This document shows, in pieces, positions 1 through 64,000 of a stretch of 64,000 bases of DNA. This DNA comes from Coleofasciculus sp. FACHB-T130 (GTDB lineage Bacteria > Cyanobacteriota > Cyanobacteriia > Cyanobacteriales > FACHB-T130), in NCBI RefSeq assembly GCF_014695375.1, contig NZ_JACJOG010000037.1, positions 124,001 through 188,000 of the forward strand, in the 5' to 3' direction. Under the pieces are notes generated by a model. That model was not told the origin of the DNA. It did not search any database and was given only the letters and a program-made list of their open reading frames with translations. The position numbers were made by a program, and so were the translations under genes. Positions within the stretch are counted from its first letter, which is position 1; every line of letters starts with the position of its first letter.

Positions 1-56
1 GACTTTCTTATTCTTAAGCAGGTGCTTGGGAATGTGTATTTAAATTTACGACTAAA

Positions 57-82
57 GGGGGAGGCGGAGCCTCTCTTTTTTT
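57..82 (+). terminator. Rho-independent terminator of an upstream gene
   Basis: A short GC hairpin (GAGGC, loop GGA, GCCTC at 61-73) is followed by TCT and a run of seven T. It probably ends transcription of a gene that lies before the window. Positions 1-56 show nothing else. Confidence 0.55.
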
Positions 83-208
83 GTATTTAGGCAGATGCCA
101 GTGAACCAGGAAACTTTGGCATGAACAAGCGGCTATTTCTCATTGCTTTCTCATCACGCTTGTAGACTTTCAACGCATACTTGTAGAGAGAGTGCAGGAA
201 GCAATGCC

Positions 209-769
209 GTGGAAAAAACGGAAAAACAGAAGATGCTGGCAGGTAAGCTATATCGAGCGTCTGATCCGGAACTTGCTGCTGCAAGCAAACGGGCGTCTCG
301 TCTATTAAGAATGTACAATGCGACAACTGAGGAAGAGCTAGAGTTGCGATCGCAAATTCTCAACGACTTGTTCGCTCAGGTAGGCTCAACGGTTCAAATT
401 GTACCTCCATTTCACTGTGACTACGGTAGCAATATTTACGCTGGCAACGGGTTGTACATGAATTATGGATGCGTAATTCTAGACTGCAATACCGTTCATA
501 TCGGTGACAATGTTTTGTTTGGTCCCTACGTGCAAATTTACACCGCCTATCATCCGACCGATCCTGAAATCCGTCAAACAGGTCTGGAACTCGCCGCACC
601 CATTAATATTGGCAATAATGTCTGGATTGGAGGCGGCACTATCATTTGTCCAGGGGTAACAATTGGCGACAACACCACAATTGGAGCTGGAAGTGTTGTT
701 GTTAAAGATATTCCTGAAAATGTTGTGGCTGCTGGAAATCCCTGTCGCATTATTCGACCAGCAACTTAA
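209..769 (+). CDS. Sugar O-acetyltransferase, maltose/galactoside acetyltransferase family (Maa/NodL-like)
   Basis: This predicted cytosolic enzyme (186 aa) transfers acetyl from acetyl-CoA to a sugar hydroxyl. The N-terminus MLAGKLYRASDPEL is the Mac-domain signature of maltose acetyltransferases. It is followed by a left-handed beta-helix of hexapeptide repeats (for example INIGNNVWIGGGTIICPG, then VTIGDNTTIGAGSVV). The catalytic histidine is probably the one in TAYHPTDPEIR. I chose the GTG at 209 because AGGAA lies about 9 bases upstream and the encoded EKTEKQKMLAGKLY matches family N-termini; an ATG at 143 would add 22 unrelated residues. The gene lies 57 bp upstream of a glycosidase on the same strand, so the two may share a transcript. 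The sugar substrate cannot be inferred. Confidence 0.88.
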   Translation: MEKTEKQKMLAGKLYRASDPELAAASKRASRLLRMYNATTEEELELRSQILNDLFAQVGSTVQIVPPFHCDYGSNIYAGNGLYMNYGCVILDCNTVHIGDNVLFGPYVQIYTAYHPTDPEIRQTGLELAAPINIGNNVWIGGGTIICPGVTIGDNTTIGAGSVVVKDIPENVVAAGNPCRIIRPAT

Positions 770-826
770 ATTTTTGTTGAGTTTAATTAGAATTCATTAG
801 AAAATTTTTAATCATTTAACAGTAGG

Positions 827-3526
827 ATGACTCCAGAAGAAACTAGATTACAAGAAGACCGCGATCGCAAAGCTCATTGGCGGCGATGGGGGTCTTATTT
901 GAGCGAACGACAGTGGGGAACGGTGAGAGAAGATTATAGTCCTGATGGCTCGGCTTGGGACTATTTTACTCACGATCAGGCTCGTTCTCGCGCTTATCGC
1001 TGGGGAGAAGATGGGATTGCCGGGATTTCGGATAATCATCAGCGGCTTTGTTTTGCGATCGCGCTTTGGAATGGAGAAGATCCGATCCTTAAAGAAAGGC
1101 TTTTTGGCTTAACTGGGAAGGAAGGAAATCATGGCGAGGATGTCAAGGAATATTACTTTTATCTTGACAATACTCCCACTCATTCTTACATGAAATGTCT
1201 TTATAAATATCCACAACAAGCCTTTCCTTATACTCAACTCGTTGAAGAAAATAAGTGCAGAGGTTATCAAGACCGAGAATTTGAATTACTTGATACTGGA
1301 GTCTTTGATTCCGATGCCTATTTCGATATTTTTGTTGAGTATGCCAAAGCTTCACCAGAGGATATTTTAATTCAAATCAGTGCTGTCAACCGAGGAACCG
1401 AAGAGAAAACTCTGCATCTTCTCCCAACTCTCTGGTTTCGCAATACCTGGTCTTGGAATAATTCTGAAGATAAGCCCAAAATCAAAAAGCTCAAAAGTGA
1501 CGAAAATCTAAGTATTTTAGAAGCTACTGAAGCAACGCTGGGCGAACGCTGGCTTTATTGTGAGGGGAATCAGGGTGCGGAAACGCCGCCTCTACTGTTG
1601 TTTACAGAAAATGAAACAAATCAGGAAAGATTGTTTGGGGTAAATAATCCCTCGCCCTACGTAAAAGATGGAATTAATAATTATATTGTCAGCGGTCAAA
1701 AAGATGCTGTAAATCCTAACCAAATAGGAACTAAATTTGCCGCTAATTATAAATTAAAAATTGGTGCGGGCGAAACCAAAGTTATTCGGCTTAGGCTAAG
1801 TGATATTCCTAGCTTTGCAGAACCATTTGGTGCGGATTTTGACACAGCTTTCCAAAATCGCAAACGAGAAGCTGATGAATTTTACGAAAAAGTTACTTCT
1901 CCTTGTTCGCTAACAGAAGACAGGCAAAATGTGCAGCGGCAAGCTTTCGCGGGAATGTTGTGGAATAAGCAATATTATTACTATGTTGTAGAAGAATGGT
2001 TAAAAGGCGATCCGATTCATCCATCACCCAAGTCGCGGCAAAATATTAGAAATTCTGAGTGGATTCATCTTTTCAATGATGACATTATTTCCATGCCGGA
2101 CAAGTGGGAATATCCTTGGTTTGCAGCCTGGGATTTAGCCTTTCATGTCATTCCCTTAGCAACAATCGATCCGGATTTTGCAAAGCGGCAACTCGATAGA
2201 TTGACGCGGGAATGGTATATGCATCCCAATGGTCAATTACCAGCCTATGAATGGGATTTCAGCGATGGTAATCCGCCGGTTCATGCTTGGGCAACATTCC
2301 GCATTTACAAGATTGAACAAAAAATGTATGGTCGCACTGATAAGAAGTTTTTAGAGCGCGTGTTTCAAAAATTACTACTCAATTTTACCTGGTGGGTGAA
2401 CCGCAAAGATATCGGAGGGAAAAATGTATTTCAGGGAGGTTTCTTAGGAATGGATAACATTGGTGTCTTTGACAGAAATGTAGAACTTCCTACAGGCGGA
2501 AACCTAGAACAGTCTGATGGTACAAGTTGGATGGGAATGTACTGTCTAAATATGCTAGCGATCGCGCTAGAGTTGGCACCGGAAAATTCCGCTTACGAAG
2601 ATATCGCCAGCAAATTTTTTGAACACTTCCTTTATATCGCTGATGCGATGAACTGTATGGGCGATGCAGAGACATCTCTGTGGGATGAAGCAGATGGTTT
2701 TTACTACGATATGCTGCATCTACCTGATGGTAGCTATTTGCCATTAAAAGTGCGGTCAATGGTTGGGCTGATTCCCCTATTAGCAGTTGCCACGATTGAA
2801 CCAGAAACTTTAGAGAAACTTCCAGGTTTTCAACAAAGAATGCAATGGTTTATTCAAAATCGCCCTAACCTAAAGCAAAATGTTGCGTGTATGGAAACGC
2901 CAGGGGTTGGTGCTAGAAGATTACTGGCGATCGCTTATCGAGATAAACTCCGCCGGATCTTAGAGAAAATGCTCGATGAAAATGAATTCTTAAGCCCCTA
3001 TGGGATTCGCTCCGTTTCAAAATTTCATGCGAGTAATCCATACATTTTTGAGGTAAATGGAGAAGAATACCGGGTAGATTACGAACCCGCAGAATCCAGG
3101 AGCGGCTTATTTGGGGGGAATTCCAACTGGCGCGGGCCTATTTGGTTTCCGATTAATTATTTAATTATTGAAGCGCTTCAAAAATTTCATTACTACCTGG
3201 GTGATGATTTCCAAGTCGAATGTCCCACAGGTTCTGGTCAAATGATGAATCTCTGGGAAGTCGCCACAGAATTGTCGCAAAGGCTAACCCGAATTTTCCT
3301 TCAGGATGAATCAGGTAAACGTCCGGTTTATGGCGACTCGGAAACCTTTCAAAATAATCCCCATTGGCGCGATTTAATTCTGTTCTACGAATATTTTCAT
3401 GGCGATAATGGCGCAGGACTGGGCGCTAGTCATCAAACTGGCTGGACAGGTGTAGTCGCTAAACTCATTCAGCAATGCGGCGAATACGGCGGACAAAATC
3501 AAGCTTCCAAACCTGCTCAAAAATAG
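827..3526 (+). CDS. GH63-type glycosidase (MGH1-like, glucosidase/mannosylglycerate hydrolase superfamily)
   Basis: This 899 aa protein is predicted to be a cytosolic glycoside hydrolase with an (alpha/alpha)6 barrel. Recognisable signatures are [15 protein letters not shown] (about residue 430), [16 protein letters not shown] (about 473), [14 protein letters not shown] (about 765) and [13 protein letters not shown] near the C-terminus (about 866). The last two are typical of GH63 and of cyanobacterial glucosidase homologues. No signal peptide is visible. Within the superfamily the substrate could be glucosylglycerate, mannosylglycerate or a glucosylated oligosaccharide, and sequence alone does not decide this. 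It sits between the acetyltransferase gene and the adaptor gene (37 bp downstream), all on the plus strand. Confidence 0.88.
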
Positions 3527-3563
3527 ACGGAACGGTGAACTATTATCAGTAGCAGGGTGATTT

Positions 3564-5090
3564 TTGCTTACCACTGCAAACTGGACGGGCAAAGTGTTGG
3601 GAATTGGAAAACTGGGCAAACCGGAATTCAAGGCTGGAGTCAAATGGTTAGCTTGGTCAGCAGGTCTAGCAGTAGCAAGCGTAGGAGGTTGGCTAGTTTA
3701 TGGGTTGCTGCTAAATCGCTCCGGCGATCCCGTGGCGGTGCGTTTGGTCAAAGTAGAGCGAGGCACCGTTGAGAACACGATCAATGAAAGTGGCGTGGTT
3801 GAATTAGGCGGTCAGCAAACCCTCAAATCCCCAGCGGAAAGCGCTGTGGAACGGGTGTTAGTACAACTTGGCGATCGCGTTCAAGCTGGTCAAAAACTGA
3901 TCGTTCTGCGCGACACCAAGCAAGAAACGAGCCTCGACGCCCAGCAGTTGGAGATTAAAAAACAGGAACTCACCTTAGCACGCAATCGCCAGAAAGTAGA
4001 AGAAGCCCAGGAAAGGCTAACAACTGCCCGAAGAGAACTCCAAAATCGTGTCAATCAGCAGGCGGCAATTCGGAAACAGGAACTCAGCATCAAACGCAAT
4101 CAGCAGAAGATTGCCGAAGCTCAGGAAAAGCTAACGGCTGCCCAACAGGAACTCAAGCAGCTGCAAGTCCTCGCTGACAAAGGCTTCATTCCAGCCAACG
4201 AACTCCAGAATCAGCAAGAACAAGTCCGCGATGCCCAATCTGCTCTCCGGGACGCTCAGTTAGAAGCGAGTACGAGTAGCCTGGAACTCCAGAACCTTCA
4301 GCAGCAGCGTCAAACGGATCAGCAAGAAATCTTAGACAAAGTGACGACAGCACAAACTGAACTGCGGCAGGCACAATTAGAAGTCGCTACCACCAGTCGA
4401 GACATCCAGATGAAGGTGCTGGAAATCAAAAATCTTCAGCAGCAACTCCAAAACAACATCGTCACTGCGCCAATTAGTGGGAAAGTTCTTAACATCATGG
4501 TTAAGAATGGGAATGGAGTCAATATCGGGAATGACCTGTTGACTTTGGGCGATCCAACGCAAGAGTTGGTGAAACTCAATCTTTCCACGCTGAATGCTGC
4601 CAAAGTGAAGAGTAATCAACGTGTCCGCATTAGTGTGATTGGCCCCGATGCGAAGAAGTTTACTGGACGAGTGCAAAGCTTGTATCCCCAAGCGATCGCT
4701 AGCACTTCTGGCAGTAGTGAACAAGAAAGCCAATCCGGGCAAGCCACGGTGCCTGCAATCGTCAAGCTTGACCAACCCACCCGCAGATTAATTCCTAGCA
4801 GCCAAGTCAGCGTCGAAATCATTTTGCAGCAGCGCCAGAACGTCGTAGTTTTGAATACGGAAGCCATACAGCGCTCTGGTTCTAAACCCTTTGTCTGGAT
4901 ACGAGATCAAGGCAAGGCGCAAAAACGGGACGTATCTTTGGGGCTAGAGGGATTAACGACCGTAGAGGTGACTTCGGGCTTGCAAGCAGGAGACTCTGTG
5001 GTGCTACCCCCACCGGATGCTTCCCTAGAGCCAGGAACGCCCGTCATTGTCCAAGAAAAATCAGAAACAAGAATTAGAAGAAATCAGTAA
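3564..5090 (+). CDS. HlyD/MacA-family periplasmic adaptor protein of a tripartite efflux system
   Basis: This membrane-anchored adaptor (508 aa) bridges an inner-membrane transporter and an outer-membrane channel. One transmembrane helix lies near residues 26-50. It is followed by half of a biotinyl-lipoyl domain, a long Gln/Glu-rich coiled coil (about 110-290) and the second lipoyl half (NIVTAPISGKVLNIMVKNG), then beta-barrel domains. The coiled coil contains an internal near-duplication: KKQELTLARNRQKVEEAQ recurs about 40 residues later as RKQELSIKRNQQKIAEAQ. The likely start is TTG at 3564; no better in-frame ATG exists ahead of the membrane helix. It is followed by a MacB-like permease and a TolC-like gene, comparable to the DevBCA/HgdD export systems of cyanobacteria. 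Confidence 0.88.
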   Translation: MLTTANWTGKVLGIGKLGKPEFKAGVKWLAWSAGLAVASVGGWLVYGLLLNRSGDPVAVRLVKVERGTVENTINESGVVELGGQQTLKSPAESAVERVLVQLGDRVQAGQKLIVLRDTKQETSLDAQQLEIKKQELTLARNRQKVEEAQERLTTARRELQNRVNQQAAIRKQELSIKRNQQKIAEAQEKLTAAQQELKQLQVLADKGFIPANELQNQQEQVRDAQSALRDAQLEASTSSLELQNLQQQRQTDQQEILDKVTTAQTELRQAQLEVATTSRDIQMKVLEIKNLQQQLQNNIVTAPISGKVLNIMVKNGNGVNIGNDLLTLGDPTQELVKLNLSTLNAAKVKSNQRVRISVIGPDAKKFTGRVQSLYPQAIASTSGSSEQESQSGQATVPAIVKLDQPTRRLIPSSQVSVEIILQQRQNVVVLNTEAIQRSGSKPFVWIRDQGKAQKRDVSLGLEGLTTVEVTSGLQAGDSVVLPPPDASLEPGTPVIVQEKSETRIRRNQ

Positions 5091-5137
5091 TGAGTAATGG
5101 GTAATTGGTGATTCCTAATTCCTAATTTTTAATTGAT

Positions 5138-6301
5138 ATGAGCCTCTCTTCCTTCGACCTCCTCGCGCTCACCTGTAACTCCCTACGCAGCAACCCTTTG
5201 CGTTCTACCCTCACCACCTTGGGCGTTTTCATGGGTGTAGCGGCAGTCAGCGCCACGCTTCAAGTTGGCAGCATCAGTCGGGCGGTAATTGCCAAGCAAC
5301 TCGCTGAGAGAGACGCCCCTCAAGTCTCTGTCTACGTGCAAGAGGAACTCCGGTCAGAAGACATGGAATACTTGCGACAGCGGCTAGAGGGCGTGCGGGC
5401 AATCAGTGCCTCTGGTTGGTTCTATCCCAATCCTCAAACCTTATTTCAGGATGAAGAAGCCCAACCTGAGATGACGCCCGTTACTCAAGACTTTCTGCTC
5501 ACGTCGGGGAAGCAATTGGTAGCAGGGCGCTTCTTCACTCCTGCCGATTTTGAAAACTATCGCCCTGTCGTGGTGATCGATGAATTTTTAGTAGACAAAC
5601 TTTTTAAAGGTCAGAAAGCTGTTGGAGAAACCATTTATGCCAACGCCAGACCCTATGTGGTTGTTGGAGTCGTGCCAACCGTTACCTCGTCTTTTCGGGA
5701 ACCTGAAGGTGAAGTATGGATACCGATGTCTTTTTACTACGCCCTGACGGGTAGCCGCGACATTGGCTCCATCCAAATACGCCCTTACAAGATAGAAGAC
5801 TTACAGGATTTGGCAGATAAAGCCAAGCAACTGATGGAGCAGCGCTTCCCAGGCAAAGAGATTTATGCCAGGAACAACGTGCAGCAAATCTTGGCGCAGC
5901 AGCAAACCTTGGAAATGGCATCCAATGGGCTGACAGCGGTGGGAATCATTTCGCTACTCATCGGTGGTGTCGGCATTGCCAATATCACGATCGCAGCAGT
6001 CATGGAGCGTACCCCAGAAATTGGTCTGAGGCGGGCAATTGGGGCAAAAAGGCAGGACATCTTGCTGCAATTTATTCTGGAAGCGGCAATCCTGAGTTTA
6101 CTGGGGGGAACTGCCGCTATTATCTCGGTGCATGGCTTGACGATGGTTGTCGCCGAAACGTTTAAGTTACCTTACGAATTTGAAAGCAAGACGGCTGCTT
6201 TATCCCTAGGATCTGCCCTGTTGGTAGGAGTAGGCGCGGGGTTTCTTCCTGCTGTGAGAGCTAGCCGACTCGATCCCGTGAAAGCATTGCGTAACTCTTA
6301 G
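5138..6301 (+). CDS. MacB/DevC-like ABC transporter permease (FtsX-type)
   Basis: This 387 aa inner-membrane permease has the FtsX/MacB layout: TM1 at about 20-42, a periplasmic MacB_PCD domain (about 45-235) and three C-terminal helices at about 263-287, 315-337 and 352-375. The motif ERTPEIGLRRAIGAKRQDI after TM2 is characteristic of the family. It starts with ATG 47 bp after the adaptor gene; the spacer holds an AT-rich dispersed-repeat sequence. In this transporter class an ABC ATPase energises export of lipopeptides, glycolipids or drugs. No ATPase gene lies next to it here, so the ATPase must be encoded elsewhere or be shared. Confidence 0.9.
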   Translation: MSLSSFDLLALTCNSLRSNPLRSTLTTLGVFMGVAAVSATLQVGSISRAVIAKQLAERDAPQVSVYVQEELRSEDMEYLRQRLEGVRAISASGWFYPNPQTLFQDEEAQPEMTPVTQDFLLTSGKQLVAGRFFTPADFENYRPVVVIDEFLVDKLFKGQKAVGETIYANARPYVVVGVVPTVTSSFREPEGEVWIPMSFYYALTGSRDIGSIQIRPYKIEDLQDLADKAKQLMEQRFPGKEIYARNNVQQILAQQQTLEMASNGLTAVGIISLLIGGVGIANITIAAVMERTPEIGLRRAIGAKRQDILLQFILEAAILSLLGGTAAIISVHGLTMVVAETFKLPYEFESKTAALSLGSALLVGVGAGFLPAVRASRLDPVKALRNS

Positions 6302-6337
6302 CCTCACGAATAGGCACTACGTAAAGCGGCTCAATTT

Positions 6338-6386
6338 TTGATTTTGGATTAAATCGGCAATGGTTCAATCTAAAATCTAAAATCAA
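6338..6386. repeat. AT-rich inverted repeat between permease and TolC genes
   Basis: TTGATTTTGGATT at 6338-6350 pairs with AATCTAAAATCAA at 6374-6386 (one G:U pair). A 23-base loop separates the arms. The form is typical of small dispersed repeats in cyanobacteria. It could act as a weak terminator or as an mRNA processing hairpin. Confidence 0.5.
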
Positions 6387-6409
6387 CCAGCTAAAAGCTA
6401 CCCGCGATC

Positions 6410-8389
6410 ATGCACAAGCACGACAACCCGAATGCCCAACCTCCAGCTTCTAGCGGTAGGTTTTTACCCCCTATCCGCTCTTCGTTTGGGGGTGTGGTTC
6501 TGCTTGTGACTGCAACTTTGGGCACGACGTTAACGTTAGCCACCGTTTTTAAGCTTCATTCAACGGCGGTAAGAGCGACGACGGCTAATGTTCGGACAGC
6601 GGCTCAAACACAGACGCCGGGACTCGCACGCCCGATTATGGTTCCGCCAACGGATAGAGCAAAGCTCAAAACGGCTCCAGTCTCAGAAAGTCCGGGGGTG
6701 AACATAGGCAAAGCAATAGTTTTAGGGGGAACTGGTGTAAAGAATGCGATCGCTCCTTCTTCTCTTTCCCCACTCGCAACTAAAACCAGTCCAACTTTTA
6801 CGCTTAACACCCAGCCAAGACAATTCCCACCCTCTCCGACTACTAGCCCGCCTTTACAAGGAGAGTTGGAGGGATCTAGTATCCCCCCATCGGCAAAAAG
6901 TATTCACCCCCAATCTTCGCCTCCCGTTGCCACATCCCGGTCAATTTTAAAGGTGTTCTCTGAAGCCAGGAAACCAGCCGCTTTATTAGCTCAAGCGCAA
7001 CCAAAACCCAACCAACAAGAAACCGTAACAACTGGGCGGGGGATTCAATTAACCCTAGCTGATGTTGTTATCTTGGTATTGCAAAACAATAAAGATATCA
7101 AAAACGCTTATTTAGAAAGAATCGCCCAAAGACAAGACTTAGCAGTGGCAGAAGATAGATTTGTCCCTGATTTTACGCCTAGATTATCATTTAATCTCGA
7201 TCGCTTTGGTTCGGGTGGAAACACTAGCACGAATAGCGATCTTGGTGTTGGTGCCACTGTTGAGGTCACGGTTCCTACGGGAGGTAGGCTGCGTTTTGGT
7301 TGGGAAACGAACGGTCAAACGTCAAATATAAATAATTTCAATGTTGATAGAGATAACAATCTATTTGGCTCAAATCTTCAGCTACGTTTAACGCAACCTC
7401 TATTACGAGGTGCTGGTGTTGCAGTTAATCAAGCTCCTATTGAAATTGCTCGACTCGATGAAAGAGCAAATATTCAAGGTTTAAAATCAACTCTCATTAA
7501 TACCATCACTGAAGCTATCTTAGTCTACCGCAATTTACTTAGAGCGCAGGAAAGACTAAATATTGAGCAGATTTCTCTAGAAAGCGCCCGCCAAATTTTA
7601 GAATTTAACCAAGCCTTGATTGAGGCTGGGCGACTCGCGCCAGTTGAAATTGTTCAAAGCCAGACAGACATTGCAAATAGAGAAGTCAGCTTGTTAGAGG
7701 CTCGGAATAATCTGGAGTCTGTCAAATTAACTTTGTTAGATATTCTAGATATCGAGCAAACTCTTAATATTGAACCTGTAGAAAAAATAGTATTGCAATC
7801 GAAGTCTTTAGATTTAAATAATCTAAAACAAATTGCCTTTCAAAACAGACCGGATTATTTGCAAGCCCAGTTCAGCTTGGAAAGAACAAAATTTGAAAGA
7901 TTAATTGCAGATAATAACCGGCGCTGGAACTTAGACTTAGATGCAGGTTACGGCGATTCCTTAGATGACACCACCCAACTAACAGCTGGGTTAATCTTGT
8001 CCCGTACCTTCGGCGATCTCACTGTGGAACGAGATTATCAACGAAGTCAAGTAAACTTCCAGAAAGCAGAAAATACTTTAGAAAATCTGCGTCAAAGTAT
8101 CGATATTGAAGTAACAGATAGAGTTAGAAATGTAAATCTAAGTCTTCGACAGGTGCAACTTGCCCAGCAAGCAAGGCAATTGGCTGAGAGAACACTACAA
8201 ATAGAACAAGAAAAACTGAAATTGGGAAGAGGGTCAATTTTTCAGGTTGTGAGTTTTCAGAATAATTTAGTAGAAGCAAGAAACCGAGAACTGGATGCAA
8301 CGATTGATTATCTCAATGCCTTAACAAATCTCGATCAATCTGTCGGTACCACACTGGAAACTTGGCAGGTGACAATTGAAAGAAAATGA
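6410..8389 (+). CDS. TolC-family outer membrane efflux protein
   Basis: This 659 aa outer-membrane channel is predicted to partner the upstream adaptor and permease. An N-terminal hydrophobic segment (about 27-47) serves as signal or anchor. It is followed by an unusually long Pro/Ser/Thr-rich linker (to about residue 200), then two OEP repeats of long helices and beta strands (about 205-655). Typical OEP features are LRLTQPLLRGAGVAVN, the helix around LRAQERLNIEQISLESARQI, and LKLGRGSIFQVVSFQNNLVEA near the end. Cyanobacterial TolC homologues often carry such an N-terminal extension. The gene is convergent with the channel gene at 8489. Confidence 0.88.
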   Translation: MHKHDNPNAQPPASSGRFLPPIRSSFGGVVLLVTATLGTTLTLATVFKLHSTAVRATTANVRTAAQTQTPGLARPIMVPPTDRAKLKTAPVSESPGVNIGKAIVLGGTGVKNAIAPSSLSPLATKTSPTFTLNTQPRQFPPSPTTSPPLQGELEGSSIPPSAKSIHPQSSPPVATSRSILKVFSEARKPAALLAQAQPKPNQQETVTTGRGIQLTLADVVILVLQNNKDIKNAYLERIAQRQDLAVAEDRFVPDFTPRLSFNLDRFGSGGNTSTNSDLGVGATVEVTVPTGGRLRFGWETNGQTSNINNFNVDRDNNLFGSNLQLRLTQPLLRGAGVAVNQAPIEIARLDERANIQGLKSTLINTITEAILVYRNLLRAQERLNIEQISLESARQILEFNQALIEAGRLAPVEIVQSQTDIANREVSLLEARNNLESVKLTLLDILDIEQTLNIEPVEKIVLQSKSLDLNNLKQIAFQNRPDYLQAQFSLERTKFERLIADNNRRWNLDLDAGYGDSLDDTTQLTAGLILSRTFGDLTVERDYQRSQVNFQKAENTLENLRQSIDIEVTDRVRNVNLSLRQVQLAQQARQLAERTLQIEQEKLKLGRGSIFQVVSFQNNLVEARNRELDATIDYLNALTNLDQSVGTTLETWQVTIERK

Positions 8390-8488
8390 TATTAAGTCTC
8401 AGGAAAAAAACCATTGTTAAACTACCTGAGTCTCTGTCTCCAATAGGGTTTGCTGAACTTAGGCGAAGGGAAAACTATCTTTTTCCAG

Positions 8489-9394
8489 CTACTTATTAGC
8501 CCTGACAGATTCTATCGGCATCACATCATGAAAGCGGGTATAGTCGATCGAGCGCCGCCCGTCCGGCATCCTAGATAAGATGTCCACAAAACGCATATTC
8601 CACAGGATATCGGACGTGGCAAAGGAGTGACGGGCATGGATCGTCTGTGAAACGATTTCGTCTAACCCAGTCAGCATCACGACGATCTCGCTTTCCGACT
8701 CAGCCAGGGAGTCTACCGTAACCCCATAAAGCGGACTCGTCTCGTCAATCTGATGCATCACCGTCCAACTCAATGCAAACATGGATGTATGACTGCGAAC
8801 TAATTTGAGATCGTAAAACCGACGCATGAATTCTCCCTCCCGATTGACTTCGTTGCGAACTAAAGTCACCCGGATCTGCGCTTCTACAATTACGTCGCGC
8901 CGCTGGTTAGCCGTCCGAAACATCAGAGTCGGCACCCCATCATAGGGAGCGATCGCTGCCACGCGACTGAAAATCACCCTCGCCGTTGGCACGGAGAACC
9001 GCGCAAACGCCAGTCCAGTCGCCATTGCCACTCCGAAAAGACCCGCCAGCGCTTCGACTGTCACCACCGCATTCGCGTAAGGCGTACGCGGATACATCGC
9101 ACCGTAGCCGATAGTCGCCATCGTCTGGACGCTGAAAAAGAAGGCGTCAAGGAAGGAACCCGGTTGAGCGTTCTGGATGCAATCTCCTCCAGCTAGATAG
9201 ATGAGGGCAAATACCGTGTTGGAGACTAAATACAACAGACTGAACAGCGCTAAGAACCATCCCCAGGAAAGGGTAAGCAGCAAATGATATAAATCGCCCC
9301 GATGAAATCCCGATACCCCTCGCCGCACGATGTTCAACTGCCCATCCCGGCTCACAAAGCGCGTTAATGAGGGCGAACGATATCTTTTGCCCAT
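8489..9394 (-). CDS. Inward-rectifier potassium channel (KirBac family)
   Basis: This 301 aa protein is a predicted inner-membrane potassium channel. M1 spans about 39-67, the pore helix and filter 80-98 (TMATIGYGAMYP, with the selectivity filter TIGYG at 94-98) and M2 about 106-130. A C-terminal cytoplasmic IRK immunoglobulin-like domain follows (about 150-290), as in prokaryotic Kir channels. The amphipathic slide helix before M1 (residues about 27-38) is also recognisable. The gene stands alone on the minus strand, convergent with the TolC gene and upstream of nothing obviously related. Tetramer assembly and lipid gating are family knowledge, not visible here. Confidence 0.93.
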   Translation of the reverse strand: MGKRYRSPSLTRFVSRDGQLNIVRRGVSGFHRGDLYHLLLTLSWGWFLALFSLLYLVSNTVFALIYLAGGDCIQNAQPGSFLDAFFFSVQTMATIGYGAMYPRTPYANAVVTVEALAGLFGVAMATGLAFARFSVPTARVIFSRVAAIAPYDGVPTLMFRTANQRRDVIVEAQIRVTLVRNEVNREGEFMRRFYDLKLVRSHTSMFALSWTVMHQIDETSPLYGVTVDSLAESESEIVVMLTGLDEIVSQTIHARHSFATSDILWNMRFVDILSRMPDGRRSIDYTRFHDVMPIESVRANK

Positions 9395-9448
9395 CTTTTG
9401 ACCATAGATTGCTGTTATTAGGAATCGGCGTCACGCAGGCGACCTTTC

Positions 9449-9811
9449 CTAGAAAGCTATCCCATCAAGAGGACAAACACAAGCATCTCGGTTGAGCCAT
9501 CGTTCTCCCACCTGCTTTAGCGCTGTCATCACGGGTTGAATTTCTCGCCCCTTCTGGGTGAGCGAATACTCTACGCGGGGAGGAATTTCTGCGTAGACTC
9601 GGCGTTCCACTAAACCATACTCTTCTAGTTCTCTGAGCCGTATCATCAGCGTTTTGGTGCTAATTCCAGGCAATGCTTCTAGGAACTCGTGGGTACGGCG
9701 ATCGCTTGTAAACAACTCTCTGAGAATCAGAATAGACCATTTACTGCCGATTAAGTCCACGGTGAACTGGATTGGGCATTTTGTCTCTATGCACTGGCTG
9801 CTGTTAAGCAT
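9449..9811 (-). CDS. HxlR-family winged-helix transcriptional regulator
   Basis: This 120 aa regulator has the HxlR domain: KCPIQFTVDLIGSKWSILIL, followed by a winged helix (FLEALPGISTKTLMIRLREL) and the wing EIPPRVEYSLTQKG. Four cysteines flank the domain: C7 and C12 at the N-terminus and C111 and C113 at the C-terminus. HxlR proteins such as YodB and HypR sense electrophiles or oxidants through cysteines, so redox control is plausible here. It is divergent from the plastoquinol oxidase gene across a 287 bp intergenic region, which makes that gene the obvious candidate target (inference). Confidence 0.9.
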   Translation of the reverse strand: MLNSSQCIETKCPIQFTVDLIGSKWSILILRELFTSDRRTHEFLEALPGISTKTLMIRLRELEEYGLVERRVYAEIPPRVEYSLTQKGREIQPVMTALKQVGERWLNRDACVCPLDGIAF

Positions 9812-10098
9812 TGATGCCTCTAGATATCGCTCTTTTCTTTGCTTATTCTGACCAATCTTCTGAACAGAGGGACGCTGAAGTTAGCTCCCGCCAAATATTT
9901 TAATCTTTCTTAATAAAGCTCTGGACAAGTTGCAACGGGTCAATCTTTTACTTTTGGTAACTATAGTGTCCTTCCAGCCACTGTCAGATTTACGGATTTT
10001 CTATTTTTAGGAGTTGAGTAGGATGCAAATAGAAGGAACGAACAGCCTTCCTTCCCGCTCAACTTCTTCAATAAATCAAAATATTTGAGGTTTTTCAA
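9812..10098. promoter_or_regulatory. Shared intergenic region between hxlR-like and PTOX genes
   Basis: This divergent control region holds an 8-bp perfect palindrome, ACTATAGT, at 9960-9967 inside GGTAACTATAGTGTCC. HxlR-type operators are short palindromes of comparable layout (for example TACT-N-AGTA for YodB), so this is a candidate operator. A further inverted repeat, GAAGGA/TCCTTC, lies near 10031-10055. The PTOX start is preceded by GAGG at about 10087. No promoter element was assigned with confidence. Confidence 0.3.
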
Positions 10099-10800
10099 AT
10101 GATTCGATTACTTGTCGGTGTATTAGTCTTTGTTATCAACACAATTTACCGCGATCGCCCTTATCCCCGTTTTTACGTCCTAGAAACAGTTGCTCGTGTT
10201 CCTTACTTTGCCTATTTATCAGTTTTGCACCTTTACGAAACAGTTGGAATGTGGCGCAGAGCAGATTGGTTAAAAGTTCACTTTGCGGAATCTTGGAACG
10301 AACTCCATCACCTCCTGATTATGGAATCTTTAGGGGGGAATCAGCAGTGGTTCGATAGATTTTTAGCACAACATACTGCTTTACTTTATTACTGGGTGAT
10401 CGTTGTTCTTTACATTCTCTCGCCTCGTTCTGCCTACAATTTCATGGAATTAGTTGAAGGACACGCTTATCATACTTACGATACATTTTTGCAAGAAAAT
10501 GAATCAGAATTAAAAGCTACATCTGCCCCACAAATTGCTATCAATTACTATCGAGACGGCGACTTGTATATGTTCGATGAGTTTCAAACTGGAGGAGTTC
10601 CAGAAGAACGCCGTCCCGTCATTAACAACCTCTACGATGTGTTTGTAAACATTCGAGATGATGAAGCGGAACACGTCAAGACAATGATAGCTTGCCAGAA
10701 GCCTGATGCTCAATTAACCTTCAAGAGTCCCCATACGATAGAAGTAGGTGGAAGATTTATCGCCCCAAATGAAGAGGTTAAATCAGTTGTTGTGCAATAG
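10099..10800 (+). CDS. Plastoquinol terminal oxidase (PTOX / alternative oxidase family)
   Basis: This 233 aa di-iron oxidase is predicted to oxidise plastoquinol and reduce O2 to water at the thylakoid or plasma membrane, relieving over-reduction of the photosynthetic chain. All six di-iron ligands of the alternative-oxidase family can be placed: E29 (LET), E68 and H71 (NELHH), E120 (LVEGH), E189 and H192 (RDDEAEH). A hydrophobic stretch at 91-110 is the membrane-binding segment. The length is typical of cyanobacterial PTOX, which lack the plant transit peptide. A strong terminator follows immediately, and the divergent HxlR gene may regulate it. Confidence 0.95.
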   Translation: MIRLLVGVLVFVINTIYRDRPYPRFYVLETVARVPYFAYLSVLHLYETVGMWRRADWLKVHFAESWNELHHLLIMESLGGNQQWFDRFLAQHTALLYYWVIVVLYILSPRSAYNFMELVEGHAYHTYDTFLQENESELKATSAPQIAINYYRDGDLYMFDEFQTGGVPEERRPVINNLYDVFVNIRDDEAEHVKTMIACQKPDAQLTFKSPHTIEVGGRFIAPNEEVKSVVVQ

Positions 10801-10812
10801 AATGTGCTGATG

Positions 10813-10860
10813 AAAAAACAAAAGGAGAGATATTTACACTATCTCTCCTTTTGTTTTTTT
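10813..10860 (+). terminator. Strong rho-independent terminator after PTOX
   Basis: A perfect 20-bp stem (10813-10832 pairs with 10840-10859) has a 7-base loop and ends in TTTTTTT. The A-run at the 5' side makes it potentially functional in both directions. It insulates the PTOX gene from the convergent selO gene. Confidence 0.9.
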
Positions 10861-10942
10861 GAAGGAGTTAGAAATGGCTATATCTCTTTTATGTCAATAG
10901 ATTAACGCCATTTACAAACAGAGGAAAAACAAGTAATGAAGA

Positions 10943-12394
10943 TTAAGCGATCGCATTCTTGTGAAATCTCAGTCGCTCAATCAATTCATAAAACGGTGTC
11001 CAGTTATCTTCTTGGTCAATTTTCTCCCAAACCGCTTCTATTTCTGGTCTAACTAACGCAGTTTTAGGATTATGACGACGCAGCCGTGCTGCTATATTAT
11101 CCAGTTCGCTATCTGGGAAACTGAGTAAAGTTTGCAGGTATAAATTTCTCCAGTCTTCCAATAATGCTGTAGCCTCAGGCGCATTCAAAAATCCATCTGC
11201 TTTCAGAATGTTTGTCGCATCATCACGCCAATTGCGGTCAAACTGATTTGTTACTTCCCAAAAGAAACTGTGATAGCTTACTTGTGTTTCTACCAGGAGT
11301 TTCAGAGTTTGCATCACTAATTCTTCTGCGGCTAAATCGGGCAGATTCTCGAATCCCAATTTACCGATCATCCGCGCGGTGTAAGTTCGGTTATAATGCT
11401 CGGCAAATTGGGATAGAGCAACTTCCATCTCTGACATAGGAATAACCGCAGATAAAGGTTGTTGGAGCATTTCTAAATTGAGCTGGCAGATCCCTGGTTG
11501 ATTGCTGTAACTGTACCGTCCGTAATAGTCAAAGTAGGCAGCAGTAAATTTGGGGTCGTAGGTGTTAATAAAAGCGTAGGGACCATAGTCGAAACTTTCC
11601 CCAGTAATAGACATATTATCGGTGTTTAAAACCGCATGACAAAATCCCACTGACATCCATTGGGCAGCAAGTTCCGCAACCCGCTTGACTAATTCTGCAT
11701 AAAATAGAACGTAGCGGTCTTCCTTATCTTTGAGGTGAGGATAATATTGTTCAATTACATGGTCTAAAAGCTTTTCAGTTAAATCCTTGCGTCCAAAAAA
11801 GTGCAATCGCTCAAATGTTCCAAAACGAATGTGGGAACGGCTGAAACGAATCATTACCGAGGATCTTGTTGGAGAAGGTTCATCGCCTCGCCAGAGTCCT
11901 TCTCCCGTTTCAATCATCGATAAGCAGCGGGAAGTACGCACTCCTAAATAGTGAAGCGCTTCAGCAGCTAAAACTTCTCTAACACCACCTTTAAGCGTGA
12001 GTCTACCATCGCCGCCTCTAGAATACGGAGTCGTACCAGACCCTTTCGTTCCAAAATCATAAAGTTCTCCATCCGTACCAAGTACTTGTCCGTAAAGAAA
12101 TCCTCTGCCATCGCCTAAGCGAGAGTTATATTCTCCAAACTGATAGCCGTGATAACGCAAAGCTAAGAACGGTTTGACTCCTTGAAACATCCCAAACGCT
12201 TCGATAAAATCATCGTCTGTCACTGCCTCTGGGTTCAGTCCCAATATTGGTAATAATTCATCGTTGCGAAAGCGCAGAATATATTTAGGAAAGTCTGCCG
12301 CTGCTACTCGATCAAAATAATCATCGCCTAAAGCTTCTAAGGCAGACTCATAATTGAGATTTAAAAAAGGATTGGAAAATTTTTCAGGAGTCAT
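10943..12394 (-). CDS. selO: Protein adenylyltransferase SelO (YdiU/UPF0061)
   Basis: This 483 aa pseudokinase-fold enzyme is predicted to transfer AMP from ATP to Ser/Thr/Tyr of target proteins, linked in other bacteria to oxidative-stress responses. Family signatures are [53 protein letters not shown] and [20 protein letters not shown]. The last contains the catalytic-loop NTDN and the DYGP metal-binding motif that replaces DFG. The C-terminus ends RFHKNAIA, without the selenocysteine or cysteine tail of animal SelO. It is convergent with PTOX and separated from it by the strong terminator. Confidence 0.93.
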
Positions 12395-12429
12395 AAGTTA
12401 CTAAAATACCCAATGAATGTAATTCGTGC

Positions 12430-12511
12430 CTATACAAACATACGGACTGAAACAAACATTATAAAGACTGCGTAGGCAGTCTTTGTTTGTATAGCGCCAG
12501 ACTTTAGTCTG
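12430..12511. repeat. Compound palindromic repeat upstream of selO
   Basis: Three nested hairpins are visible. CTATACAAAC (12430-12439) pairs with GTTTGTATAG (12485-12494). AAAGACTGC (12463-12471) pairs with GCAGTCTTT (12476-12484). CAGACT (12498-12503) pairs with AGTCTG (12506-12511). I recognise this as a common cyanobacterial dispersed palindrome type. It lies between the selO start and the GNAT gene. Confidence 0.65.
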
Positions 12512-12609
12512 TTAGCGAAGCGGCACGAAGTGCGCGCACCTTTGCCAGATGTTTCATTTCTATGCTACGGATAAGCAAGTATACAGTTTCAGCATCAAAA
12601 GACTGAAAT

Positions 12610-13110
12610 ATGCTTATTCGTCCTGCTACACCTGCTGACGTGCCATCTGTCCTCCCGATGGTTGCCAAGATTTGTGCCTTGCATGAAGCTTGGGATTCGG
12701 CAAAGTATGGATTTTTGCCGAATCCAGAGTTGCGTTATGAGAAGTGGTTGAGTCGGATAGCGTCTAGTGCATCGCTGGATGCGCCACCGCAACGCGATCG
12801 CAATATCTTCATAGTCGCTGAGGCTGAAAATAAGCAAGTGGTGGCGTTTCTGGTGGCGACGGTAGAACGGGAAATCCCGATTTACCGTTTACAAGAATAT
12901 GCTTTTATTCACGACCTCTGGGTTGAAGAGGAATATCGCCAAGCTGGAATTGCGAAGGCGATGGTGATGCAGGCGATTGAACGCTTTAACTCGATTGGAG
13001 TCAAACAAATTCGCCTCGATACGACTGTTGCTAACGAGGCGGCGCGGCGATTATTTTCTTCCTGCGGCTTTCGCGTCAGTACGATAGAAATGCTGATTGA
13101 ATTAGGCTGA
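12610..13110 (+). CDS. GNAT-family N-acetyltransferase
   Basis: This 166 aa single-domain acetyltransferase uses acetyl-CoA. The acetyl-CoA binding motif A is visible as HDLWVEEEYRQAGIAKAMVMQ (about 101-121), preceded by strand beta-4 (RLQEYAFI) and followed by KQIRLDTTVANEAARRLFSSCGF, a typical C-terminal GNAT motif. The substrate is unknown. It stands alone on the plus strand, convergent with the DUF6918 gene. Confidence 0.88.
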   Translation: MLIRPATPADVPSVLPMVAKICALHEAWDSAKYGFLPNPELRYEKWLSRIASSASLDAPPQRDRNIFIVAEAENKQVVAFLVATVEREIPIYRLQEYAFIHDLWVEEEYRQAGIAKAMVMQAIERFNSIGVKQIRLDTTVANEAARRLFSSCGFRVSTIEMLIELG

Positions 13111-13225
13111 TACCAAGAGAACGGCTTTTTTTGTAAGTAGAGGCATCGGGTTGAACAGCTCTACCGTACTCTACACTCTTGTTTGGACAGCGACCCGCAC
13201 CAGAGTGTGACCGTTCCCTTCTCGT

Positions 13226-13663
13226 TCAGACCAAGGTGTGTTTTTCGAGAAGCTTAGCCAATCCCGGTATCCCTTCCTCCACGTTTTTCTTAGCCGAGCC
13301 GCGCAATTTTTTATAGGTACCCAATACGAGACTGCTTCTGACGCTCTCCATCCTGGCATCAGTAACGCTCAGGATAGCATCTGCTGCGGGAGAGCGGCTG
13401 GCAATGAAGTGCGCGACTGGATCTCCTTTCTGGACACTCTCGCTCCAAATGGGATCGAGTGCTGTACACCATCCTGGCAGGAACTGCTCGACAGCGTAGC
13501 CAATGTACCCTGGCTTTATACCCTTGACGGCGTTGTAGCCTGCCTTTATGGCAAGACCAGATATACCTGACTTGGAAGCGACCTCCTCATCGAGCAATTT
13601 GCAGAAGTCATCTACAACTTCAGCCTTTTTGCTTGGGTTCAAGAGCTGGTCGCTAAGTGCCAT
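13226..13663 (-). CDS. DUF6918-like conserved protein
   Basis: This 145 aa soluble, mostly helical protein starts MALSDQLLNPSKKAEVVDDF. I recognise the family as a conserved cyanobacterial/actinobacterial protein of unknown function (DUF6918). Conserved-looking segments are GLAIKAGYNAVKGIKPGYI and WCTALDPIWSES. I chose the start at 13663 because AGGAGG lies 6 bases ahead of that ATG; a start at 13705 would add 14 residues without a ribosome-binding site. No membrane segment or catalytic motif is evident. It is convergent with the GNAT gene. Confidence 0.75.
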   Translation of the reverse strand: MALSDQLLNPSKKAEVVDDFCKLLDEEVASKSGISGLAIKAGYNAVKGIKPGYIGYAVEQFLPGWCTALDPIWSESVQKGDPVAHFIASRSPAADAILSVTDARMESVRSSLVLGTYKKLRGSAKKNVEEGIPGLAKLLEKHTLV

Positions 13664-13974
13664 TTCGATCCTCCTAAGTGTAAAAGCGCTGGATTTTGAT
13701 TCCACTAATTGTTTAGGGAAAAGACAGAATAGATGCTATCACAGTTACAAACTGTAATAAAGAAAAACTTAAGCGCATAGTTAATCTGGGGGAAGCGATC
13801 GGCCCTATCTTCTACCTGTTACAACAAGGGTGTCAATGCGGGCATTGCATAATTTGGCGAGATTGCACCCAAAATTTTGTATTTTTCAAAGTCGATTGAG
13901 ATTGCGACTAATCAATCCAACTTGCTATGACTAATACCCTGCGGGTGATTTAGCGCTAGAGCTTTTCCCTAACA
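13664..13974. other. Non-coding stretch upstream of the DUF6918 gene
   Basis: This interval holds the presumed promoter of the DUF6918 gene. I see no supported gene or structured element in it before the repeat at 13975. Confidence 0.4.
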
Positions 13975-14064
13975 AGACTTACGCAGTTAATTAGTGAATG
14001 CCTGATTCTATCGTAGGGGCATGGCAATCAAAAAGCCCCTACAGCGTGTTGACGTGCGTAAGCC
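13975..14064. repeat. MITE-like element with nested inverted repeats
   Basis: GACTTACGCA (13976-13985) faces TGCGTAAGC (14055-14063) in inverted orientation, with 9 positions matching over the arms. Inside, GTAGGGGC (14013-14020) pairs with GCCCCTAC (14035-14042). The size (about 90 bp) and layout fit a non-autonomous miniature element. The adjoining reading frame to the right looks like a truncated gene, so the element or a deletion has replaced its 5' part. Confidence 0.6.
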
Positions 14065-14242
14065 CTACCTGAAACTGACTCAGGCTAGATTTGAATATCT
14101 TCAGCAACTCTGCCAGACAACTCATGCCAAAATTGCCTAAATGTATGTCAATTTGTCAGAGGATCGGCTATTGCGTGTAATACAAGGACTGGCAATCATT
14201 AACGATGTGTTTGAGGGAAAGGCATCCGAACCACCCAGTTAA
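14063..14242 (+). pseudogene. C-terminal remnant of a MarR-like regulator with in-frame stop
   Basis: Reading from 14063, the frame encodes YLKLTQARFEYLQQL, then CQTTHAKIA, a TAA at 14138-14140, and then MYVNLSEDRLLRVIQGLAII followed by NDVFEGKASEPPS and a final TAA. Both halves read as one continuous amphipathic helical tail like that of MarR-family regulators if TAA is read as CAA (Gln). The 5' part, including the DNA-binding domain, is missing and is replaced by the repeat element ending at 14064. The MarR assignment rests only on the feel of the C-terminal helices and is tentative. Confidence 0.45.
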
Positions 14243-14251
14243 TACTACGGT

Positions 14252-16660
14252 TTAATTTGACTTGAGCGAGAAACCCCGGCGTGTCTGCCGATATTTACCT
14301 AACTGCACTTGGAAACTTACCGTATCAGTCTTTTCCCCACTTCTTGCTTCCAAAGTCCACTGACCGGGACGCAGCGACCAAAATAGCGAATTCGATGGTT
14401 GCGTTGCCAGTTTTTCGCCATTTAACCACCACTCTACGGACTGGCTGGGCGTTCCAGCTACTTTAAACTCTAGTTGTTGCATTTCTGTCTGTATATTCTC
14501 TGTGCCTTTGGGATTCGTTTTTTCACCTGGGTGCAATAAGAAAACATCGCCATTGTGAGGAGACAAAATCTTGACGCCACTAGAGACAAAACTCGGTTGA
14601 TGCTGCCTTGCTAACCATTCATCGTACTCTGGAGGCAACTTCGCAGTACCTGACTGACGCTCATAATCGCTAATATCTTCTGCGTAAAAATATTCTTGCA
14701 CTACTGAGGGGCAGTCTGGGGTAGGGCGTAAGCCAGAAATTGCACAGATTGGGCGTTGCACCAGATTTTCTGGAGGGGGAAAGATGGCAGGTTCTCGATT
14801 CTGATGGAGGTGTAACATGATGCGATTCCAGAGGGGTGCTGCACCTGTCACCCCCGAAACTTGTCGCATGGGATCGCCGTTAAAATTGCCCACCCACACG
14901 GCTACGGTGTAGTCGGTGGTAAACCCGACCGTCCAAGTATCTCGAAAATCGGAGGAAGTGCCTGTTTTAACTGCTGCGGGGAATGGTAAAGCTAGCACTG
15001 AGTCTACCCCAAAGGCACTTGCACGAGCATGGCGATCGCTTAACATATCCGCAATTAATCCCCAGGTTGAAGGGTTAGCAGATGGCAGCCTGGAAGGTCT
15101 TCGGTTGCTAGATGGCAGGTTGGAGAATGTTGTGACTAGCGGGGTGGCTTCTCCACGTCTTGCTAAAGTAACATACGCCCTCGTTAACTCCCATAAACTG
15201 ACTTCACCGCTACCCAAAATTAGTCCCAATCCGTAATGTTCGGGCGACCGATTTAAATGCTCAAATCCTAATTGATGCAGATGATTTAGAAAATTTTGCA
15301 CGCCGACTTTTTCTAATACCCGCACCGCCGGAACATTTAGGGAATTTGCCAAAGCTACGCGAACTCGTACTGGTCCTAAAAAAGTTTCATCATAATCTGT
15401 AGGACTGTAGAGTTTCGCGCCGGGAATCGCGTAATGAGTTGGCACATCCGCCAAGATAGTATTCGGGCGAATCGTGCGGTTTTTTAGGGCATATTCATAT
15501 AAAAAAGGCTTCAAAGTAGAACCGGGTTGACGTAATGCCTGTACCCCGTCGTTGCGACCGAGTTGTGCTTCATTAAAGTAATCGGGAGAACCCACATAAG
15601 CCAAAACTTCCCCCGTGTGGTTGTCAATGACTAAGGCAGCAGCATGATTAACATTATTGGGGGTGAGGGTACGAATCACTTGCTGCACTTGCGCCTCCAC
15701 AAATTGCTGCAAAGGGCGATCGATGCTGGTGCGGATCTGGGACATCCGATTGGGGATAGCGCTTTCTGGGGCTTTGCTCGAAGATTTTTGATTTTGAATT
15801 GAAGAATTAGATAGTTGATTAGATACCCAAAATAAAAAATGAGGGGCGGCAATAATTCCCTGTTGTCTCGGTGCTAGGGAAATCTCTTCTTTGTAAGCTC
15901 GATCTGCTTGTGCGCGAGTAATATAACCGTCTTCAACCATGCGATTCAGAACATAAATCTGCCGCTTTTTAAGGCGTTTCCAATGGTCGTAGGGATTGAA
16001 GTAAGTGGGATTATTAGGAACAGCAGCGAGAAGACTTGCTTGGGCAAGATTAAGTTCGCTTGCTGGAATATCGAAATAGTTACGGGATGCAGCTTCTAAC
16101 CCATAGATATTCCCCCCCATTGGCAGGCGATTGATGTAAGCAGAGAGGATTGCATCTTTATTCATCCCGGCGGCGATGCGCCAAGATAGCCAAATTTCGC
16201 GCAACTTGCCCGGTAAGGTGCGGGGAACGGGATCTAACATCCGCGCTAGTTGCATCGTAATCGTGGATGCACCGGAGGTAATCCTTTTCGCCTGAAGTGA
16301 ATCTTTAAGCGATCGCGCTACAGCCTTCAGATCCAGCGCCCCGTGATGATAATATGAGCCATCTTCAGCAGCTAGAATCGCGTTGATAAAGTGGGGCGAA
16401 ACTTGATTCAGGGGCACTACAGCGGTATGCTCTTGGTCGCGGGTCAGCAACCTTCCTAAAGGAAGTCCATTGCGATCGCTAAATTCAATCGCTTGGGTAT
16501 CCTGGGCAATATCTTTGGCGCGAACGGGTGCCAGATAAGGAAGCGATCGCACGATTAAACCCAGCAACACCAAAGCTAAGAATCCGCGAAATTTCTGGTT
16601 TCTCCCCCAACGCCAAAAGAGTTCCTGCATTTGAATTTGCCACTGTTTGGGTTGTCTCAT
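14252..16660 (-). CDS. pbpC: Penicillin-binding protein 1C (bifunctional transglycosylase/transpeptidase)
   Basis: This 802 aa inner-membrane peptidoglycan synthase has one TM helix (about 26-45). The GT51 transglycosylase domain (about 60-240) carries the catalytic Glu in AAEDGSYYHHGALD (E99) and the motif GASTITMQLARML. The transpeptidase domain carries the nucleophile in GSTLKPFLYEYAL (Ser about 380), SLN and KTGTSSDF (about 564). The C-terminal BiPBP_C domain (about 700-790), diagnostic of PBP1C, follows. In many bacteria pbpC is coupled to an alpha-2-macroglobulin gene, and one is present at 20.1 kb. The downstream end nearly abuts the MarR-like remnant. Confidence 0.93.
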   Translation of the reverse strand: MRQPKQWQIQMQELFWRWGRNQKFRGFLALVLLGLIVRSLPYLAPVRAKDIAQDTQAIEFSDRNGLPLGRLLTRDQEHTAVVPLNQVSPHFINAILAAEDGSYYHHGALDLKAVARSLKDSLQAKRITSGASTITMQLARMLDPVPRTLPGKLREIWLSWRIAAGMNKDAILSAYINRLPMGGNIYGLEAASRNYFDIPASELNLAQASLLAAVPNNPTYFNPYDHWKRLKKRQIYVLNRMVEDGYITRAQADRAYKEEISLAPRQQGIIAAPHFLFWVSNQLSNSSIQNQKSSSKAPESAIPNRMSQIRTSIDRPLQQFVEAQVQQVIRTLTPNNVNHAAALVIDNHTGEVLAYVGSPDYFNEAQLGRNDGVQALRQPGSTLKPFLYEYALKNRTIRPNTILADVPTHYAIPGAKLYSPTDYDETFLGPVRVRVALANSLNVPAVRVLEKVGVQNFLNHLHQLGFEHLNRSPEHYGLGLILGSGEVSLWELTRAYVTLARRGEATPLVTTFSNLPSSNRRPSRLPSANPSTWGLIADMLSDRHARASAFGVDSVLALPFPAAVKTGTSSDFRDTWTVGFTTDYTVAVWVGNFNGDPMRQVSGVTGAAPLWNRIMLHLHQNREPAIFPPPENLVQRPICAISGLRPTPDCPSVVQEYFYAEDISDYERQSGTAKLPPEYDEWLARQHQPSFVSSGVKILSPHNGDVFLLHPGEKTNPKGTENIQTEMQQLEFKVAGTPSQSVEWWLNGEKLATQPSNSLFWSLRPGQWTLEARSGEKTDTVSFQVQLGKYRQTRRGFSLKSN

Positions 16661-16887
16661 CGCTTAACCCTTTCGCCAACGAAGACTTACCCCCTTATCT
16701 TCATTGTGGCGATCGCCTTTACCGGATGAGGGTGTTTTTAGGGGATGCGCGATCGCATCTTCCCTCTAAGCGCTTGAAACTGGCAGATGGTACGCTTCCA
16801 CCTCAAGACAATGATGGGTAATTCTTCCTAATCACCCACTAGGGTCAGCCAATCGGATGAAGCAAGTACCCTTAAACCGCCGTAGTT

Positions 16888-16917
16888 TTGTAGTAATACA
16901 AGTAACTCATCTATAAA
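16888..16917 (+). promoter_or_regulatory. Possible sigma-70-type promoter for the glycosyltransferase gene
   Basis: TTGTAG (16888-16893) and TATAAA (16912-16917) are separated by 18 bases and lie just ahead of the start codon at 16935. The spacing and sequence fit a promoter, but this is a visual match only. Confidence 0.3.
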
Positions 16918-16934
16918 AAGATACGGTAGCCATT

Positions 16935-18248
16935 ATGAAGATTGTTCTACACACTTATGGTTCGCTAGGCGACCTGCATCCTTATATAGCGATCGCCTTA
17001 GAATTAAAGGCACGCGGGTATCAAGCAGTAATTGCCACCGCTGAGTTCTACCGTAACAAAATCGAAGCGGCTGGTCTTGAGTTCCACCCAGTCCGTCCCG
17101 ATTTTCCCACAGACGTTGAACAGCAACGAGAACTTGTGCGTCTGATCATGGACAAGCAAAACGGTACAGAATACGTCTTTCGCCAAGCAATCTTACCCTA
17201 TGTCCAAGAAACTTATGAGGATCTGATGTCGGCAGTGCGCGATGCAGAGCTGTTGGTGACACACCCCCTCAGCTTCGCAGCAACGCCCGTTGTTGAGAAA
17301 ACGGGAATTCGTTGGGTTTCCAGCGTACTGTCTCCGATGTCGTTCCTCTCCGCCTACGATCCCCCAGTAGTGGCGACTTTCCCCAGTTGGCTGAATCTAC
17401 GCATACTTGGCCCTGGGTTTAATGGAGCGCTCATCCGCCTCGCTAAAAATCGTTTCAGCTCGTGGGATGAACCCCTGCGACAGTTACGGACACAGCTTGG
17501 TTTATCTCCCCTTGCTGATTCTATGTTTGAAGGGATGAACTCCCCCGACTTAGTGCTGGCTTTATTTTCAGAAGCTCTCGCAACTCCTCAACCCGACTGG
17601 CCAAAACAAACTTGCGTTACCGGATTTACTTTTTACGATCGCAATGGCAATACTGGTCTATCTCCGGAACTGGCATCATTTTTGGATGCGGGAGATCCGC
17701 CAATTGTGTTTACTTTGGGAAGTTCCGCCGTGTGGGTTGCTGACAAGTTTTACCTCGAAAGTGCCAAAGCTGCCTTAAAGTTGGGCTATCGGGCTGTATT
17801 GCTGGTTGGCAACAATAACCCCTCCCTGCCAAAAGAGTTGCAATCCAAGGATATTGGTGTTTTTGACTATGCTCCCTACTCGGAACTGTTTCACCGAGCT
17901 GCTGCTATTGTGCATCAAGGAGGCGTAGGCACAACCGCACAGGTGTTGCGTTCCGGTCGCCCGATGTTGGTGGTACCCTTTAGCAACGACCAACCAGACA
18001 ATGCTGCACGGATTACTCGTTTAGGAGTCGGACGAACTATCGATCGCGATTGCTACACTGCTTCTCGTGCGGCTAAGGAACTCGATCGCCTATTACGCGA
18101 ACCTCGCTACCAGGCTAAAGCCGCAGAAGTTGGCAATAAGGTACGAGCAGAAAACGGGGTTAAAGTTGCCTGCGATGCAATCGAAGCACAATTGAAAAAA
18201 GATAAGAACGCTACCAACCTTCAAAGTGCGTCCGTCTCGCCTGTTTAA
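16935..18248 (+). CDS. GT1-family glycosyltransferase (UGT/MGT type, GT-B fold)
   Basis: This 437 aa enzyme has the two Rossmann-like halves of GT-B glycosyltransferases. The N-terminus MKIVLHTYGSLGDLHPYIAI is the acceptor-side start. The C-terminal donor-binding motif is HQGGVGTTAQVLRSGRPMLV, followed by VPFSNDQPDNAARITRLGVG, matching the sterol, flavonoid and macrolide glycosyltransferase group. The acceptor could be a carotenoid, sterol or polyketide-like lipid; sequence does not decide. No signal peptide is visible. It is divergent from pbpC and upstream of the toxin-antitoxin pair. Confidence 0.88.
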   Translation: MKIVLHTYGSLGDLHPYIAIALELKARGYQAVIATAEFYRNKIEAAGLEFHPVRPDFPTDVEQQRELVRLIMDKQNGTEYVFRQAILPYVQETYEDLMSAVRDAELLVTHPLSFAATPVVEKTGIRWVSSVLSPMSFLSAYDPPVVATFPSWLNLRILGPGFNGALIRLAKNRFSSWDEPLRQLRTQLGLSPLADSMFEGMNSPDLVLALFSEALATPQPDWPKQTCVTGFTFYDRNGNTGLSPELASFLDAGDPPIVFTLGSSAVWVADKFYLESAKAALKLGYRAVLLVGNNNPSLPKELQSKDIGVFDYAPYSELFHRAAAIVHQGGVGTTAQVLRSGRPMLVVPFSNDQPDNAARITRLGVGRTIDRDCYTASRAAKELDRLLREPRYQAKAAEVGNKVRAENGVKVACDAIEAQLKKDKNATNLQSASVSPV

Positions 18249-18379
18249 CTATTTTGTGGATAGATGCGATCGCGCTTTAGAAGATTAGAGCGATTTTGGA
18301 TAGACGCGATCGCATCTTTGAATCAGGAAAATTTGTCAAACCCTTAATGACTAAACAAGGGGATTCCATTCTATAAGTT

Positions 18380-18393
18380 TATGTTATAACATA
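18380..18393. promoter_or_regulatory. 14-bp palindrome, candidate antitoxin operator
   Basis: TATGTTATAACATA is a perfect palindrome 31 bp before the antitoxin start. AbrB/MazE-type antitoxins bind palindromes in their own promoter, and the AT-rich sequence also overlaps a possible -10 region. The binding is inferred. Confidence 0.45.
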
Positions 18394-18424
18394 TGTAGTT
18401 ACTATCCAATTAAGAGGTGATAGT

Positions 18425-18649
18425 ATGCATACTCTAAAAATTCGACGGATTGGCAATTCTTTAGGAGCAACCTTCCCTAAAGAAGTATTGCAAAAGCTAA
18501 ATGTCAGTGAGGGAGACAGCATTTTCCTGACAGAAACTCCAGATGGAGTTCAAATAACTGCTTACGATCCTGATTTTGAAGCCGCAATGCAGGCTTTTGC
18601 AGAGACCCGTAAAAACTACCGCAATGCCTTTCGTGAATTAGCTAAATGA
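18425..18649 (+). CDS. AbrB/MazE-type antitoxin
   Basis: This 74 aa protein has a SpoVT/AbrB swapped-hairpin DNA-binding domain: LKIRRIGNSLGATFPKEVLQ followed by KLNVSEGDSIFL (residues about 3-36). The C-terminal tail (about 45-74) would bind and neutralise the toxin. An AAGAGGTGATAGT ribosome-binding site precedes the ATG. The stop overlaps the start of the downstream Doc gene by four bases (ATGA), typical of a translationally coupled toxin-antitoxin pair. The partner is Doc/Fic rather than MazF, a known mixed pairing. Confidence 0.9.
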   Translation: MHTLKIRRIGNSLGATFPKEVLQKLNVSEGDSIFLTETPDGVQITAYDPDFEAAMQAFAETRKNYRNAFRELAK

Positions 18650-19035
18650 AGGAACCCAGATGGGTGCCTGAGACAGCAGTAAGCGCCATACATGAAGAGC
18701 TAATTGCAGAACATGGGGGGAGGTCTGGATTGAGAGATGCAGGGTTACTTTCAGCTAGTCTAGCCAGACCTCGGCACTTATTCTCTTACAGTGAAAATGC
18801 AACTCTGTTTGAGCTGGCGGCAGCTTATGGCTACGCTTTGGCAAAAAATCATAGTTTCGTTGATGGCAACAAGCGCATTGCCCTTGCTGTCATCGACGTT
18901 TTTTTACGATTGAATGGCTATAAGTTAGTAGCACCAGAACCAGAAGCAGTAGTCATAATGATTAATCTTGTGGATGGTGTGGAAGATCAAGAGAGCCTAT
19001 CCGCTTGGATTGCTGAAAACTCCCAAGAACTCTAA
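18646..19035 (+). CDS. Death-on-curing (Doc/Fic) family toxin
   Basis: This 129 aa Fic-fold protein carries the motif HSFVDGNKRIALAVIDVFLR (about 71-90), matching HxFx(D/E)GNKR, with the Doc-type GNK triad intact. The helix before it (LFELAAAYGYALAKN) and the RDAGLLSASLARPRHLF segment are Doc-like. Doc toxins phosphorylate EF-Tu and arrest translation; activity here is inferred. The start overlaps the antitoxin stop. Confidence 0.92.
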   Translation: MKEPRWVPETAVSAIHEELIAEHGGRSGLRDAGLLSASLARPRHLFSYSENATLFELAAAYGYALAKNHSFVDGNKRIALAVIDVFLRLNGYKLVAPEPEAVVIMINLVDGVEDQESLSAWIAENSQEL

Positions 19036-19135
19036 ATCCTCAACTGTGCAGTAAACGGGAACCAAGGAGGGATGCGATCGCATTTTTCAGCGCATCAGTA
19101 CCAAAGCCAGTATAAGTTTTGAATTGAGATGAATG

Positions 19136-19657
19136 CTAGCTGAAAGAGCTTTTGTTAAATTTTTCCATAAAGTCAAGTAGCAATTGCTTACCAAGTTCTG
19201 AATCGTTCTGGCGCAGATAATGCGCTATTTTTTCAAACCTCTGGCGATCTTCAAGTGTATCGAAAGAAATAAGGATTCTTCTAGGATCTAGATTTACACT
19301 TCTGAGTAGCCAAATATCTGTTAAGTCATATTCTTTATCCGATAAGGGCAGCAATTGTACAATTAATTCTACATCAAGCTCTTTTAGTCGAAATACTCTG
19401 TGTTCCTGGTCAGACTTAAAATATTTGCGAGAGTATTCTGGGATTCTTTCATATGCTTTTTCTGATTCCCATTTTTCAGCTCTGTCTACAGCCAATCTCA
19501 ATGTTTTTTCCCAGATAGTATCAAAATTTTTAATTAGTTTTTCATCACTCAACTTCTGACGATTGACTGCAACTTCATCTTCAAATAGCTGATCTGGCAG
19601 TGCGTATTTTTGTCTAGCAAGTTTACATTTCGTTTGATCGCTGATATTTATTTGCAT
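19136..19657 (-). CDS. Hypothetical protein
   Basis: This 173 aa protein belongs to no family I recognise. It is soluble, charged and mostly helical, with a possible helical N-terminal half (residues 20-85, rich in Lys/Glu) and a mixed C-terminal half containing ELDVELIVQLLPLSDKEYD and PRRILISFDTLEDRQRF. It begins MQINISDQTKCKLARQ and has an uninterrupted frame with normal codon use. It lies on the opposite strand just after the toxin-antitoxin pair, a location where accessory genes accumulate. No function is proposed. Confidence 0.6.
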   Translation of the reverse strand: MQINISDQTKCKLARQKYALPDQLFEDEVAVNRQKLSDEKLIKNFDTIWEKTLRLAVDRAEKWESEKAYERIPEYSRKYFKSDQEHRVFRLKELDVELIVQLLPLSDKEYDLTDIWLLRSVNLDPRRILISFDTLEDRQRFEKIAHYLRQNDSELGKQLLLDFMEKFNKSSFS

Positions 19658-20115
19658 AGCTTCCTGTATCCAGTAAAAGGAATATAGTAGTGAGCATTGT
19701 CCTCTACCAAACTTAAATATTATCAGGGTCTATTCCCCTTTCTCGTAACTGATACCCATGTTTACCCTAAAAAGCCAGTCCATGCGCTATTGCCAAACGA
19801 AAGTAAGAATCGCTCTCAGCAAGTTGGAACTAGGTTTTGCAGTTCATTATCCATAGGGGTATCGTCAGAATTAGGTAGTTCTGTTGAGGATGGTGGATAA
19901 GGCAATGGGTCGGACTGCTTTCCCTAGACTTGTTGCCTAGAGCTTAGCCGAGCGTGAGTAGCGTTAGCTCAACATAAAGTAAAGATTTTGAGCGGAATGA
20001 TTCAGCTACCCGGAAGACCGAGTCGTTGAGATGTAGACCTCTTGTTAGTGAGTCATGTAGGGGTAACTCTTGTGGTTTACCCTCCGATGAATTACCTGCA
20101 ATGAGGGAAAAAGTC
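19658..20115. other. 458-bp intergenic stretch upstream of the alpha-2-macroglobulin gene
   Basis: No recognisable gene is present. The frame of the downstream gene stays open back to an ATG at 20026, but this upstream part is Cys/Arg-rich and unlike a signal peptide. Short repeated phrases (GTTGAGGATGG, CTTGTTGCCTAGAGC) suggest degraded repeat or mobile-element sequence without an identifiable source. Confidence 0.35.
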
Positions 20116-23100
20116 ATGCCAGTTTCAATTCCTGATACAGATTCGCTGTCTTCCCTTCATGGACAGGATAGTACAGATAAATCCTTTCAACAGATAGGCA
20201 CAATCGTGAGAATTTGGATGCGGTTTCTGGTTGTCGTAGCATTCGTACTGGGAATAGCCGGATGTGGCGTGATTAATCTCTCTGGAAATGAACCACTTCC
20301 AGCAGTTCCTTCTCTAGCGACGCCGCAACTCCCAGACTGGATTGAAGAAATTAGTCCGACTGGGGAGGTTGAACCTTTAGCGCAGATTCGCATCCGATTT
20401 AAAGATGCTTTGATTCCTGTTGAGAGTCTTGATAGCCCCGATCAACAGCAAAAGCTAAAACAATTTGAGATTTTGCCGCCGCTACCGGGACAATTTCGAT
20501 TTTTGACGCCGCGAATGGTGGGATTTCAAGCCAACAAAGCATTGCCGAAAGCGACGCGAGTCAGAGTCACTCTGAAAGCTGGTTTGGCGGATCTAAAAAA
20601 TCATCGTTTAGAGAAGGATTTGGCGTGGACTTTTAATAGCGAACCGATTAAACTAACTAATTTACCGAGTACTAATCCTGAAAATCCTGATAATCAAGCT
20701 ATTGATTTAAAGCCAACTCTAAAATTTAACTCAAATGTAGAACTGGATATCGCTTCAGTCCAAGAGCATTTGAAGCTAATTCCGGAAGGAAAACAGAAGG
20801 ATATACGGCTGAAAGTTGATTTAGAAAAAAAAGAGACACCCTCAGAGAATGAACAGCCACAGGAGAAACTTGACCCTTCAACCCGCAACTGGACATATAA
20901 TTTAGTACCGCAGCAGACTTTAGAAAAAGCGACTCGTTACCGCTTAGAATTTTCTCCGGGTTTGCGTCCTAATCGGGGGAATCTCCCCAGTGAGATGTCT
21001 TATGCTAGTCAGCTAGCTACTTATTCACCTTTGAAATTACTGATAATTAAATATTACGGAGTACCCGATGCCGGAGGGACTTATGGTCGGTTTGTCAAAG
21101 GAAGCCCTCAACTGCAATTTAATAACGGGCTTGACGCAGATTCAGCGATTGAGAATATTACTGTAACTCCTACGCCGAAAGAAGCTATTAAACTGGTTCA
21201 AGTTCCTGATGGAGAAAGTCTTGTTAATCTCAACCCTTGGGCATTAGAACCTGCCACTACTTATACAATTACTATCGGTAAAAAACTCAAGGATAAGTTT
21301 GGGCAAACATTGGAAAAGCCAGTTACGCTCAAATATGAGACAGGCGACGTAGCTGGAGATATCTGGGTACCATCGAATCTAAATATTTTCCCATCTGGTA
21401 AAGATTTACAGTTAAATGTTTCTACTGTAAACTTGCCCGAATCAAGGTATAAAGCGGCTTATCGGGTATTGCAGCCGACAGATTTAGTTTATGTAGATTC
21501 CGCTTATCCCAAAGGCGATGGGAATGATTTATTACCGAATCCCAATTCTTGGCAAAGTGTCAAGGTATCGAGCAAGAAAAATCAGTTAATTGATGTACCT
21601 GTTCCCATCCAGGAAAAACTGGGTACTGCTACGGGAATGTTAGCTTATGGAGTTCAGGCGCGAACTAATCGTTATGAAGAAAATGGTAAGCAACAATGGC
21701 GCGAACCGACGACTTATGGAATGGTGGAATTGACTAATTTGGGAGTGTTTGCACAGTGGTTCCCTGATTCGGGATTGATTCGCGTGCATCATCTCTCAGA
21801 TGGTTCTCCCGTAGTATCTGCACCTATAGAGATTTATGAGTCGAAATTAGAGGCAAAATCTCGTCCTCAACCCGTACCTTGTGCATCAGGGAAAACGGAT
21901 GAAGCGGGGACATTACTGTTGCGTCGTGAGGATATGCAGCAATGCACAAAATCCAGAACTGGATTTGAACAAGGGCCTAAATTGCTCGTAATTGCCCGTG
22001 AAAATCAAGATTGGGCATTTGTCCGCACGGAAGAATATAGCGGTGCTTATGGCTATGGCGTTGATGCTGGATGGGATGATGGGAAGCCAGTCTCACGGGG
22101 GGTAATCTTCTCGGATAGACAGCTTTACCAGCCAGGGGAAAAAGTATCGTTTACGGGTTTTGCCTACTACTTACAAAATGGAAATATCCAGCAGGACAAA
22201 AATGCTATTTATAAAGTTACTCTGTTAAATCCGGATGGTCAAAAGACGGATTTAGGTACTCAGACAACCAATGAATTTGGCAGTTTTTCTCTAGAGTTGC
22301 CGATAAAGACGAATCAGCCGCTTGGCTATTATTCGATTCAAGCGAAAGGCAAAAGTGGAGTAGAAGTTTTAGGCGATTTTCGCGTTGCCGAGTTTAAACC
22401 GCCGAATTTTAAAGTTGAGCTAAATCTAGATAAAGAATTTGCTCTAAAAGACCAGCAAGTTGAAGCGAAATCCACGAGCAATTACTTATTTGGTGCGCCT
22501 GTAGAAGGCGGGAAGGCGGAATATTACGTCACGCGATCGCAAGCTGATTTTAAACCGAAAGGGTGGGAGCAATTTTCCTTTGGGCGACAGTGGTTTTGGC
22601 CTGAGGAGAGTCCAACTGTTTCCAGTGATGTGTTGCAATCAAACCAGGTATTAGATGGTAGGGGGAACAGCCAAATTGTCAAGATAGCGAAGGATGTGCC
22701 TTACCCGATGACTTATCGGGTGGATGTGCAAGTCTCCGATGTGTCGAATTTGTCAGTATCGGATTCTAAGACATTTACGGTATTGCCAAGCGATCGCTTA
22801 ATCGGGTTACAATCCAATTTCGTTGCGGATGCTGGTAAAGAGTTTCCCGTCCAAGTTATCGTTACCGATCCTACCGGCAAGGTGATGGAAGGACAACGGG
22901 TGCGAGTGGAACTGCAACAGATGAAATATAGCAGCGTCACGCGGGTGGTAGAAGGCAGTAATACTGCTAAAAACCAAGTGGAATACAAAACCGTGGCGCA
23001 GACAGAGGTGAAATCTGGAAATAATCCTCAATCTGTGTCGCTGACACCTCCGGAATCGGGTTCTTACCGGATTCGAGCAAACTTTGCAAACACCAAAGAT

Positions 23101-25902
23101 GAAGTTACAGCAACCGACTTGCAAATTTGGGCGACGGGTGGCAATGCGGTGAGTTGGGGAGAAAGCGATCGCGATCGCTTAGAAGTCAAACTCGACAAAG
23201 ACACCTATAAACCGGGTGAAACGGCTACCGCTTTAATTCAATCTCCCTATCCGGAAGCTGAGTTATATTTTGCCGTTGTCCGTGATAAACCCCTGTACAA
23301 GACAATTACCAAAGTGAAAGGGGGTGCGCCGCAAATTCAATTCCAAGTAACGCCGGAAATGCTGCCAAACGCCGCAGTAGAGGCGGTATTGGTTCGCCAA
23401 GGCGTTCCCCTAAGTCAAGTGGAACCTGGAAGCTTAGAAAACTTGGTGCGGATTGGGTTTGCTCCTTTTAAAACTAACTTGGATGATAAGTATTTAAAAG
23501 TCCAAGTTACCCCCATTCAAACGCAACTAGAACCGGGTGTCCCAGAAACCGTACAGCTAGAACTCAAGGATGCACAAGGCAACCCAGCCCAAGGACAGTT
23601 TACCGTCATGGCGGTAAATGAAGCGGTGCTGCAACTGAGCGGTTATCGTCCGCCGGATTTGGTGCAGACTGTTTATGCAGAGCAGCCGATTTCAACTCGA
23701 TTTAGCGATAATCGTCCTAATGTGGTGGTGCAACCAACCTCAATGACGAAACCGAAAGGTTGGGGTTATGGCGGGGGACAATCAGCAGGCGCAGCGAATA
23801 CCCGCACCCGCAAGGATTTCCAAGCCTTAGCTTACTACAACGGTTCTGTTCTCACAGACGCGACAGGGAAGGCAGAGGTGACATTTAAGTTGCCGGATGA
23901 CTTGACAACGTGGCGGGTGATGGCAGTTGCTACCGATGGCAATCTGCACTTTGGCAACGGCGAAGCGACATTTATCACGACGAAACCGCTGCTGTCTAAC
24001 CCGATATTGCCGCAGTTTGCACGTCCGGGCGATCGCTTGGAAGCTGGCTTATCTGTCACGAACAATACCCAACAAACCGGAAATCTGGCAATCAATGGTG
24101 TGGCGAATGGTTCTCTTCAGTTTGCAAATAAACCCGCTAATCTGCAAACCAAAGCAGAATCTGGCACTCGTGCGTATCGCTTTCCTATCGTGGCAGGAAG
24201 TGCAGGTAAATCTCAGCTGAAGTTTACCACTCAGTTGAATGGAACCGCTGATGCGTTTGAAGTGCCTTTGGAGGTGAAAGCGCTAGAGATTACCGAACAA
24301 GTCGTAGAAAGCGGTACAACTACGAATCAGGTAAAAATTCCCCTGAATGTGGATAAAAAGGTTGTCCCTGATGCGGGAGGTTTGGAGGTTTCCCTTGCCA
24401 GTACGCTGATACCGGAAATTACCGCACCAGCGCGTCAAGTATTGCAGGATGAGCAATTGCCATTTTTGGAACCAGCGGCGAGTCAATTAGCGATCGCATC
24501 CAGCTTGCAAACGCTTTCTCAAAAATACGGTCAAACCTTTGCACAATTCAACCCAACCCAACAAGCGAACCAATCTCTAGAACACCTGCAAAAACTCCAG
24601 CAACCGGATGGTGGATTCGCCGCTTGGCCTGGTCAACAGAAGTCCGATCCGTTAGTATCTCCTTACGCAGCTCAAGCTTTGGCAAGAGCCTCGAAAGCGG
24701 GACTGACGGTAGAACTGAGAATGGTGTCTCGCTTGACGACTTACTTGAAGAAAATTCTCGCAGATCCCAGTCAATACGATTTTTGTAAGCAGCCACTCTG
24801 CAAGAATCAGGTGCGACTAGAAGCACTCTCTGCTTTGGCGGAACTGGGTGAAAAGCGCAATGACTTCCTTGCAGATATTTACGCACAGCGCAGTCAATTC
24901 GATCCGGTTACGCAGATTAAGCTGGCGCGTTACCTATCTCAGTTTCCAGAGTGGCAAGAAGAATCTCAAACTCTATCGAAACAATTCCAGCAGAATATTT
25001 ATCAAACGGGTCGCACTGCTACGGTAAATTTACCCCAAGGTTTATCTTGGCTCAACTCGGCAACAACAGCGCAAGCTCAAGCTTTACGCCTTGCGATCGC
25101 GCAAAAGACTAACCCAGAAATCCTGGATCGGTTGTTGCAAAGTCTCCTGACACTGCGACGAAACGGCACTTGGCAGAATACCTACGACAACGCTCAAGCA
25201 CTCACGGCTTTGGTGGAATATAGTCAGACGCAGCCAACACCGCCTAACTTTGCCGCAACGGTGAAACTCGCTGGCAAAAAATTGACATCGGCGCAATTTA
25301 AAGGATACGCCAACCCCAGCCAGGATCTTAAGGTGCCAATGACCCAGTTGCCACGCGATCGCCACGATCTGATTGTGCAAAAATCTGGTCAAGGCACGTT
25401 GCACTACTTGGTTGCCTACCGCTATCGCCTACAGGGAAATCAACCGGGAAGATTTAACGGCTTACGGGTGACACGCGAAATCCGTCCCGCTAATGAAGAA
25501 AAGGTGTTGCGAAAGCTCAGCCTCTATGCTTCTGATGAGCCGTTGACGGTGAAAAGCGGTCAGGTGTTTGATATCGGTTTGGAGATTATTACCGATCGTC
25601 CGGTGGATCGTGTGGTCATTACCGATCCGCTCCCAGCCGGGTTTGAAGCAGTCGATGCCAGCTTCCAAACTTCTACGGCTGCATTGCAGGCAAAAGAAGA
25701 TAACTTTGGCTTCAAGACGATTTACCGCGATCGCATTGTTGCCTATAGCGATCGCCTGGAAGCCGGAGTCTACTCTCTGCACTACCTCGTCCGTTCCGTG
25801 ACTCCAGGCACCTTCCTTTGGCCTGGTGCAGAAGCCCATCTACAGTATGCACCAGAAGAATTTGGACGCTCAGCTTCTTCTACTTTGAAAGTGTCGGATT
25901 AG
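20116..25902 (+). CDS. Alpha-2-macroglobulin family lipoprotein (thioester-less)
   Basis: This giant protein (1928 aa from this start) is predicted to be anchored by lipid in the envelope, where bacterial alpha-2-macroglobulins trap attacking proteases. The signal peptide ends in a lipobox (FVLGIAGC, Cys50). Repeated Ig-like MG domains follow, then the A2M domain (TTWRVMAVATDGNLHFG about 1265-1280), a helical complement-like domain and the receptor-binding-like C-terminus (ITDPLPAGFEAVDASF). At the thioester site (about 1449) the sequence reads LPFLEPAASQ where CLEQ-type members have Cys and Gln, so the thioester is lost. I chose ATG 20116 because GAGGGA lies 8-9 bases upstream; GTG 20206 or ATG 20218 would give a shorter signal peptide. 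pbpC, its usual functional partner, is 3.5 kb away on the other strand. Confidence 0.9.
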   Translation: MPVSIPDTDSLSSLHGQDSTDKSFQQIGTIVRIWMRFLVVVAFVLGIAGCGVINLSGNEPLPAVPSLATPQLPDWIEEISPTGEVEPLAQIRIRFKDALIPVESLDSPDQQQKLKQFEILPPLPGQFRFLTPRMVGFQANKALPKATRVRVTLKAGLADLKNHRLEKDLAWTFNSEPIKLTNLPSTNPENPDNQAIDLKPTLKFNSNVELDIASVQEHLKLIPEGKQKDIRLKVDLEKKETPSENEQPQEKLDPSTRNWTYNLVPQQTLEKATRYRLEFSPGLRPNRGNLPSEMSYASQLATYSPLKLLIIKYYGVPDAGGTYGRFVKGSPQLQFNNGLDADSAIENITVTPTPKEAIKLVQVPDGESLVNLNPWALEPATTYTITIGKKLKDKFGQTLEKPVTLKYETGDVAGDIWVPSNLNIFPSGKDLQLNVSTVNLPESRYKAAYRVLQPTDLVYVDSAYPKGDGNDLLPNPNSWQSVKVSSKKNQLIDVPVPIQEKLGTATGMLAYGVQARTNRYEENGKQQWREPTTYGMVELTNLGVFAQWFPDSGLIRVHHLSDGSPVVSAPIEIYESKLEAKSRPQPVPCASGKTDEAGTLLLRREDMQQCTKSRTGFEQGPKLLVIARENQDWAFVRTEEYSGAYGYGVDAGWDDGKPVSRGVIFSDRQLYQPGEKVSFTGFAYYLQNGNIQQDKNAIYKVTLLNPDGQKTDLGTQTTNEFGSFSLELPIKTNQPLGYYSIQAKGKSGVEVLGDFRVAEFKPPNFKVELNLDKEFALKDQQVEAKSTSNYLFGAPVEGGKAEYYVTRSQADFKPKGWEQFSFGRQWFWPEESPTVSSDVLQSNQVLDGRGNSQIVKIAKDVPYPMTYRVDVQVSDVSNLSVSDSKTFTVLPSDRLIGLQSNFVADAGKEFPVQVIVTDPTGKVMEGQRVRVELQQMKYSSVTRVVEGSNTAKNQVEYKTVAQTEVKSGNNPQSVSLTPPESGSYRIRANFANTKDEVTATDLQIWATGGNAVSWGESDRDRLEVKLDKDTYKPGETATALIQSPYPEAELYFAVVRDKPLYKTITKVKGGAPQIQFQVTPEMLPNAAVEAVLVRQGVPLSQVEPGSLENLVRIGFAPFKTNLDDKYLKVQVTPIQTQLEPGVPETVQLELKDAQGNPAQGQFTVMAVNEAVLQLSGYRPPDLVQTVYAEQPISTRFSDNRPNVVVQPTSMTKPKGWGYGGGQSAGAANTRTRKDFQALAYYNGSVLTDATGKAEVTFKLPDDLTTWRVMAVATDGNLHFGNGEATFITTKPLLSNPILPQFARPGDRLEAGLSVTNNTQQTGNLAINGVANGSLQFANKPANLQTKAESGTRAYRFPIVAGSAGKSQLKFTTQLNGTADAFEVPLEVKALEITEQVVESGTTTNQVKIPLNVDKKVVPDAGGLEVSLASTLIPEITAPARQVLQDEQLPFLEPAASQLAIASSLQTLSQKYGQTFAQFNPTQQANQSLEHLQKLQQPDGGFAAWPGQQKSDPLVSPYAAQALARASKAGLTVELRMVSRLTTYLKKILADPSQYDFCKQPLCKNQVRLEALSALAELGEKRNDFLADIYAQRSQFDPVTQIKLARYLSQFPEWQEESQTLSKQFQQNIYQTGRTATVNLPQGLSWLNSATTAQAQALRLAIAQKTNPEILDRLLQSLLTLRRNGTWQNTYDNAQALTALVEYSQTQPTPPNFAATVKLAGKKLTSAQFKGYANPSQDLKVPMTQLPRDRHDLIVQKSGQGTLHYLVAYRYRLQGNQPGRFNGLRVTREIRPANEEKVLRKLSLYASDEPLTVKSGQVFDIGLEIITDRPVDRVVITDPLPAGFEAVDASFQTSTAALQAKEDNFGFKTIYRDRIVAYSDRLEAGVYSLHYLVRSVTPGTFLWPGAEAHLQYAPEEFGRSASSTLKVSD

Positions 25903-25959
25903 AGCGCAAAGGAAACATAAAGTTTCTTCCCGGCTGACGTTAGGGAAGGAGAACTATGG

Positions 25960-26000
25960 GGTGCCATCATCTGTTTTGCGAATGATGGCACCTCTTTTTT
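25960..26000 (+). terminator. Rho-independent terminator after the alpha-2-macroglobulin gene
   Basis: GGTGCCATCAT (25960-25970) pairs perfectly with ATGATGGCACC (25982-25992), followed by TCTTTTTT. Confidence 0.88.
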
Positions 26001-26162
26001 GCCTGATTTTGCCTTTTGTGTGACTTTTGCTTTTTAACTTTTGCTTGTTTGCCGATTAGTTTTGCCGCGATCGCCCTTTCTTTGCAAAGATTAGTTAGAT
26101 TGTTATGCCACAACGGCAGTTATGGCGATATCAAGACTAAGTAAATTCATAAGGGAAGCAAC

Positions 26163-26870
26163 ATGGCTGGAAAAACAATAAATAGTAGTGCCAGTGGTTT
26201 TCTTGTTGTCCTCTTGCCATTGGCGTTTGCGATCGCCTTCCTGTTTGTAGCATGGCCTGTAGTGCTGGCACTGGTGTTGGTGGGCATCTGTTTAAGGCTT
26301 TGGCAAAACTATCAATGGCAAAAGTGGAGCCAGCAAGTCAATCCCTTTTTTCATCAGCTGATTCAGGAAACCCAAGGGCGCGTTACAGCACTCGACTTGG
26401 CAATGAAAGCGAATCTCTCTGGAGCAGCAGCGCAGCGGTACTTGGATACAAAAGCCCAAGAATTTGGAGCAAGTGCCCTTGACTATCAAGACAAAGGCAA
26501 AGTGTATTACTTTATCACTGCCAACACTTTAGGTAGCATCTTTGATGACAGCGAACCTTCCAGCCAATCTTATGTCAATGATGCTCCAGAAGCTGTGGCA
26601 CCTGCCCGCAAAGAGCAGCAACCACAGGAATTAGCTGATGACGAGGAGTTTGAGGAACCTGAAAACGAACCCACTGACGAACAGAGGGCTTCTAAAGCGC
26701 TGATTCAATCTGAACTTGCAAGGCGGCTGGATGTTCATTCCAGTACCATTTACAAACGCAGAAGTGAGCCATACTTCGCAGATTGGAGCCAAGGTCGAGA
26801 TCCAGAAGGAATATCCTGGAGATTTGAACCCGATAGTATGCTGTTTTTTCCTATCGAAACCGAGTCTTAA
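26163..26870 (+). CDS. Conserved cyanobacterial membrane-anchored protein of unknown function
   Basis: This 235 aa protein has two adjacent N-terminal TM helices (about 12-50) and a cytoplasmic remainder. Residues about 70-125 resemble a winged-helix-like fold (VTALDLAMKANLSGAAAQRY then LDTKAQEFGASAL). An acidic linker (about 140-180) leads to a C-terminal segment, ALIQSELARRLDVHSSTIYK, that looks like a helix-turn-helix of the kind used to bind DNA or protein. I recognise the general type from cyanobacterial genomes but no assigned function. A membrane-tethered DNA-binding role is an inference. It starts with ATG at 26163 and has a terminator downstream. Confidence 0.75.
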   Translation: MAGKTINSSASGFLVVLLPLAFAIAFLFVAWPVVLALVLVGICLRLWQNYQWQKWSQQVNPFFHQLIQETQGRVTALDLAMKANLSGAAAQRYLDTKAQEFGASALDYQDKGKVYYFITANTLGSIFDDSEPSSQSYVNDAPEAVAPARKEQQPQELADDEEFEEPENEPTDEQRASKALIQSELARRLDVHSSTIYKRRSEPYFADWSQGRDPEGISWRFEPDSMLFFPIETES

Positions 26871-26934
26871 AAGGAAAGCTGAACCGGCTCCAAGGTAAAA
26901 GATAAATTTTCTGGAAAGAGGCTCAGTTTGGAAA

Positions 26935-26978
26935 GGCAAAAAGGGTAAGGGACGATTCCCTTGCCTTTTGCCGTTTTT
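26935..26978 (+). terminator. Rho-independent terminator
   Basis: GGCAAAAAGGGTAAGGGA pairs, with two bulged bases, to TCCCTTGCCTTTTGCC (26935-26972), followed by GTTTTT. It ends the transcript of the gene at 26163. Confidence 0.75.
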
Positions 26979-27148
26979 AGGGGATCTGCTTGCCAACAAC
27001 TTGCCTATAACACGGTTATCCCTCCCTAGAGGATTGAGAAGCATTAAGAAATTAAAATGATCCTTAAAAAAAAGGCAAAATAAGAAAACAAAGGTTAATA
27101 AAACGGGTTTGCATCCTACTGTGTCCAACCTGTCGAAAGCATTTATGA

Positions 27149-30133
27149 ATGATCGAACCAAAACGGCCTGCGAATCAAGCAGTTAAGCTGGATACGAATT
27201 ATCACCCTCGTATCTTTGATAAGAATATAAGCTTCGTGCCGCGTCAGATTAGCCCAAAACAATCCGAAGCACTGCGAATCATCGCTCGTCAGGTTGCGGC
27301 TCAACAAGAACTACGCCGTGGTTTGAACCGCTTAACCCGTGCCCCCCAATCGCACCCACGAGGGGAAGAACAGCAGGAGCGTTTCTTTACGCTCTCTGAG
27401 GAGCGCCTGCGCCTACTAGAATCCATTGTTATCAATGCAAATGACGCGATTGTCATTACAGAAGCCGAGCCATTGGAAGAGCCGCTTGGCCCCAGAATTG
27501 TCTATGTAAATCAGACCTTTACCCAAATGACCGGCTATCAACCGGAAGAGGTAATCGGTAAGACTCCCCGGTTGTTGCAAGGGCCGAAAACTGAGCGATC
27601 GCAACTCGATAAAATTCGTCAAGCTTTGTCACGATGGGAGCCGGTCAGAGTCGAGTTGATTAACTACCGTAAAGACGGTTCCGATTTTTGGGTAGAACTG
27701 AATATCTTACCCTTGGCAGATAGTACGGGTTGGTTTACCCATCTGCTAGCGGTGCAACGAGATATTACCGAACGCAAAGCTGCTGAGTACGAACTAAAAT
27801 CCCATGCGCGGGCTTCAGCAGTCGTGGCTCAACTGGGTCAAGGGGCGCTCTCTGGCACCAATCTAGATGCGCTGATGCAAGAAGCGGTGAAGCTGGTTGC
27901 CCAAACCCTGGAAGTACCCTTTTGCCAGGTTTTGGAACTGATGCCAGGAGGCAATGCTTTATTCTTGCGGGCAGGCGTTGGCTGGCAGGAAGGGCTGGTA
28001 GGTTCTGCAATCATCGGTGCCCACGATCGTTCCCAGGCAGGATATACCTTGCTAACGGGGAAGCCGGTGATTGTGGAAGACCTCCGGATCGAAACGCGCT
28101 TTTCTGGAACGCCACTGCTGCACAACCACCGCGCGATCGCTGGCATGAGTGTGATTATTCATAGTCAGGGGAACCCGTTCGGTGTTTTGAGCGTTCACAC
28201 CCCTAACTACCGGAGGTTTACGGAAGACGAAGTTCATTTTTTGCAAGCGGTTGCGAATGTCTTGGCAACGGCGAACGAACGCCAGCTGGCGGAAGAGGCG
28301 CTGCGGGAAAGCGAAGAGCGGTATGCGCTGGCGGTTCGCGGGAGTAATGAAGGTTTGTGGGATTGGAACCTGAAAGCGGAAACCTTCTATTTTTCGCCGC
28401 GCTGGAAATCGATGTTGGGTTGCCAGGAGGATGAAATTGGCGACAGCCCGGAGGAGTGGTTTAACCGCGTACATCCAGAAGACTTGGAGCGAGTCAAAAG
28501 CGCGATCGCTGCCCATCTAGAAGGGTTGACTCACCACTTCGAGAAAGAATATCGGATGTTACATAAGGATCAAACCTATCGATGGATGCTTTGTCGAGGA
28601 ATGGCGATTCGAGATGCCAATGACAAAGCCTACCGGATGGCAGGATCGCAGACGGATATTACCGACCGCAAGGTGGCTGAGGAACATCTCATCTATGATG
28701 CATTTCACGATCCGCTGACAGGTTTGCCCAATCGAGCCTTATTTATGGAGCGACTGTCCCAGGCGATCGCGCGAACCAGAAGACAGCCAGAATATCTGTT
28801 TGCCGTCTTATTTCTAGATCTCGATCGCTTCAAAGTCGTCAATGATAGCCTCGGTCATGTCATCGGAGACCAGCTGCTGATTGCGTTAGCAAAGCGACTG
28901 CAAAGTAGCGTCGCTTCTTGCCTGCAAGCCTCTGTGTGTGGCAGCAATACTGTGGCACGGCTTGGGGGCGATGAATTCGTCATCCTCTTAGAAGAAATTC
29001 AAGATATCGACGTTGTAGAAGCGATCGCCAAAAGCATCCAAAAAGACCTCCGGCATCCTTTCAACCTAGACAGACACGAAGTCGTTGTGACAGCCAGCAT
29101 TGGCATTACCTTAAGTGCAATCGAGCAACGAGGTTCATCAGGCACTTACAAAACTTGCCCCTACCCCGGAGACATTCTGCGTGACGCCGACATCGCCTTA
29201 TATCAAGCCAAGGCACTAGGCAAAGCCCGTTACGAAGTTTTTACCACCGCTATGCACACTCATGCGGTGGCTCGCTTGCAACTAGAAAACGATCTCAGAC
29301 AAGCCCTAGCCAGAACTGAGGTAAAAGACCGGCTTCAAACAAAAACTGTCAATTCTTCTGGTTACTCTTCACTCAGTCGTGAGTCCGCATCCTTCAGTCA
29401 TTCTTTCCTGCTTCACTATCAGCCCATTGTCTGCTTCATGACTGGCAGAATTACTGGTTTCGAGGCACTGGTACGCTTGTCTCACCCGTTTCGCGGCTTG
29501 ATTTCCCCAGTTGATTTTATCCCGATCGCAGAAGAAACAGGTTTAATCATCCCTTTGGGAGCGTGGGTTCTGCGCGAAGCCTGCCGTCAAATGCGGCTTT
29601 GGCAACAAGAATTTTCTGACTTAGCACCATTAACCATCAGCGTTAATCTTTCCGGCAGACAGTTTTCCAAACCTAATTTAGTCGAGCAAATTCAGCAAAT
29701 TCTCCAAGAAACCGAGTTACCAGCACCAAGTCTAAAACTGGAAATTACCGAAAGTGTGGTGATGGAAAATGCTGCCGCCGCTACGGCTAGTTTAGAGCAA
29801 CTAAGCAACTCCGGAATTCAACTTAGTATTGATGACTTCGGAACCGGCTATTCTTCTTTGAGCTATTTGCACCGCTTTCCGCTCAATACTCTGAAGATTG
29901 ACCGCTCCTTTGTTAGCCGGATGGATGCAGGCGAAAATTCTGAGATTGTAAAAACGATTGTTACGCTGGCTCATCATCTGGGATTAGATGTGATCGCAGA
30001 AGGTGTAGAAACGGCGGCTCAGATGGAACAACTGCGATCGCTACGCTGCGAAGCTGGGCAAGGATTCTTCTTTTCCAAGCCACTAGATAGCGAATCTGCT
30101 AGAGCATTAATCGCCGCAACGCCCCAATGGTAA
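27149..30133 (+). CDS. Bifunctional-type c-di-GMP protein: PAS-GAF-PAS-GGDEF-EAL
   Basis: This 994 aa cytosolic signalling protein has PAS/PAC (about 85-210), GAF (about 225-375), PAS/PAC (about 385-510), GGDEF (about 515-715) and EAL (about 745-990) domains. The cyclase signature is intact (ARLGGDEFVILLEE, about 604-617). The usual RxxD product-inhibition site five residues before it is absent (SNTV). The phosphodiesterase residues are present: EALVR, the Asn in SVNLSGRQF, EITES, DDFGTGYSS, LKIDRSF and AEGVET. The PAS motif NPYRKDGSDFWVEL-like region (NYRKDGSDFWVELNIL) resembles blue-light LOV-type C-terminal parts, but the LOV cysteine motif NCRFLQ is not present. It probably makes and degrades c-di-GMP in response to sensed signals. 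Confidence 0.94.
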   Translation: MIEPKRPANQAVKLDTNYHPRIFDKNISFVPRQISPKQSEALRIIARQVAAQQELRRGLNRLTRAPQSHPRGEEQQERFFTLSEERLRLLESIVINANDAIVITEAEPLEEPLGPRIVYVNQTFTQMTGYQPEEVIGKTPRLLQGPKTERSQLDKIRQALSRWEPVRVELINYRKDGSDFWVELNILPLADSTGWFTHLLAVQRDITERKAAEYELKSHARASAVVAQLGQGALSGTNLDALMQEAVKLVAQTLEVPFCQVLELMPGGNALFLRAGVGWQEGLVGSAIIGAHDRSQAGYTLLTGKPVIVEDLRIETRFSGTPLLHNHRAIAGMSVIIHSQGNPFGVLSVHTPNYRRFTEDEVHFLQAVANVLATANERQLAEEALRESEERYALAVRGSNEGLWDWNLKAETFYFSPRWKSMLGCQEDEIGDSPEEWFNRVHPEDLERVKSAIAAHLEGLTHHFEKEYRMLHKDQTYRWMLCRGMAIRDANDKAYRMAGSQTDITDRKVAEEHLIYDAFHDPLTGLPNRALFMERLSQAIARTRRQPEYLFAVLFLDLDRFKVVNDSLGHVIGDQLLIALAKRLQSSVASCLQASVCGSNTVARLGGDEFVILLEEIQDIDVVEAIAKSIQKDLRHPFNLDRHEVVVTASIGITLSAIEQRGSSGTYKTCPYPGDILRDADIALYQAKALGKARYEVFTTAMHTHAVARLQLENDLRQALARTEVKDRLQTKTVNSSGYSSLSRESASFSHSFLLHYQPIVCFMTGRITGFEALVRLSHPFRGLISPVDFIPIAEETGLIIPLGAWVLREACRQMRLWQQEFSDLAPLTISVNLSGRQFSKPNLVEQIQQILQETELPAPSLKLEITESVVMENAAAATASLEQLSNSGIQLSIDDFGTGYSSLSYLHRFPLNTLKIDRSFVSRMDAGENSEIVKTIVTLAHHLGLDVIAEGVETAAQMEQLRSLRCEAGQGFFFSKPLDSESARALIAATPQW

Positions 30134-30173
30134 GACCATTCAAAATCATCTTATTTTTAATTTTTTTAATCTG

Positions 30174-31349
30174 CTAACTATTTATAAAATCCCTCAACGA
30201 TTTTTGCACTTGTGGTAGGTTGATGTAGACTTTGGCGGCTTCAATTAGATTCATGACATTTGCCGGACTCGCATCATCGATATCGTCACTCAATCGTTTC
30301 CCAGTCAACTTGCTATCGAGTTTAAATTGCAAGCGCAAGTAACGACTATCCTCATCAATCACCTGTTTAGCAATGTAACTATTAATATCTGACGAAGCAT
30401 CAAAAATTACATCAAGAATCGGGAGTGCCCACTGAATCGCACCCCATTGTTGGGCACTTTCAAGCGGAATTGCGCGGGTAAGACTTCCCGTACCGAGGGA
30501 TAAAACTGAAATTTCGTGGGGTTTATAACCTAACCGCAGGGCTTCAGCGATCGCGCAAGCTGTGGGATTATTTGCCCCAACACCACCGTCAATCACCGAG
30601 TATACGTTAGTAATCCGGTAAGCAGAAGTATTATTAGGCACTACGCTCCACGGCTCATCCACAATCGCCATCCGAGTCCCGCCTCTGTAACCAATGATGC
30701 TACGATTCTGACCGCGTCCCGTCCCGCCGGTGATTTCAATCTGCATTTGATTGTAATCACCATTGTCTTCTGCTGCTTCTTGCCCTAACGTAATCGAGTT
30801 TGTATCTCCGGCTTGGGCAATCCCTTCTTCTTTTTTATCCAGTCTATAGGCAGGAAAAAAAGTTGGGGCAGAAGCAGAACAGAGACACGCTTCCCATAAG
30901 GGAAGGTCAGCAAATATTTTGCGCCAGCTTTTAAAAATAATCGGTTCTCGCTTAATTGTGTCGTAGGCAGTAATTAAGAGTTTTGTTGAAGTAATATCCG
31001 ACAGTTTTTTGTATTTAAATTCTTCTTTAAGAGAGTCAATCAAACCTTTATTTGAGTATTTAGGGGCAGAAGGGCCGTACTGAAGAAGCAACCCTACCCG
31101 TTGCGCCGACCAAAGGTTTCGGTAGGGAAAGATTCGAGTCCCTTTGTTCTGGTACACATCCACGATGTCCTGGGCTGTGCGATCGCTAGCAATCGACGCC
31201 GCCAAAATTGACCCGGTAGAGGTTCCTGCAATTAAGTGGAAGTATTGGCTTAAGGGCTGACCGATAATTTTCTCAATCTCCGTCAGCATCGTTGCCGAAA
31301 TGACACCCCGGATACCGCCCCCGTCAAAGCTCAAAATGCGAAAAGTCAC
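30174..31349 (-). CDS. Patatin-like phospholipase with an inserted beta-rich module
   Basis: This 391 aa serine hydrolase is predicted to hydrolyse acyl ester lipids. The oxyanion motif DGGGIRG (9-15), the nucleophile elbow GTSTG (Ser44) and the catalytic DGGVGANNP (Asp about 254) are intact. Between the nucleophile half and the Asp, residues about 174-249 form an extra segment (GDTNSITLGQ..., then ITGGTGRGQNRSIIGYRGGT and AYRI). It resembles the GTGAGQ-R-I-Y module of phage structural proteins. I chose GTG 31349 because family members start a few residues before ILSFDGGG; TTG 31379 would add 10 residues. It is the last gene of a closely spaced minus-strand run (globin, bestrophin, folB, patatin). 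Confidence 0.88.
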   Translation of the reverse strand: MTFRILSFDGGGIRGVISATMLTEIEKIIGQPLSQYFHLIAGTSTGSILAASIASDRTAQDIVDVYQNKGTRIFPYRNLWSAQRVGLLLQYGPSAPKYSNKGLIDSLKEEFKYKKLSDITSTKLLITAYDTIKREPIIFKSWRKIFADLPLWEACLCSASAPTFFPAYRLDKKEEGIAQAGDTNSITLGQEAAEDNGDYNQMQIEITGGTGRGQNRSIIGYRGGTRMAIVDEPWSVVPNNTSAYRITNVYSVIDGGVGANNPTACAIAEALRLGYKPHEISVLSLGTGSLTRAIPLESAQQWGAIQWALPILDVIFDASSDINSYIAKQVIDEDSRYLRLQFKLDSKLTGKRLSDDIDDASPANVMNLIEAAKVYINLPQVQKSLRDFINS

Positions 31350-31421
31350 GCTTGTTTCCCCACAAAAAATTGCTGTCAAATCTAATCGCTAATTGCTCAT
31401 CCTTCCTTGTTTACGGGTCTT

Positions 31422-31793
31422 CTACCCATTGCCCTTTTGATTCGCCCTCGTAATGTCAATCGTAATTTTGCCGCCAAAGTCTGGAATCGGTGCGCCCGGT
31501 TTCGTTAACCGCACTTGGACTTGTGACACTTGTTTGAATTCTAAGATGGCATCTGCGATCGCGCTGATTAACTTTTCTACGAGGGCAAACTTAGCGGTTT
31601 TTACCAAATCCTTCACTGTCGAAATCACCGCGCGGTAATCCAGAGTGTCTTCTATGGCATCGCTGATGCCTGCTGGTGCCAAATCTAGCCACAAAGTTAC
31701 GTCTACTTCAAACCATTGCCCCAATACCTGTTCTTCTGGTAAGTAACCAGTGTAGCCGTAGCAGCGAATTCCTGTTAGCTGAATGCTATCCAT
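31422..31793 (-). CDS. folB: Dihydroneopterin aldolase
   Basis: This 123 aa enzyme of tetrahydrofolate biosynthesis cleaves dihydroneopterin to 6-hydroxymethyl-dihydropterin and glycolaldehyde. The FolB signatures are IRCYGYTGYLPEEQVLGQWF (with the substrate-binding Glu), the segment TLDYRAVISTVKDLV, and LVEKLISAIADAIL with the catalytic Lys. The C-terminal LTKPGAPIPDFGGKITIDI is typical. It lies 29 bp after the bestrophin gene and 72 bp (from the GTG) before the patatin gene. Confidence 0.95.
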   Translation of the reverse strand: MDSIQLTGIRCYGYTGYLPEEQVLGQWFEVDVTLWLDLAPAGISDAIEDTLDYRAVISTVKDLVKTAKFALVEKLISAIADAILEFKQVSQVQVRLTKPGAPIPDFGGKITIDITRANQKGNG

Positions 31794-31822
31794 TGTGTCA
31801 AAAACTTAATTTCCTCGCTACT

Positions 31823-32746
31823 TCAAACCTGAGGAGCAAAAATTTCTCCTAAACTTTGCTCCGGTATCTTCGTTAAATCTTCAAGATTCTCAATGATTGT
31901 GGTGCAAATATCATCTAATGGTAAATCATTCGGATCTCGTCCAAAAGGATTTTCAATTTCATTACCGATTTCTTCAATCCCAAATAAAATAAAACTAATT
32001 ATACCGACAACTAGCCCTGTCCACCAGCCGGAAGTATCGACAAGTTGAAAAGGTAGCGCAAAGCCATAGATTAGCAACAGTCGCTTTAGGTAAATCGCAT
32101 AAGCTAAAGGAATGGGGGTTTTTAAAATGCGTTCGCAGCCAGTTAAAGCTTCTACCATTTGATCTAGCAATCCATTCATTGCAGCTAACTGATTATTATT
32201 TAAGGAGTTCCGCTCGTGTTGCTGCTGTAGGTAATCCCCAATCCAAAATGCTATTTTTAGCGGAGGGTTTTTAACGCTTTTGAGCTGAAGAAATTGCGAG
32301 GGAGTTACTATCTCTTCTAACTCGTCGTTTAAAGCCTCTTGTCGCAACTGTAATTTAGTTGCGATCGCAAAGGCTCCTAATAACCGCATCGCTGTTGCTT
32401 TATCCTCTCTATCTGTTGATTCTCGTTCCGCAACCGATACTTGAATTTGCCGCGCTAAATTGCGGACGTTCACCACCAAAAGCCCCCAGGATTTGCGCCC
32501 TTCCCAAAATCGCTCGTAAGCCGTATTTGTCCGGAAAACCAATAATAAGCCTAAAACCAGATTATAAACAACATTAGTAACCAGATTATCTAAAAGGTTT
32601 CCAGCGATCGGTAATTTAAAATAATCGAGAATAGAAACGAAAAAACCAAACCCTCCACACAAAAGAACGCGGGGGAAAATAGTCGGTGCGACCGATCCCC
32701 TCAACTGTAAAGCCATGGCAAACCAGTTTTTATTCTCAATCGTCAT
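31823..32746 (-). CDS. Bestrophin-like anion channel (UPF0187)
   Basis: This 307 aa membrane protein is predicted to form a pentameric chloride/anion channel; some cyanobacterial and algal members influence thylakoid ion balance or bicarbonate access. Family signatures are GLLLVFRTNTAYERFWEGRK (about 66-85) and the terminal segment FGIEEIGNEIENPFGRDPND, with DLPLDDICTTIIENL. Four hydrophobic segments are visible (about 25-45, 55-72, 210-230 and 232-252). It lies 51 bp after the globin gene on the same strand. Confidence 0.92.
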   Translation of the reverse strand: MTIENKNWFAMALQLRGSVAPTIFPRVLLCGGFGFFVSILDYFKLPIAGNLLDNLVTNVVYNLVLGLLLVFRTNTAYERFWEGRKSWGLLVVNVRNLARQIQVSVAERESTDREDKATAMRLLGAFAIATKLQLRQEALNDELEEIVTPSQFLQLKSVKNPPLKIAFWIGDYLQQQHERNSLNNNQLAAMNGLLDQMVEALTGCERILKTPIPLAYAIYLKRLLLIYGFALPFQLVDTSGWWTGLVVGIISFILFGIEEIGNEIENPFGRDPNDLPLDDICTTIIENLEDLTKIPEQSLGEIFAPQV

Positions 32747-32797
32747 GCTGCTGTTTATTCACTGAAGCAGAAAAAGATTAAATCATCGTTATCGCCT

Positions 32798-33178
32798 TCA
32801 TTCAACAATATCTTGCCGAGTGCTGGCAACGATATCAAATAGCTCTTTCTGCTCTGTCTGAGGAACTTCAAACTTATCTAAACTTTGTTGAAAATCCGCC
32901 AGAAATACTTCCCACTCTTCAGGAGAAATTTTTAGGTGAGCATGAGAATCGTGCATTGAACGACCCGTATATTGTTGCGGGCCACCTGTCGCCCAGCAAA
33001 CCATTTCTGTAACCAGATACTTGAAACCTGCTTTTGACACTCGGTGATGTGCTTCATCTACGAGAGGATTTGCATTCAATTTCGGGTCAACCATGATTCT
33101 GTCAATGAAATCATCGACTACGGCTGCAATATTGTAAACACCGCCCAGGCGCTCATAAAGTGATAGTTGTGAGTTCAT
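32798..33178 (-). CDS. glbN: Group I truncated haemoglobin (cyanoglobin type)
   Basis: This 126 aa 2/2 globin binds haem and probably O2 or NO. Signatures are SLYERLGGVYNIAAVVDDF (helix A/B), the glycine pair GGPQQYTGRSM, and the proximal histidine in HAHLKISPEEW (about residue 78-80). At the B10 position, where group I globins usually have Tyr (VDDFY), this protein has Ile (VDDFIDRIMVDP), which would alter distal-pocket hydrogen bonding. It is the first gene of the run with bestrophin, folB and patatin. The symbol is given by family resemblance. Confidence 0.9.
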   Translation of the reverse strand: MNSQLSLYERLGGVYNIAAVVDDFIDRIMVDPKLNANPLVDEAHHRVSKAGFKYLVTEMVCWATGGPQQYTGRSMHDSHAHLKISPEEWEVFLADFQQSLDKFEVPQTEQKELFDIVASTRQDIVE

Positions 33179-33435
33179 AATGGCTTCTTCTTGAATTAAA
33201 TAATTCCTGAATTCTCCTTGGCAACTGGCAAGGTTAGCGATCGCTCGGTAAGCATTTTAAGGTTTTAAAAAACCTCAATCCTACTTTAAAGTACACCCCA
33301 GCACTCGCGAATAAAATTTTTCCTGGGCTTCTGTTGGAAAAATTTATCTTCGACCTTCACTGGGCTGCTTTCGGGGGGTGAGAAAATTTAGGGAGATTCT
33401 CCGCCGAGTATTTCTACTACACCTAGATTCGGTGT

Positions 33436-34737
33436 CTACAAATCTCGATGAGTAAAGAGTTTGGCATCTGCACCGCTGTAGGTGGCAGCAATATGCCCAT
33501 CGCCTGCGATTTGATATTTGTATGTCACCAGTCCTTCTAAGCCTACAGGGCCGCGAGGAGGCATCATTTGAGTACTGATTCCCACTTCTGCGCCTAATCC
33601 GTAACGGAAGCCATCGGCAAAGCGAGTTGAACAGTTATGAAAGACTCCAGCAGCATTGACTTGTGCCAGAAAATTAGTTGCAGCAGCAGTATCTTCTGTC
33701 ACGATGGCATCAGTATGCCGAGAACCGTAGGTATTAATATGGTCAATCGCTTCTGAGAGAGAATCCACAATTTTGATTGAGAGAATTAAATCGCTGTATT
33801 CTGTCGCCCAGTCGGCTTCAGTCGCCTGTGTAATGTTCAGAATTTCGCAGGTGCTTTCATCTCCTCGCAATTCTACATTTTTTGATTGCAAAGTATTCGC
33901 AACTTGCGGTAACAATTCCGATGCGATCGCTTGATGCACTAGCAGAGTCTCCACAGCGTTGCAGGCGGCTGGGTAATGGGTTTTGGCATCTACGGTAATC
34001 GAGATAGCTTTTTGCAGATCCGCCGCTTTGTCCACATAGACGTGACAAATCCCTTCCGCATGACCCAAAACAGGAATCCGAGTATTTTCTTGCACAAAAC
34101 GGACAAAAGAGTTAGAACCTCTAGGAATAATTAAATCTACAAATTGATCTAATTTCAGCAGTTCTAAGGTTTCCTCTCTCGTTGTCAGCAATTGCACTAC
34201 ATCTGGATTTACTTCAGTCTTCGCTAATCCCTGGCGAATCGCTTTCACCAGCGCTTCACAAGAACGCACTGCTTCCTGTCCGCATTTGAGGATAACACCG
34301 TTGCCAGATTTGATGGCAAGAGTGGAAATTTGCATCACTGCATCGGGACGCGCTTCAAAAATCACTCCCAGAACGCCTAGAGGACAGGTAACGCGCTTGA
34401 GAATTAATCCCTCATCCAGTTCCCGGTGAACCTGCACTGCGCCCACGGGATCGGGCAGACGCCCCACATCTCTCACTCCCGCGATCGCGCCTTTTAGCTT
34501 TGTTTCATCCAACTTCAAGCGAGCGTAAAGCGGTTTGGGAATTCCTGCCGCCTCCGCTGCCTTGCAATCTGCCGCATTCGCCGCCACAATCTCTGATGCT
34601 GAGGATTCTAGCGCTTGCGCGATCGCTTCAATCGCTTGGTTTTTCGCCTCTGCGGACAACACTGCCAAGCTTCGCGCTGCTTGACGAGTTTTTTGAGCGA
34701 TCGCACTTAAGGACATGGAAGCAATCTGGGAAGTCAT
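33436..34737 (-). CDS. proA: Glutamate-5-semialdehyde dehydrogenase (gamma-glutamyl phosphate reductase)
   Basis: This 433 aa enzyme makes glutamate-5-semialdehyde, the second step of proline synthesis from glutamate, with NADPH. The catalytic cysteine is in [36 protein letters not shown] and the cofactor segment [20 protein letters not shown] are characteristic. The C-terminus has the typical [20 protein letters not shown]. It starts with ATG at 34737 and is divergent from the 14-residue-repeat gene. Confidence 0.96.
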
Positions 34738-34995
34738 GGCTCTGAATCAAACGCCTACGTTCAAGCCAAAGTTTAGCAAAATGTGGCTTCTGTTTAAATT
34801 CTAATAGATGGGATGCCTGAGTTTAAATCGGATGAACCTAAGGCTAGAGATAGGTTTACTACTTTTTAATTGATTTATAAATTAAATTTATTAGCTCGAT
34901 TTTAGCTCATTTTAATAAATTCTTAATTGTTGTTTGTAAAATATATAAGTAGTATTAAAATAAAATTTTCAGAAAAATTACAAAATATAACTTAA

Positions 34996-35676
34996 ATGAG
35001 TATACATCAAAAAAAACTGTTAGTTTCTGCTAGCCCACCCGCAGATAAACAGTTGCAATCTAGACAACAGTTACGGATTGATTTGGCTCAAGAGTGCCAA
35101 AAATCCCAGCAGTTACGAGCTGATGGCGTTAAAAAGCGCCAAAAATCCCAGCAGTTGCTAGCTAATTTGCCTAAAACCTGTCAAAAATTACAGCAATTGT
35201 TGGCTAATAGTGCTGAAGAGTGCCAAAAGTCGCAGCAGTTACGGGCTAGTTCAACTAGAAGTGTTCCGGTCGAGCTGTTAGACATTGATTTAGACATTGA
35301 TTTAGATGAACGCCTCCCCGCGATAGACTTGCCCTTAGATTCATTAGAGTATTTCGACGCGCTTGTGCAATCGCAGTCTGACGTAGAGACTCGTCTCCAA
35401 ATGGTAGATCGATTGCAGTTAGAGTTAGTAGAAAGTTTGCGATCGCTTGAGGACTCCCTTCAGCAATTTCCACTTGATTTAGGTAAATCTCTGCTCAAAG
35501 AAGAGCTGTTGATAGAAAATCAGCAGCTAGATGTCTTAGATAGAGATATCCTCCAAGAGTCTTCCGATAGCCCTGAGTGCGGAGAAATTGTAAAAGTTAT
35601 TGACAAATTTCTTGCTCAATATTTAAGCGGAGATTACTCAGAAGATGATGAATCTACCGCCAGCGATACTCTTTGA
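34996..35676 (+). CDS. Uncharacterised protein with tandem 14-residue coiled-coil repeats
   Basis: This 226 aa protein is unlike any family I know. Residues about 19-88 are five tandem 14-residue units of the pattern QKSQQLLAN-X5 (for example QKSQQLLANLPKTC, QKLQQLLANSAEEC, QSRQQLRIDLAQEC), equal to two heptads each and so predicted to form a coiled coil. An acidic stretch (DIDLDIDLDE) follows, then a second helical half rich in Leu/Gln/Asp. No signal peptide or membrane helix is visible. The region upstream is very AT-rich. Three repeat units end with Cys, which could form disulphides along one face. Confidence 0.65.
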   Translation: MSIHQKKLLVSASPPADKQLQSRQQLRIDLAQECQKSQQLRADGVKKRQKSQQLLANLPKTCQKLQQLLANSAEECQKSQQLRASSTRSVPVELLDIDLDIDLDERLPAIDLPLDSLEYFDALVQSQSDVETRLQMVDRLQLELVESLRSLEDSLQQFPLDLGKSLLKEELLIENQQLDVLDRDILQESSDSPECGEIVKVIDKFLAQYLSGDYSEDDESTASDTL

Positions 35677-35689
35677 GTATCGCTGGCGG
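35657..35689 (+). terminator. Terminator hairpin overlapping the stop codon
   Basis: A perfect 15-bp stem (35657-35671 with 35675-35689) has a 3-base loop. The TGA stop (35674-35676) lies at the loop edge. An A/T-rich stretch with TTTTTT begins nine bases beyond the stem. Confidence 0.65.
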
Positions 35690-35721
35690 CGATGAAATTT
35701 TTTATTTAGTTTCATCCCCAT

Positions 35722-35750
35722 AAACCCGGTTTCTTCGAGAAAGCAGGTTT
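35722..35750. repeat. Degenerate AAACCCGGTTTCT palindromic repeat
   Basis: AAACCCGGTTTCT (35722-35734), loop TCG and AGAAAGCAGGTTT (35738-35750) form an imperfect hairpin. I recognise this as a decayed copy of a widespread cyanobacterial dispersed palindrome. Confidence 0.6.
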
Positions 35751-35878
35751 TTCATTTCAATGGTTCTATCTTTTGGTAGATGAATTTCTGAAATTTTCCG
35801 AAACTACTGTGACAAACCGTGTATCTAGCGAGTATTTGGTCAACAAATACCGCTGCTCCTTCTTCAGGGAGATGCATT

Positions 35879-36082
35879 ATGTCACTCGAAGCCGGATTTG
35901 ACGCGCTCAAACAAGGACGATATCAAGAGGCAGTTCCGTTGCTCAGGCAATACTGCCATTGTTCCGATGCTCGCGCTAAAGACTACCTGAGAGGTTTGAT
36001 GGGGCTAGCGAAAGCCTATCAAGGTAGCGGAGAGACCCAAAAAGCGATCGCGCTTGGTTTTGTCTTCCCATCCCTGTTCTAA
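35879..36082 (+). pseudogene. Truncated tetratricopeptide (TPR) protein
   Basis: The 67 aa frame MSLEAGFDALKQGRYQEAVP onward, with RGLMGLAKAYQGSGETQKAI, is the N-terminal part of a cyanobacterial TPR protein type that normally continues for well over 100 residues. Here it breaks immediately after a GCGATCGC site (about 36046-36053): the second TPR helix is replaced by GFVFPSLF and a stop. AGGGAGA lies 6 bases before the ATG at 35879, so translation initiation may still occur. Downstream sequence to 36240 has no continuing frame that I can match. It could still be an expressed short protein. Confidence 0.5.
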
Positions 36083-36292
36083 ATTTCGGAAATTTTCTTC
36101 ATCCAACCTGTAGTTTCAAAAAGGGCGAACACTGCAAGCGCACGGTTCGCCTTGTTCTTGGTGCTGAGGAACTCAAACCGGCAAACCAGGTGCTAGAAAA
36201 TTTCATCGCAAATTTATATAAGTATTGTTTTCCTATGAAGAGTATATGAAGTTACATAGATTCAGTATTTTGACGGAAGATAATCGAATCCA

Positions 36293-36574
36293 ATGACCTC
36301 TAAGTTAAGTAAAGAACAGTCAGGAAGTGGGCTTCAGAAAATGAGTGCAGTTTCAAAAAATGGGTGGGATTCCTGGAGAATGGCATCAATCGCGATCGCT
36401 CGGAATTCAAGAGCATTGGAACAGCTATCGGAGAAACTGACTTCAAAGTACACAGATTCAGAGATGGCTGGGATATGGCGGCAGGCACGGTTGGTGCTAG
36501 CAGAAGAAGATGAGTGCTGGCTGGAAGAAGAACTGTATCGCATCCTGATTCAGGATTCCCAAATCGCAGCTTAA
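36293..36574 (+). CDS. Small hypothetical protein
   Basis: This 93 aa soluble protein is predicted to be mainly helical: NGWDSWRMASIAIARNSRAL, EQLSEKLTSKYTDSEMAGIW and EEDECWLEEELYRILIQDSQ. I do not recognise a family. Amino-acid composition is ordinary and the frame ends cleanly 4 bp before the convergent mazG stop. The likely start is ATG at 36293, with GGAAG about 13 bases upstream, a weak spacing. Confidence 0.5.
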   Translation: MTSKLSKEQSGSGLQKMSAVSKNGWDSWRMASIAIARNSRALEQLSEKLTSKYTDSEMAGIWRQARLVLAEEDECWLEEELYRILIQDSQIAA

Positions 36575-36578
36575 AAAT

Positions 36579-37436
36579 TTAGCGTTCCTTGTTTAATTCG
36601 CCCGAAGCTGCTAACTGAGCTTTCGCTTGTTGCCAAAGCGTTTCCAACTCATCTAATGTGTAATCAGAGAGGGGACGGTCGGCAAAAGCCTCCATTTTTT
36701 TCAGACGCTGAATAAATCGCTGATTCGTTCCCTGCAAAGCTTCTGAAGGATCGAGATCGTACCAACGGGCAAGATTAATCACCGTAAATAATAAATCTCC
36801 CAGTTCCGCTTGCTGATGGGCTTCGTCTTCCTGTTGCAGTGCCTCTTCAAATTCTGCTAACTCTTCGTGAAACTTCGCCCACACGCCCTCAATATTTTCC
36901 CACTCAAACCCAGCCGCAGCTGCCTTTTGAGAAATTTTCATCCCTGCCATCAGTGGCGGCAATGTGCGGGAATAACGAGTCAGTTTGCGACTTAGCTGTT
37001 GCGCGTCTTGAGTCGTTTCTCCTTTTTCTGCGGCTTTGATTTTCTGCCAATTTTCGTGGACTTCCTCCGCAGTTTCGACTTCAACCTCTCCAAAGACGTG
37101 AGGATGACGGCGGATCAGCTTTTGAGTAAGCCCCTGAACGACATCGGTTAAGCTAAATTGCCCGGATTCGCTGGCAATCTGCGCTTGCAGCACCACTTGT
37201 AGCAATAAGTCCCCCAGTTCTTCAGCGATCGCATCTTTATCCCCAGTGCGAATCGCATCTACGACTTCATAAGCTTCTTCGATGACGTACGGGGTCAGAG
37301 TTTGGGGAGTCTGCGCTAAATCCCAAGGACAACCCCCATTCGGCGATCGCAACTGGGCAACAATCTCAATCAACTGTTGCAGCGCTTCTAGTGCAGTTTG
37401 AGGCATGGGATGAGCAGATTCTGGGGAATTTGACAT
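36579..37436 (-). CDS. mazG: Nucleoside triphosphate pyrophosphohydrolase MazG
   Basis: This 285 aa enzyme hydrolyses (d)NTPs to NMP and pyrophosphate, cleaning the nucleotide pool. Tandem MazG domains are present: the first contains GGCPWDLAQTPQTLTPYVIE then EEAYEVVDAI and EELGDLLLQVV (EExxE-type metal ligands); the second contains KFHEELAEFEEALQ and AELGDLLFTVINLARW. RRHPHVFGEVEVETAEEVHE is a family hallmark. The start is ATG at 37436. It is convergent with the small gene at 36293. Confidence 0.95.
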   Translation of the reverse strand: MSNSPESAHPMPQTALEALQQLIEIVAQLRSPNGGCPWDLAQTPQTLTPYVIEEAYEVVDAIRTGDKDAIAEELGDLLLQVVLQAQIASESGQFSLTDVVQGLTQKLIRRHPHVFGEVEVETAEEVHENWQKIKAAEKGETTQDAQQLSRKLTRYSRTLPPLMAGMKISQKAAAAGFEWENIEGVWAKFHEELAEFEEALQQEDEAHQQAELGDLLFTVINLARWYDLDPSEALQGTNQRFIQRLKKMEAFADRPLSDYTLDELETLWQQAKAQLAASGELNKER

Positions 37437-37464
37437 AAACGAAAATTCAGTTTGCCTTTCGATC

Positions 37465-38079
37465 TTACCTTTGCGTCCTCTGCGTCTTGGCGGTTGGTTT
37501 CTTGACTCTACGCTGACTCACTTTGCCGGTTCGCTTCCGAGTCTTCACTCGCTTAGGCATCACCGCCTTCAATCCACTTTTTTTAAACCGCTTGTAGGCA
37601 GAACCCCCCCAGTCACTGAACGAGTGACTCATTGCACCCAATTCCAAACCCACAAACAGCGCCATCCATTCAGCCGGGTATTGAGTCAGCGATCGCTGCG
37701 CCTGATTCGCTACCACCTGCCAAGTCCACCCGACACCCCAGACTAGCTGTAGCATCCCCAATATCAACAATCCCACGAGAAAGAGCCAGCAGGAGAGATA
37801 AAGCGATCGCACGATTGTCCCAATTGCCAACCCGTGGGAGAAAATCGATCGGTGACGTAAACTCTTCTGGTAGGGTATCCAAATCCACCGCAACCAGCCC
37901 CAACGCTGATAAGGACGCGAGTTTAGATCCAAGTCAGGGCTAAACATCAGCCCGCTGAATAAAAATCCTCCGGAAACAATTAACGTCAGCTCGCCGCTGC
38001 GAGTCAGCCCGAACGTCATGCCAGCCACCCAAGGCAGGCACCATAAAGTTATACGATCGTGCGTCCGACCAGAGGGCAT
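37465..38079 (-). CDS. DUF2227 putative metal-binding membrane protein
   Basis: This 204 aa protein matches the DUF2227 type: the N-terminus MPSGRTHDRITLWCLPWVAG, the segment FSPDLDLNSRPYQRWGWLRW, then SLRHRSIFSHGLAIGTI and AMSHSFSDWGGSAYKRF. The conserved His and Asp residues suggest a metal-binding hydrolase-like membrane protein. About four hydrophobic segments are visible. The last residues (TAKTQRTQR) are encoded by the dispersed cyanobacterial repeat CGCCAAGACGCAGAGGACGC at the 3' end, so the tail and stop come from a repeat rather than the ancestral gene. Confidence 0.85.
   Translation of the reverse strand: MPSGRTHDRITLWCLPWVAGMTFGLTRSGELTLIVSGGFLFSGLMFSPDLDLNSRPYQRWGWLRWIWIPYQKSLRHRSIFSHGLAIGTIVRSLYLSCWLFLVGLLILGMLQLVWGVGWTWQVVANQAQRSLTQYPAEWMALFVGLELGAMSHSFSDWGGSAYKRFKKSGLKAVMPKRVKTRKRTGKVSQRRVKKPTAKTQRTQR
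37467..37494. repeat. Dispersed AGACGCAGAGGACGCAAAG repeat inside the DUF2227 coding end
   Basis: On the minus strand the sequence around 37467-37494 reads CGCCAAGACGCAGAGGACGC followed by AAAGGT. I recognise this as a very common cyanobacterial intergenic repeat. Here it supplies the final codons of the DUF2227 gene. Confidence 0.6.
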
Positions 38080-38169
38080 CCGTTAAATTTGAGATTTTTT
38101 AAAATTTATTCTGTTTGAATAGTAGCAGCAGCAGCGTAATCTGCTATTATCTAAAAAGTGTCTGAATTT

Positions 38170-38242
<73 letters not shown>

Positions 38243-38250
38243 TTAAAAAT

Positions 38251-38296
38251 TGTATAGTGACTAATTATCTGTCGTTGGTGACAGATTAATGTCGTT
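38251..38296 (+). mobile_element. Type V-K CAST / Tn7-like transposon left-end-like sequence
   Basis: The sequence starts TGTATAGTGAC and contains two consecutive repeats of the TnsB-site type: TGACTAATTATCTGTCGTT (38258-38276) and TGACAGATTAATGTCGTT (38279-38296). From memory it matches the published left end of the Scytonema hofmannii CAST element at most positions over about 46 bases. The first repeats are present, but later ones are missing or degraded. Its location, 8 bp after a tRNA gene, is where such elements insert. No tnsB, tnsC, tniQ or cas12k gene is present in the window, so this is a solo or truncated end. Confidence 0.7.
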
Positions 38297-38572
38297 GAGC
38301 CAAATTGAGCATCATCCAGATTCGTTTGGAGAAGCGCAGGGATGCGAGAATCTCGGAACCACAATAACACATTATGGAATCGAGCGATTGGGGTCGCCTG
38401 TTGTGCTGTCTTGTAGTGATCGCATTTACAAGCATCTACAACAGAATTTGACAAGCTTTGGGCAAAAGAGGAGTTTGGATGAGGATTTATCAGACACCTG
38501 AGAGCCTATTCGGAGAGGTTCACGAAAATCGGTTCTGAAACCTAGATATAGTTTGGATTTTAAGAGGTAAGT
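38297..38572. other. Stretch between the transposon-end-like sequence and the AIPR gene
   Basis: No recognised gene is present. A 70-codon frame (38289-38501) begins inside the end-like sequence but resembles no known protein. The 3' part, with AAGAGG at 38560-38565, contains the ribosome-binding site of the AIPR gene. Confidence 0.4.
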
Positions 38573-40297
38573 ATGGCTCAAGGAGATAAATTTCTTTTAG
38601 ACAAAGTTTTGGAGTCGCAGCGAATCCAGATTGCAAAAAATCTCTCTGATAGCGACTTTTTTGAGAACTTCGTTGCAAACGAAGTTCTCAAAAACTATAA
38701 CTTGTCATATGAAGAGATTGAGGAAGGAATAATAGGTGGTGGCAGTGATGGCGGTATAGATGGAATATATCTGTTTGTTGACGATGAATTAGTAGGTCCA
38801 GATTTTGATGCTAAAAAGGCTAAAAACAATGCAATTATTGAATTGGTTGCAATCCAAGCAAAAACAAAATCAGGTTTTTCAGAAGATGCAATCAATAAAT
38901 TCACTGCATCCATGCGCGACTTATTGGACATAGACAAGCACGTAAAGGATTTACGCACAGTCTATAATAACGATTTATTGGGATTTATCGAAACATACCG
39001 AAATATTGTTCATGAAGTAGCTATCAAATTTCCAGTACTGAAATTCCCTTTTCTCTATGCGACAAAAGGCGATCGTCAACAAGTCCATCCAAACGTTAAG
39101 CGCTTGACTAATGTACTCGAAGAAACAATCAAACAATTTTTTTCGGATGCACAGGTTTCCTTTGAATTCTTAGGTGCTAGAGATTTGTTAGACATAGCAC
39201 AACAGCAAGCAATTCAAACATTAACTATAAAAACAGCTCAATACCTATTTGAGCCAGATGGCGATAGTGTTGCCTGTTTTGTTAAGCTGAAAGACTATTT
39301 TAGTTTTATAACAGATGATAGAGGTTTCAGAAGAACACACATATTCGATGAAAATGTTCGTGAGTATGAAGGCGAAAACCAAGTCAATATGGCTATCGAA
39401 AAGACTCTTGCGAAAGGAGATAGAAGTATAAACTTTTGGTGGTTGAATAATGGAATAACTGTTGTTGCTAGTAAGGCTACTGCTAGAGGAAGAAGCCTTG
39501 TTGTTATTGAAAATCCAAAAGTCGTTAATGGATTACAAACTTCACAGGAAATATTTAAACATTTTTCTAAAAAGCCCTCAGATGCTGATGATGATAGATT
39601 GATTCTAGTTAGGATTATTGTGACAGATTTGGAACCTGTCAAGCGCGAAATCCTAAATGCTACAAATAATCAAACTAGATTAGTCAAACACTTCCTCCAA
39701 ATTATTGACGATCCTGTACATAAAGATATTGAGAAGTATCTTAGCTATCAAAATTTATGGTACGAGAGACAGAAGAATTATTACAAAAATGACGGGAAGC
39801 CTAAAGATAGAATTATCACCATACAGTATTTAGCTCAAGCAGTCGCAGCTATCCTGTTGCAAGAACCAAATAACTCTCGTGGAAGACCTGCAAATCTTAT
39901 ACAAGACGAAGAAAAACGCAATCGAATTTTTAACGCGAAGTATCGTTTTGAGTTTTATCTTAATTGCATTCTCTTGATGAAAAAAGTTGATAGCTTCTTG
40001 CAAAAGAGTGTACCTGATAGTATTAAGAATGAAAAGAGCAATATTCGATTTCACATAGCAACATTTGTAGCTGCTATGAAGTTGAATATGAGAAAGCCTA
40101 GTGCGGATAAAATAGCCTCAGAATTACAAGTAGATAGTATTGAAACGAAGCTTTTGTTAGATTATGCCACTGATGTATTTAATCTATTTGAAAACCAAAA
40201 AGCTGCGTCAGGGATAGATGGTAACAAGTTATCTCGACGAAAAGAATTTGATGATGCTTTATTGAATCATATTAATATGAAGCTACCCATCTCCTAG
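38573..40297 (+). CDS. AIPR-family protein with N-terminal PD-(D/E)xK nuclease-like region
   Basis: This 574 aa protein matches the abortive-infection phage-resistance (AIPR) family. The N-terminal region has a restriction-endonuclease-like pattern: GGGSDGGIDGIYLFV (Asp63), then ELVAIQAKTKSGF (Gln95-x-Lys97). The AIPR core includes INFWWLNNGITVVASKA (about 285-300), VVNGLQTSQEIF and NATNNQTRLVKHF. AIPR proteins are tied to phage defence. The gene looks more AT-rich than its flanks, consistent with acquisition. It sits 275 bp inside a transposon-end-like sequence at tRNA-Val and is the clearest defence-type gene in the window. No partner gene was recognised. Confidence 0.88.
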   Translation: MAQGDKFLLDKVLESQRIQIAKNLSDSDFFENFVANEVLKNYNLSYEEIEEGIIGGGSDGGIDGIYLFVDDELVGPDFDAKKAKNNAIIELVAIQAKTKSGFSEDAINKFTASMRDLLDIDKHVKDLRTVYNNDLLGFIETYRNIVHEVAIKFPVLKFPFLYATKGDRQQVHPNVKRLTNVLEETIKQFFSDAQVSFEFLGARDLLDIAQQQAIQTLTIKTAQYLFEPDGDSVACFVKLKDYFSFITDDRGFRRTHIFDENVREYEGENQVNMAIEKTLAKGDRSINFWWLNNGITVVASKATARGRSLVVIENPKVVNGLQTSQEIFKHFSKKPSDADDDRLILVRIIVTDLEPVKREILNATNNQTRLVKHFLQIIDDPVHKDIEKYLSYQNLWYERQKNYYKNDGKPKDRIITIQYLAQAVAAILLQEPNNSRGRPANLIQDEEKRNRIFNAKYRFEFYLNCILLMKKVDSFLQKSVPDSIKNEKSNIRFHIATFVAAMKLNMRKPSADKIASELQVDSIETKLLLDYATDVFNLFENQKAASGIDGNKLSRRKEFDDALLNHINMKLPIS

Positions 40298-40597
40298 AGG
40301 GATTAACACTCTAGTTTTATATAGTCTGTTCAATGTCATCTAAAGTGGGGTGAGTTGGTTCTGGACGCTTTTTAAAGAGAGGAACGTCTCAATCTCCTGC
40401 TGTAACTGCTGGATGAGATCGCCTCTAACAGGATGAGAGAGCATGATCGCTAATCTATCCTGCTTGTGAGGAAATAGTGCGATCGCCGATCTTGCAGTGC
40501 GCTCGCATTTTGCCTGATGAGTGCGATCGCGCCTGAGTAAGATAACCTCCCCAACCAGAAGATACAATAAAATCTCCGATCGCTGGAGGTGAACTTG
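40298..40597. other. Intergenic stretch rich in HIP1 octamers
   Basis: This interval contains several GCGATCGC-type sites and the first copy of the 28-bp repeat (40503-40530). A 75-codon minus-strand frame here overlaps the repeats and has no recognisable features. GGAGGT at 40585-40590 is the ribosome-binding site of the next gene. Confidence 0.45.
40503..40530 (+). repeat. 28-bp direct repeat, copy 1
   Basis: The sequence runs TCGCATTTTGCCTGATGAGT followed by GCGATCGC and is identical to the copy at 41301-41328. The two copies flank the Uma2 gene. Confidence 0.8.
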
Positions 40598-41176
40598 ATG
40601 CCCCCACTACTGAACAAAACAACCGACCAACGCATTATCCATCAGGGAACCTGGGAACAGTTCAAATTCATCCAGAAAGGCTTTAATGGTTCTCCTGGGG
40701 TGCGGCTGTTTTACTATGACGAGACGATCGAGATTCTTATGCCGGGACGCGAACATGAAATTTTTGCCAGTATCATTGGTTACTTAGTGACAACCTTTCT
40801 GGCAGAAAGGGGCATTTTCTTTCAGCCAACTCGATCAATGACTCAGGAAAAAGAAGGCGTTGTCTCGGCTCAAGCGGACGAGTCTTACTGCATTGAGAGC
40901 GTGAAATCGATTCCAGATTTGTCGATTGAAGTTGTCTTTACCAGTGGAGGCACCAGCAAGTTAGAACGTTATAAAGCTTTGGGCGTTCCAGAAGTTTGGT
41001 TTTGGGAAGATGGATTGCTGAAGCTTTATCATCTTCAAAACGGCAGCTATGAATCCATTGAGCGCAGCCAGCTACCCGGACTCAGCGAACTCGATCCTGA
41101 ATTGCTCAGACGCTGCATTTTGATGGCAGAAACTGACGCTGGAGAAGCGATTAGAGCATTCCGCCGAGAGATATAG
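40598..41176 (+). CDS. Uma2-family putative endonuclease (DUF820)
   Basis: This 192 aa protein is of the PD-(D/E)xK-fold Uma2 type, greatly expanded in cyanobacteria with unknown biological role. The signature is visible in EVVFTSGGTSKLERYKALGV (about 111-130), followed by PEVWFWEDGLLKLYHL, and in IPDLSIEVVF containing the catalytic Asp/Glu. I chose ATG 40598, with GGAGGT at 40585-40590; GTG 40589 would overlap the ribosome-binding site. It is flanked on both sides by copies of a 28-bp repeat, and could have moved as a unit. Confidence 0.88.
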   Translation: MPPLLNKTTDQRIIHQGTWEQFKFIQKGFNGSPGVRLFYYDETIEILMPGREHEIFASIIGYLVTTFLAERGIFFQPTRSMTQEKEGVVSAQADESYCIESVKSIPDLSIEVVFTSGGTSKLERYKALGVPEVWFWEDGLLKLYHLQNGSYESIERSQLPGLSELDPELLRRCILMAETDAGEAIRAFRREI

Positions 41177-41602
41177 CTTTAAGTAGATTATGCAGATTGT
41201 TGTATCGCCATCGTGGTGCATTTCTTCTTGAGAGTTGCATCCACCCAACACCAGCTTACAAAAACAATGCGATCGCGTTTTGCATGAAGTAAGGGTCCGA
41301 TCGCATTTTGCCTGATGAGTGCGATCGCATTTAACCCAGCACGGGAACGGCAGAATTCATCGGTTGAGGGCGAGTAGAGCTAATTTTAGAGACTGCTGAA
41401 GATTGCGATCGCAATCTGGCAGCGCGATTAATTTACAATAATTTACTCAGCGGGTGCCGATAAAAGGACACGCTTGGCGCAACCTGCACAGAGAACCAAC
41501 GCCCGAACAGCAGGCATTCTTGCGATCGAGTTGATCCCTATTCCTTCTACAATTGAACAATTCAGAATGTCCAGCAGGACTTGCTTTTGCGCGAGAGGGA
41601 AA
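41177..41602. other. Intergenic stretch with HIP1 sites and the second 28-bp repeat
   Basis: Apart from the repeat copy at 41301-41328 and several GCGATCGC sites, nothing is recognised. The kinase frame stays open back to 41474, but that part does not resemble the family. GAGAGGGAAA precedes the chosen start at 41603. Confidence 0.45.
41301..41328 (+). repeat. 28-bp direct repeat, copy 2
   Basis: Identical to the copy at 40503-40530. Together they enclose the Uma2 gene. Confidence 0.8.
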
Positions 41603-42544
41603 ATGAGCCATCGTCCGATTATTCTAGGCATTGTTGGTGACAGTGCCGCTGGGAAAACAACAATAACACGAGGAATTGCTCAGATATTAGGTGAAGACAA
41701 TGTCACCATTATCTGTACCGACGATTATCACAAGTACGACCGCATTCAACGTGCAGAGAAGGGAATTTCAGCACTGCATCCCGACTGCAACTACTTGGAT
41801 ATCATGGAGCAACACCTGTCCCTGCTTCAAAACGGACAGCCCATCCTGAAGCCGATTTACAACCACGACACCGGGATGTTCGATCCGCCTGAGTATATCA
41901 AGCCGAGCAAGTTTGTGATTGTTGAAGGGCTTCTCGGTTATTCAACCATGAAAACCCGTGACTATCACGATGTAAAAGTTTATCTCGCACCGCCTGAAGC
42001 TCTACGCGCTGAGTGGAAGATCAAGCGAGATACGATGAAACGGGGCTATACCGAAGAACAGGTTCGCGAACAATTGAGAAAGCGCGAACCAGACTCAGAG
42101 GAATTTATCCGTCCCCAGCGCCAATGGGCAGATATCGTGGTGAGTTTCTACCCGCCTACAGACGCGCCAGAGGAGAGCAGTTCGCATCTGAATGTGCAAT
42201 TGGTACTCAGACCGACAATTCCACATCCCAGCTTGACCGAGATTTTGCACCCAAGCCGTCCTAATTACAAACCGGCAATTCGCCTGGAACTTGAGCGGGA
42301 TATGGGCAAGCCGGTTGATGTCCTAGAGATTGACGGTCAAGCAACCAGCGAACAAGTCAAAGATTTAGAGCGGATGTTGTGTAACGACATTCCCGACTTA
42401 CTGCCTTTCTGTAGCTTGGACGGCACCCCCAATCTGGGCGCTCTCGTTGGTACAACTGGGGAAACGCTCCAAAGTTACCCGCTGGCACTAACTCAGCTAC
42501 TGGTTGCCTATCATATGCTCAAAGCTGCCACTATCCACCAGTAG
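41603..42544 (+). CDS. Phosphoribulokinase-family kinase (paralogue type)
   Basis: This 313 aa P-loop kinase is related to the Calvin-cycle phosphoribulokinase that makes ribulose 1,5-bisphosphate. The P-loop is GDSAAGKTT (about 10-18), followed by IICTDDYHKYDR and the substrate motif PIYNHDTGMFDPPEYI. It differs from canonical cyanobacterial PRK, where the P-loop reads GDSGCGKST: the regulatory P-loop cysteine is Ala here, while the second Cys (IICTDDYH) remains. It is probably a second PRK-like enzyme not under the usual thioredoxin/CP12 redox lock, possibly with another substrate (inference). Start ATG 41603, with GAGAGGGA upstream. Confidence 0.85.
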   Translation: MSHRPIILGIVGDSAAGKTTITRGIAQILGEDNVTIICTDDYHKYDRIQRAEKGISALHPDCNYLDIMEQHLSLLQNGQPILKPIYNHDTGMFDPPEYIKPSKFVIVEGLLGYSTMKTRDYHDVKVYLAPPEALRAEWKIKRDTMKRGYTEEQVREQLRKREPDSEEFIRPQRQWADIVVSFYPPTDAPEESSSHLNVQLVLRPTIPHPSLTEILHPSRPNYKPAIRLELERDMGKPVDVLEIDGQATSEQVKDLERMLCNDIPDLLPFCSLDGTPNLGALVGTTGETLQSYPLALTQLLVAYHMLKAATIHQ

Positions 42545-42551
42545 GGAATGA

Positions 42552-42602
42552 AAAAATTAAAAATGCAAAATTAAAAATTGAGAAATTCTATTTTTAATTT
42601 TT
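42552..42602. repeat. AT-rich inverted repeat
   Basis: CAAAATTAAAAATT (42565-42578) is nearly complementary to ATTTTTAATTTTTG (42589-42602). It belongs to the AT-rich dispersed type found elsewhere in the window and lies between the kinase gene and radC. Confidence 0.5.
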
Positions 42603-42687
42603 GATTCTTAATTGTTTTGTTCTTGGCGCGATCGCAACTCTCACGGCACTATCGGGAAAACTAGATATAGTCTTTCCCGGTGCATTT

Positions 42688-43419
42688 ATGACCTATTGCC
42701 TCAGAATTGCAGATATACCCCTTAGCGAACGTCCTCGCGAACGATTAATGGCTCAGGGAGCAAAAAATCTTGCAACCGCTGAGCTAATTGCGATTTTGCT
42801 AGGCACGGGTCAAGGGGCAGGAAAACTCTCCGCTGTCGGTCTTGGGCAATACATATTACAGGAATTAAGTCAACACCAACGCGATCCGCTGGATATGTTA
42901 CGAGATATCAGCGTTCAAGAGTTGACAAAAATTCCCGGTGTAGGGCCAGCAAAAGCCACCACAATTCTAGCAGCGGTTGAGTTAGGAAAACGGGCGTTTC
43001 TATCTCGCCCCGGAGTTAGCACCATGATTGATAGTCCTGCTGCCGCTGCTGCTGCGCTCAGTCATGAGTTGATGTGGCAGATGCAAGAACGATTTGCCGT
43101 GGTGCTGTTGGATGTAAAGAATCGCTTGGTGGGTACTCAAGTGATTACCATTGGCACTGCAACTGAAACGTTGGCTCCTCCCCGCGAGATTTTCCGAGAA
43201 GTCCTTCGCCAGGGTGCGACGCGGCTGATTATTGCACACAATCATCCGTCAGGGAGCATTGAACCCAGTCAAGAAGATATAGATTTGACCCGTCAGTTGT
43301 TGATGGGAGCGCAATATTTAAGTATTCCACTGCTAGATCATTTGATTTTAGGCAATGGTGACTATCTGAGTCTGCGGCAAACAACAACCTTATGGGAGGA
43401 GTATCCACAGGGGGATTGA
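42688..43419 (+). CDS. radC: RadC family protein (JAB/MPN domain)
   Basis: This 243 aa protein has the RadC architecture: an N-terminal UPF0758 segment ([19 protein letters not shown]), a helix-hairpin-helix ([20 protein letters not shown]) and a C-terminal MPN metal-binding domain with the JAMM motif [14 protein letters not shown]. The biochemical role of RadC is unsettled; a DNA-repair role was proposed historically. Start ATG 42688 matches the family N-terminus; an upstream extension to 42601 is unrelated. Confidence 0.93.
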
Positions 43420-43905
43420 AGTCGTGACAACGCCCCCATAACCTCTATGCTTTACCCACATCTGTTGAAAACCCTGTCACGCTACGGGAAAGGGCGCAGC
43501 CTTTGGATAGCGAGTTGCCCGTTTTTGTCCTCAAGTTATCGCTCAAATGCGAAAATCCCTACAGGGTTTTTGGACTTATAGGTAAAGCATAGCCATTAAT
43601 CTTGGAGGCTTCTCAATTTCACAAGTGAGAGTTGCTGATTCATGAAGCAGTCGGAGATCTAAATCGCTGGCTCATAACTCAAATAAGATTTCTATATAGA
43701 CTACTTTTGAAAAGCTTTCTAAAATTCATGAAAAGCATTGGCAAGATCCCTCGCTTCTCCAAGAAGTCTGGGAGTTGAATCGCTCGTAAAAACCGTCTTA
43801 ACTAACCGGCATCTTTGTAACAATTTCTGTAACAGAACCCCTGTTCGCATCTTATTGCGTCTAGATTCAGGAGAAAGATACGGCTAATCTTACTATTAAT
43901 CGGCA
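43420..43905. other. Intergenic stretch with MITE-like element
   Basis: A 148-bp element occupies 43445-43592 (separate entry). The remainder to 43905 shows no gene. Confidence 0.5.
43445..43592. mobile_element. 148-bp MITE-like element with long terminal inverted repeats
   Basis: CTATGCTTTACC (43445-43456) and GGTAAAGCATAG (43581-43592) are perfect terminal inverted repeats. A second inner pair, AAAACCCTGT (43468-43477) and ACAGGGTTTT (43561-43570), extends them to about 32 bp with a less conserved middle. There is no coding capacity. The size and structure fit a non-autonomous miniature transposable element. Confidence 0.65.
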
Positions 43906-44832
43906 ATGCTGCTAAAAGATGTCCGAGACTATCAAATTCTGTTTCTATCCTTGTTCCTGTTCTTAGGTATTTGGACAAGAGACTGGACGCTAAGACCGGA
44001 TCTAATTCTAGTGGTCATGGTAACTTGTCTGGGGACTCAGTGGCTAGCAGTATCGATTAAACAAAACTTATTCAATTTGCTTCCGGTACAAGATAATTGT
44101 CCCAATGAAATTAATTCTGTTTTAACAAATGTTCCTATCAATCTTTCATTACGGAGTGCTTTTATTACGGCTTTAGGTCTGAGTTTGCTCCTAAGAGCCG
44201 ATAGTTACAGCACAATGATTTTGGCTGGCTCTTTCGCAATTCTAAGTAAATTCATTTTTAATTTTCGGAACAAGCATTTTTTTAACCCTGCTAACTTTGG
44301 TATTATTGCCGCGCTTATCTTGACAAAAGATGCCTGGGTTTCGCCCGGACAATGGGGAGATGAATGGTGGTATGCGCTGTTATTTGCAGGCACCGGGGGC
44401 ACGATTTTAAAACGAGTTGGTCGTTGGGATACAACCGCTGCTTTTTTAGGTTCCTACGCTTTATTGGAAGCAATTCGCAATATTTGGCTGGGCTGGACAT
44501 TGGATGTATTTTCACATCGATTGATGAGCGGTTCTTTGTTGTTATTTGCCCTGTTTATGATTACAGATCCTCGCTCCATACCTAATGCTAGGAGCGGGCG
44601 TTTAGTATGGGCAGTTTCTATCGGCTGCTTAACTTTTTTCTTGCGAAATCAATTTTTTGTATCTACTGCTGTTTTCTGGGCTTTGTTCGCCCTCGCACCG
44701 ATGACCGTTCTTTTAGATTTTCTCTGGTCAGCACCCCGATTTTCATGGGCGGAGGCTTCCGCACAGAAATTCAGTAATTCAGTCATTGATAAATCTGAGG
44801 AAACTGAATCCGAGACGTATTTACAAGTGTAA
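43906..44832 (+). CDS. RnfD/NqrB-like membrane protein
   Basis: This 308 aa polytopic inner-membrane protein has about nine TM helices and resembles subunit D of Rnf / NqrB of Na+-NQR. Characteristic segments are FIFNFRNKHFFNPANFGIIA (about 116-135) and LLFALFMITDPRSIPNARSG (about 211-230), with HRLMSGSLLL. The other Rnf/Nqr subunits are not in the window. It is 29 bp upstream of the DUF2330 gene, with which it probably forms an operon. A role in membrane redox or flavin binding is suggested by family only. Confidence 0.82.
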   Translation: MLLKDVRDYQILFLSLFLFLGIWTRDWTLRPDLILVVMVTCLGTQWLAVSIKQNLFNLLPVQDNCPNEINSVLTNVPINLSLRSAFITALGLSLLLRADSYSTMILAGSFAILSKFIFNFRNKHFFNPANFGIIAALILTKDAWVSPGQWGDEWWYALLFAGTGGTILKRVGRWDTTAAFLGSYALLEAIRNIWLGWTLDVFSHRLMSGSLLLFALFMITDPRSIPNARSGRLVWAVSIGCLTFFLRNQFFVSTAVFWALFALAPMTVLLDFLWSAPRFSWAEASAQKFSNSVIDKSEETESETYLQV

Positions 44833-44861
44833 GTTTTTAGTAATTACTACAAGAGGTACCA

Positions 44862-46220
44862 ATGAAATTATTTCGGATCTGGAAAACTTTAGTAATAACG
44901 TTTTTGGCTGTTATTTGCTTTGCTCCGACAGCCTGGGGATTTTGTGGCTTCTATGTGGCGAAAGCGGATACAAAGCTTTACAATAAAGCGTCGCAAGTAG
45001 TAATTGCTCGCGATCGCGATCGCACTATTTTAACGATGGCGAATGACTATCAAGGCGATGTCAAAGACTTTGCTCTGGTTGTCCCCGTTCCGACAGTGCT
45101 TCAGAAAGAACAGGTTCACGTTGGCGACCCTAAAATTATCGAGCGATTGGATGCTTTTAGTGCGCCGCGACTGGTGGAATATTTTGACGAAGATCCTTGT
45201 AATTCGGTCATGTACGAGAGGCTCCCTGCACCAGCATCCGCACCAACGTCAGGCGGTGCAAGAGCTAGCAGGGATGAAGACAATAGCTTGGGTGTCACTG
45301 TAGAAGCTCGTTTCAATGTGGGAGAGTATGACATTGTTATTCTCAGTGCAAAAGAATCAAACGGTCTAGAAACCTGGCTAAATCGCAACGGATATAAGAT
45401 TCCACGGGGTGCAAAACAACTGCTGCAACCCTATATTCGGCAAAACATGAAATTCTTTGTTGCAAAGGTCAATCTTAAAGAATTTCAAAATTCCGGCTCT
45501 CAATTTCTGCGACCTCTACAGATGGCTTACGAATCGCCTAAATTTATGTTGCCGATTCGTCTAGGGATGATTAACTCTACTAGCGAACAAGATTTGATTG
45601 TTTACGTTTTATCGCCTAAAGGACAAGCTGAAGTTACCAATTACCGAACTGTAAAAATCCCCTCGGATGCTGAAATTCCAGTATTCGTCAAAAATGAATT
45701 TGGCGATTTCTACAAATCGATGTTTCAAACTTCTTACACTCGTGAAGACAAAAAGGTTGCCTTTCTGGAATATGCCTGGAACATGGGAAACTGCGATCCC
45801 TGTTCTGCCGAACCTTTAAATCCAGAAGAACTGCGGAAAGCTGGTGTTTTTTGGCTAGATAATTATCCTTCGGATGCCCGCGAGTCAGCGCCTTTCCGTA
45901 GAGCCGTTGTTCCCTCTAATAATGTTTTTATCACCCGTCTCCATGTCCGGTACACCCGCGATAAATTCCCGGAAGATTTGGTGTTTCAAGAAACATCAAA
46001 TGAACAAAGTTTTCAAGGTCGTTATGTCCTTCGTCATCCCTTTACAGGAGATGTGAAGTGTCAAGCGGGTCAACAGTATAAACAGTCTTTGACTAGACGA
46101 TTTGAACAAGAGGCGCAGACTCTCGCCAAGCTGACTGGGTGGAATATTCAGGATATTCGGAAGAAAATGCCTGTTGCACAAAGCAGTTCTAGACCTTGGT
46201 GGCAAAACATCTGGCCTTAA
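44862..46220 (+). CDS. DUF2330-domain secreted protein
   Basis: This 452 aa protein has a signal peptide (MKLFRIWKTLVITFLAVICF then APTAWGFCGF, cleavage about residue 26) and a DUF2330 domain. The family signature includes GFCGFYVAKADTKLYNKASQ, VVIARDRDRTILTMANDYQG and FALVVPVP near the N-terminus. Cys residues at the mature N-terminus and in NMGNCDPCSAEPL suggest metal or disulphide chemistry. Function is unknown. It is coupled to the RnfD-like gene, and the two may form a membrane/periplasm redox unit (inference). Confidence 0.85.
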   Translation: MKLFRIWKTLVITFLAVICFAPTAWGFCGFYVAKADTKLYNKASQVVIARDRDRTILTMANDYQGDVKDFALVVPVPTVLQKEQVHVGDPKIIERLDAFSAPRLVEYFDEDPCNSVMYERLPAPASAPTSGGARASRDEDNSLGVTVEARFNVGEYDIVILSAKESNGLETWLNRNGYKIPRGAKQLLQPYIRQNMKFFVAKVNLKEFQNSGSQFLRPLQMAYESPKFMLPIRLGMINSTSEQDLIVYVLSPKGQAEVTNYRTVKIPSDAEIPVFVKNEFGDFYKSMFQTSYTREDKKVAFLEYAWNMGNCDPCSAEPLNPEELRKAGVFWLDNYPSDARESAPFRRAVVPSNNVFITRLHVRYTRDKFPEDLVFQETSNEQSFQGRYVLRHPFTGDVKCQAGQQYKQSLTRRFEQEAQTLAKLTGWNIQDIRKKMPVAQSSSRPWWQNIWP

Positions 46221-46239
46221 TAATGACCTAACATTTTAA

Positions 46240-46265
46240 CCCTCTTTCCTGCAAAGGAAGGGGGG
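46240..46265. terminator. Bidirectional hairpin between convergent DUF2330 and dtd genes
   Basis: CCCTCTTTCCT (46240-46250), loop GCAA and AGGAAGGGGGG (46255-46265) form an 11-bp stem with two G:U pairs. It is of the dispersed purine/pyrimidine repeat type and sits where two transcripts converge. Confidence 0.55.
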
Positions 46266-46297
46266 AATTTACAGCTTTGGAGTCAGTTTTCTTCAAG

Positions 46298-46753
46298 TTA
46301 AGTTGCTTCTCGTTCTAGCAGCAAAGTAACAGGGCCATCATTTTCAATTGCTACCTGCATCATCGCCCCAAATTCGCCTGTTTCTACGCGCAAACCGCTC
46401 TGGCGCAACTTAGCGATAAACTGTTCGTAAAGATTTTGAGCGAGCGCAGGCGCAGCAGATTTATCAAAAGAGGGGCGGCGTCCTTTGCGACAATCTCCGT
46501 AGAGGGTGAATTGGCTGACTACCAGCAGTTCACCCTCAATTTCTAGGACTGATTTCTCCCAACGTCCGCTACCATTCTGCTCATCTGGAAATAAGCGCAA
46601 TTCCAGACATTTACGAGCCATCCACTCCAGTTCGGCTTCGGTATCTGTTTCGGCAATGCCTACGAGTAAATTAAGTCCGCGCCCAATTTTACCAACTACT
46701 CGATCTGAAACTTCAACTTGTGAGGATTTAACTCGCTGAATGACAACGCGCAT
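46298..46753 (-). CDS. dtd: D-aminoacyl-tRNA deacylase
   Basis: This 151 aa enzyme removes D-amino acids from mischarged tRNA. Both active-site signatures are intact: [20 protein letters not shown] and, near the C-terminus, [10 protein letters not shown] (the Gly-cisPro motif). The N-terminus [17 protein letters not shown] is the family start, giving ATG 46753; an upstream in-frame ATG at 46804 would add 17 unrelated residues. It is convergent with the DUF2330 gene. Confidence 0.95.
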
Positions 46754-46879
46754 AATTAGCTTCGATACATCTGTCGGGACATGACAATGCCATGCCCCGA
46801 CCAAAAATTAGAGCCGCAATCTATTTGACCTAACTGAGAAAAGCGATTAGGAATTTAGCAATTAGCTAATTCCTAAAAA

Positions 46880-48010
46880 CTATTTCCCAAAGCCTTTACC
46901 GCGAGAAGTAGAAGGCAGACAAACACAACTTTTGATTTGTTGTTGCAGAGTTTCTTTATCTAAATCCTGACCAATCAGTACCAACTGGTTTTTTGGTTTT
47001 CCTGTCCAATCTTCATCATCGATGGAGAAGCGCTTGCCGCACAGATGGAAGATATGACGCCGAGGACTTTCATCAAACCAAAGAATCCCTTTGGCACGGA
47101 AGACAGTCGAGGGCAACTGATTATCTAAGAAATTTTGAAACTTCTTGATCGCAAAAGGTTTGTCGCTTTCAAAAGAAATTGAGGTAAACCCGTCATTTTC
47201 CAAGTGGTGGGAATGATGATCGTGGTCGTGATGGTCGTGAGTGCAAACGCCATGATCGTGATCGCAACTACTATGATCGTCGTGATGATCGTGGTCATGA
47301 CCGTGGTCGTGGTGGTGATGGTCGTGACCCTTTTCTGCCTCTTCGTTTTGGAAATATTTGTCAGTCTCAAATAAACCGACGCTGAGGAGTAACGGTAGCG
47401 GCACCTGTCCTTTGGTGGTTCGCATAATCCGGGCACCGCCTTTCATATCCCGAATTCTGACTTCTAAGGAGTCTAAGTCGGCTTCATCCACCAAGTCCGC
47501 CTTGTTGAGCAGGATGATATCACCGTATGCGATCTGGCTGGCGGCGGCTTCGCTGTTGAATAAATCGAGACTGAAGTTTTCCGAATCTACGACCGTAATG
47601 ATGGAATCTAGACGAGTCATGTCTCGCAGTTCGGTACCTAAAAAGGTAAGTGCCACTGGCAGGGGATCTGCGAGTCCGGTTGTCTCGACTACCAGATAAT
47701 CGACCTTTTCTTCGCGTTCCAGAACTTTATAGACTGCTTCGACGAGATCGTTATTAATGGTGCAGCAGATACAACCGTTACTTAACTCCACCATGTCCTC
47801 GCCGGTGGTGACAATCAGCTCATTATCAATGCCGATTTCACCAAATTCATTAACCAGAACAGCGGTTTTGACGCCTTGCTGATTGCTCAAGATGTGATTG
47901 AGGAGGGTGGTTTTGCCACTGCCAAGGAAACCTGTAATGATCGTCACGGGTAAGCCGTGCTTGGGGGCATCTATCTCTGGAGATTGACTGGGAGTGGTGG
48001 CTGGTTGCAT
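46880..48010 (-). CDS. COG0523/CobW-family GTPase with His-rich metal-binding loop
   Basis: This 376 aa P-loop GTPase is predicted to act as a metal (probably zinc) insertase or chaperone. Signatures are GFLGSGKTTLLNHIL, the metal-binding motif NGCICCTINNDL (CxCC), LLNKADLVDEADL (NKxD) and the C-terminal CobW_C domain. Between the two halves (about 215-262) lies an extreme His/Asp run of about 25 histidines. Such loops store or buffer zinc or nickel. Start ATG 48010; TTG 48034 would add eight residues. No Zur-box-like palindrome was seen upstream. Confidence 0.9.
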   Translation of the reverse strand: MQPATTPSQSPEIDAPKHGLPVTIITGFLGSGKTTLLNHILSNQQGVKTAVLVNEFGEIGIDNELIVTTGEDMVELSNGCICCTINNDLVEAVYKVLEREEKVDYLVVETTGLADPLPVALTFLGTELRDMTRLDSIITVVDSENFSLDLFNSEAAASQIAYGDIILLNKADLVDEADLDSLEVRIRDMKGGARIMRTTKGQVPLPLLLSVGLFETDKYFQNEEAEKGHDHHHHDHGHDHDHHDDHSSCDHDHGVCTHDHHDHDHHSHHLENDGFTSISFESDKPFAIKKFQNFLDNQLPSTVFRAKGILWFDESPRRHIFHLCGKRFSIDDEDWTGKPKNQLVLIGQDLDKETLQQQIKSCVCLPSTSRGKGFGK

Positions 48011-48034
48011 AGTGCGACTTTCAGATTTTCTCAA

Positions 48035-48557
48035 AAAACGTTGATAGAGCTATACGTAAATTACTGTAGGAGCTAAGCGCTAAGCAGAGTGTAGGTTTAG
48101 ATCCCGATGATGGCTTGAAATGGAGATCCAACCTTTTACTTTATAGCAAGCGAACAGCTTCGCATACGCGCTAACAGAGCGATCGCTCTCTCCCTCCAGC
48201 TTACCTAACTCCGAAGAAGGCATTCTCCAATCCTTTTCGCATCGCCTAAGCATTTTTCATCTTGAAGCGAATTTCGATCAGTAAAGCGATGTTGTTAGCG
48301 TTAGTGTTAACGGATGCGAACTGACAAGTCAGCGCTAGGCTAACGCCTCGCTTCGCTAACGCTATCGCGTTAAGTCGATGTTGAAGCGCATGATGTTGTG
48401 TTGAAGCCGCATTGCTCCCTAGTTACTCTCTTAAGCACCTACTTTTTGAGACTTAATTAGCGACAAAGTAAAATTTTAATTCGGATGAGTGGATGGCTTG
48501 CTGACCAGGGAATTTAAAATACTGATACAGATGCACTTTATTTCTTAAGTTCTAGGA
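48035..48557. other. Divergent intergenic region with GCTAACGC repeats
   Basis: No gene is seen. Several short palindromic pieces recur, such as GTTAGCG/CGCTAAC around 48290-48370, of a type common in filamentous cyanobacteria. The region must hold the promoters of the CobW-type gene and cysS, but none was assigned. Confidence 0.4.
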
Positions 48558-50042
48558 ATGGCCCTAACACTCTACAACACCCTCACTCGTCGCAAGGAAG
48601 CCTTTGAACCTGTTGAACCCGGTAAAGCCGGGATGTACTACTGCGGCGTGACGGTGTATGACTATTGCCACTTGGGTCATGCAAGAGCTTGCATCGTCTG
48701 GGATGTGACGCGCCGTTATCTGCAATTTGTCGGCTACGACGTGCGCTATGTGCAGAATTTTACCGATATTGATGACAAAATCCTCAACCGGGCACGGCAA
48801 GAAGGTTCGTCAATGGAAGAAGTCGCCGAACGCTACATCCAAGCTTATTTTGAGGATATGGCGCGGCTGAATATCAAAGAAGCCGATGAATATCCGCGTG
48901 CTACACACACGATCAATGGGATTCAGCGGCTGATTCACGAGTTGGAACAGAAAAATTTTGCCTATCCCGCTGGGGGTGATGTTTACTATGCGGTGCGTCA
49001 ATTTCCGGAGTACGGTAAGCTGTCGGGACGCAAGTTAGAAGATATGCAAGCGGGCGCGAGTAACCGGGTGGAGGTGGAAGACCTGGAAGCGTCCAAGAAA
49101 AGAGATCCGTTTGATTTTGCGCTGTGGAAGGCGGCAAAACCGGGGGAACCCGCCTGGGAATCGTCTTGGGGTGCGGGTCGTCCGGGGTGGCACATTGAAT
49201 GTTCGGCAATGGTGCGCGATCGCTTAGGCGATACAATCGACATCCACGCTGGCGGTGCTGACTTAATTTTCCCCCACCACGAGAACGAAATTGCCCAATC
49301 GGAAGCGGTAACTGGCAAGCCGTTAGCGAACTACTGGCTGCATAACGGGATGGTGACGGTAAATGGGGAGAAGATGTCTAAGTCTCTGGGCAACTTTATC
49401 ACCATTCGCGAGTTACTCGATCGACCCGTCGATCCAATGGCGGTACGGCTATTTGTTCTTACAGCCCAATATCGCAAGCCGATTGATTTTACCGATGAAG
49501 CAATAAAAGCGGCTACAAACGGTTGGACTACCCTAAAAGAAGGTCTGTTGTTTGGATATAAGTACGGTTCCCAACTGGGTTGGATGGGAACCCCCCCTAA
49601 CCCCCCCGTTAACGGGGGGGGACATGACAACGCTGTGGAAAGATTTCAGACAGAAGTGGATGATGACTTGAATTTTCCTGGCGGTTTAACGATATTGTTT
49701 GAACTTGCTAAAGAGTTAGGCAAGCAGGGGAATATCCTCGTTCATCAGGGTAAAACCGAGATCCCACCCGAACAATTAGAAGCTTACTGGCATAACCTAG
49801 TTAATTTGTCAAGTGTATTAGGCTTAGAAGTGAATGCCGACGACATTGCAAAGCTACAGGTTGAAACCACTGCCGCTTCTGGTGGTTTCAGCGATGCAGA
49901 CATTGAGGCGATGATTCAGCAGCGCCAGGAAGCCAGGATCGCGAAAAATTTTGCTGAAAGCGATCGCATTCGCAACGAGCTACAAGCCAAGGGCATTACT
50001 TTAATTGATAGCCCGGATGGTACACGATGGCATCGTAACTAA
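48558..50042 (+). CDS. cysS: Cysteinyl-tRNA synthetase with repeat-derived insertion
   Basis: This 494 aa class I synthetase charges tRNA-Cys. CGVTVYDYCHLGHARACIVW carries the first zinc Cys and the HLGH form of the HIGH motif; GWHIECSAM and HHENEIAQSE supply further zinc ligands; GEKMSKSLGNF is the KMSKS motif. Residues about 345-357 (GTPPNPPVNGGGH) are encoded by a C-run/G-run palindrome (49601-49620) and look like an inserted dispersed repeat that keeps the frame. The gene ends cleanly at 50042, so it is probably functional. Confidence 0.95.
   Translation: MALTLYNTLTRRKEAFEPVEPGKAGMYYCGVTVYDYCHLGHARACIVWDVTRRYLQFVGYDVRYVQNFTDIDDKILNRARQEGSSMEEVAERYIQAYFEDMARLNIKEADEYPRATHTINGIQRLIHELEQKNFAYPAGGDVYYAVRQFPEYGKLSGRKLEDMQAGASNRVEVEDLEASKKRDPFDFALWKAAKPGEPAWESSWGAGRPGWHIECSAMVRDRLGDTIDIHAGGADLIFPHHENEIAQSEAVTGKPLANYWLHNGMVTVNGEKMSKSLGNFITIRELLDRPVDPMAVRLFVLTAQYRKPIDFTDEAIKAATNGWTTLKEGLLFGYKYGSQLGWMGTPPNPPVNGGGHDNAVERFQTEVDDDLNFPGGLTILFELAKELGKQGNILVHQGKTEIPPEQLEAYWHNLVNLSSVLGLEVNADDIAKLQVETTAASGGFSDADIEAMIQQRQEARIAKNFAESDRIRNELQAKGITLIDSPDGTRWHRN
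49591..49621. repeat. C-rich/G-rich palindrome inserted in cysS
   Basis: Seven C, then GTTAAC flanked by CG, then seven G form a perfect 20-bp palindrome (49601-49620), preceded by another C-run (49591-49597). I recognise the pattern as a dispersed cyanobacterial repeat of the CCCCCCTAACCCCCC type. It is in frame within the coding sequence. Confidence 0.8.
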
Positions 50043-50478
50043 GATGAGCATAGCGGCAACTGCCTATGTTGCACCAATAGCGATCGCCTTGACGAGATTT
50101 TCAGCAGGAGCGATCGCTTTCTTCTTTCTCACCCTCACTCTCGTCATTTGAGTCTCATCCTGACTTTGCCAGCGCTGTTTATAACGCTTTTGAGTTTAGC
50201 AATTTGGCTACCTTCGCTGATTGCTTGATTAGGAGAGTGGCTAAAAGCCTACAAAATGGCATCTACACAAAAGAAGAGTGCTAATTCACACCCGTGGTAG
50301 AGGCTTTGCGTTTAAAGTTTCCGTATAGTGTATCGAACAACACGTAAATTTACGTAAGCGATCGCGATCGCTGTTTCCGGATTAAGCGATCGCAAACGTG
50401 TAGAGATCGGTAGCACTACGCAGCTTTTTCAAAAGCTTGATAGTAGCCATACTGAGTCAGGGCATTACCAGAGGTGCG
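50043..50478. other. HIP1-rich intergenic region upstream of the histidine kinase
   Basis: The region carries numerous GCGATCGC sites and a 14-bp perfect palindrome, ACGTAAATTTACGT (50342-50355), about 124 bp ahead of the chosen kinase start. No gene is seen. Confidence 0.45.
50342..50355. promoter_or_regulatory. 14-bp palindrome, possible operator
   Basis: ACGTAAATTTACGT is a perfect palindrome in the upstream region of the histidine kinase gene. Its binding protein is unknown. Confidence 0.3.
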
Positions 50479-52026
50479 ATGGGACTGATGCACAAAATTC
50501 CAGAAGACACTTCTCACTGGACGGACTACTCACAAGAAATGCTAAGCAGGAATCAACAGCAAGTAATGCCCTGGGCATGGATTGAGCAAGCATCAGTAAC
50601 CCGGACTGAGGATTTTGAACAAAGCCAAACAGATGCGACTTCCCAACCGTCACCCCTACATTTAAATTCGACGCTAAAAGAATTAACGCTCTACGACGCT
50701 AGCATCGACTCGGAACGTGCCGTAGAGGAAGCAATCCAGATTTTTGAAGCGAACCCGTTGCTTCCTGGCATGATTATTACCGAACAAGGTAATTTTGTCG
50801 GGATGATTTCGCGACGGCGCTTCTTTGAATCTATGCGCCGTCTCTACAGCTTAGAGTTATCTTCGCCGCCCTCTTTGAAGGCGCTCTACAGCATTGCCCG
50901 ATGTGAGATTTTAGTATGCGATCGCAACAGTTCCATTGTCGAGACTGTACAGCAGTCCTTAAAGCGATCGCCCGAACTCATTTACGAACCGATCGTCGTG
51001 CAACTGCAATCGGGAATTTGCAGACTCTTAGACGTACATCAGTTACTCATTGCTCAATCGCAGATTCATCAACAGGCAGCAGAAGCACTGCGGCAATCAG
51101 AAGCGCAATCCAAAGAGAAAACAACCCAGTTAGAGCAAACCCTGCATGAACTCCAGCGTACTCAAGCTCAACTGATTCAGACCGAAAAAATGTCTGGGTT
51201 GGGACAAATCGTTGCCGGTATCGCCCACGAAATTAATAACTCTGTCAGCTTTATTTACGGCAATCTCACCCATGCCAGCGAGTATGCCTACGACTTGCTG
51301 CACTTGCTGCACCTGTTTATCCAGCACTATCCTCAGCCAGTGCCAGAGATACAAGCAGAAATGGAAGACATTGACCTGGATTTTCTGAGGTCAGATTTGC
51401 CGAAACTTCTATCTTCAATGCAGGTAGGTGCAGAACGGATCTCTGAGATTGTTCTTTCCCTGCGGAACTTCTCTCGGCTCGACGAAGCAGAAGTGAAGTG
51501 TGTCAATATTCACGAAGGCATCGACAACACGCTCCTGTTTCTACAAAATCGGCTCAAAGGCAGAGGTATACGCCCTGATATTGTGGTTCAAAAAGACTAT
51601 GGCGACCTTCCTTTTGTAGAATGCAATGCTGGGCAACTCAACCAAGCATTCATGAATATCTTCTGCAATGCAATTGAGGCACTAGAAAAGGAAATTAGTC
51701 ACAGACAAGGAAATACCCATTACCCATCACCGATAATTCGGATTCGCACGGAAGTCGGAGATAACAATCAAGTTGTAATTCGGATTGCAGACAACGGCAT
51801 TGGGATGACCTCGGAGGTACAGCAACGACTATTCGATCCTTTCTTTACGACTAAACCTATCGGCAAAGGAACTGGCTTAGGGTTGTCAATTAGTTATCAA
51901 ATCGTGGTAGAAAAACACGGCGGTCAATTGACCTATATTTCCGAAACGGGGAAAGGAACAGAGTTTGCGATCGCGATTCCGATTCAGCAGTACAATTCAT
52001 CCGCTACTCTGTCTCAGTGCGCCTGA
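50479..52026 (+). CDS. Soluble sensor histidine kinase with CBS-like N-terminal region
   Basis: This 515 aa kinase has no membrane helix. An N-terminal region with CBS-like halves (LYDASIDSERAVEEAIQIFE, then LPGMIITEQGNFVGMISRRR) is followed by a coiled coil (about 195-245) and a HisKA/HATPase core. The phospho-acceptor is in GLGQIVAGIAHEINNSVSFI. The N box is NIFCNAIEAL, the G1 box DNGIGM and the G2 box GKGTGLGLS. It probably signals through a separate response regulator, since none is adjacent. I chose ATG 50479, with AGAGG five bases upstream; TTG 50437 or ATG 50488 are alternatives. Confidence 0.9.
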   Translation: MGLMHKIPEDTSHWTDYSQEMLSRNQQQVMPWAWIEQASVTRTEDFEQSQTDATSQPSPLHLNSTLKELTLYDASIDSERAVEEAIQIFEANPLLPGMIITEQGNFVGMISRRRFFESMRRLYSLELSSPPSLKALYSIARCEILVCDRNSSIVETVQQSLKRSPELIYEPIVVQLQSGICRLLDVHQLLIAQSQIHQQAAEALRQSEAQSKEKTTQLEQTLHELQRTQAQLIQTEKMSGLGQIVAGIAHEINNSVSFIYGNLTHASEYAYDLLHLLHLFIQHYPQPVPEIQAEMEDIDLDFLRSDLPKLLSSMQVGAERISEIVLSLRNFSRLDEAEVKCVNIHEGIDNTLLFLQNRLKGRGIRPDIVVQKDYGDLPFVECNAGQLNQAFMNIFCNAIEALEKEISHRQGNTHYPSPIIRIRTEVGDNNQVVIRIADNGIGMTSEVQQRLFDPFFTTKPIGKGTGLGLSISYQIVVEKHGGQLTYISETGKGTEFAIAIPIQQYNSSATLSQCA

Positions 52027-52578
52027 GCCAAAATTGCTGCTTGTCTTTTTCTAAACCTTTTTAACTCAATTGTTATGGCAATCCTATTTGAGTGTGGATG
52101 CTAGTAGTTCAGATCCCCAACTTCTTTCTCGAAGTCGGGGATCTCGCCTTCACGAATCATTCAGGCTTGCGATATCAAAGTATAGGTACGGTGGATTTCT
52201 ATTAGCTGCCTCATTTCAAATCTGGTAGATTTCCCGCAAGAGGAAACCGCTTCCTCTATCTACCCACATTTCAGGGAGGAGAGATAGAGCCAGAGACTTA
52301 GACTTGCTTTGGATTTTGGGAAATTGCGAGTAATCAAACGGATTGGATATTACTACCTAATTAGGCAGATTAATTTAACATTAGTACAACTCTTTAGATA
52401 GACGAGCCAAGAAAATAATAGAGGTAGGGTTTTAACAAAGAGTTTCAAGAAATATGTCTTTAGGCTGCTAACTGACGTAACTGATTGAAGGTCAATTTTT
52501 TTACAACCAACATTTGTTCGCTTTTGGCAAGAAAGCTGCCAAAGTCAGTATTTTTTAGCCTAAGTTCAGGATATTCCC
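52027..52578. other. 552-bp intergenic stretch
   Basis: This stretch holds a hairpin element at 52111-52144 (separate entry) and a second inverted pair, CTCTATCT/AGATAGAG, near 52255-52295. No gene is seen. Confidence 0.45.
52111..52144. repeat. AGATCCCC...GGGGATCT palindromic repeat
   Basis: AGATCCCCAACTTC (52111-52124) pairs with GAAGTCGGGGATCT (52131-52144), one mismatch, loop TTTCTC. It is a dispersed cyanobacterial palindrome and may terminate the kinase transcript. Confidence 0.7.
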
Positions 52579-53469
52579 ATGAGTACGCAAAATCAGAAAC
52601 ATTCGGTTAAAAAGCTTGTTAGCTTGATGAGCGTTGCTGGCGCTAGTGTTTTCCTCAGTTTTCCAGCATTAGCCCTCATCAATTCCAACTCTAGTACGAG
52701 AAGCCAACAATTATTAGCTCAGAGTACTCCAGGTGGGACACAAACAAATCCATCTGGCGCTGGTGCTAACCAACAAACTCCCGCTGGTACGGGTACGGGT
52801 ACTAACCAACAAATTCCCGCTGGTACTGGTACGGGGACGAACCAACAAACTCCCGCCGGTACTCGTACTGGGCAACCTAATTATGAGGTAATTAGTCCAG
52901 GAGTTGTGCAACAGAATCCGGCAGGTGCGGGCACTACCCAGCAAACTCCAGCAGGAACTGGCGCTGGGCAACAAACTCCAGCAGGCGCGGGTACAATTCA
53001 ACAAAATCCCACAGGTACAGGTACAGGTACAGGTACTGGGCAACAAACTCCAGCAGGCGCGGGTACAACTCAACAAAATCCAGCCGGAACTGGCGCTGGG
53101 CAACAAAGTCCATCTGGCGCGGGTACAACTCAGCAGAATCCAGCCGGAACTGGGGCTGGACAACAAAATCCGGCAGGAACGGGTACAACTCAGCAGAATC
53201 CAGCCGGAACTGGGACTGGGCAACAAAATCCAATAGGAACGGGCACTACCCAACAGAATCCCGCAGGTAATACTCCAGGGGCTACGCAACGGAGTGGTCG
53301 GCAGGGGAATTATACTCAGTACATGAGACTTGGGTACGCTGCAACCCAACAAAGAGATTACCAAACTGCTTTGATTAACTTTAGAAGGGCGCTTAATCTA
53401 CGTCCTGGGGATTCGTATGCGACACGAGCGATTAGCAATGTAGAAAGCTATCTTCAACGCAGTCGTTAG
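52579..53469 (+). CDS. Secreted Q/G/T/N-P-A-G repeat protein with C-terminal TPR-like region
   Basis: This 296 aa protein has a signal peptide (hydrophobic about 16-33, with SFPALALINS cleavage region). It then carries about 15 tandem units of 10 residues like TQQNPAGTGA or GQQTPAGAGT (about 50-235), encoded by about 30-bp DNA repeats. The C-terminus (RLGYAATQQRDYQTALINFR, then RALNLRPGDSYATRAI) is a single TPR-like motif. The low-complexity middle looks like a spacer or a surface-exposed flexible region. It ends in a terminator centred on a GCGATCGC octamer. No function is assigned. Confidence 0.78.
   Translation: MSTQNQKHSVKKLVSLMSVAGASVFLSFPALALINSNSSTRSQQLLAQSTPGGTQTNPSGAGANQQTPAGTGTGTNQQIPAGTGTGTNQQTPAGTRTGQPNYEVISPGVVQQNPAGAGTTQQTPAGTGAGQQTPAGAGTIQQNPTGTGTGTGTGQQTPAGAGTTQQNPAGTGAGQQSPSGAGTTQQNPAGTGAGQQNPAGTGTTQQNPAGTGTGQQNPIGTGTTQQNPAGNTPGATQRSGRQGNYTQYMRLGYAATQQRDYQTALINFRRALNLRPGDSYATRAISNVESYLQRSR
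52730..53280 (+). repeat. 30-bp tandem repeat array in the coding region
   Basis: Roughly 15 degenerate copies of a unit of about 30 bp encode Q-Q-x-P-A-G-(T/A)-G-(T/A)-x. Such arrays expand and contract by slippage, so copy number probably varies between strains. Confidence 0.75.
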
Positions 53470-53492
53470 TTAAATCTTCGGTGAGGATCGGC

Positions 53493-53530
53493 AAACAGGG
53501 AGTCGCGATCGCGACTCCCTGTTTTTTAGA
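53493..53530 (+). terminator. Terminator with a HIP1 octamer at its centre
   Basis: A perfect 32-bp palindrome (53493-53524) reads AAACAGGGAGTCGCGA then its complement. The middle contains GCGATCGC, followed by TTTTTTAG. It ends the repeat-protein transcript. Confidence 0.85.
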
Positions 53531-53587
53531 CTAATTCTGCCTGACGCGCGATCGCTTCCTACCAGTCTGTCATCGGAAGCTCAACGC

Positions 53588-54592
53588 TTACGCAGCGCTA
53601 GTGCGGGTGCGAAGTTTGTCAATCGTCACGGCGATAATAATCACAAGACCTTTAACAACCAACTGCCAGAAAAATGACACGTTCATCAGGGTTAACCCAT
53701 TGTTGAGGAGGGCAATAATTAAAGCACCCAGTAAAGTCCCCCAGATGGTGCCAATGCCACCCGTGAAGCTGGTTCCTCCTAAAATGACGGCAGCGATCGC
53801 ATCAAGTTCGTAGCCTTGACCTAACATACCCGTCGCACTGTAGAGACGCGAGGCGCTCATCACTCCGCCTAAACCGGAAAGCAACCCACTCACACCATAA
53901 ACAAATAACAGCACCCGACTCACCTTAATTCCTGTTAGTCGTGCTGCCCGTATGTTACCGCCTACGGCGTAAATATGCCTTCCCAATACTGTCCGTCTTA
54001 AGACAAACCAACTCGCTACAACAGCAAGCAAAGCAATCACAACTAGCCAGGGAATGGGACCAAGATAATTGTTGCCTATCCAAGCAAAATTTAGATTTCG
54101 ATTTAGAACGGTCGTGCCATTAGCAACTAAGTAAGCAACACCCCGCAAAGCCGTATAAGAACCAAGCGTGACGATAAAAGGTGGCAAACCTAAATAGGCA
54201 ATCAACGACCCATTTAGTAAGCCTAGACCTAATCCTGCTAATAGGGCGGCTGGTATGGCGAGCAAACCAAGACCGGGGATCAACGAGACAAGCACCCCGA
54301 CAACTGCGGTTACGCCCAAAATTGACCCCACAGAAAGGTCAATTCCTCCGGTCAAAATAACGAACGTCATTCCGGTCGCTAGCACGATGTTGATCGATGC
54401 TTGCCGAATGACATTAATCAGATTTCCGGGCGAAAGAAAGCTTGGCGTAACAATTGAAAAAATTATACAGATTGCAACCAAAATCGGGAGGATGCCAGCA
54501 ACCTGAATGAAATTTTTCCAAGCTTGACGATTACTCGCTTTAGAGCGATCGCTCGTTCCATTTCTGGTGGTTCTTACTTCTGTTTGACTCAT
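53588..54592 (-). CDS. Ribose-type sugar ABC transporter permease
   Basis: This 334 aa inner-membrane protein matches the RbsC/FrtC type (BPD_transp_2). Eight or nine hydrophobic segments are visible. Characteristic motifs are [54 protein letters not shown] and [20 protein letters not shown]. It is the third gene of the unit substrate-binding protein, ATPase, permease; its ATG overlaps the ATPase stop by four bases. Transport of ribose, fructose or a related sugar is likely. Confidence 0.92.
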
Positions 54593-56133
54593 GATTTTGC
54601 TACCTCTCTTGCCCCTGTGGCATAACCCATGATGTTCTCTTGTGTAATTGCTTCCCCAGTTGAGCCGCCTACTTCACCAACCAGGCTTCCCGCACGCATC
54701 ACCAAGACGCGATCGCTCATTCCCACGATTTCCGGCAGTTCGCTGGAAATCATCAAAATGGCTACACCTTTTGCTGCCAGATCGCTAATAATTCGATAAA
54801 TTTCGCTTTTCGCGCCGATGTCAACGCCGCGCGTAGGTTCATCGAGCAAAAGTACCTTGGGATTAATTGCCAACCAACGGGCTAGCAATAACTTCTGCTG
54901 ATTTCCCCCAGATAAATCCATTGCCCTGATGCTTGGGCTGGCAAGACGAATCCCTAAGTTGCTAACGGCATCAGCCACAATTTTAAAAAGGGATTTTGAG
55001 TTGATGATGCCAGAGGTTGCCTCTCGTCCAAGAACATTCATAGTGATATTTTCACCAGAACTTATCTCCAGAAATAGACCGAGATCCTTACGATCTTCTG
55101 GGACATAGGCAATTCCCGCTTTAATTGCATCATCGGGTGTCGAGATATTGAGAGAACGACCTTCCAGCTTTATTTCACCGCTAGCCTTTCGGTCAGCACC
55201 AAAAATAAGACGAGCAATTTCAGTTCTGCCTGCGCCAACCAAGCCTGCTAAACCAACAATTTCCCCAGCATGCAGTTTAAAACTCGCAGATTTTACCTTG
55301 CGCCCATCACTTAAATTCTTTACCTCAAGGACTACTGAGCCAGGATGGGTTTGACGCTTATGTTCGTATAAATCCTGTAAAGAACGACCCACCATCATTT
55401 CTACTAAGCGAGGGGCGGAAATTTCACTCCTCTCCAGAGAGCCTATATACCCGCCATCTCGAATCACGCTAACGCGGTCAGCAAGCGCATAAATCTCTTC
55501 CATCCGATGGCTAATGTAAATAATCGCAATCCCTTCATTCCGCAAGCGGCGAACAACCTCAAAAAGTTTCTCTGTCTCTCGGTCTGAAAGCGCTGCTGTC
55601 GGCTCATCCATTACTAGAATGCGGCTCTTGTGTTTGAGCGCCCTAGCAATTTCAACTTGCTGCTGTTCTGCAATGGAAAGGGTTGAAACCAGGTCGCCCG
55701 CATCAAAACTCGCGTCGAGGTTTCTCAATACCTCAGATGCTTGATGCCGCATTCCGTCTCGGTCAATGAAGGTACCTCCTTTCTTAAGCTCGCTCCCCAT
55801 AAAAATGTTTTCAGCAACGGTCAGATTTGGGGCGAGATTAAGCTCTTGATAAATAATGGCTATACCCAAATCTCTGGCTTGACCTGGGTCTGTCATCTTA
55901 ACAGCTTGACCGTCAATTCTGATTTCCCCTGCATCGGCTATATAGGCTCCAGCTAGGATTTTCATCAGCGTACTCTTGCCTGCACCATTTTCACCCATAA
56001 GGGCATGAACTTCCCCAGGATAAATAGTGAGATTTACATCATGCAAGGCGGTGAAACCATTAAAGGTTTTTGTAATTCCTTGCATTTCGAGTACTGGTTT
56101 AGTTTTTATTGAGGGTTGAGTGCTACTTGCCAT
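54589..56133 (-). CDS. Sugar ABC transporter ATPase (RbsA type, two ABC domains)
   Basis: This 514 aa cytosolic ATPase has two fused nucleotide-binding domains. Domain 1 has Walker [15 protein letters not shown], signature [15 protein letters not shown] and Walker [13 protein letters not shown]. Domain 2 has the degenerate Walker [17 protein letters not shown], as is normal in RbsA/XylG/MglA, with signature [15 protein letters not shown] and [15 protein letters not shown]. It overlaps the permease start by 4 bp and lies 88 bp after the substrate-binding protein gene. Confidence 0.93.
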
Positions 56134-56221
56134 CAGAAATCCCTGTAATGTTTGTGAAAATACGATTCAAATGGATGGATTATCAAGTCATAAATTGGTG
56201 CAATTAACGACAAAAATTTCG

Positions 56222-57199
56222 TTATTCACTTGTCCAGCCTTTATGCTGATTCACGTTTTCACGAGTAACCAACGTGACTGGAATGAGAATGTCTGGATTG
56301 GCAGGCTTGTTCCCTTTGATAATGTCATTCCCGACCTCTACTGCCTTGGCTGCCATGCGAAAGGGATCTTGAGCCGCAGTCGCAACAAATAAGCTATTTT
56401 CCTGCTTGAGCGCATCTAGAGCTTCGGGTGCGCCATCGACGCCAACAATAAAGAACTCTTTCCGTTGTGCTTGGGTAGCAGCTAGCTCCGCACCAATCCC
56501 ACAAGGGTCATTAATTGCAAAAACGGCATCAATTTTTGGGAAGGATGTGAGCAAATCGCTCATGACTCTCAACCCACCATCACGGCTACCTTCTGCATTC
56601 TGATCTTTTGAAAGGATCTTGATATTGGGATATTTGGAAAATACGCTCAGACATCCTTGGACTCGCTCAACAACTGAAGCAACAGGAGGTCCGTTGATAA
56701 TTACAACATTGCCTTGACCCTTCAATCGATCGGCAATGTATTGACAACTTACTTCACCTGCTTGCACGTTATTGGAGGTAACAGTGGCATCAACACCTCC
56801 TTCAGCGGCAGTATCAACTGCAATGATTGGAATTCCTGCTTGTTTAGCTTTTTCAACTGCTGCAAAAATCCCCTTACTGTCAGCAGCATTAAGTATAATC
56901 ATGCTGACATCTGAGGCAATGAAATTTTCAATTTGATTAAATTGCTGATTTAAATCGTCCCCGCTGGAGACGAGGGTTGTGCTAACGTCCGCACCGCCAA
57001 TTCTCTTAGCTGCCGCCTCTGCACCCTTACCAACTTGTACAAAGAAGGGGTTGCCGAGATCGCGGACTGTGACAGCAACCGATGAAAGTTCTGAACTGTT
57101 TTGTTGGCTGTTTTGAGTGTTCTGGGGAGCTGACGTGCAACTCACAAGAGCGCTACTAGCTAGACTAAAAAGACTCAATGCGATCGCTACTCGTTTCAC
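56222..57199 (-). CDS. Sugar ABC transporter substrate-binding lipoprotein (RbsB type)
   Basis: This 325 aa periplasmic binding protein (type 1 fold) has a lipoprotein signal, MKRVAIALSLFSLASSALVSC, with lipobox LVSC. Motifs of the family are NPFFVQVGKGAEAAAKRIGG, GIPIIAVDTAAEGG, SNNVQAGEVSCQYIADRL and NDPCGIGAELAATQAQR. I chose GTG 57199 because GGAG lies 6-7 bases upstream and it gives a standard lipoprotein signal; TTG or GTG starts further upstream (to 57259) would add a long charged leader. Fructose or ribose type uptake is likely. Confidence 0.9.
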   Translation of the reverse strand: MKRVAIALSLFSLASSALVSCTSAPQNTQNSQQNSSELSSVAVTVRDLGNPFFVQVGKGAEAAAKRIGGADVSTTLVSSGDDLNQQFNQIENFIASDVSMIILNAADSKGIFAAVEKAKQAGIPIIAVDTAAEGGVDATVTSNNVQAGEVSCQYIADRLKGQGNVVIINGPPVASVVERVQGCLSVFSKYPNIKILSKDQNAEGSRDGGLRVMSDLLTSFPKIDAVFAINDPCGIGAELAATQAQRKEFFIVGVDGAPEALDALKQENSLFVATAAQDPFRMAAKAVEVGNDIIKGNKPANPDILIPVTLVTRENVNQHKGWTSE

Positions 57200-57468
57200 C
57201 TTAAACTCCAATGAATGCTCATTTGGAAAGAGTCGCGCGAATCTTAGCCCGCAAACCAAAAAGTAATCCTTTCAGATTGAAGCTTTAATACCTTAAGTGT
57301 TAGGTAATAAAATTCCAATTATAGGGTTATACAATTCCTTTTTCTTTCTTGCTAGTAAAATTTTCTCAATTCAATTGCCGGAACGCTTATTTGAAGAAAA
57401 ATATTCAGGAAATCCCTTCTTGCTTCCTCCTAAGAAAAGTTATTTTTTCCTAAAATTTATTAAAATTG

Positions 57469-57482
57469 TGTAAGCGTTTTAA
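57469..57482. promoter_or_regulatory. LacI-type operator candidate upstream of the sugar transporter
   Basis: TGTAAGCGTTTTAA matches the general LacI-family pattern TGNAANCGNTTNCA at all but one defined position. It lies about 270 bp upstream of the substrate-binding protein start. Cyanobacterial fructose transporters are repressed by a LacI-family regulator, so it is a reasonable candidate; no such regulator is in the window. Confidence 0.35.
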
Positions 57483-58151
57483 AGTTTCAAAACTAGAGAA
57501 AACTTTTTAGCAAAAGCCACTAAAGGTTTTGTTTAAAGGCTTGCAGAGTCTTCTTCTATTTGACTCGCGATATCGTATATTTTGCGACTTAAATACTGAG
57601 TTAGCATCAATCTCAAGATAGAGGAAAGACATTTAAAACAAGCAAATTTTATTGAGTTTTGTGTATGAGTTCTTATAAAGATTGTTGGGATTATTCATTC
57701 AATGCTTAAGAGGTAGGCTAAAGTAGTTATAGCTAAGTAATACGGCTTGTTAATAATTAATAATTTTTTGTTTTAATGTATTTGATTTAATGTAAAGAGG
57801 TAGGAATCTTGTCAAGAGGCTGGGATTGTTCAAACGCCTCATATTAGATGCAAACGTCATAATTGCAGAAATGTTTGACCAAGGGTTTTATCAAACATTC
57901 ATGACAAGTTATGTAAATGTGGTTACTTGCGTGTTGATTGAGATTTTCGCTTTGGAGCGATCGCTCCCATCGTTGAGCTGGGTTGATGAAAACCCAAGTA
58001 TGCATCTACTGCTTTGTGATTGATGCTCGTTGCGAAAATTGACTGAGGCGGTCACGAATGTCAAAGGGAAGCAGCCACGATCTTCTTGTAGTGACTGCTT
58101 TTGAGGGCCTCCTAACTCTATCAACCGTTCAAGTTGACCATTAGATTTTGT

Positions 58152-58207
58152 CTATAGTGCGCCTATAGTGTGTTAGTTACCGAACCGCATAAATCCTGAC
58201 ACTATAG
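58152..58207. promoter_or_regulatory. Triple CTATAGTG motif upstream of the C39 exporter
   Basis: CTATAGTG occurs at 58152-58159 and 58163-58170 as direct repeats, and inverted as CACTATAG at 58200-58207. The second and third form a perfect 9-bp inverted repeat (CTATAGTGT/ACACTATAG). They end 12 bp before the start codon at 58220. This looks like a regulator-binding array. Confidence 0.4.
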
Positions 58208-58219
58208 CATGAGTTAAGC

Positions 58220-60364
58220 ATGAAGTACGAGCATGTCTTACAACACAGTGAAGAAGACTGCGGAGCGGCGTGTCTTGCTGCGATCGCGAAACACCACGGG
58301 CGGACTTTTACGCTCAACCGTATCCGTGAAGCCGTAGGCACTGGACAGCTAGGAACCACATTGCTAGGACTCCGGCGGGGTGCAGAAGCACTCGGTTTTA
58401 ATGCTAGAGCAGTGAAAGCTTCACCACAGATTCTTGACAAATTGAAGCAAGCACCGCTACCAGCCGTCATTCACTGGAAAGGCTACCACTGGGTTGTTTT
58501 ATACGGGCAACACCGGAAAAAATATGCGATCGCCGATCCCGCTGTCGGCATCCGTTACCTCACTAAAAACGAGCTAGCGGCAGGCTGGACAAATGGCATC
58601 ATGCTGTTACTAGAGCCAGACTCGGCCCGCTTTTTTGCCCAAGTTGATGATAAAGTTGGCGGTTTTGGGCGTTTCTTTAAACCCGTCTGGGCTTACCGAG
58701 GGATTCTGGCTGAGGCATTTATCATTAACCTTGTCTTGGGGTTGCTTTCCCTGACATCCCCCTTCCTCATCCAAATCCTCACCGATGATGTGTTGGTTCG
58801 GGGGGATACCCAGCTACTAACGGGTGTCGTGACTGCTGTTATGGTGATGAATGTTGTATCCAGTAGCCTCAGACTGGTGCAATCTAACCTAATCGCCCAT
58901 TTTTCTCAACGGCTCCAATTAGGCTTAGTTTTAGAATTTGGCAGAGCAATTTTGCGTTTGCCGCTTTCCTATTATGAAGCTCGTCGCAGTGGCGAAATTG
59001 TCAGCCGCTTGCGAGATATTCAAGAAATTAATCAGTTAGTTTCTCAAGTCGTTGTCAGCTTGCCGAGCCAGCTATTTATTGCCATCGTTTCTTTTAGTTT
59101 GATGTTGTTCTACAGCATCAAACTAACAAGTGTTGCTGTGTGCATTGCTGTTGTTATGACAATTTCCACAATTATTTTCCTGCCGACACTGCAACAAAAA
59201 ACTCGGAGCTTATTAGTCTTAGAAGCAGAAAATCAAGGCATTTTAGTTGAGACTTTTAAAGGGGCACTGACGCTCAAAACGACTACATCTGCACCGCAAT
59301 TTTGGGAAGAATTTCAGAGTCGCTTCGGTCGCCTTGCCAACATCACCTTCCGCACGATTCAGATTGTCATTATTAACAGTACCTTTTCTGGATTAGTTTC
59401 TAGTATCGGTAGCGTCATCTTACTTTGGTTTGGCAGTAGCCTGGTGATTAGTAAAGAATTAACCATTGGGCAACTGTTAGCTTTTAACGGCATGAATGGA
59501 AATTTTCTAGCGTTTATTGGGGCAGTCGTGGGATTTGTCGATGAACTCACTCGCGTTCAAACCGCTACCCAACGTCTTACGGAAGTAATTGACTCTACAC
59601 CAGAAAATCCAGTCGATGACAAAAGACCCTTTGCTAAAATTCCGGGAGATGCAGATATTATTTCCACAAATCTCAACTTCCACCATGCTGGCAGAACTGA
59701 CCTTTTAGAAGATTTTTCGCTAACCATTCCTGGAGGAAAAGTTATTGCACTCATTGGTAAATCTGGCTGCGGTAAAAGCACCCTGGCGAAGTTAATCGCT
59801 GGATTATATTCACCACATTCTGGAAATCTCCGCATTGGCATGTATAATTTGCAAGATTTATCACTTGATTGCTTGCGACAACAGGTGATTCTCGTTCCTC
59901 AAGAGCCTCACTTTTGGAGTCGCTCAATTGTGGAAAACTTCCGCTTAGGTTCCCCTCACGTTGCATTTGAACACATTGTGAGAGCTTGCCAGATTGCGGG
60001 TGCAGATGAATTTATCAGCAAGCTACCCGACAAATATCAAACCGTTTTGGGTGAATTCGGGGCAAATATTTCTGGCGGACAGCGGCAACGATTAGCAATT
60101 GCCAGAGCGATTGTAAACGAGCCGCCAGTTCTGATTTTAGATGAATCCACGGGGGGACTCGATCCGGTGAGCGAAGCGCAAGTTTTAGAGCAGTTGCTGT
60201 CTCACCGCCAAGGCAGAACCACCATTTTAATTAGCCACCGCCCCAGAGTAATTAATCGAGCTGATTGGATTGTTTTTCTGGAGCAAGGTCGCTTGAAATT
60301 GCAAGGTTCTCTGGAGGAGCTACAAGCCCAAACTGGCGCTCATTTGGACTTTTTGATTCCCTAA
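58220..60364 (+). CDS. Peptidase-containing ABC exporter (C39 bacteriocin-processing type)
   Basis: This 714 aa exporter cleaves double-glycine leader peptides and exports the cargo. The N-terminal C39 peptidase has catalytic Cys in HSEEDCGAACLAAIAKHHG, His in IHWKGYHWVVLYG and Asp in IADPAVGIRYL. The TM domain spans about 150-430. The ABC domain has GKSGCGKSTLAKL (Walker A), NISGGQRQRLAIARA (signature) and PVLILDESTGGLDP (Walker B). No HlyD partner or double-glycine precursor gene is recognised nearby, so the cargo is unknown. Confidence 0.93.
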   Translation: MKYEHVLQHSEEDCGAACLAAIAKHHGRTFTLNRIREAVGTGQLGTTLLGLRRGAEALGFNARAVKASPQILDKLKQAPLPAVIHWKGYHWVVLYGQHRKKYAIADPAVGIRYLTKNELAAGWTNGIMLLLEPDSARFFAQVDDKVGGFGRFFKPVWAYRGILAEAFIINLVLGLLSLTSPFLIQILTDDVLVRGDTQLLTGVVTAVMVMNVVSSSLRLVQSNLIAHFSQRLQLGLVLEFGRAILRLPLSYYEARRSGEIVSRLRDIQEINQLVSQVVVSLPSQLFIAIVSFSLMLFYSIKLTSVAVCIAVVMTISTIIFLPTLQQKTRSLLVLEAENQGILVETFKGALTLKTTTSAPQFWEEFQSRFGRLANITFRTIQIVIINSTFSGLVSSIGSVILLWFGSSLVISKELTIGQLLAFNGMNGNFLAFIGAVVGFVDELTRVQTATQRLTEVIDSTPENPVDDKRPFAKIPGDADIISTNLNFHHAGRTDLLEDFSLTIPGGKVIALIGKSGCGKSTLAKLIAGLYSPHSGNLRIGMYNLQDLSLDCLRQQVILVPQEPHFWSRSIVENFRLGSPHVAFEHIVRACQIAGADEFISKLPDKYQTVLGEFGANISGGQRQRLAIARAIVNEPPVLILDESTGGLDPVSEAQVLEQLLSHRQGRTTILISHRPRVINRADWIVFLEQGRLKLQGSLEELQAQTGAHLDFLIP

Positions 60365-60374
60365 AGTGAAATGA

Positions 60375-61106
60375 TTATTTTACAGAGGCATTGGTGAGGT
60401 TAACATTGCTGGCAGAGGATGCGGAGAGGCTTTTTATGGTAACGTTCGCCGTGGCGGATGTCGTGTTGTCGCCTAAGAAAATCAGGTTGGAAGTTGTGTA
60501 AGGGTTGAGATATCCGGGAGGCGGTGTAAATCCGGTATATTGACGCAGATTGCCTTGCAAAACAGGAAAGGTAGAACCGTTCATAAACAGTTGATACTGG
60601 TTGTCTTTTACATACAATACATAGTTATTCATCGTTTTCTGGACGTTGAAAGTTACTTTCTCGCCTTGAGTAAAACCAACGTTTTGCGCCCAGATGCTAT
60701 TTTGCCAGAAACCTAATTCCAGCCCATAAGGTTGCGTTTCACCAGAGACGCCATTGCTCATCACAATCAGACTGAAGCCTGCACGATTGTTGTTGAGGTG
60801 AGTTTCTGAACTCACCTTGACGCTGAAACTGATGCTATATCCGGTACTGCGGTCAAGCAGCACTGGCGATACTTTGAAGTAGCCTGCCTGATTACTGCTA
60901 TTACCCGTATTCAAAATAGTGCCTTCACTAGAAGGCGATGCAGTCGGTACAGGAGACTTAAAAGCATTTTCTTTATATTCCCATCCCTGTTGAGCGGGCG
61001 TTTGATTTGGCTGCGATACGCCGTCGTAAAGAGGAACGGCGTTAGCAGAAGTGGCTCCCATCGCTAAGGTAAAGCCAACAGTAAGGGCGGCTAGAGTTTT
61101 TTTCAT
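60375..61106 (-). CDS. Secreted beta-sandwich protein (choice-of-anchor type)
   Basis: This 243 aa protein has a clear signal peptide, MKKTLAALTVGFTLAMGATS followed by ANA. It then has a beta-rich domain (TGYSISFSVKVSSETHLNNN, GFSLIVMSNGVSGETQPYGL, TFNVQKTMNNYVLYVKDNQY) like the concanavalin/LamG-like anchor domains of cyanobacterial secreted proteins. I chose ATG 61106, with AGGA 9 bases upstream; ATG 61130 would add eight residues. It converges with the C39 exporter gene 10 bp away; no double-glycine leader is present, so it uses the Sec route. Confidence 0.8.
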   Translation of the reverse strand: MKKTLAALTVGFTLAMGATSANAVPLYDGVSQPNQTPAQQGWEYKENAFKSPVPTASPSSEGTILNTGNSSNQAGYFKVSPVLLDRSTGYSISFSVKVSSETHLNNNRAGFSLIVMSNGVSGETQPYGLELGFWQNSIWAQNVGFTQGEKVTFNVQKTMNNYVLYVKDNQYQLFMNGSTFPVLQGNLRQYTGFTPPPGYLNPYTTSNLIFLGDNTTSATANVTIKSLSASSASNVNLTNASVK

Positions 61107-61738
61107 GAGTTTGTTTCCTTTGATGACCATCTCGTAAGTAAAAAGCCGATGTTTATAATTTTTTTGCGGGTTGGACTAGCATGAGAATGCAGGTTGTCTT
61201 TGAGCTTTAACGCCTAAATTGGCTCAGGAGATTTTGGATGGTACTTAAGACAGAAGACAGAAAAAATTAGTAGTTGCGGGATTTTTAATTGTCATTGCTA
61301 CCTGTTTCTCCTACCTACCACTTCCAAAAACGTTCATCGCTTAACAAACCTGCAACACCTTACAGGGGCGAGACAAAGCTTCTAAAAAATTCATAACTGG
61401 AAGCGATCGCTCTCATACATCTCATAAAGCCGATGCATAACGCTAGGAACTCTCGAATTCCTAATCAATCCTGATTCCAGATACTTTACATCTTGCACCT
61501 ACCAAATCAAAGCTCTGCCTTGATTCCTCTCGTTCTCTAGGCTGACGCTTAGAAACGAGAAGTGGAGGGATTGTTGCCTTCCCAGTTCCCAGAGTAAGGT
61601 GCAAAATGTCCGTGTTCCCTACCCTACACTCAAATATCCAAATTCAACGAACTGTAGCTTCGCCACTGAAATGAGTAGATTTCACCGCTGATCTGAGGAT
61701 ATTGCTATCCGTATTATCACCGATGAAATAATCCTTTA

Positions 61739-61759
61739 CCCTAAATTTATAATTTAGGG
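61739..61759. repeat. CCCTAAATT hairpin
   Basis: CCCTAAATT (61739-61747), loop TAT and AATTTAGGG (61751-61759) form a perfect 9-bp stem. Confidence 0.55.
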
Positions 61760-61967
61760 GCTTTAAATGAAGTTTCTGTGAATTAAGCGCGATCCTGCAA
61801 GCGATCGCATCATTTTCTGATATTAATCGTGAGCCAGAATCACTTGTTAATATTATCTAGCCGAAGTTTTTTCCTTGAAAACAGTAACAATTTACTACAG
61901 AAATTACAACTATCAACTATCTATCGATATATATAGCAGTTCTCACTTTGTTTCGATATCTACTCGT

Positions 61968-62018
61968 AACCTCACCCCTAACCTCTTCTCTGAAATTGAG
62001 GAGGAGCAGGGGTGGGTT
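61968..62018. repeat. Degenerate AACCTCACCCCT dispersed repeat
   Basis: AACCTCACCCCT (61968-61979) faces AGGGGTGGGTT (62008-62018), near-complementary. It is a decayed copy of the CTCACCCCTAACCCCTCTCC type repeat found widely between cyanobacterial genes. Confidence 0.6.
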
Positions 62019-62118
62019 TATGTACTGCTTCCAAACAAGAATTCTGATATTTTAGCTAAGACCGAGCTAAGTAGGATGGACAATCCTGAACGTAGACAAG
62101 TGCTATTTGAGTGCAGCT

Positions 62119-62823
62119 TTAATTAAAACCTAGAAGGTGTCCAATTGCTTTGAAAATACTCAGATAAAAATTCCCTTCCATCGGTCGAAACAATACAAAT
62201 TGTCCAGGAGTTCCAAAAAAGGGTCTGAGTGTCCAGCCTAATTGACAGCCAACTAAAGCATAAAGAATTAACCAAAATTTCAGAACTCTGGTACGAGTTT
62301 CTTGTGCTGCTTCGCTATCTTGTACGGACATAAACTGTATTCCCTGATAGAGGAAAGTGACGCCAGTCAATCCGGTGAGAGCAAAAATACCCACATTTAA
62401 CAATACAAAAAATTGGTAGTTGTGGGCGGTCAACAGAAAAACTAGCGCTACGGGTGCCAAGCTAAATTCTAGAACGCTAATCACGGCGACAGAAGTTAGA
62501 AGCATGGCGAAGTACTGTCCAATACTTTTGCTTGAGCCAAAAAGGATGCTGAAAAAATATAAAGTTGGCAAGCAAAGAATCAGCGTGATTAAGTAGAAGC
62601 AGGGAAGTTTAACAGCAGAGGACAATGCTTGTAAAAGGCTATGAGATGAACCGATAATTGCGCCATAGGCGGCAAAAAAGAGGGAACTACAAACGAGTAG
62701 AGAGGTGATTTTACTGGGAAGTCTTACGCCTTGACGAATTTCTTCCATAAATCCTTGGCGATCGCGTAGCAGCCCCATTAAGACGGTAAAGTAGTGAGTG
62801 GTTTGAAATTCTTGTTTAATCAT
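62119..62823 (-). CDS. Polytopic membrane protein of unknown function
   Basis: This 234 aa protein has an amphipathic N-terminus (VLMGLLRDRQGFMEEIRQGV) and five to six TM helices (about 37-60, 70-95, 100-122, 125-148, 150-165, 182-200). The C-terminal signature LGWTLRPFFGTPGQFVLFRP, then MEGNFYLSIFKAIGHLLG, is conserved in a family of bacterial membrane proteins that I recognise without a known function. It is transcribed on the minus strand downstream of the cyclase gene, across a 329-bp gap. Confidence 0.75.
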   Translation of the reverse strand: MIKQEFQTTHYFTVLMGLLRDRQGFMEEIRQGVRLPSKITSLLVCSSLFFAAYGAIIGSSHSLLQALSSAVKLPCFYLITLILCLPTLYFFSILFGSSKSIGQYFAMLLTSVAVISVLEFSLAPVALVFLLTAHNYQFFVLLNVGIFALTGLTGVTFLYQGIQFMSVQDSEAAQETRTRVLKFWLILYALVGCQLGWTLRPFFGTPGQFVLFRPMEGNFYLSIFKAIGHLLGFN

Positions 62824-63152
62824 GGTGCGATCTTTTGACTCAGAGCCAAGAGAGGTTTAATAATAAACTGGGGATGATCTACATTCCTTAACCTCGCTTT
62901 TTCGAGTTGAGCCGGAAATATTTAGAGATTGGCTTGTTCGCAGTCCTGAAAAACGTGAGAATCGCAAGTCTTCTACAAAAATCTATAGTGGAATCGCGCT
63001 GACTTCAGCCCTGAACTAAAGTTAGGGAGAAGAGCTAAAATCAGTTGAAATTGGCCCAAATACTGGGGAAACAAAGGCTTTCAACCTGTTTTAAGCTTTA
63101 GCTTTAAGGTGAGAGATTTATCTCAAGGCTCTTATATATCAGTACCATTCAT
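62824..63152. other. 329-bp intergenic region
   Basis: I see no gene and no clear structured element in this interval, only its likely role as promoter region of the gene at 62119 and the 3' region of the cyclase gene. Confidence 0.35.
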
Positions 63153-64000
63153 CTATCGTGAATCGTCTTGATGTCTGCCTTTGAGGAGAAAGCTTTTCAT
63201 CTCCCCTTTACCTTTTACCTGGATAGTTCCCCGTTCCTGAAACTGGTACTTATGCCGTAAGCGTTCATAAGTTGCTCCTGTCACTTGAATGCAACCCGCA
63301 ATGCCTTGGGATTCCATACGGCTAGCAATATTCACCGTATCGCCCCACAAATCATAGATAAACTTTTTCGTGCCAATAACGCCTGCAACGACGGGACCCG
63401 TATTAATTCCAATTCGGATGGTGTAGTGTTGAGGGCGAGAGGTAGACAACGCTTCGCCAATCTTGGTACTTAAGCAAGTCATTTCCTCCAGCATATCCAG
63501 TGCCATTTCCGCGATCGCTTCCGCGTGATCTTCTGAAGGCATTGGCAGTCCTCCCACTACCATATAGGCATCTCCAATCGTCTTAATTTTCTCTAAACCG
63601 TGGCGATCTGCCAGCCGATCGAAGGCTGAGAAAATTTGATTGAGCAACTCAACCACATCAGTTGGGGAAATCCGAGCCGAAAGCTCAGTAAAACCAACAA
63701 TGTCAGCAAATAATACCGTCACATCGGCAAAGCTTTCCGCAATCGTGCGCTGTTCCTGTTTTAATCGATTGGCGATCGCTTCTGGAAAGATATTTAGCAG
63801 CAGACGCTCAGATTTTTCCTGTTCTGCTTGCAAATTTTTTAAAGCAGTGGCGAAGATATTCGCAATCACCCCAGATAGCAACACCGCCGTCAATACTGTC
63901 ATCGCTTGCAGTACCGTAGCTAGCGTGCTGGTTCGGGCGATTTCAAGGCGCGATCGCTGTACGTCAGCATTTGCCAACCCAATTACTTTAGTGGAAACAC
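63153..64000 (-). CDS. Adenylate/guanylate cyclase, class III, C-terminal part (runs off the window)
   Basis: The visible 3' portion (about 282 residues) has a TM helix (about 25 residues into the visible part, LQAMTVLTAVLLSGVIANIF), a linker and a class III cyclase domain: SFADVTVLFADIVGFTELSA with the metal Asp, KTIGDAYMVVGGLP with the second metal Asp and substrate-type residue, IRIGINTGPVVAGVIGTKKF and YDLWGDTVNIASRMES. The frame stays open to position 64000 with no convincing start, and a TM helix just inside suggests an upstream sensor region beyond the window. Confidence 0.9.
   Translation of the reverse strand, partial: VSTKVIGLANADVQRSRLEIARTSTLATVLQAMTVLTAVLLSGVIANIFATALKNLQAEQEKSERLLLNIFPEAIANRLKQEQRTIAESFADVTVLFADIVGFTELSARISPTDVVELLNQIFSAFDRLADRHGLEKIKTIGDAYMVVGGLPMPSEDHAEAIAEMALDMLEEMTCLSTKIGEALSTSRPQHYTIRIGINTGPVVAGVIGTKKFIYDLWGDTVNIASRMESQGIAGCIQVTGATYERLRHKYQFQERGTIQVKGKGEMKSFLLKGRHQDDSR

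Follow-up and report, generated by a model that had tools for sequence, protein, structure and literature searches.

Probable relic of a type V-K CAST downstream of a tRNA-Val gene in Coleofasciculus sp. FACHB-T130

The 46 bp at positions 38251-38296 of the 64,000-nt stretch of DNA analysed here (the window) are the left end (LE) of a type V-K CAST, an RNA-guided, CRISPR-associated transposon, and the observation that first drew attention to them is real. As judged from the sequence, the locus is very probably the relic of a V-K CAST at tRNA-Val, of which the LE and a scrap of cvkR are left and the machinery has been lost. The locus is ordinary in mechanism and, being a remnant, it does not qualify as a working CAST. 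Type V-K CASTs are known mainly through copies that carry cas12k, and a short LE model detects them after gene loss. The interest lies in the abundance of CAST fossils at the tRNA genes of related genomes and in the gene turnover behind them; LE relics can also serve to date insertions and to reveal TnsB types that have been lost, and they open target immunity from leftover ends to testing in native hosts. A literature search by title found no paper on solo or relic V-K ends. The features of the locus are as follows:

38169-38243, + strand: tRNA-Val(TAC), the attachment gene (ARAGORN)
38188-38190, + strand: GTA PAM, 60 nt before the LE (sequence)
38191-38207, + strand: 17-nt anchor protospacer GAGCGCCTGCCTTACAA, identical to the anchor-spacer target in five named records and in genome G030
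38246-38250, + strand: AAAAT, candidate left copy of a 5-bp target duplication (sequence before the LE)
38251-38296, + strand: V-K CAST left end with TnsB-type sites at 38258-38276 and 38279-38296 (position matrix and LE model)
38382-38498, + strand: C-terminal remnant of cvkR, a MerR-type Cas12k repressor (homology via relatives)
38573-40297, + strand: AbiU-like defence gene (AIPR domain) in cargo position (Pfam AIPR 8e-38, PADLOC AbiU 1.5e-169)
40589-41176, + strand: Uma2-like gene, also in the sister species G001 (domain/defence matches and synteny)
41474-42544, + strand: phosphoribulokinase-family (PRK) gene, the conserved right flank bounding the remnant (domain match and synteny)

The left end and its target site

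tRNA-Val(tac) ends at 38243 according to ARAGORN, 7 nt before the LE. The LE starts with TGTATAGTGAC at 38251, its first bases being TGTATA followed by the two TnsB-type sites, in agreement with the original prediction of an end at 38251 after tRNA-Val with two TnsB-type repeats. The claim that this is a V-K CAST left end was borne out by a position matrix built from 18 of 20 cas12k-linked LEs of this genome and its relatives (the window and G001 ends and that of ShCAST not being among them), with which the LE scores 55.2 bits, the second-best place on either strand of the window 0.0 bits, and none of 100 random 64-kb sequences (first-order Markov model) more than 12.3 bits. A separate LE model, R1, was made from 14 ends and contains both the window and the G001 end.

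A study of V-K CASTs (PMC9938897) describes an LE downstream of a tRNA that is directed toward it, a 17-nt anchor and a PAM-to-LE distance of 46-82 nt, and mentions degenerated cas12k genes. The window shares with elements of the ShCAST/AcCAST/AnCAST kind the LE past the tRNA, the GTN PAM, the 17-nt protospacer in the tRNA, a PAM-to-LE distance within that range (60 nt), TnsB-type repeats and a piece of cvkR reading off the LE (PMC9938897). Attachment gene, PAM and protospacer lie at the expected distance: the GTA predicted about 61 bp upstream is at 38188-38190, 60 nt from the LE, and GAGCGCCTGCCTTACAA follows it directly inside tRNA-Val(TAC). The corresponding GTA precedes the LE by 59 to 65 nt at nine of ten measured tRNA-Val(TAC) loci, with a single protospacer mismatch in G025; at the tenth, in G039, the LE is 45 nt beyond the tRNA and the PAM falls outside the scanned range.

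The view of tRNA-Val(TAC) as a CAST attachment site is supported by GTDB genome contigs that match the pattern of an anchor spacer plus a truncated repeat. In all five such named records with an exact 17-nt anchor spacer, the tRNA-Val protospacer and an LE-like end (by eye) lie upstream of the anchor, with about 60 nt from protospacer to end, and four of the five have a cas12k match in the fetched stretch. Nodosilinea sp. BSH.14 has the same tRNA-Val(TAC) protospacer, LE position and GTGAC-type end as the window, and Aphanothece sp. CMT-3BRIN-NPC111, Leptolyngbya sp. FACHB-321 and the filamentous cyanobacterium CCT1 have the same protospacer and LE position, but these four, unlike the window, all carry the anchor spacer as well as a match to cas12k. 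At the same tRNA-Val, G030 has a cas12k-bearing CAST with the anchor spacer. A Shackletoniella antarctica MAG (L172, QBMN01000003.1) keeps tRNA-Val, LE and the exact anchor spacer; no cas12k match is present in the 4.1 kb after the anchor, and the next gene looks by eye like hisC.

Missing parts of the element

The original prediction had also stated that no transposase, TniQ or Cas12k gene lies nearby, and indeed no credible tns or cas12k remnant was found in the window (best tblastn E = 0.33). The element was rightly called truncated: unlike a type V-K CAST, the window has no detectable truncated repeat with anchor spacer, CRISPR array, tracrRNA, cas12k, tnsB, tnsC, tniQ or right end. No CRISPR repeat was seen within 600 bp of the LE with a single motif, which misses variants such as the array on contig C56. 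The matching right end with an AAAAT duplication proposed downstream did not materialise; mismatch scans of the window for the end and for ACA + AAAAT found no right end and no second AAAAT accompanying one, and LE model R1 with filters off gave a 9.7-bit antisense echo of the same LE site and at most 6.1 bits (E >= 1) in the rest of the window. Since the second end is missing, RNA-guided transposition is not expected and the element should be immobile.

A genome-wide search proposed with the prediction had a mixed outcome: it returned two complete V-K CASTs with cas12k on another contig, and no anchor spacer to tRNA-Val was found in the genome outside the 2-mismatch place C46:61076. The protospacer has no second exact copy in the genome, and its two 2-mismatch places are tRNA-Ala(TGC) and C46:61076.

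The cvkR remnant behind the left end

In V-K CASTs, cvkR lies beside cas12k, on its far side, and reads away from the LE. By sequence comparison, 38382-38498 is a homologue of cvkR C-terminal remnants, and it too reads away from the LE, matching the CAST order and strand. The predicted solo CAST end is therefore a left end but not a solo one, the remnant behind it having the predicted orientation. The window piece is 88% identical in nucleotides over 85 bp, and 70% in residues, to the corresponding piece in G005. The G005 peptide, used as a query in this genome, found the window piece (2e-8) and a MerR-type gene of the resident CAST-B (1e-5); that gene has a Pfam MerR_1 match, and the G005 and G018 pieces resemble its C-terminus (about 40-45% of residues, E about 1e-6). 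When an HMM of ten full CvkR proteins was searched against 5077 six-frame ORFs, pieces from G002 (1e-7), G025:C68 (3e-7), G005 (4e-7), G018 (2e-5), Crinalium (5e-4) and G059 (0.005) ranked at the top, the first match below the cvkR pieces being at 0.13. The window piece alone is not among the matches at E <= 1 and is recognised, as a C-terminal remnant only, through its relatives.

Such relatives follow the LE in G001, G002, G005 and G018 and, in degenerate form (by eye), in G004; further ones occur in G025:C68 and on the Crinalium plasmid, and the cvkR pieces in G059 and G001:C64 are not beside tRNA-Val. In Crinalium epipsammum PCC 9333 plasmid pCRI9333.02 (NC_019734.1:3503-3715), a two-site LE is followed immediately by a cvkR C-terminal piece, the same combination as in the window; unlike the window LE, it is plasmid-borne and no tRNA was found beside it. 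There is no cas12k match on that contig and no tns gene among the annotations listed, and the cvkR piece is annotated as a hypothetical protein. G002 and G005 also keep 92 bp that are 82% identical (3e-19) to the inner border, on the tracrRNA side, of two CRISPR arrays, that of CAST-B and that of a CAST on the G051 chromosome. By eye, the tail of the cvkR piece is alike in this genome and G005, and in G001 and G002; overall the window piece matches that of G005 at 90/116 and that of G001 at 86/117 positions. This pattern hints at recombination or separate insertions.

Two other ideas were dropped: that 38382-38498 is native flank or a separate repeat, since it is a cvkR remnant, and that the cvkR pieces share a common deletion junction, since a longer part of the gene is left in G025:C68 than on the Crinalium plasmid. 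In G025:C25 (locus L139, 3456-3560), a full cvkR gene was noticed to have another C-terminal cvkR-like piece right behind it.

Flanking genes and the locus in related genomes

G001, G004 and G005 share the gene order mazG-DUF2227-tRNA-Val ... PRK-radC with the window, which places the end of the remnant before 41474. The interval from the cvkR piece to this flank holds the AbiU-like and Uma2-like genes in the window, genes for 236-aa, 138-aa and pentapeptide-repeat proteins plus Uma2 in G001, and, in G005, genes for a NACHT protein and for one of 154 aa; the only PADLOC matches among the G001 and G005 genes are Uma2 and, weakly, the NACHT protein. The AbiU-like gene may have arrived with the CAST. 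Its homologues (E <= 1e-20) were found in four of 60 genomes including this one, and the other three lie in genomes without a cas12k match. Two small repeats were also seen: a 34-nt direct repeat, 94% identical, flanks the Uma2-like gene (40497-40530 and 41295-41328), and a perfect 17-bp inverted repeat with a 3-nt loop (38658-38694) lies near the start of the AbiU-like gene.

The sister species G001, which belongs to the same genus, carries this LE at the identical base, the two loci being 94% identical over 825 bp. LE-like sequence also stands at tRNA-Val in G002, G004 and G005, which belong to other genera of the family, and is absent there in G003. The possibility had been raised that the same sequence in relatives would mark a conserved, non-mobile feature; the sequence is indeed present in relatives, but some lack it and G030 has a CAST in its place. 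The LE rather behaves as an inherited, decaying insertion when these loci are compared. Against G002 the identities are 43/46 in the LE, 65/72 in the tRNA and 59/89 in the upstream spacer, which would favour upkeep or a fresh arrival; against G001 they are 42/46 in the LE and 101/101 in the upstream spacer, which would favour decay. At tRNA-Val a series of stages can be laid out, from a CAST with cas12k (G030 and four of the five named records), through LE and anchor only (L172) and LE with array-flanking DNA and a cvkR remnant (G002 and G005), to LE with a cvkR remnant (this genome, G001 and G018).

Other CASTs and relics in the same genome

Downstream of tRNA-Ala(CGC), contig C50 (107388-162100) carries a tandem pair of complete V-K CASTs, and a family search placed both cas12k genes of the genome on this contig:

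CAST-A: cas12k at C50:108779-110707, tnsB at 136646-138529, target duplication ATTGA
CAST-B: cas12k at C50:140046-141896, tnsB at 160150-161811, target duplication GCAAG

The insertion point of CAST-A lies within the left end of CAST-B, ten bases in. Like the presumed parent of the window relic they are V-K elements at a tRNA, with anchor spacers, cas12k and tnsBC-tniQ, but they differ from the window in being complete and in tandem, in their attachment gene and in their end motifs (TTCGC and TTGAC, versus GTGAC at the window LE). Both anchor spacers match tRNA-Ala(CGC), that of CAST-B with one mismatch. TnsB, TnsC and TniQ of CAST-A have Mu-transpos_C/rve, TniB and TniQ matches, with rve and TniQ just under the Pfam cut-offs. 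A search of viral contigs for relatives of the resident TnsB proteins found none.

LE relics in this genome stand at tRNA-Val(TAC), tRNA-Ala(TGC) and tRNA-Gly(CCC), and altogether it has at least six CAST insertions at four tRNA genes. The relic at tRNA-Ala(TGC) (C46:285324-285369) is of the TTAAC motif type and begins 6 nt after the tRNA. At tRNA-Gly(CCC) (C56:94145-94896) are two tandem LEs that enclose an anchor spacer and a V-K type array of five repeats, with no cas12k nearby; the anchor spacer matches tRNA-Gly(CCC) at 16/17 positions and the repeat is 36/37 identical to that of CAST-B, so that the guides of this array might serve CAST-B in trans.

Origin of the relic and alternative explanations

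The claim of a decayed CAST at tRNA-Val thus holds up: the LE, the PAM, protospacer and spacing, and the cvkR remnant are in place, and the core genes were not found. From known V-K biology, a V-K CAST would have inserted through Cas12k with a 17-nt anchor crRNA matching tRNA-Val(TAC) next to the GTA PAM, and TnsB, TnsC and TniQ would have placed the LE 60 nt downstream, just beyond an intact tRNA. Later deletions would have taken away, next to the LE, the anchor repeat, CRISPR array, tracrRNA, cas12k and the greater part of cvkR, and, towards the other end of the element, tniQ, tnsC and tnsB together with the right end; these steps are inferred. What remains is the 46-bp LE with its two TnsB-type sites, the cvkR scrap and a defence gene in the cargo place. 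The LE would persist because ordinary deletions, which can consume the element, spare the tRNA beside it. The genomes compared did not yield a parent element for this particular insertion.

The LE is short, AT-rich and was first spotted by eye, as a chance resemblance might be; the probability of chance is vanishingly small given 55.2 bits against at most 12.3 in random sequences, the identical placement in G001 and the many tRNAs with comparable ends. It is very improbable that the end belongs to a Tn7-like transposon that never carried CRISPR parts: such elements could have related TnsB-type repeats, but the GTA PAM spacing, the exact 17-nt anchor target and the cvkR remnant all point to V-K. 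The closeness of AbiU to the LE and the two complete CASTs elsewhere in the genome would fit a non-autonomous mini-CAST, made up of the LE, AbiU as its cargo and a right end that escaped recognition, and mobilised in trans by the transposase of another CAST. We give this equally little credence, as nothing resembling a right end was seen from the LE up to the conserved flank at 41474, and the resident end motifs are TTCGC and TTGAC rather than GTGAC.

Two further readings concern the history of a V-K end rather than its nature. CASTs may have arrived at tRNA-Val repeatedly, in which case there would be no single inherited insertion and the LE might be younger than the cvkR scrap. The LE is closer to that of G002 than the upstream spacer is (43/46 and 59/89), the G005 end is of mixed motif type, and the cvkR piece is slightly closer to that of G005 than to that of G001, but G001 has the same LE at the same base within 825 bp of 94% identity, and we regard this history as rather unlikely. 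Improbable, and clearly more so, is that LEs, alone or with the cvkR scrap, are kept at tRNA genes after loss of the CRISPR-transposase core as cis elements that would shield the tRNA from further CASTs of the same TnsB type and provide a fixed border for the swapping of defence genes between lineages, the genes at this border being AbiU here, the pentapeptide-repeat set in G001 and the NACHT protein in G005. In favour of such upkeep, the LE is as conserved between genera as the tRNA itself; against it are four changes in the LE versus none in 101 upstream positions between the sister species, and the two LEs stacked at tRNA-Gly. The decayed V-K CAST remains our preferred explanation.

Left ends in 60 genomes

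LE model matches at E <= 0.01 occur in 34 of the 60 genomes (among the matches listed), and cas12k above the family cut-off in 18 of 60. At E <= 1e-6 at least 74 LE matches are listed and 73 were classified, G000:C56:94742 being left out as it lies beside another match of the same LE; 31 cas12k places were typed, those left out being mostly weak scraps and TnpB-like matches. Among the matches listed, 48 of the 73 lie at most 50 nt 3' of a tRNA that points at them and 25 have no tRNA within 50 nt; the latter may include right ends.

A cas12k match lies within 12 kb downstream in 14 of the 48 tRNA-adjacent LEs among the matches listed, and is partial or broken in five of these (G044, G019, G001:C5, G039:C75 and G017:2197980). 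The other 34 have no such match within 12 kb, a number that includes four loci at contig ends too short to judge (G025:C56, G001:C72, G009:C72 and G028:C260); in G002:C79 the contig ends 743 bp inside the LE, yet the cvkR piece is visible next to it. Because 34 of 48 tRNA-adjacent LEs among the matches listed are without cas12k, counts based on that gene are probably too low, both for the frequency and for the sites of homing. These 34 ends are spread, among the matches listed, over fifteen tRNA species, most often Val(TAC) (n = 8).
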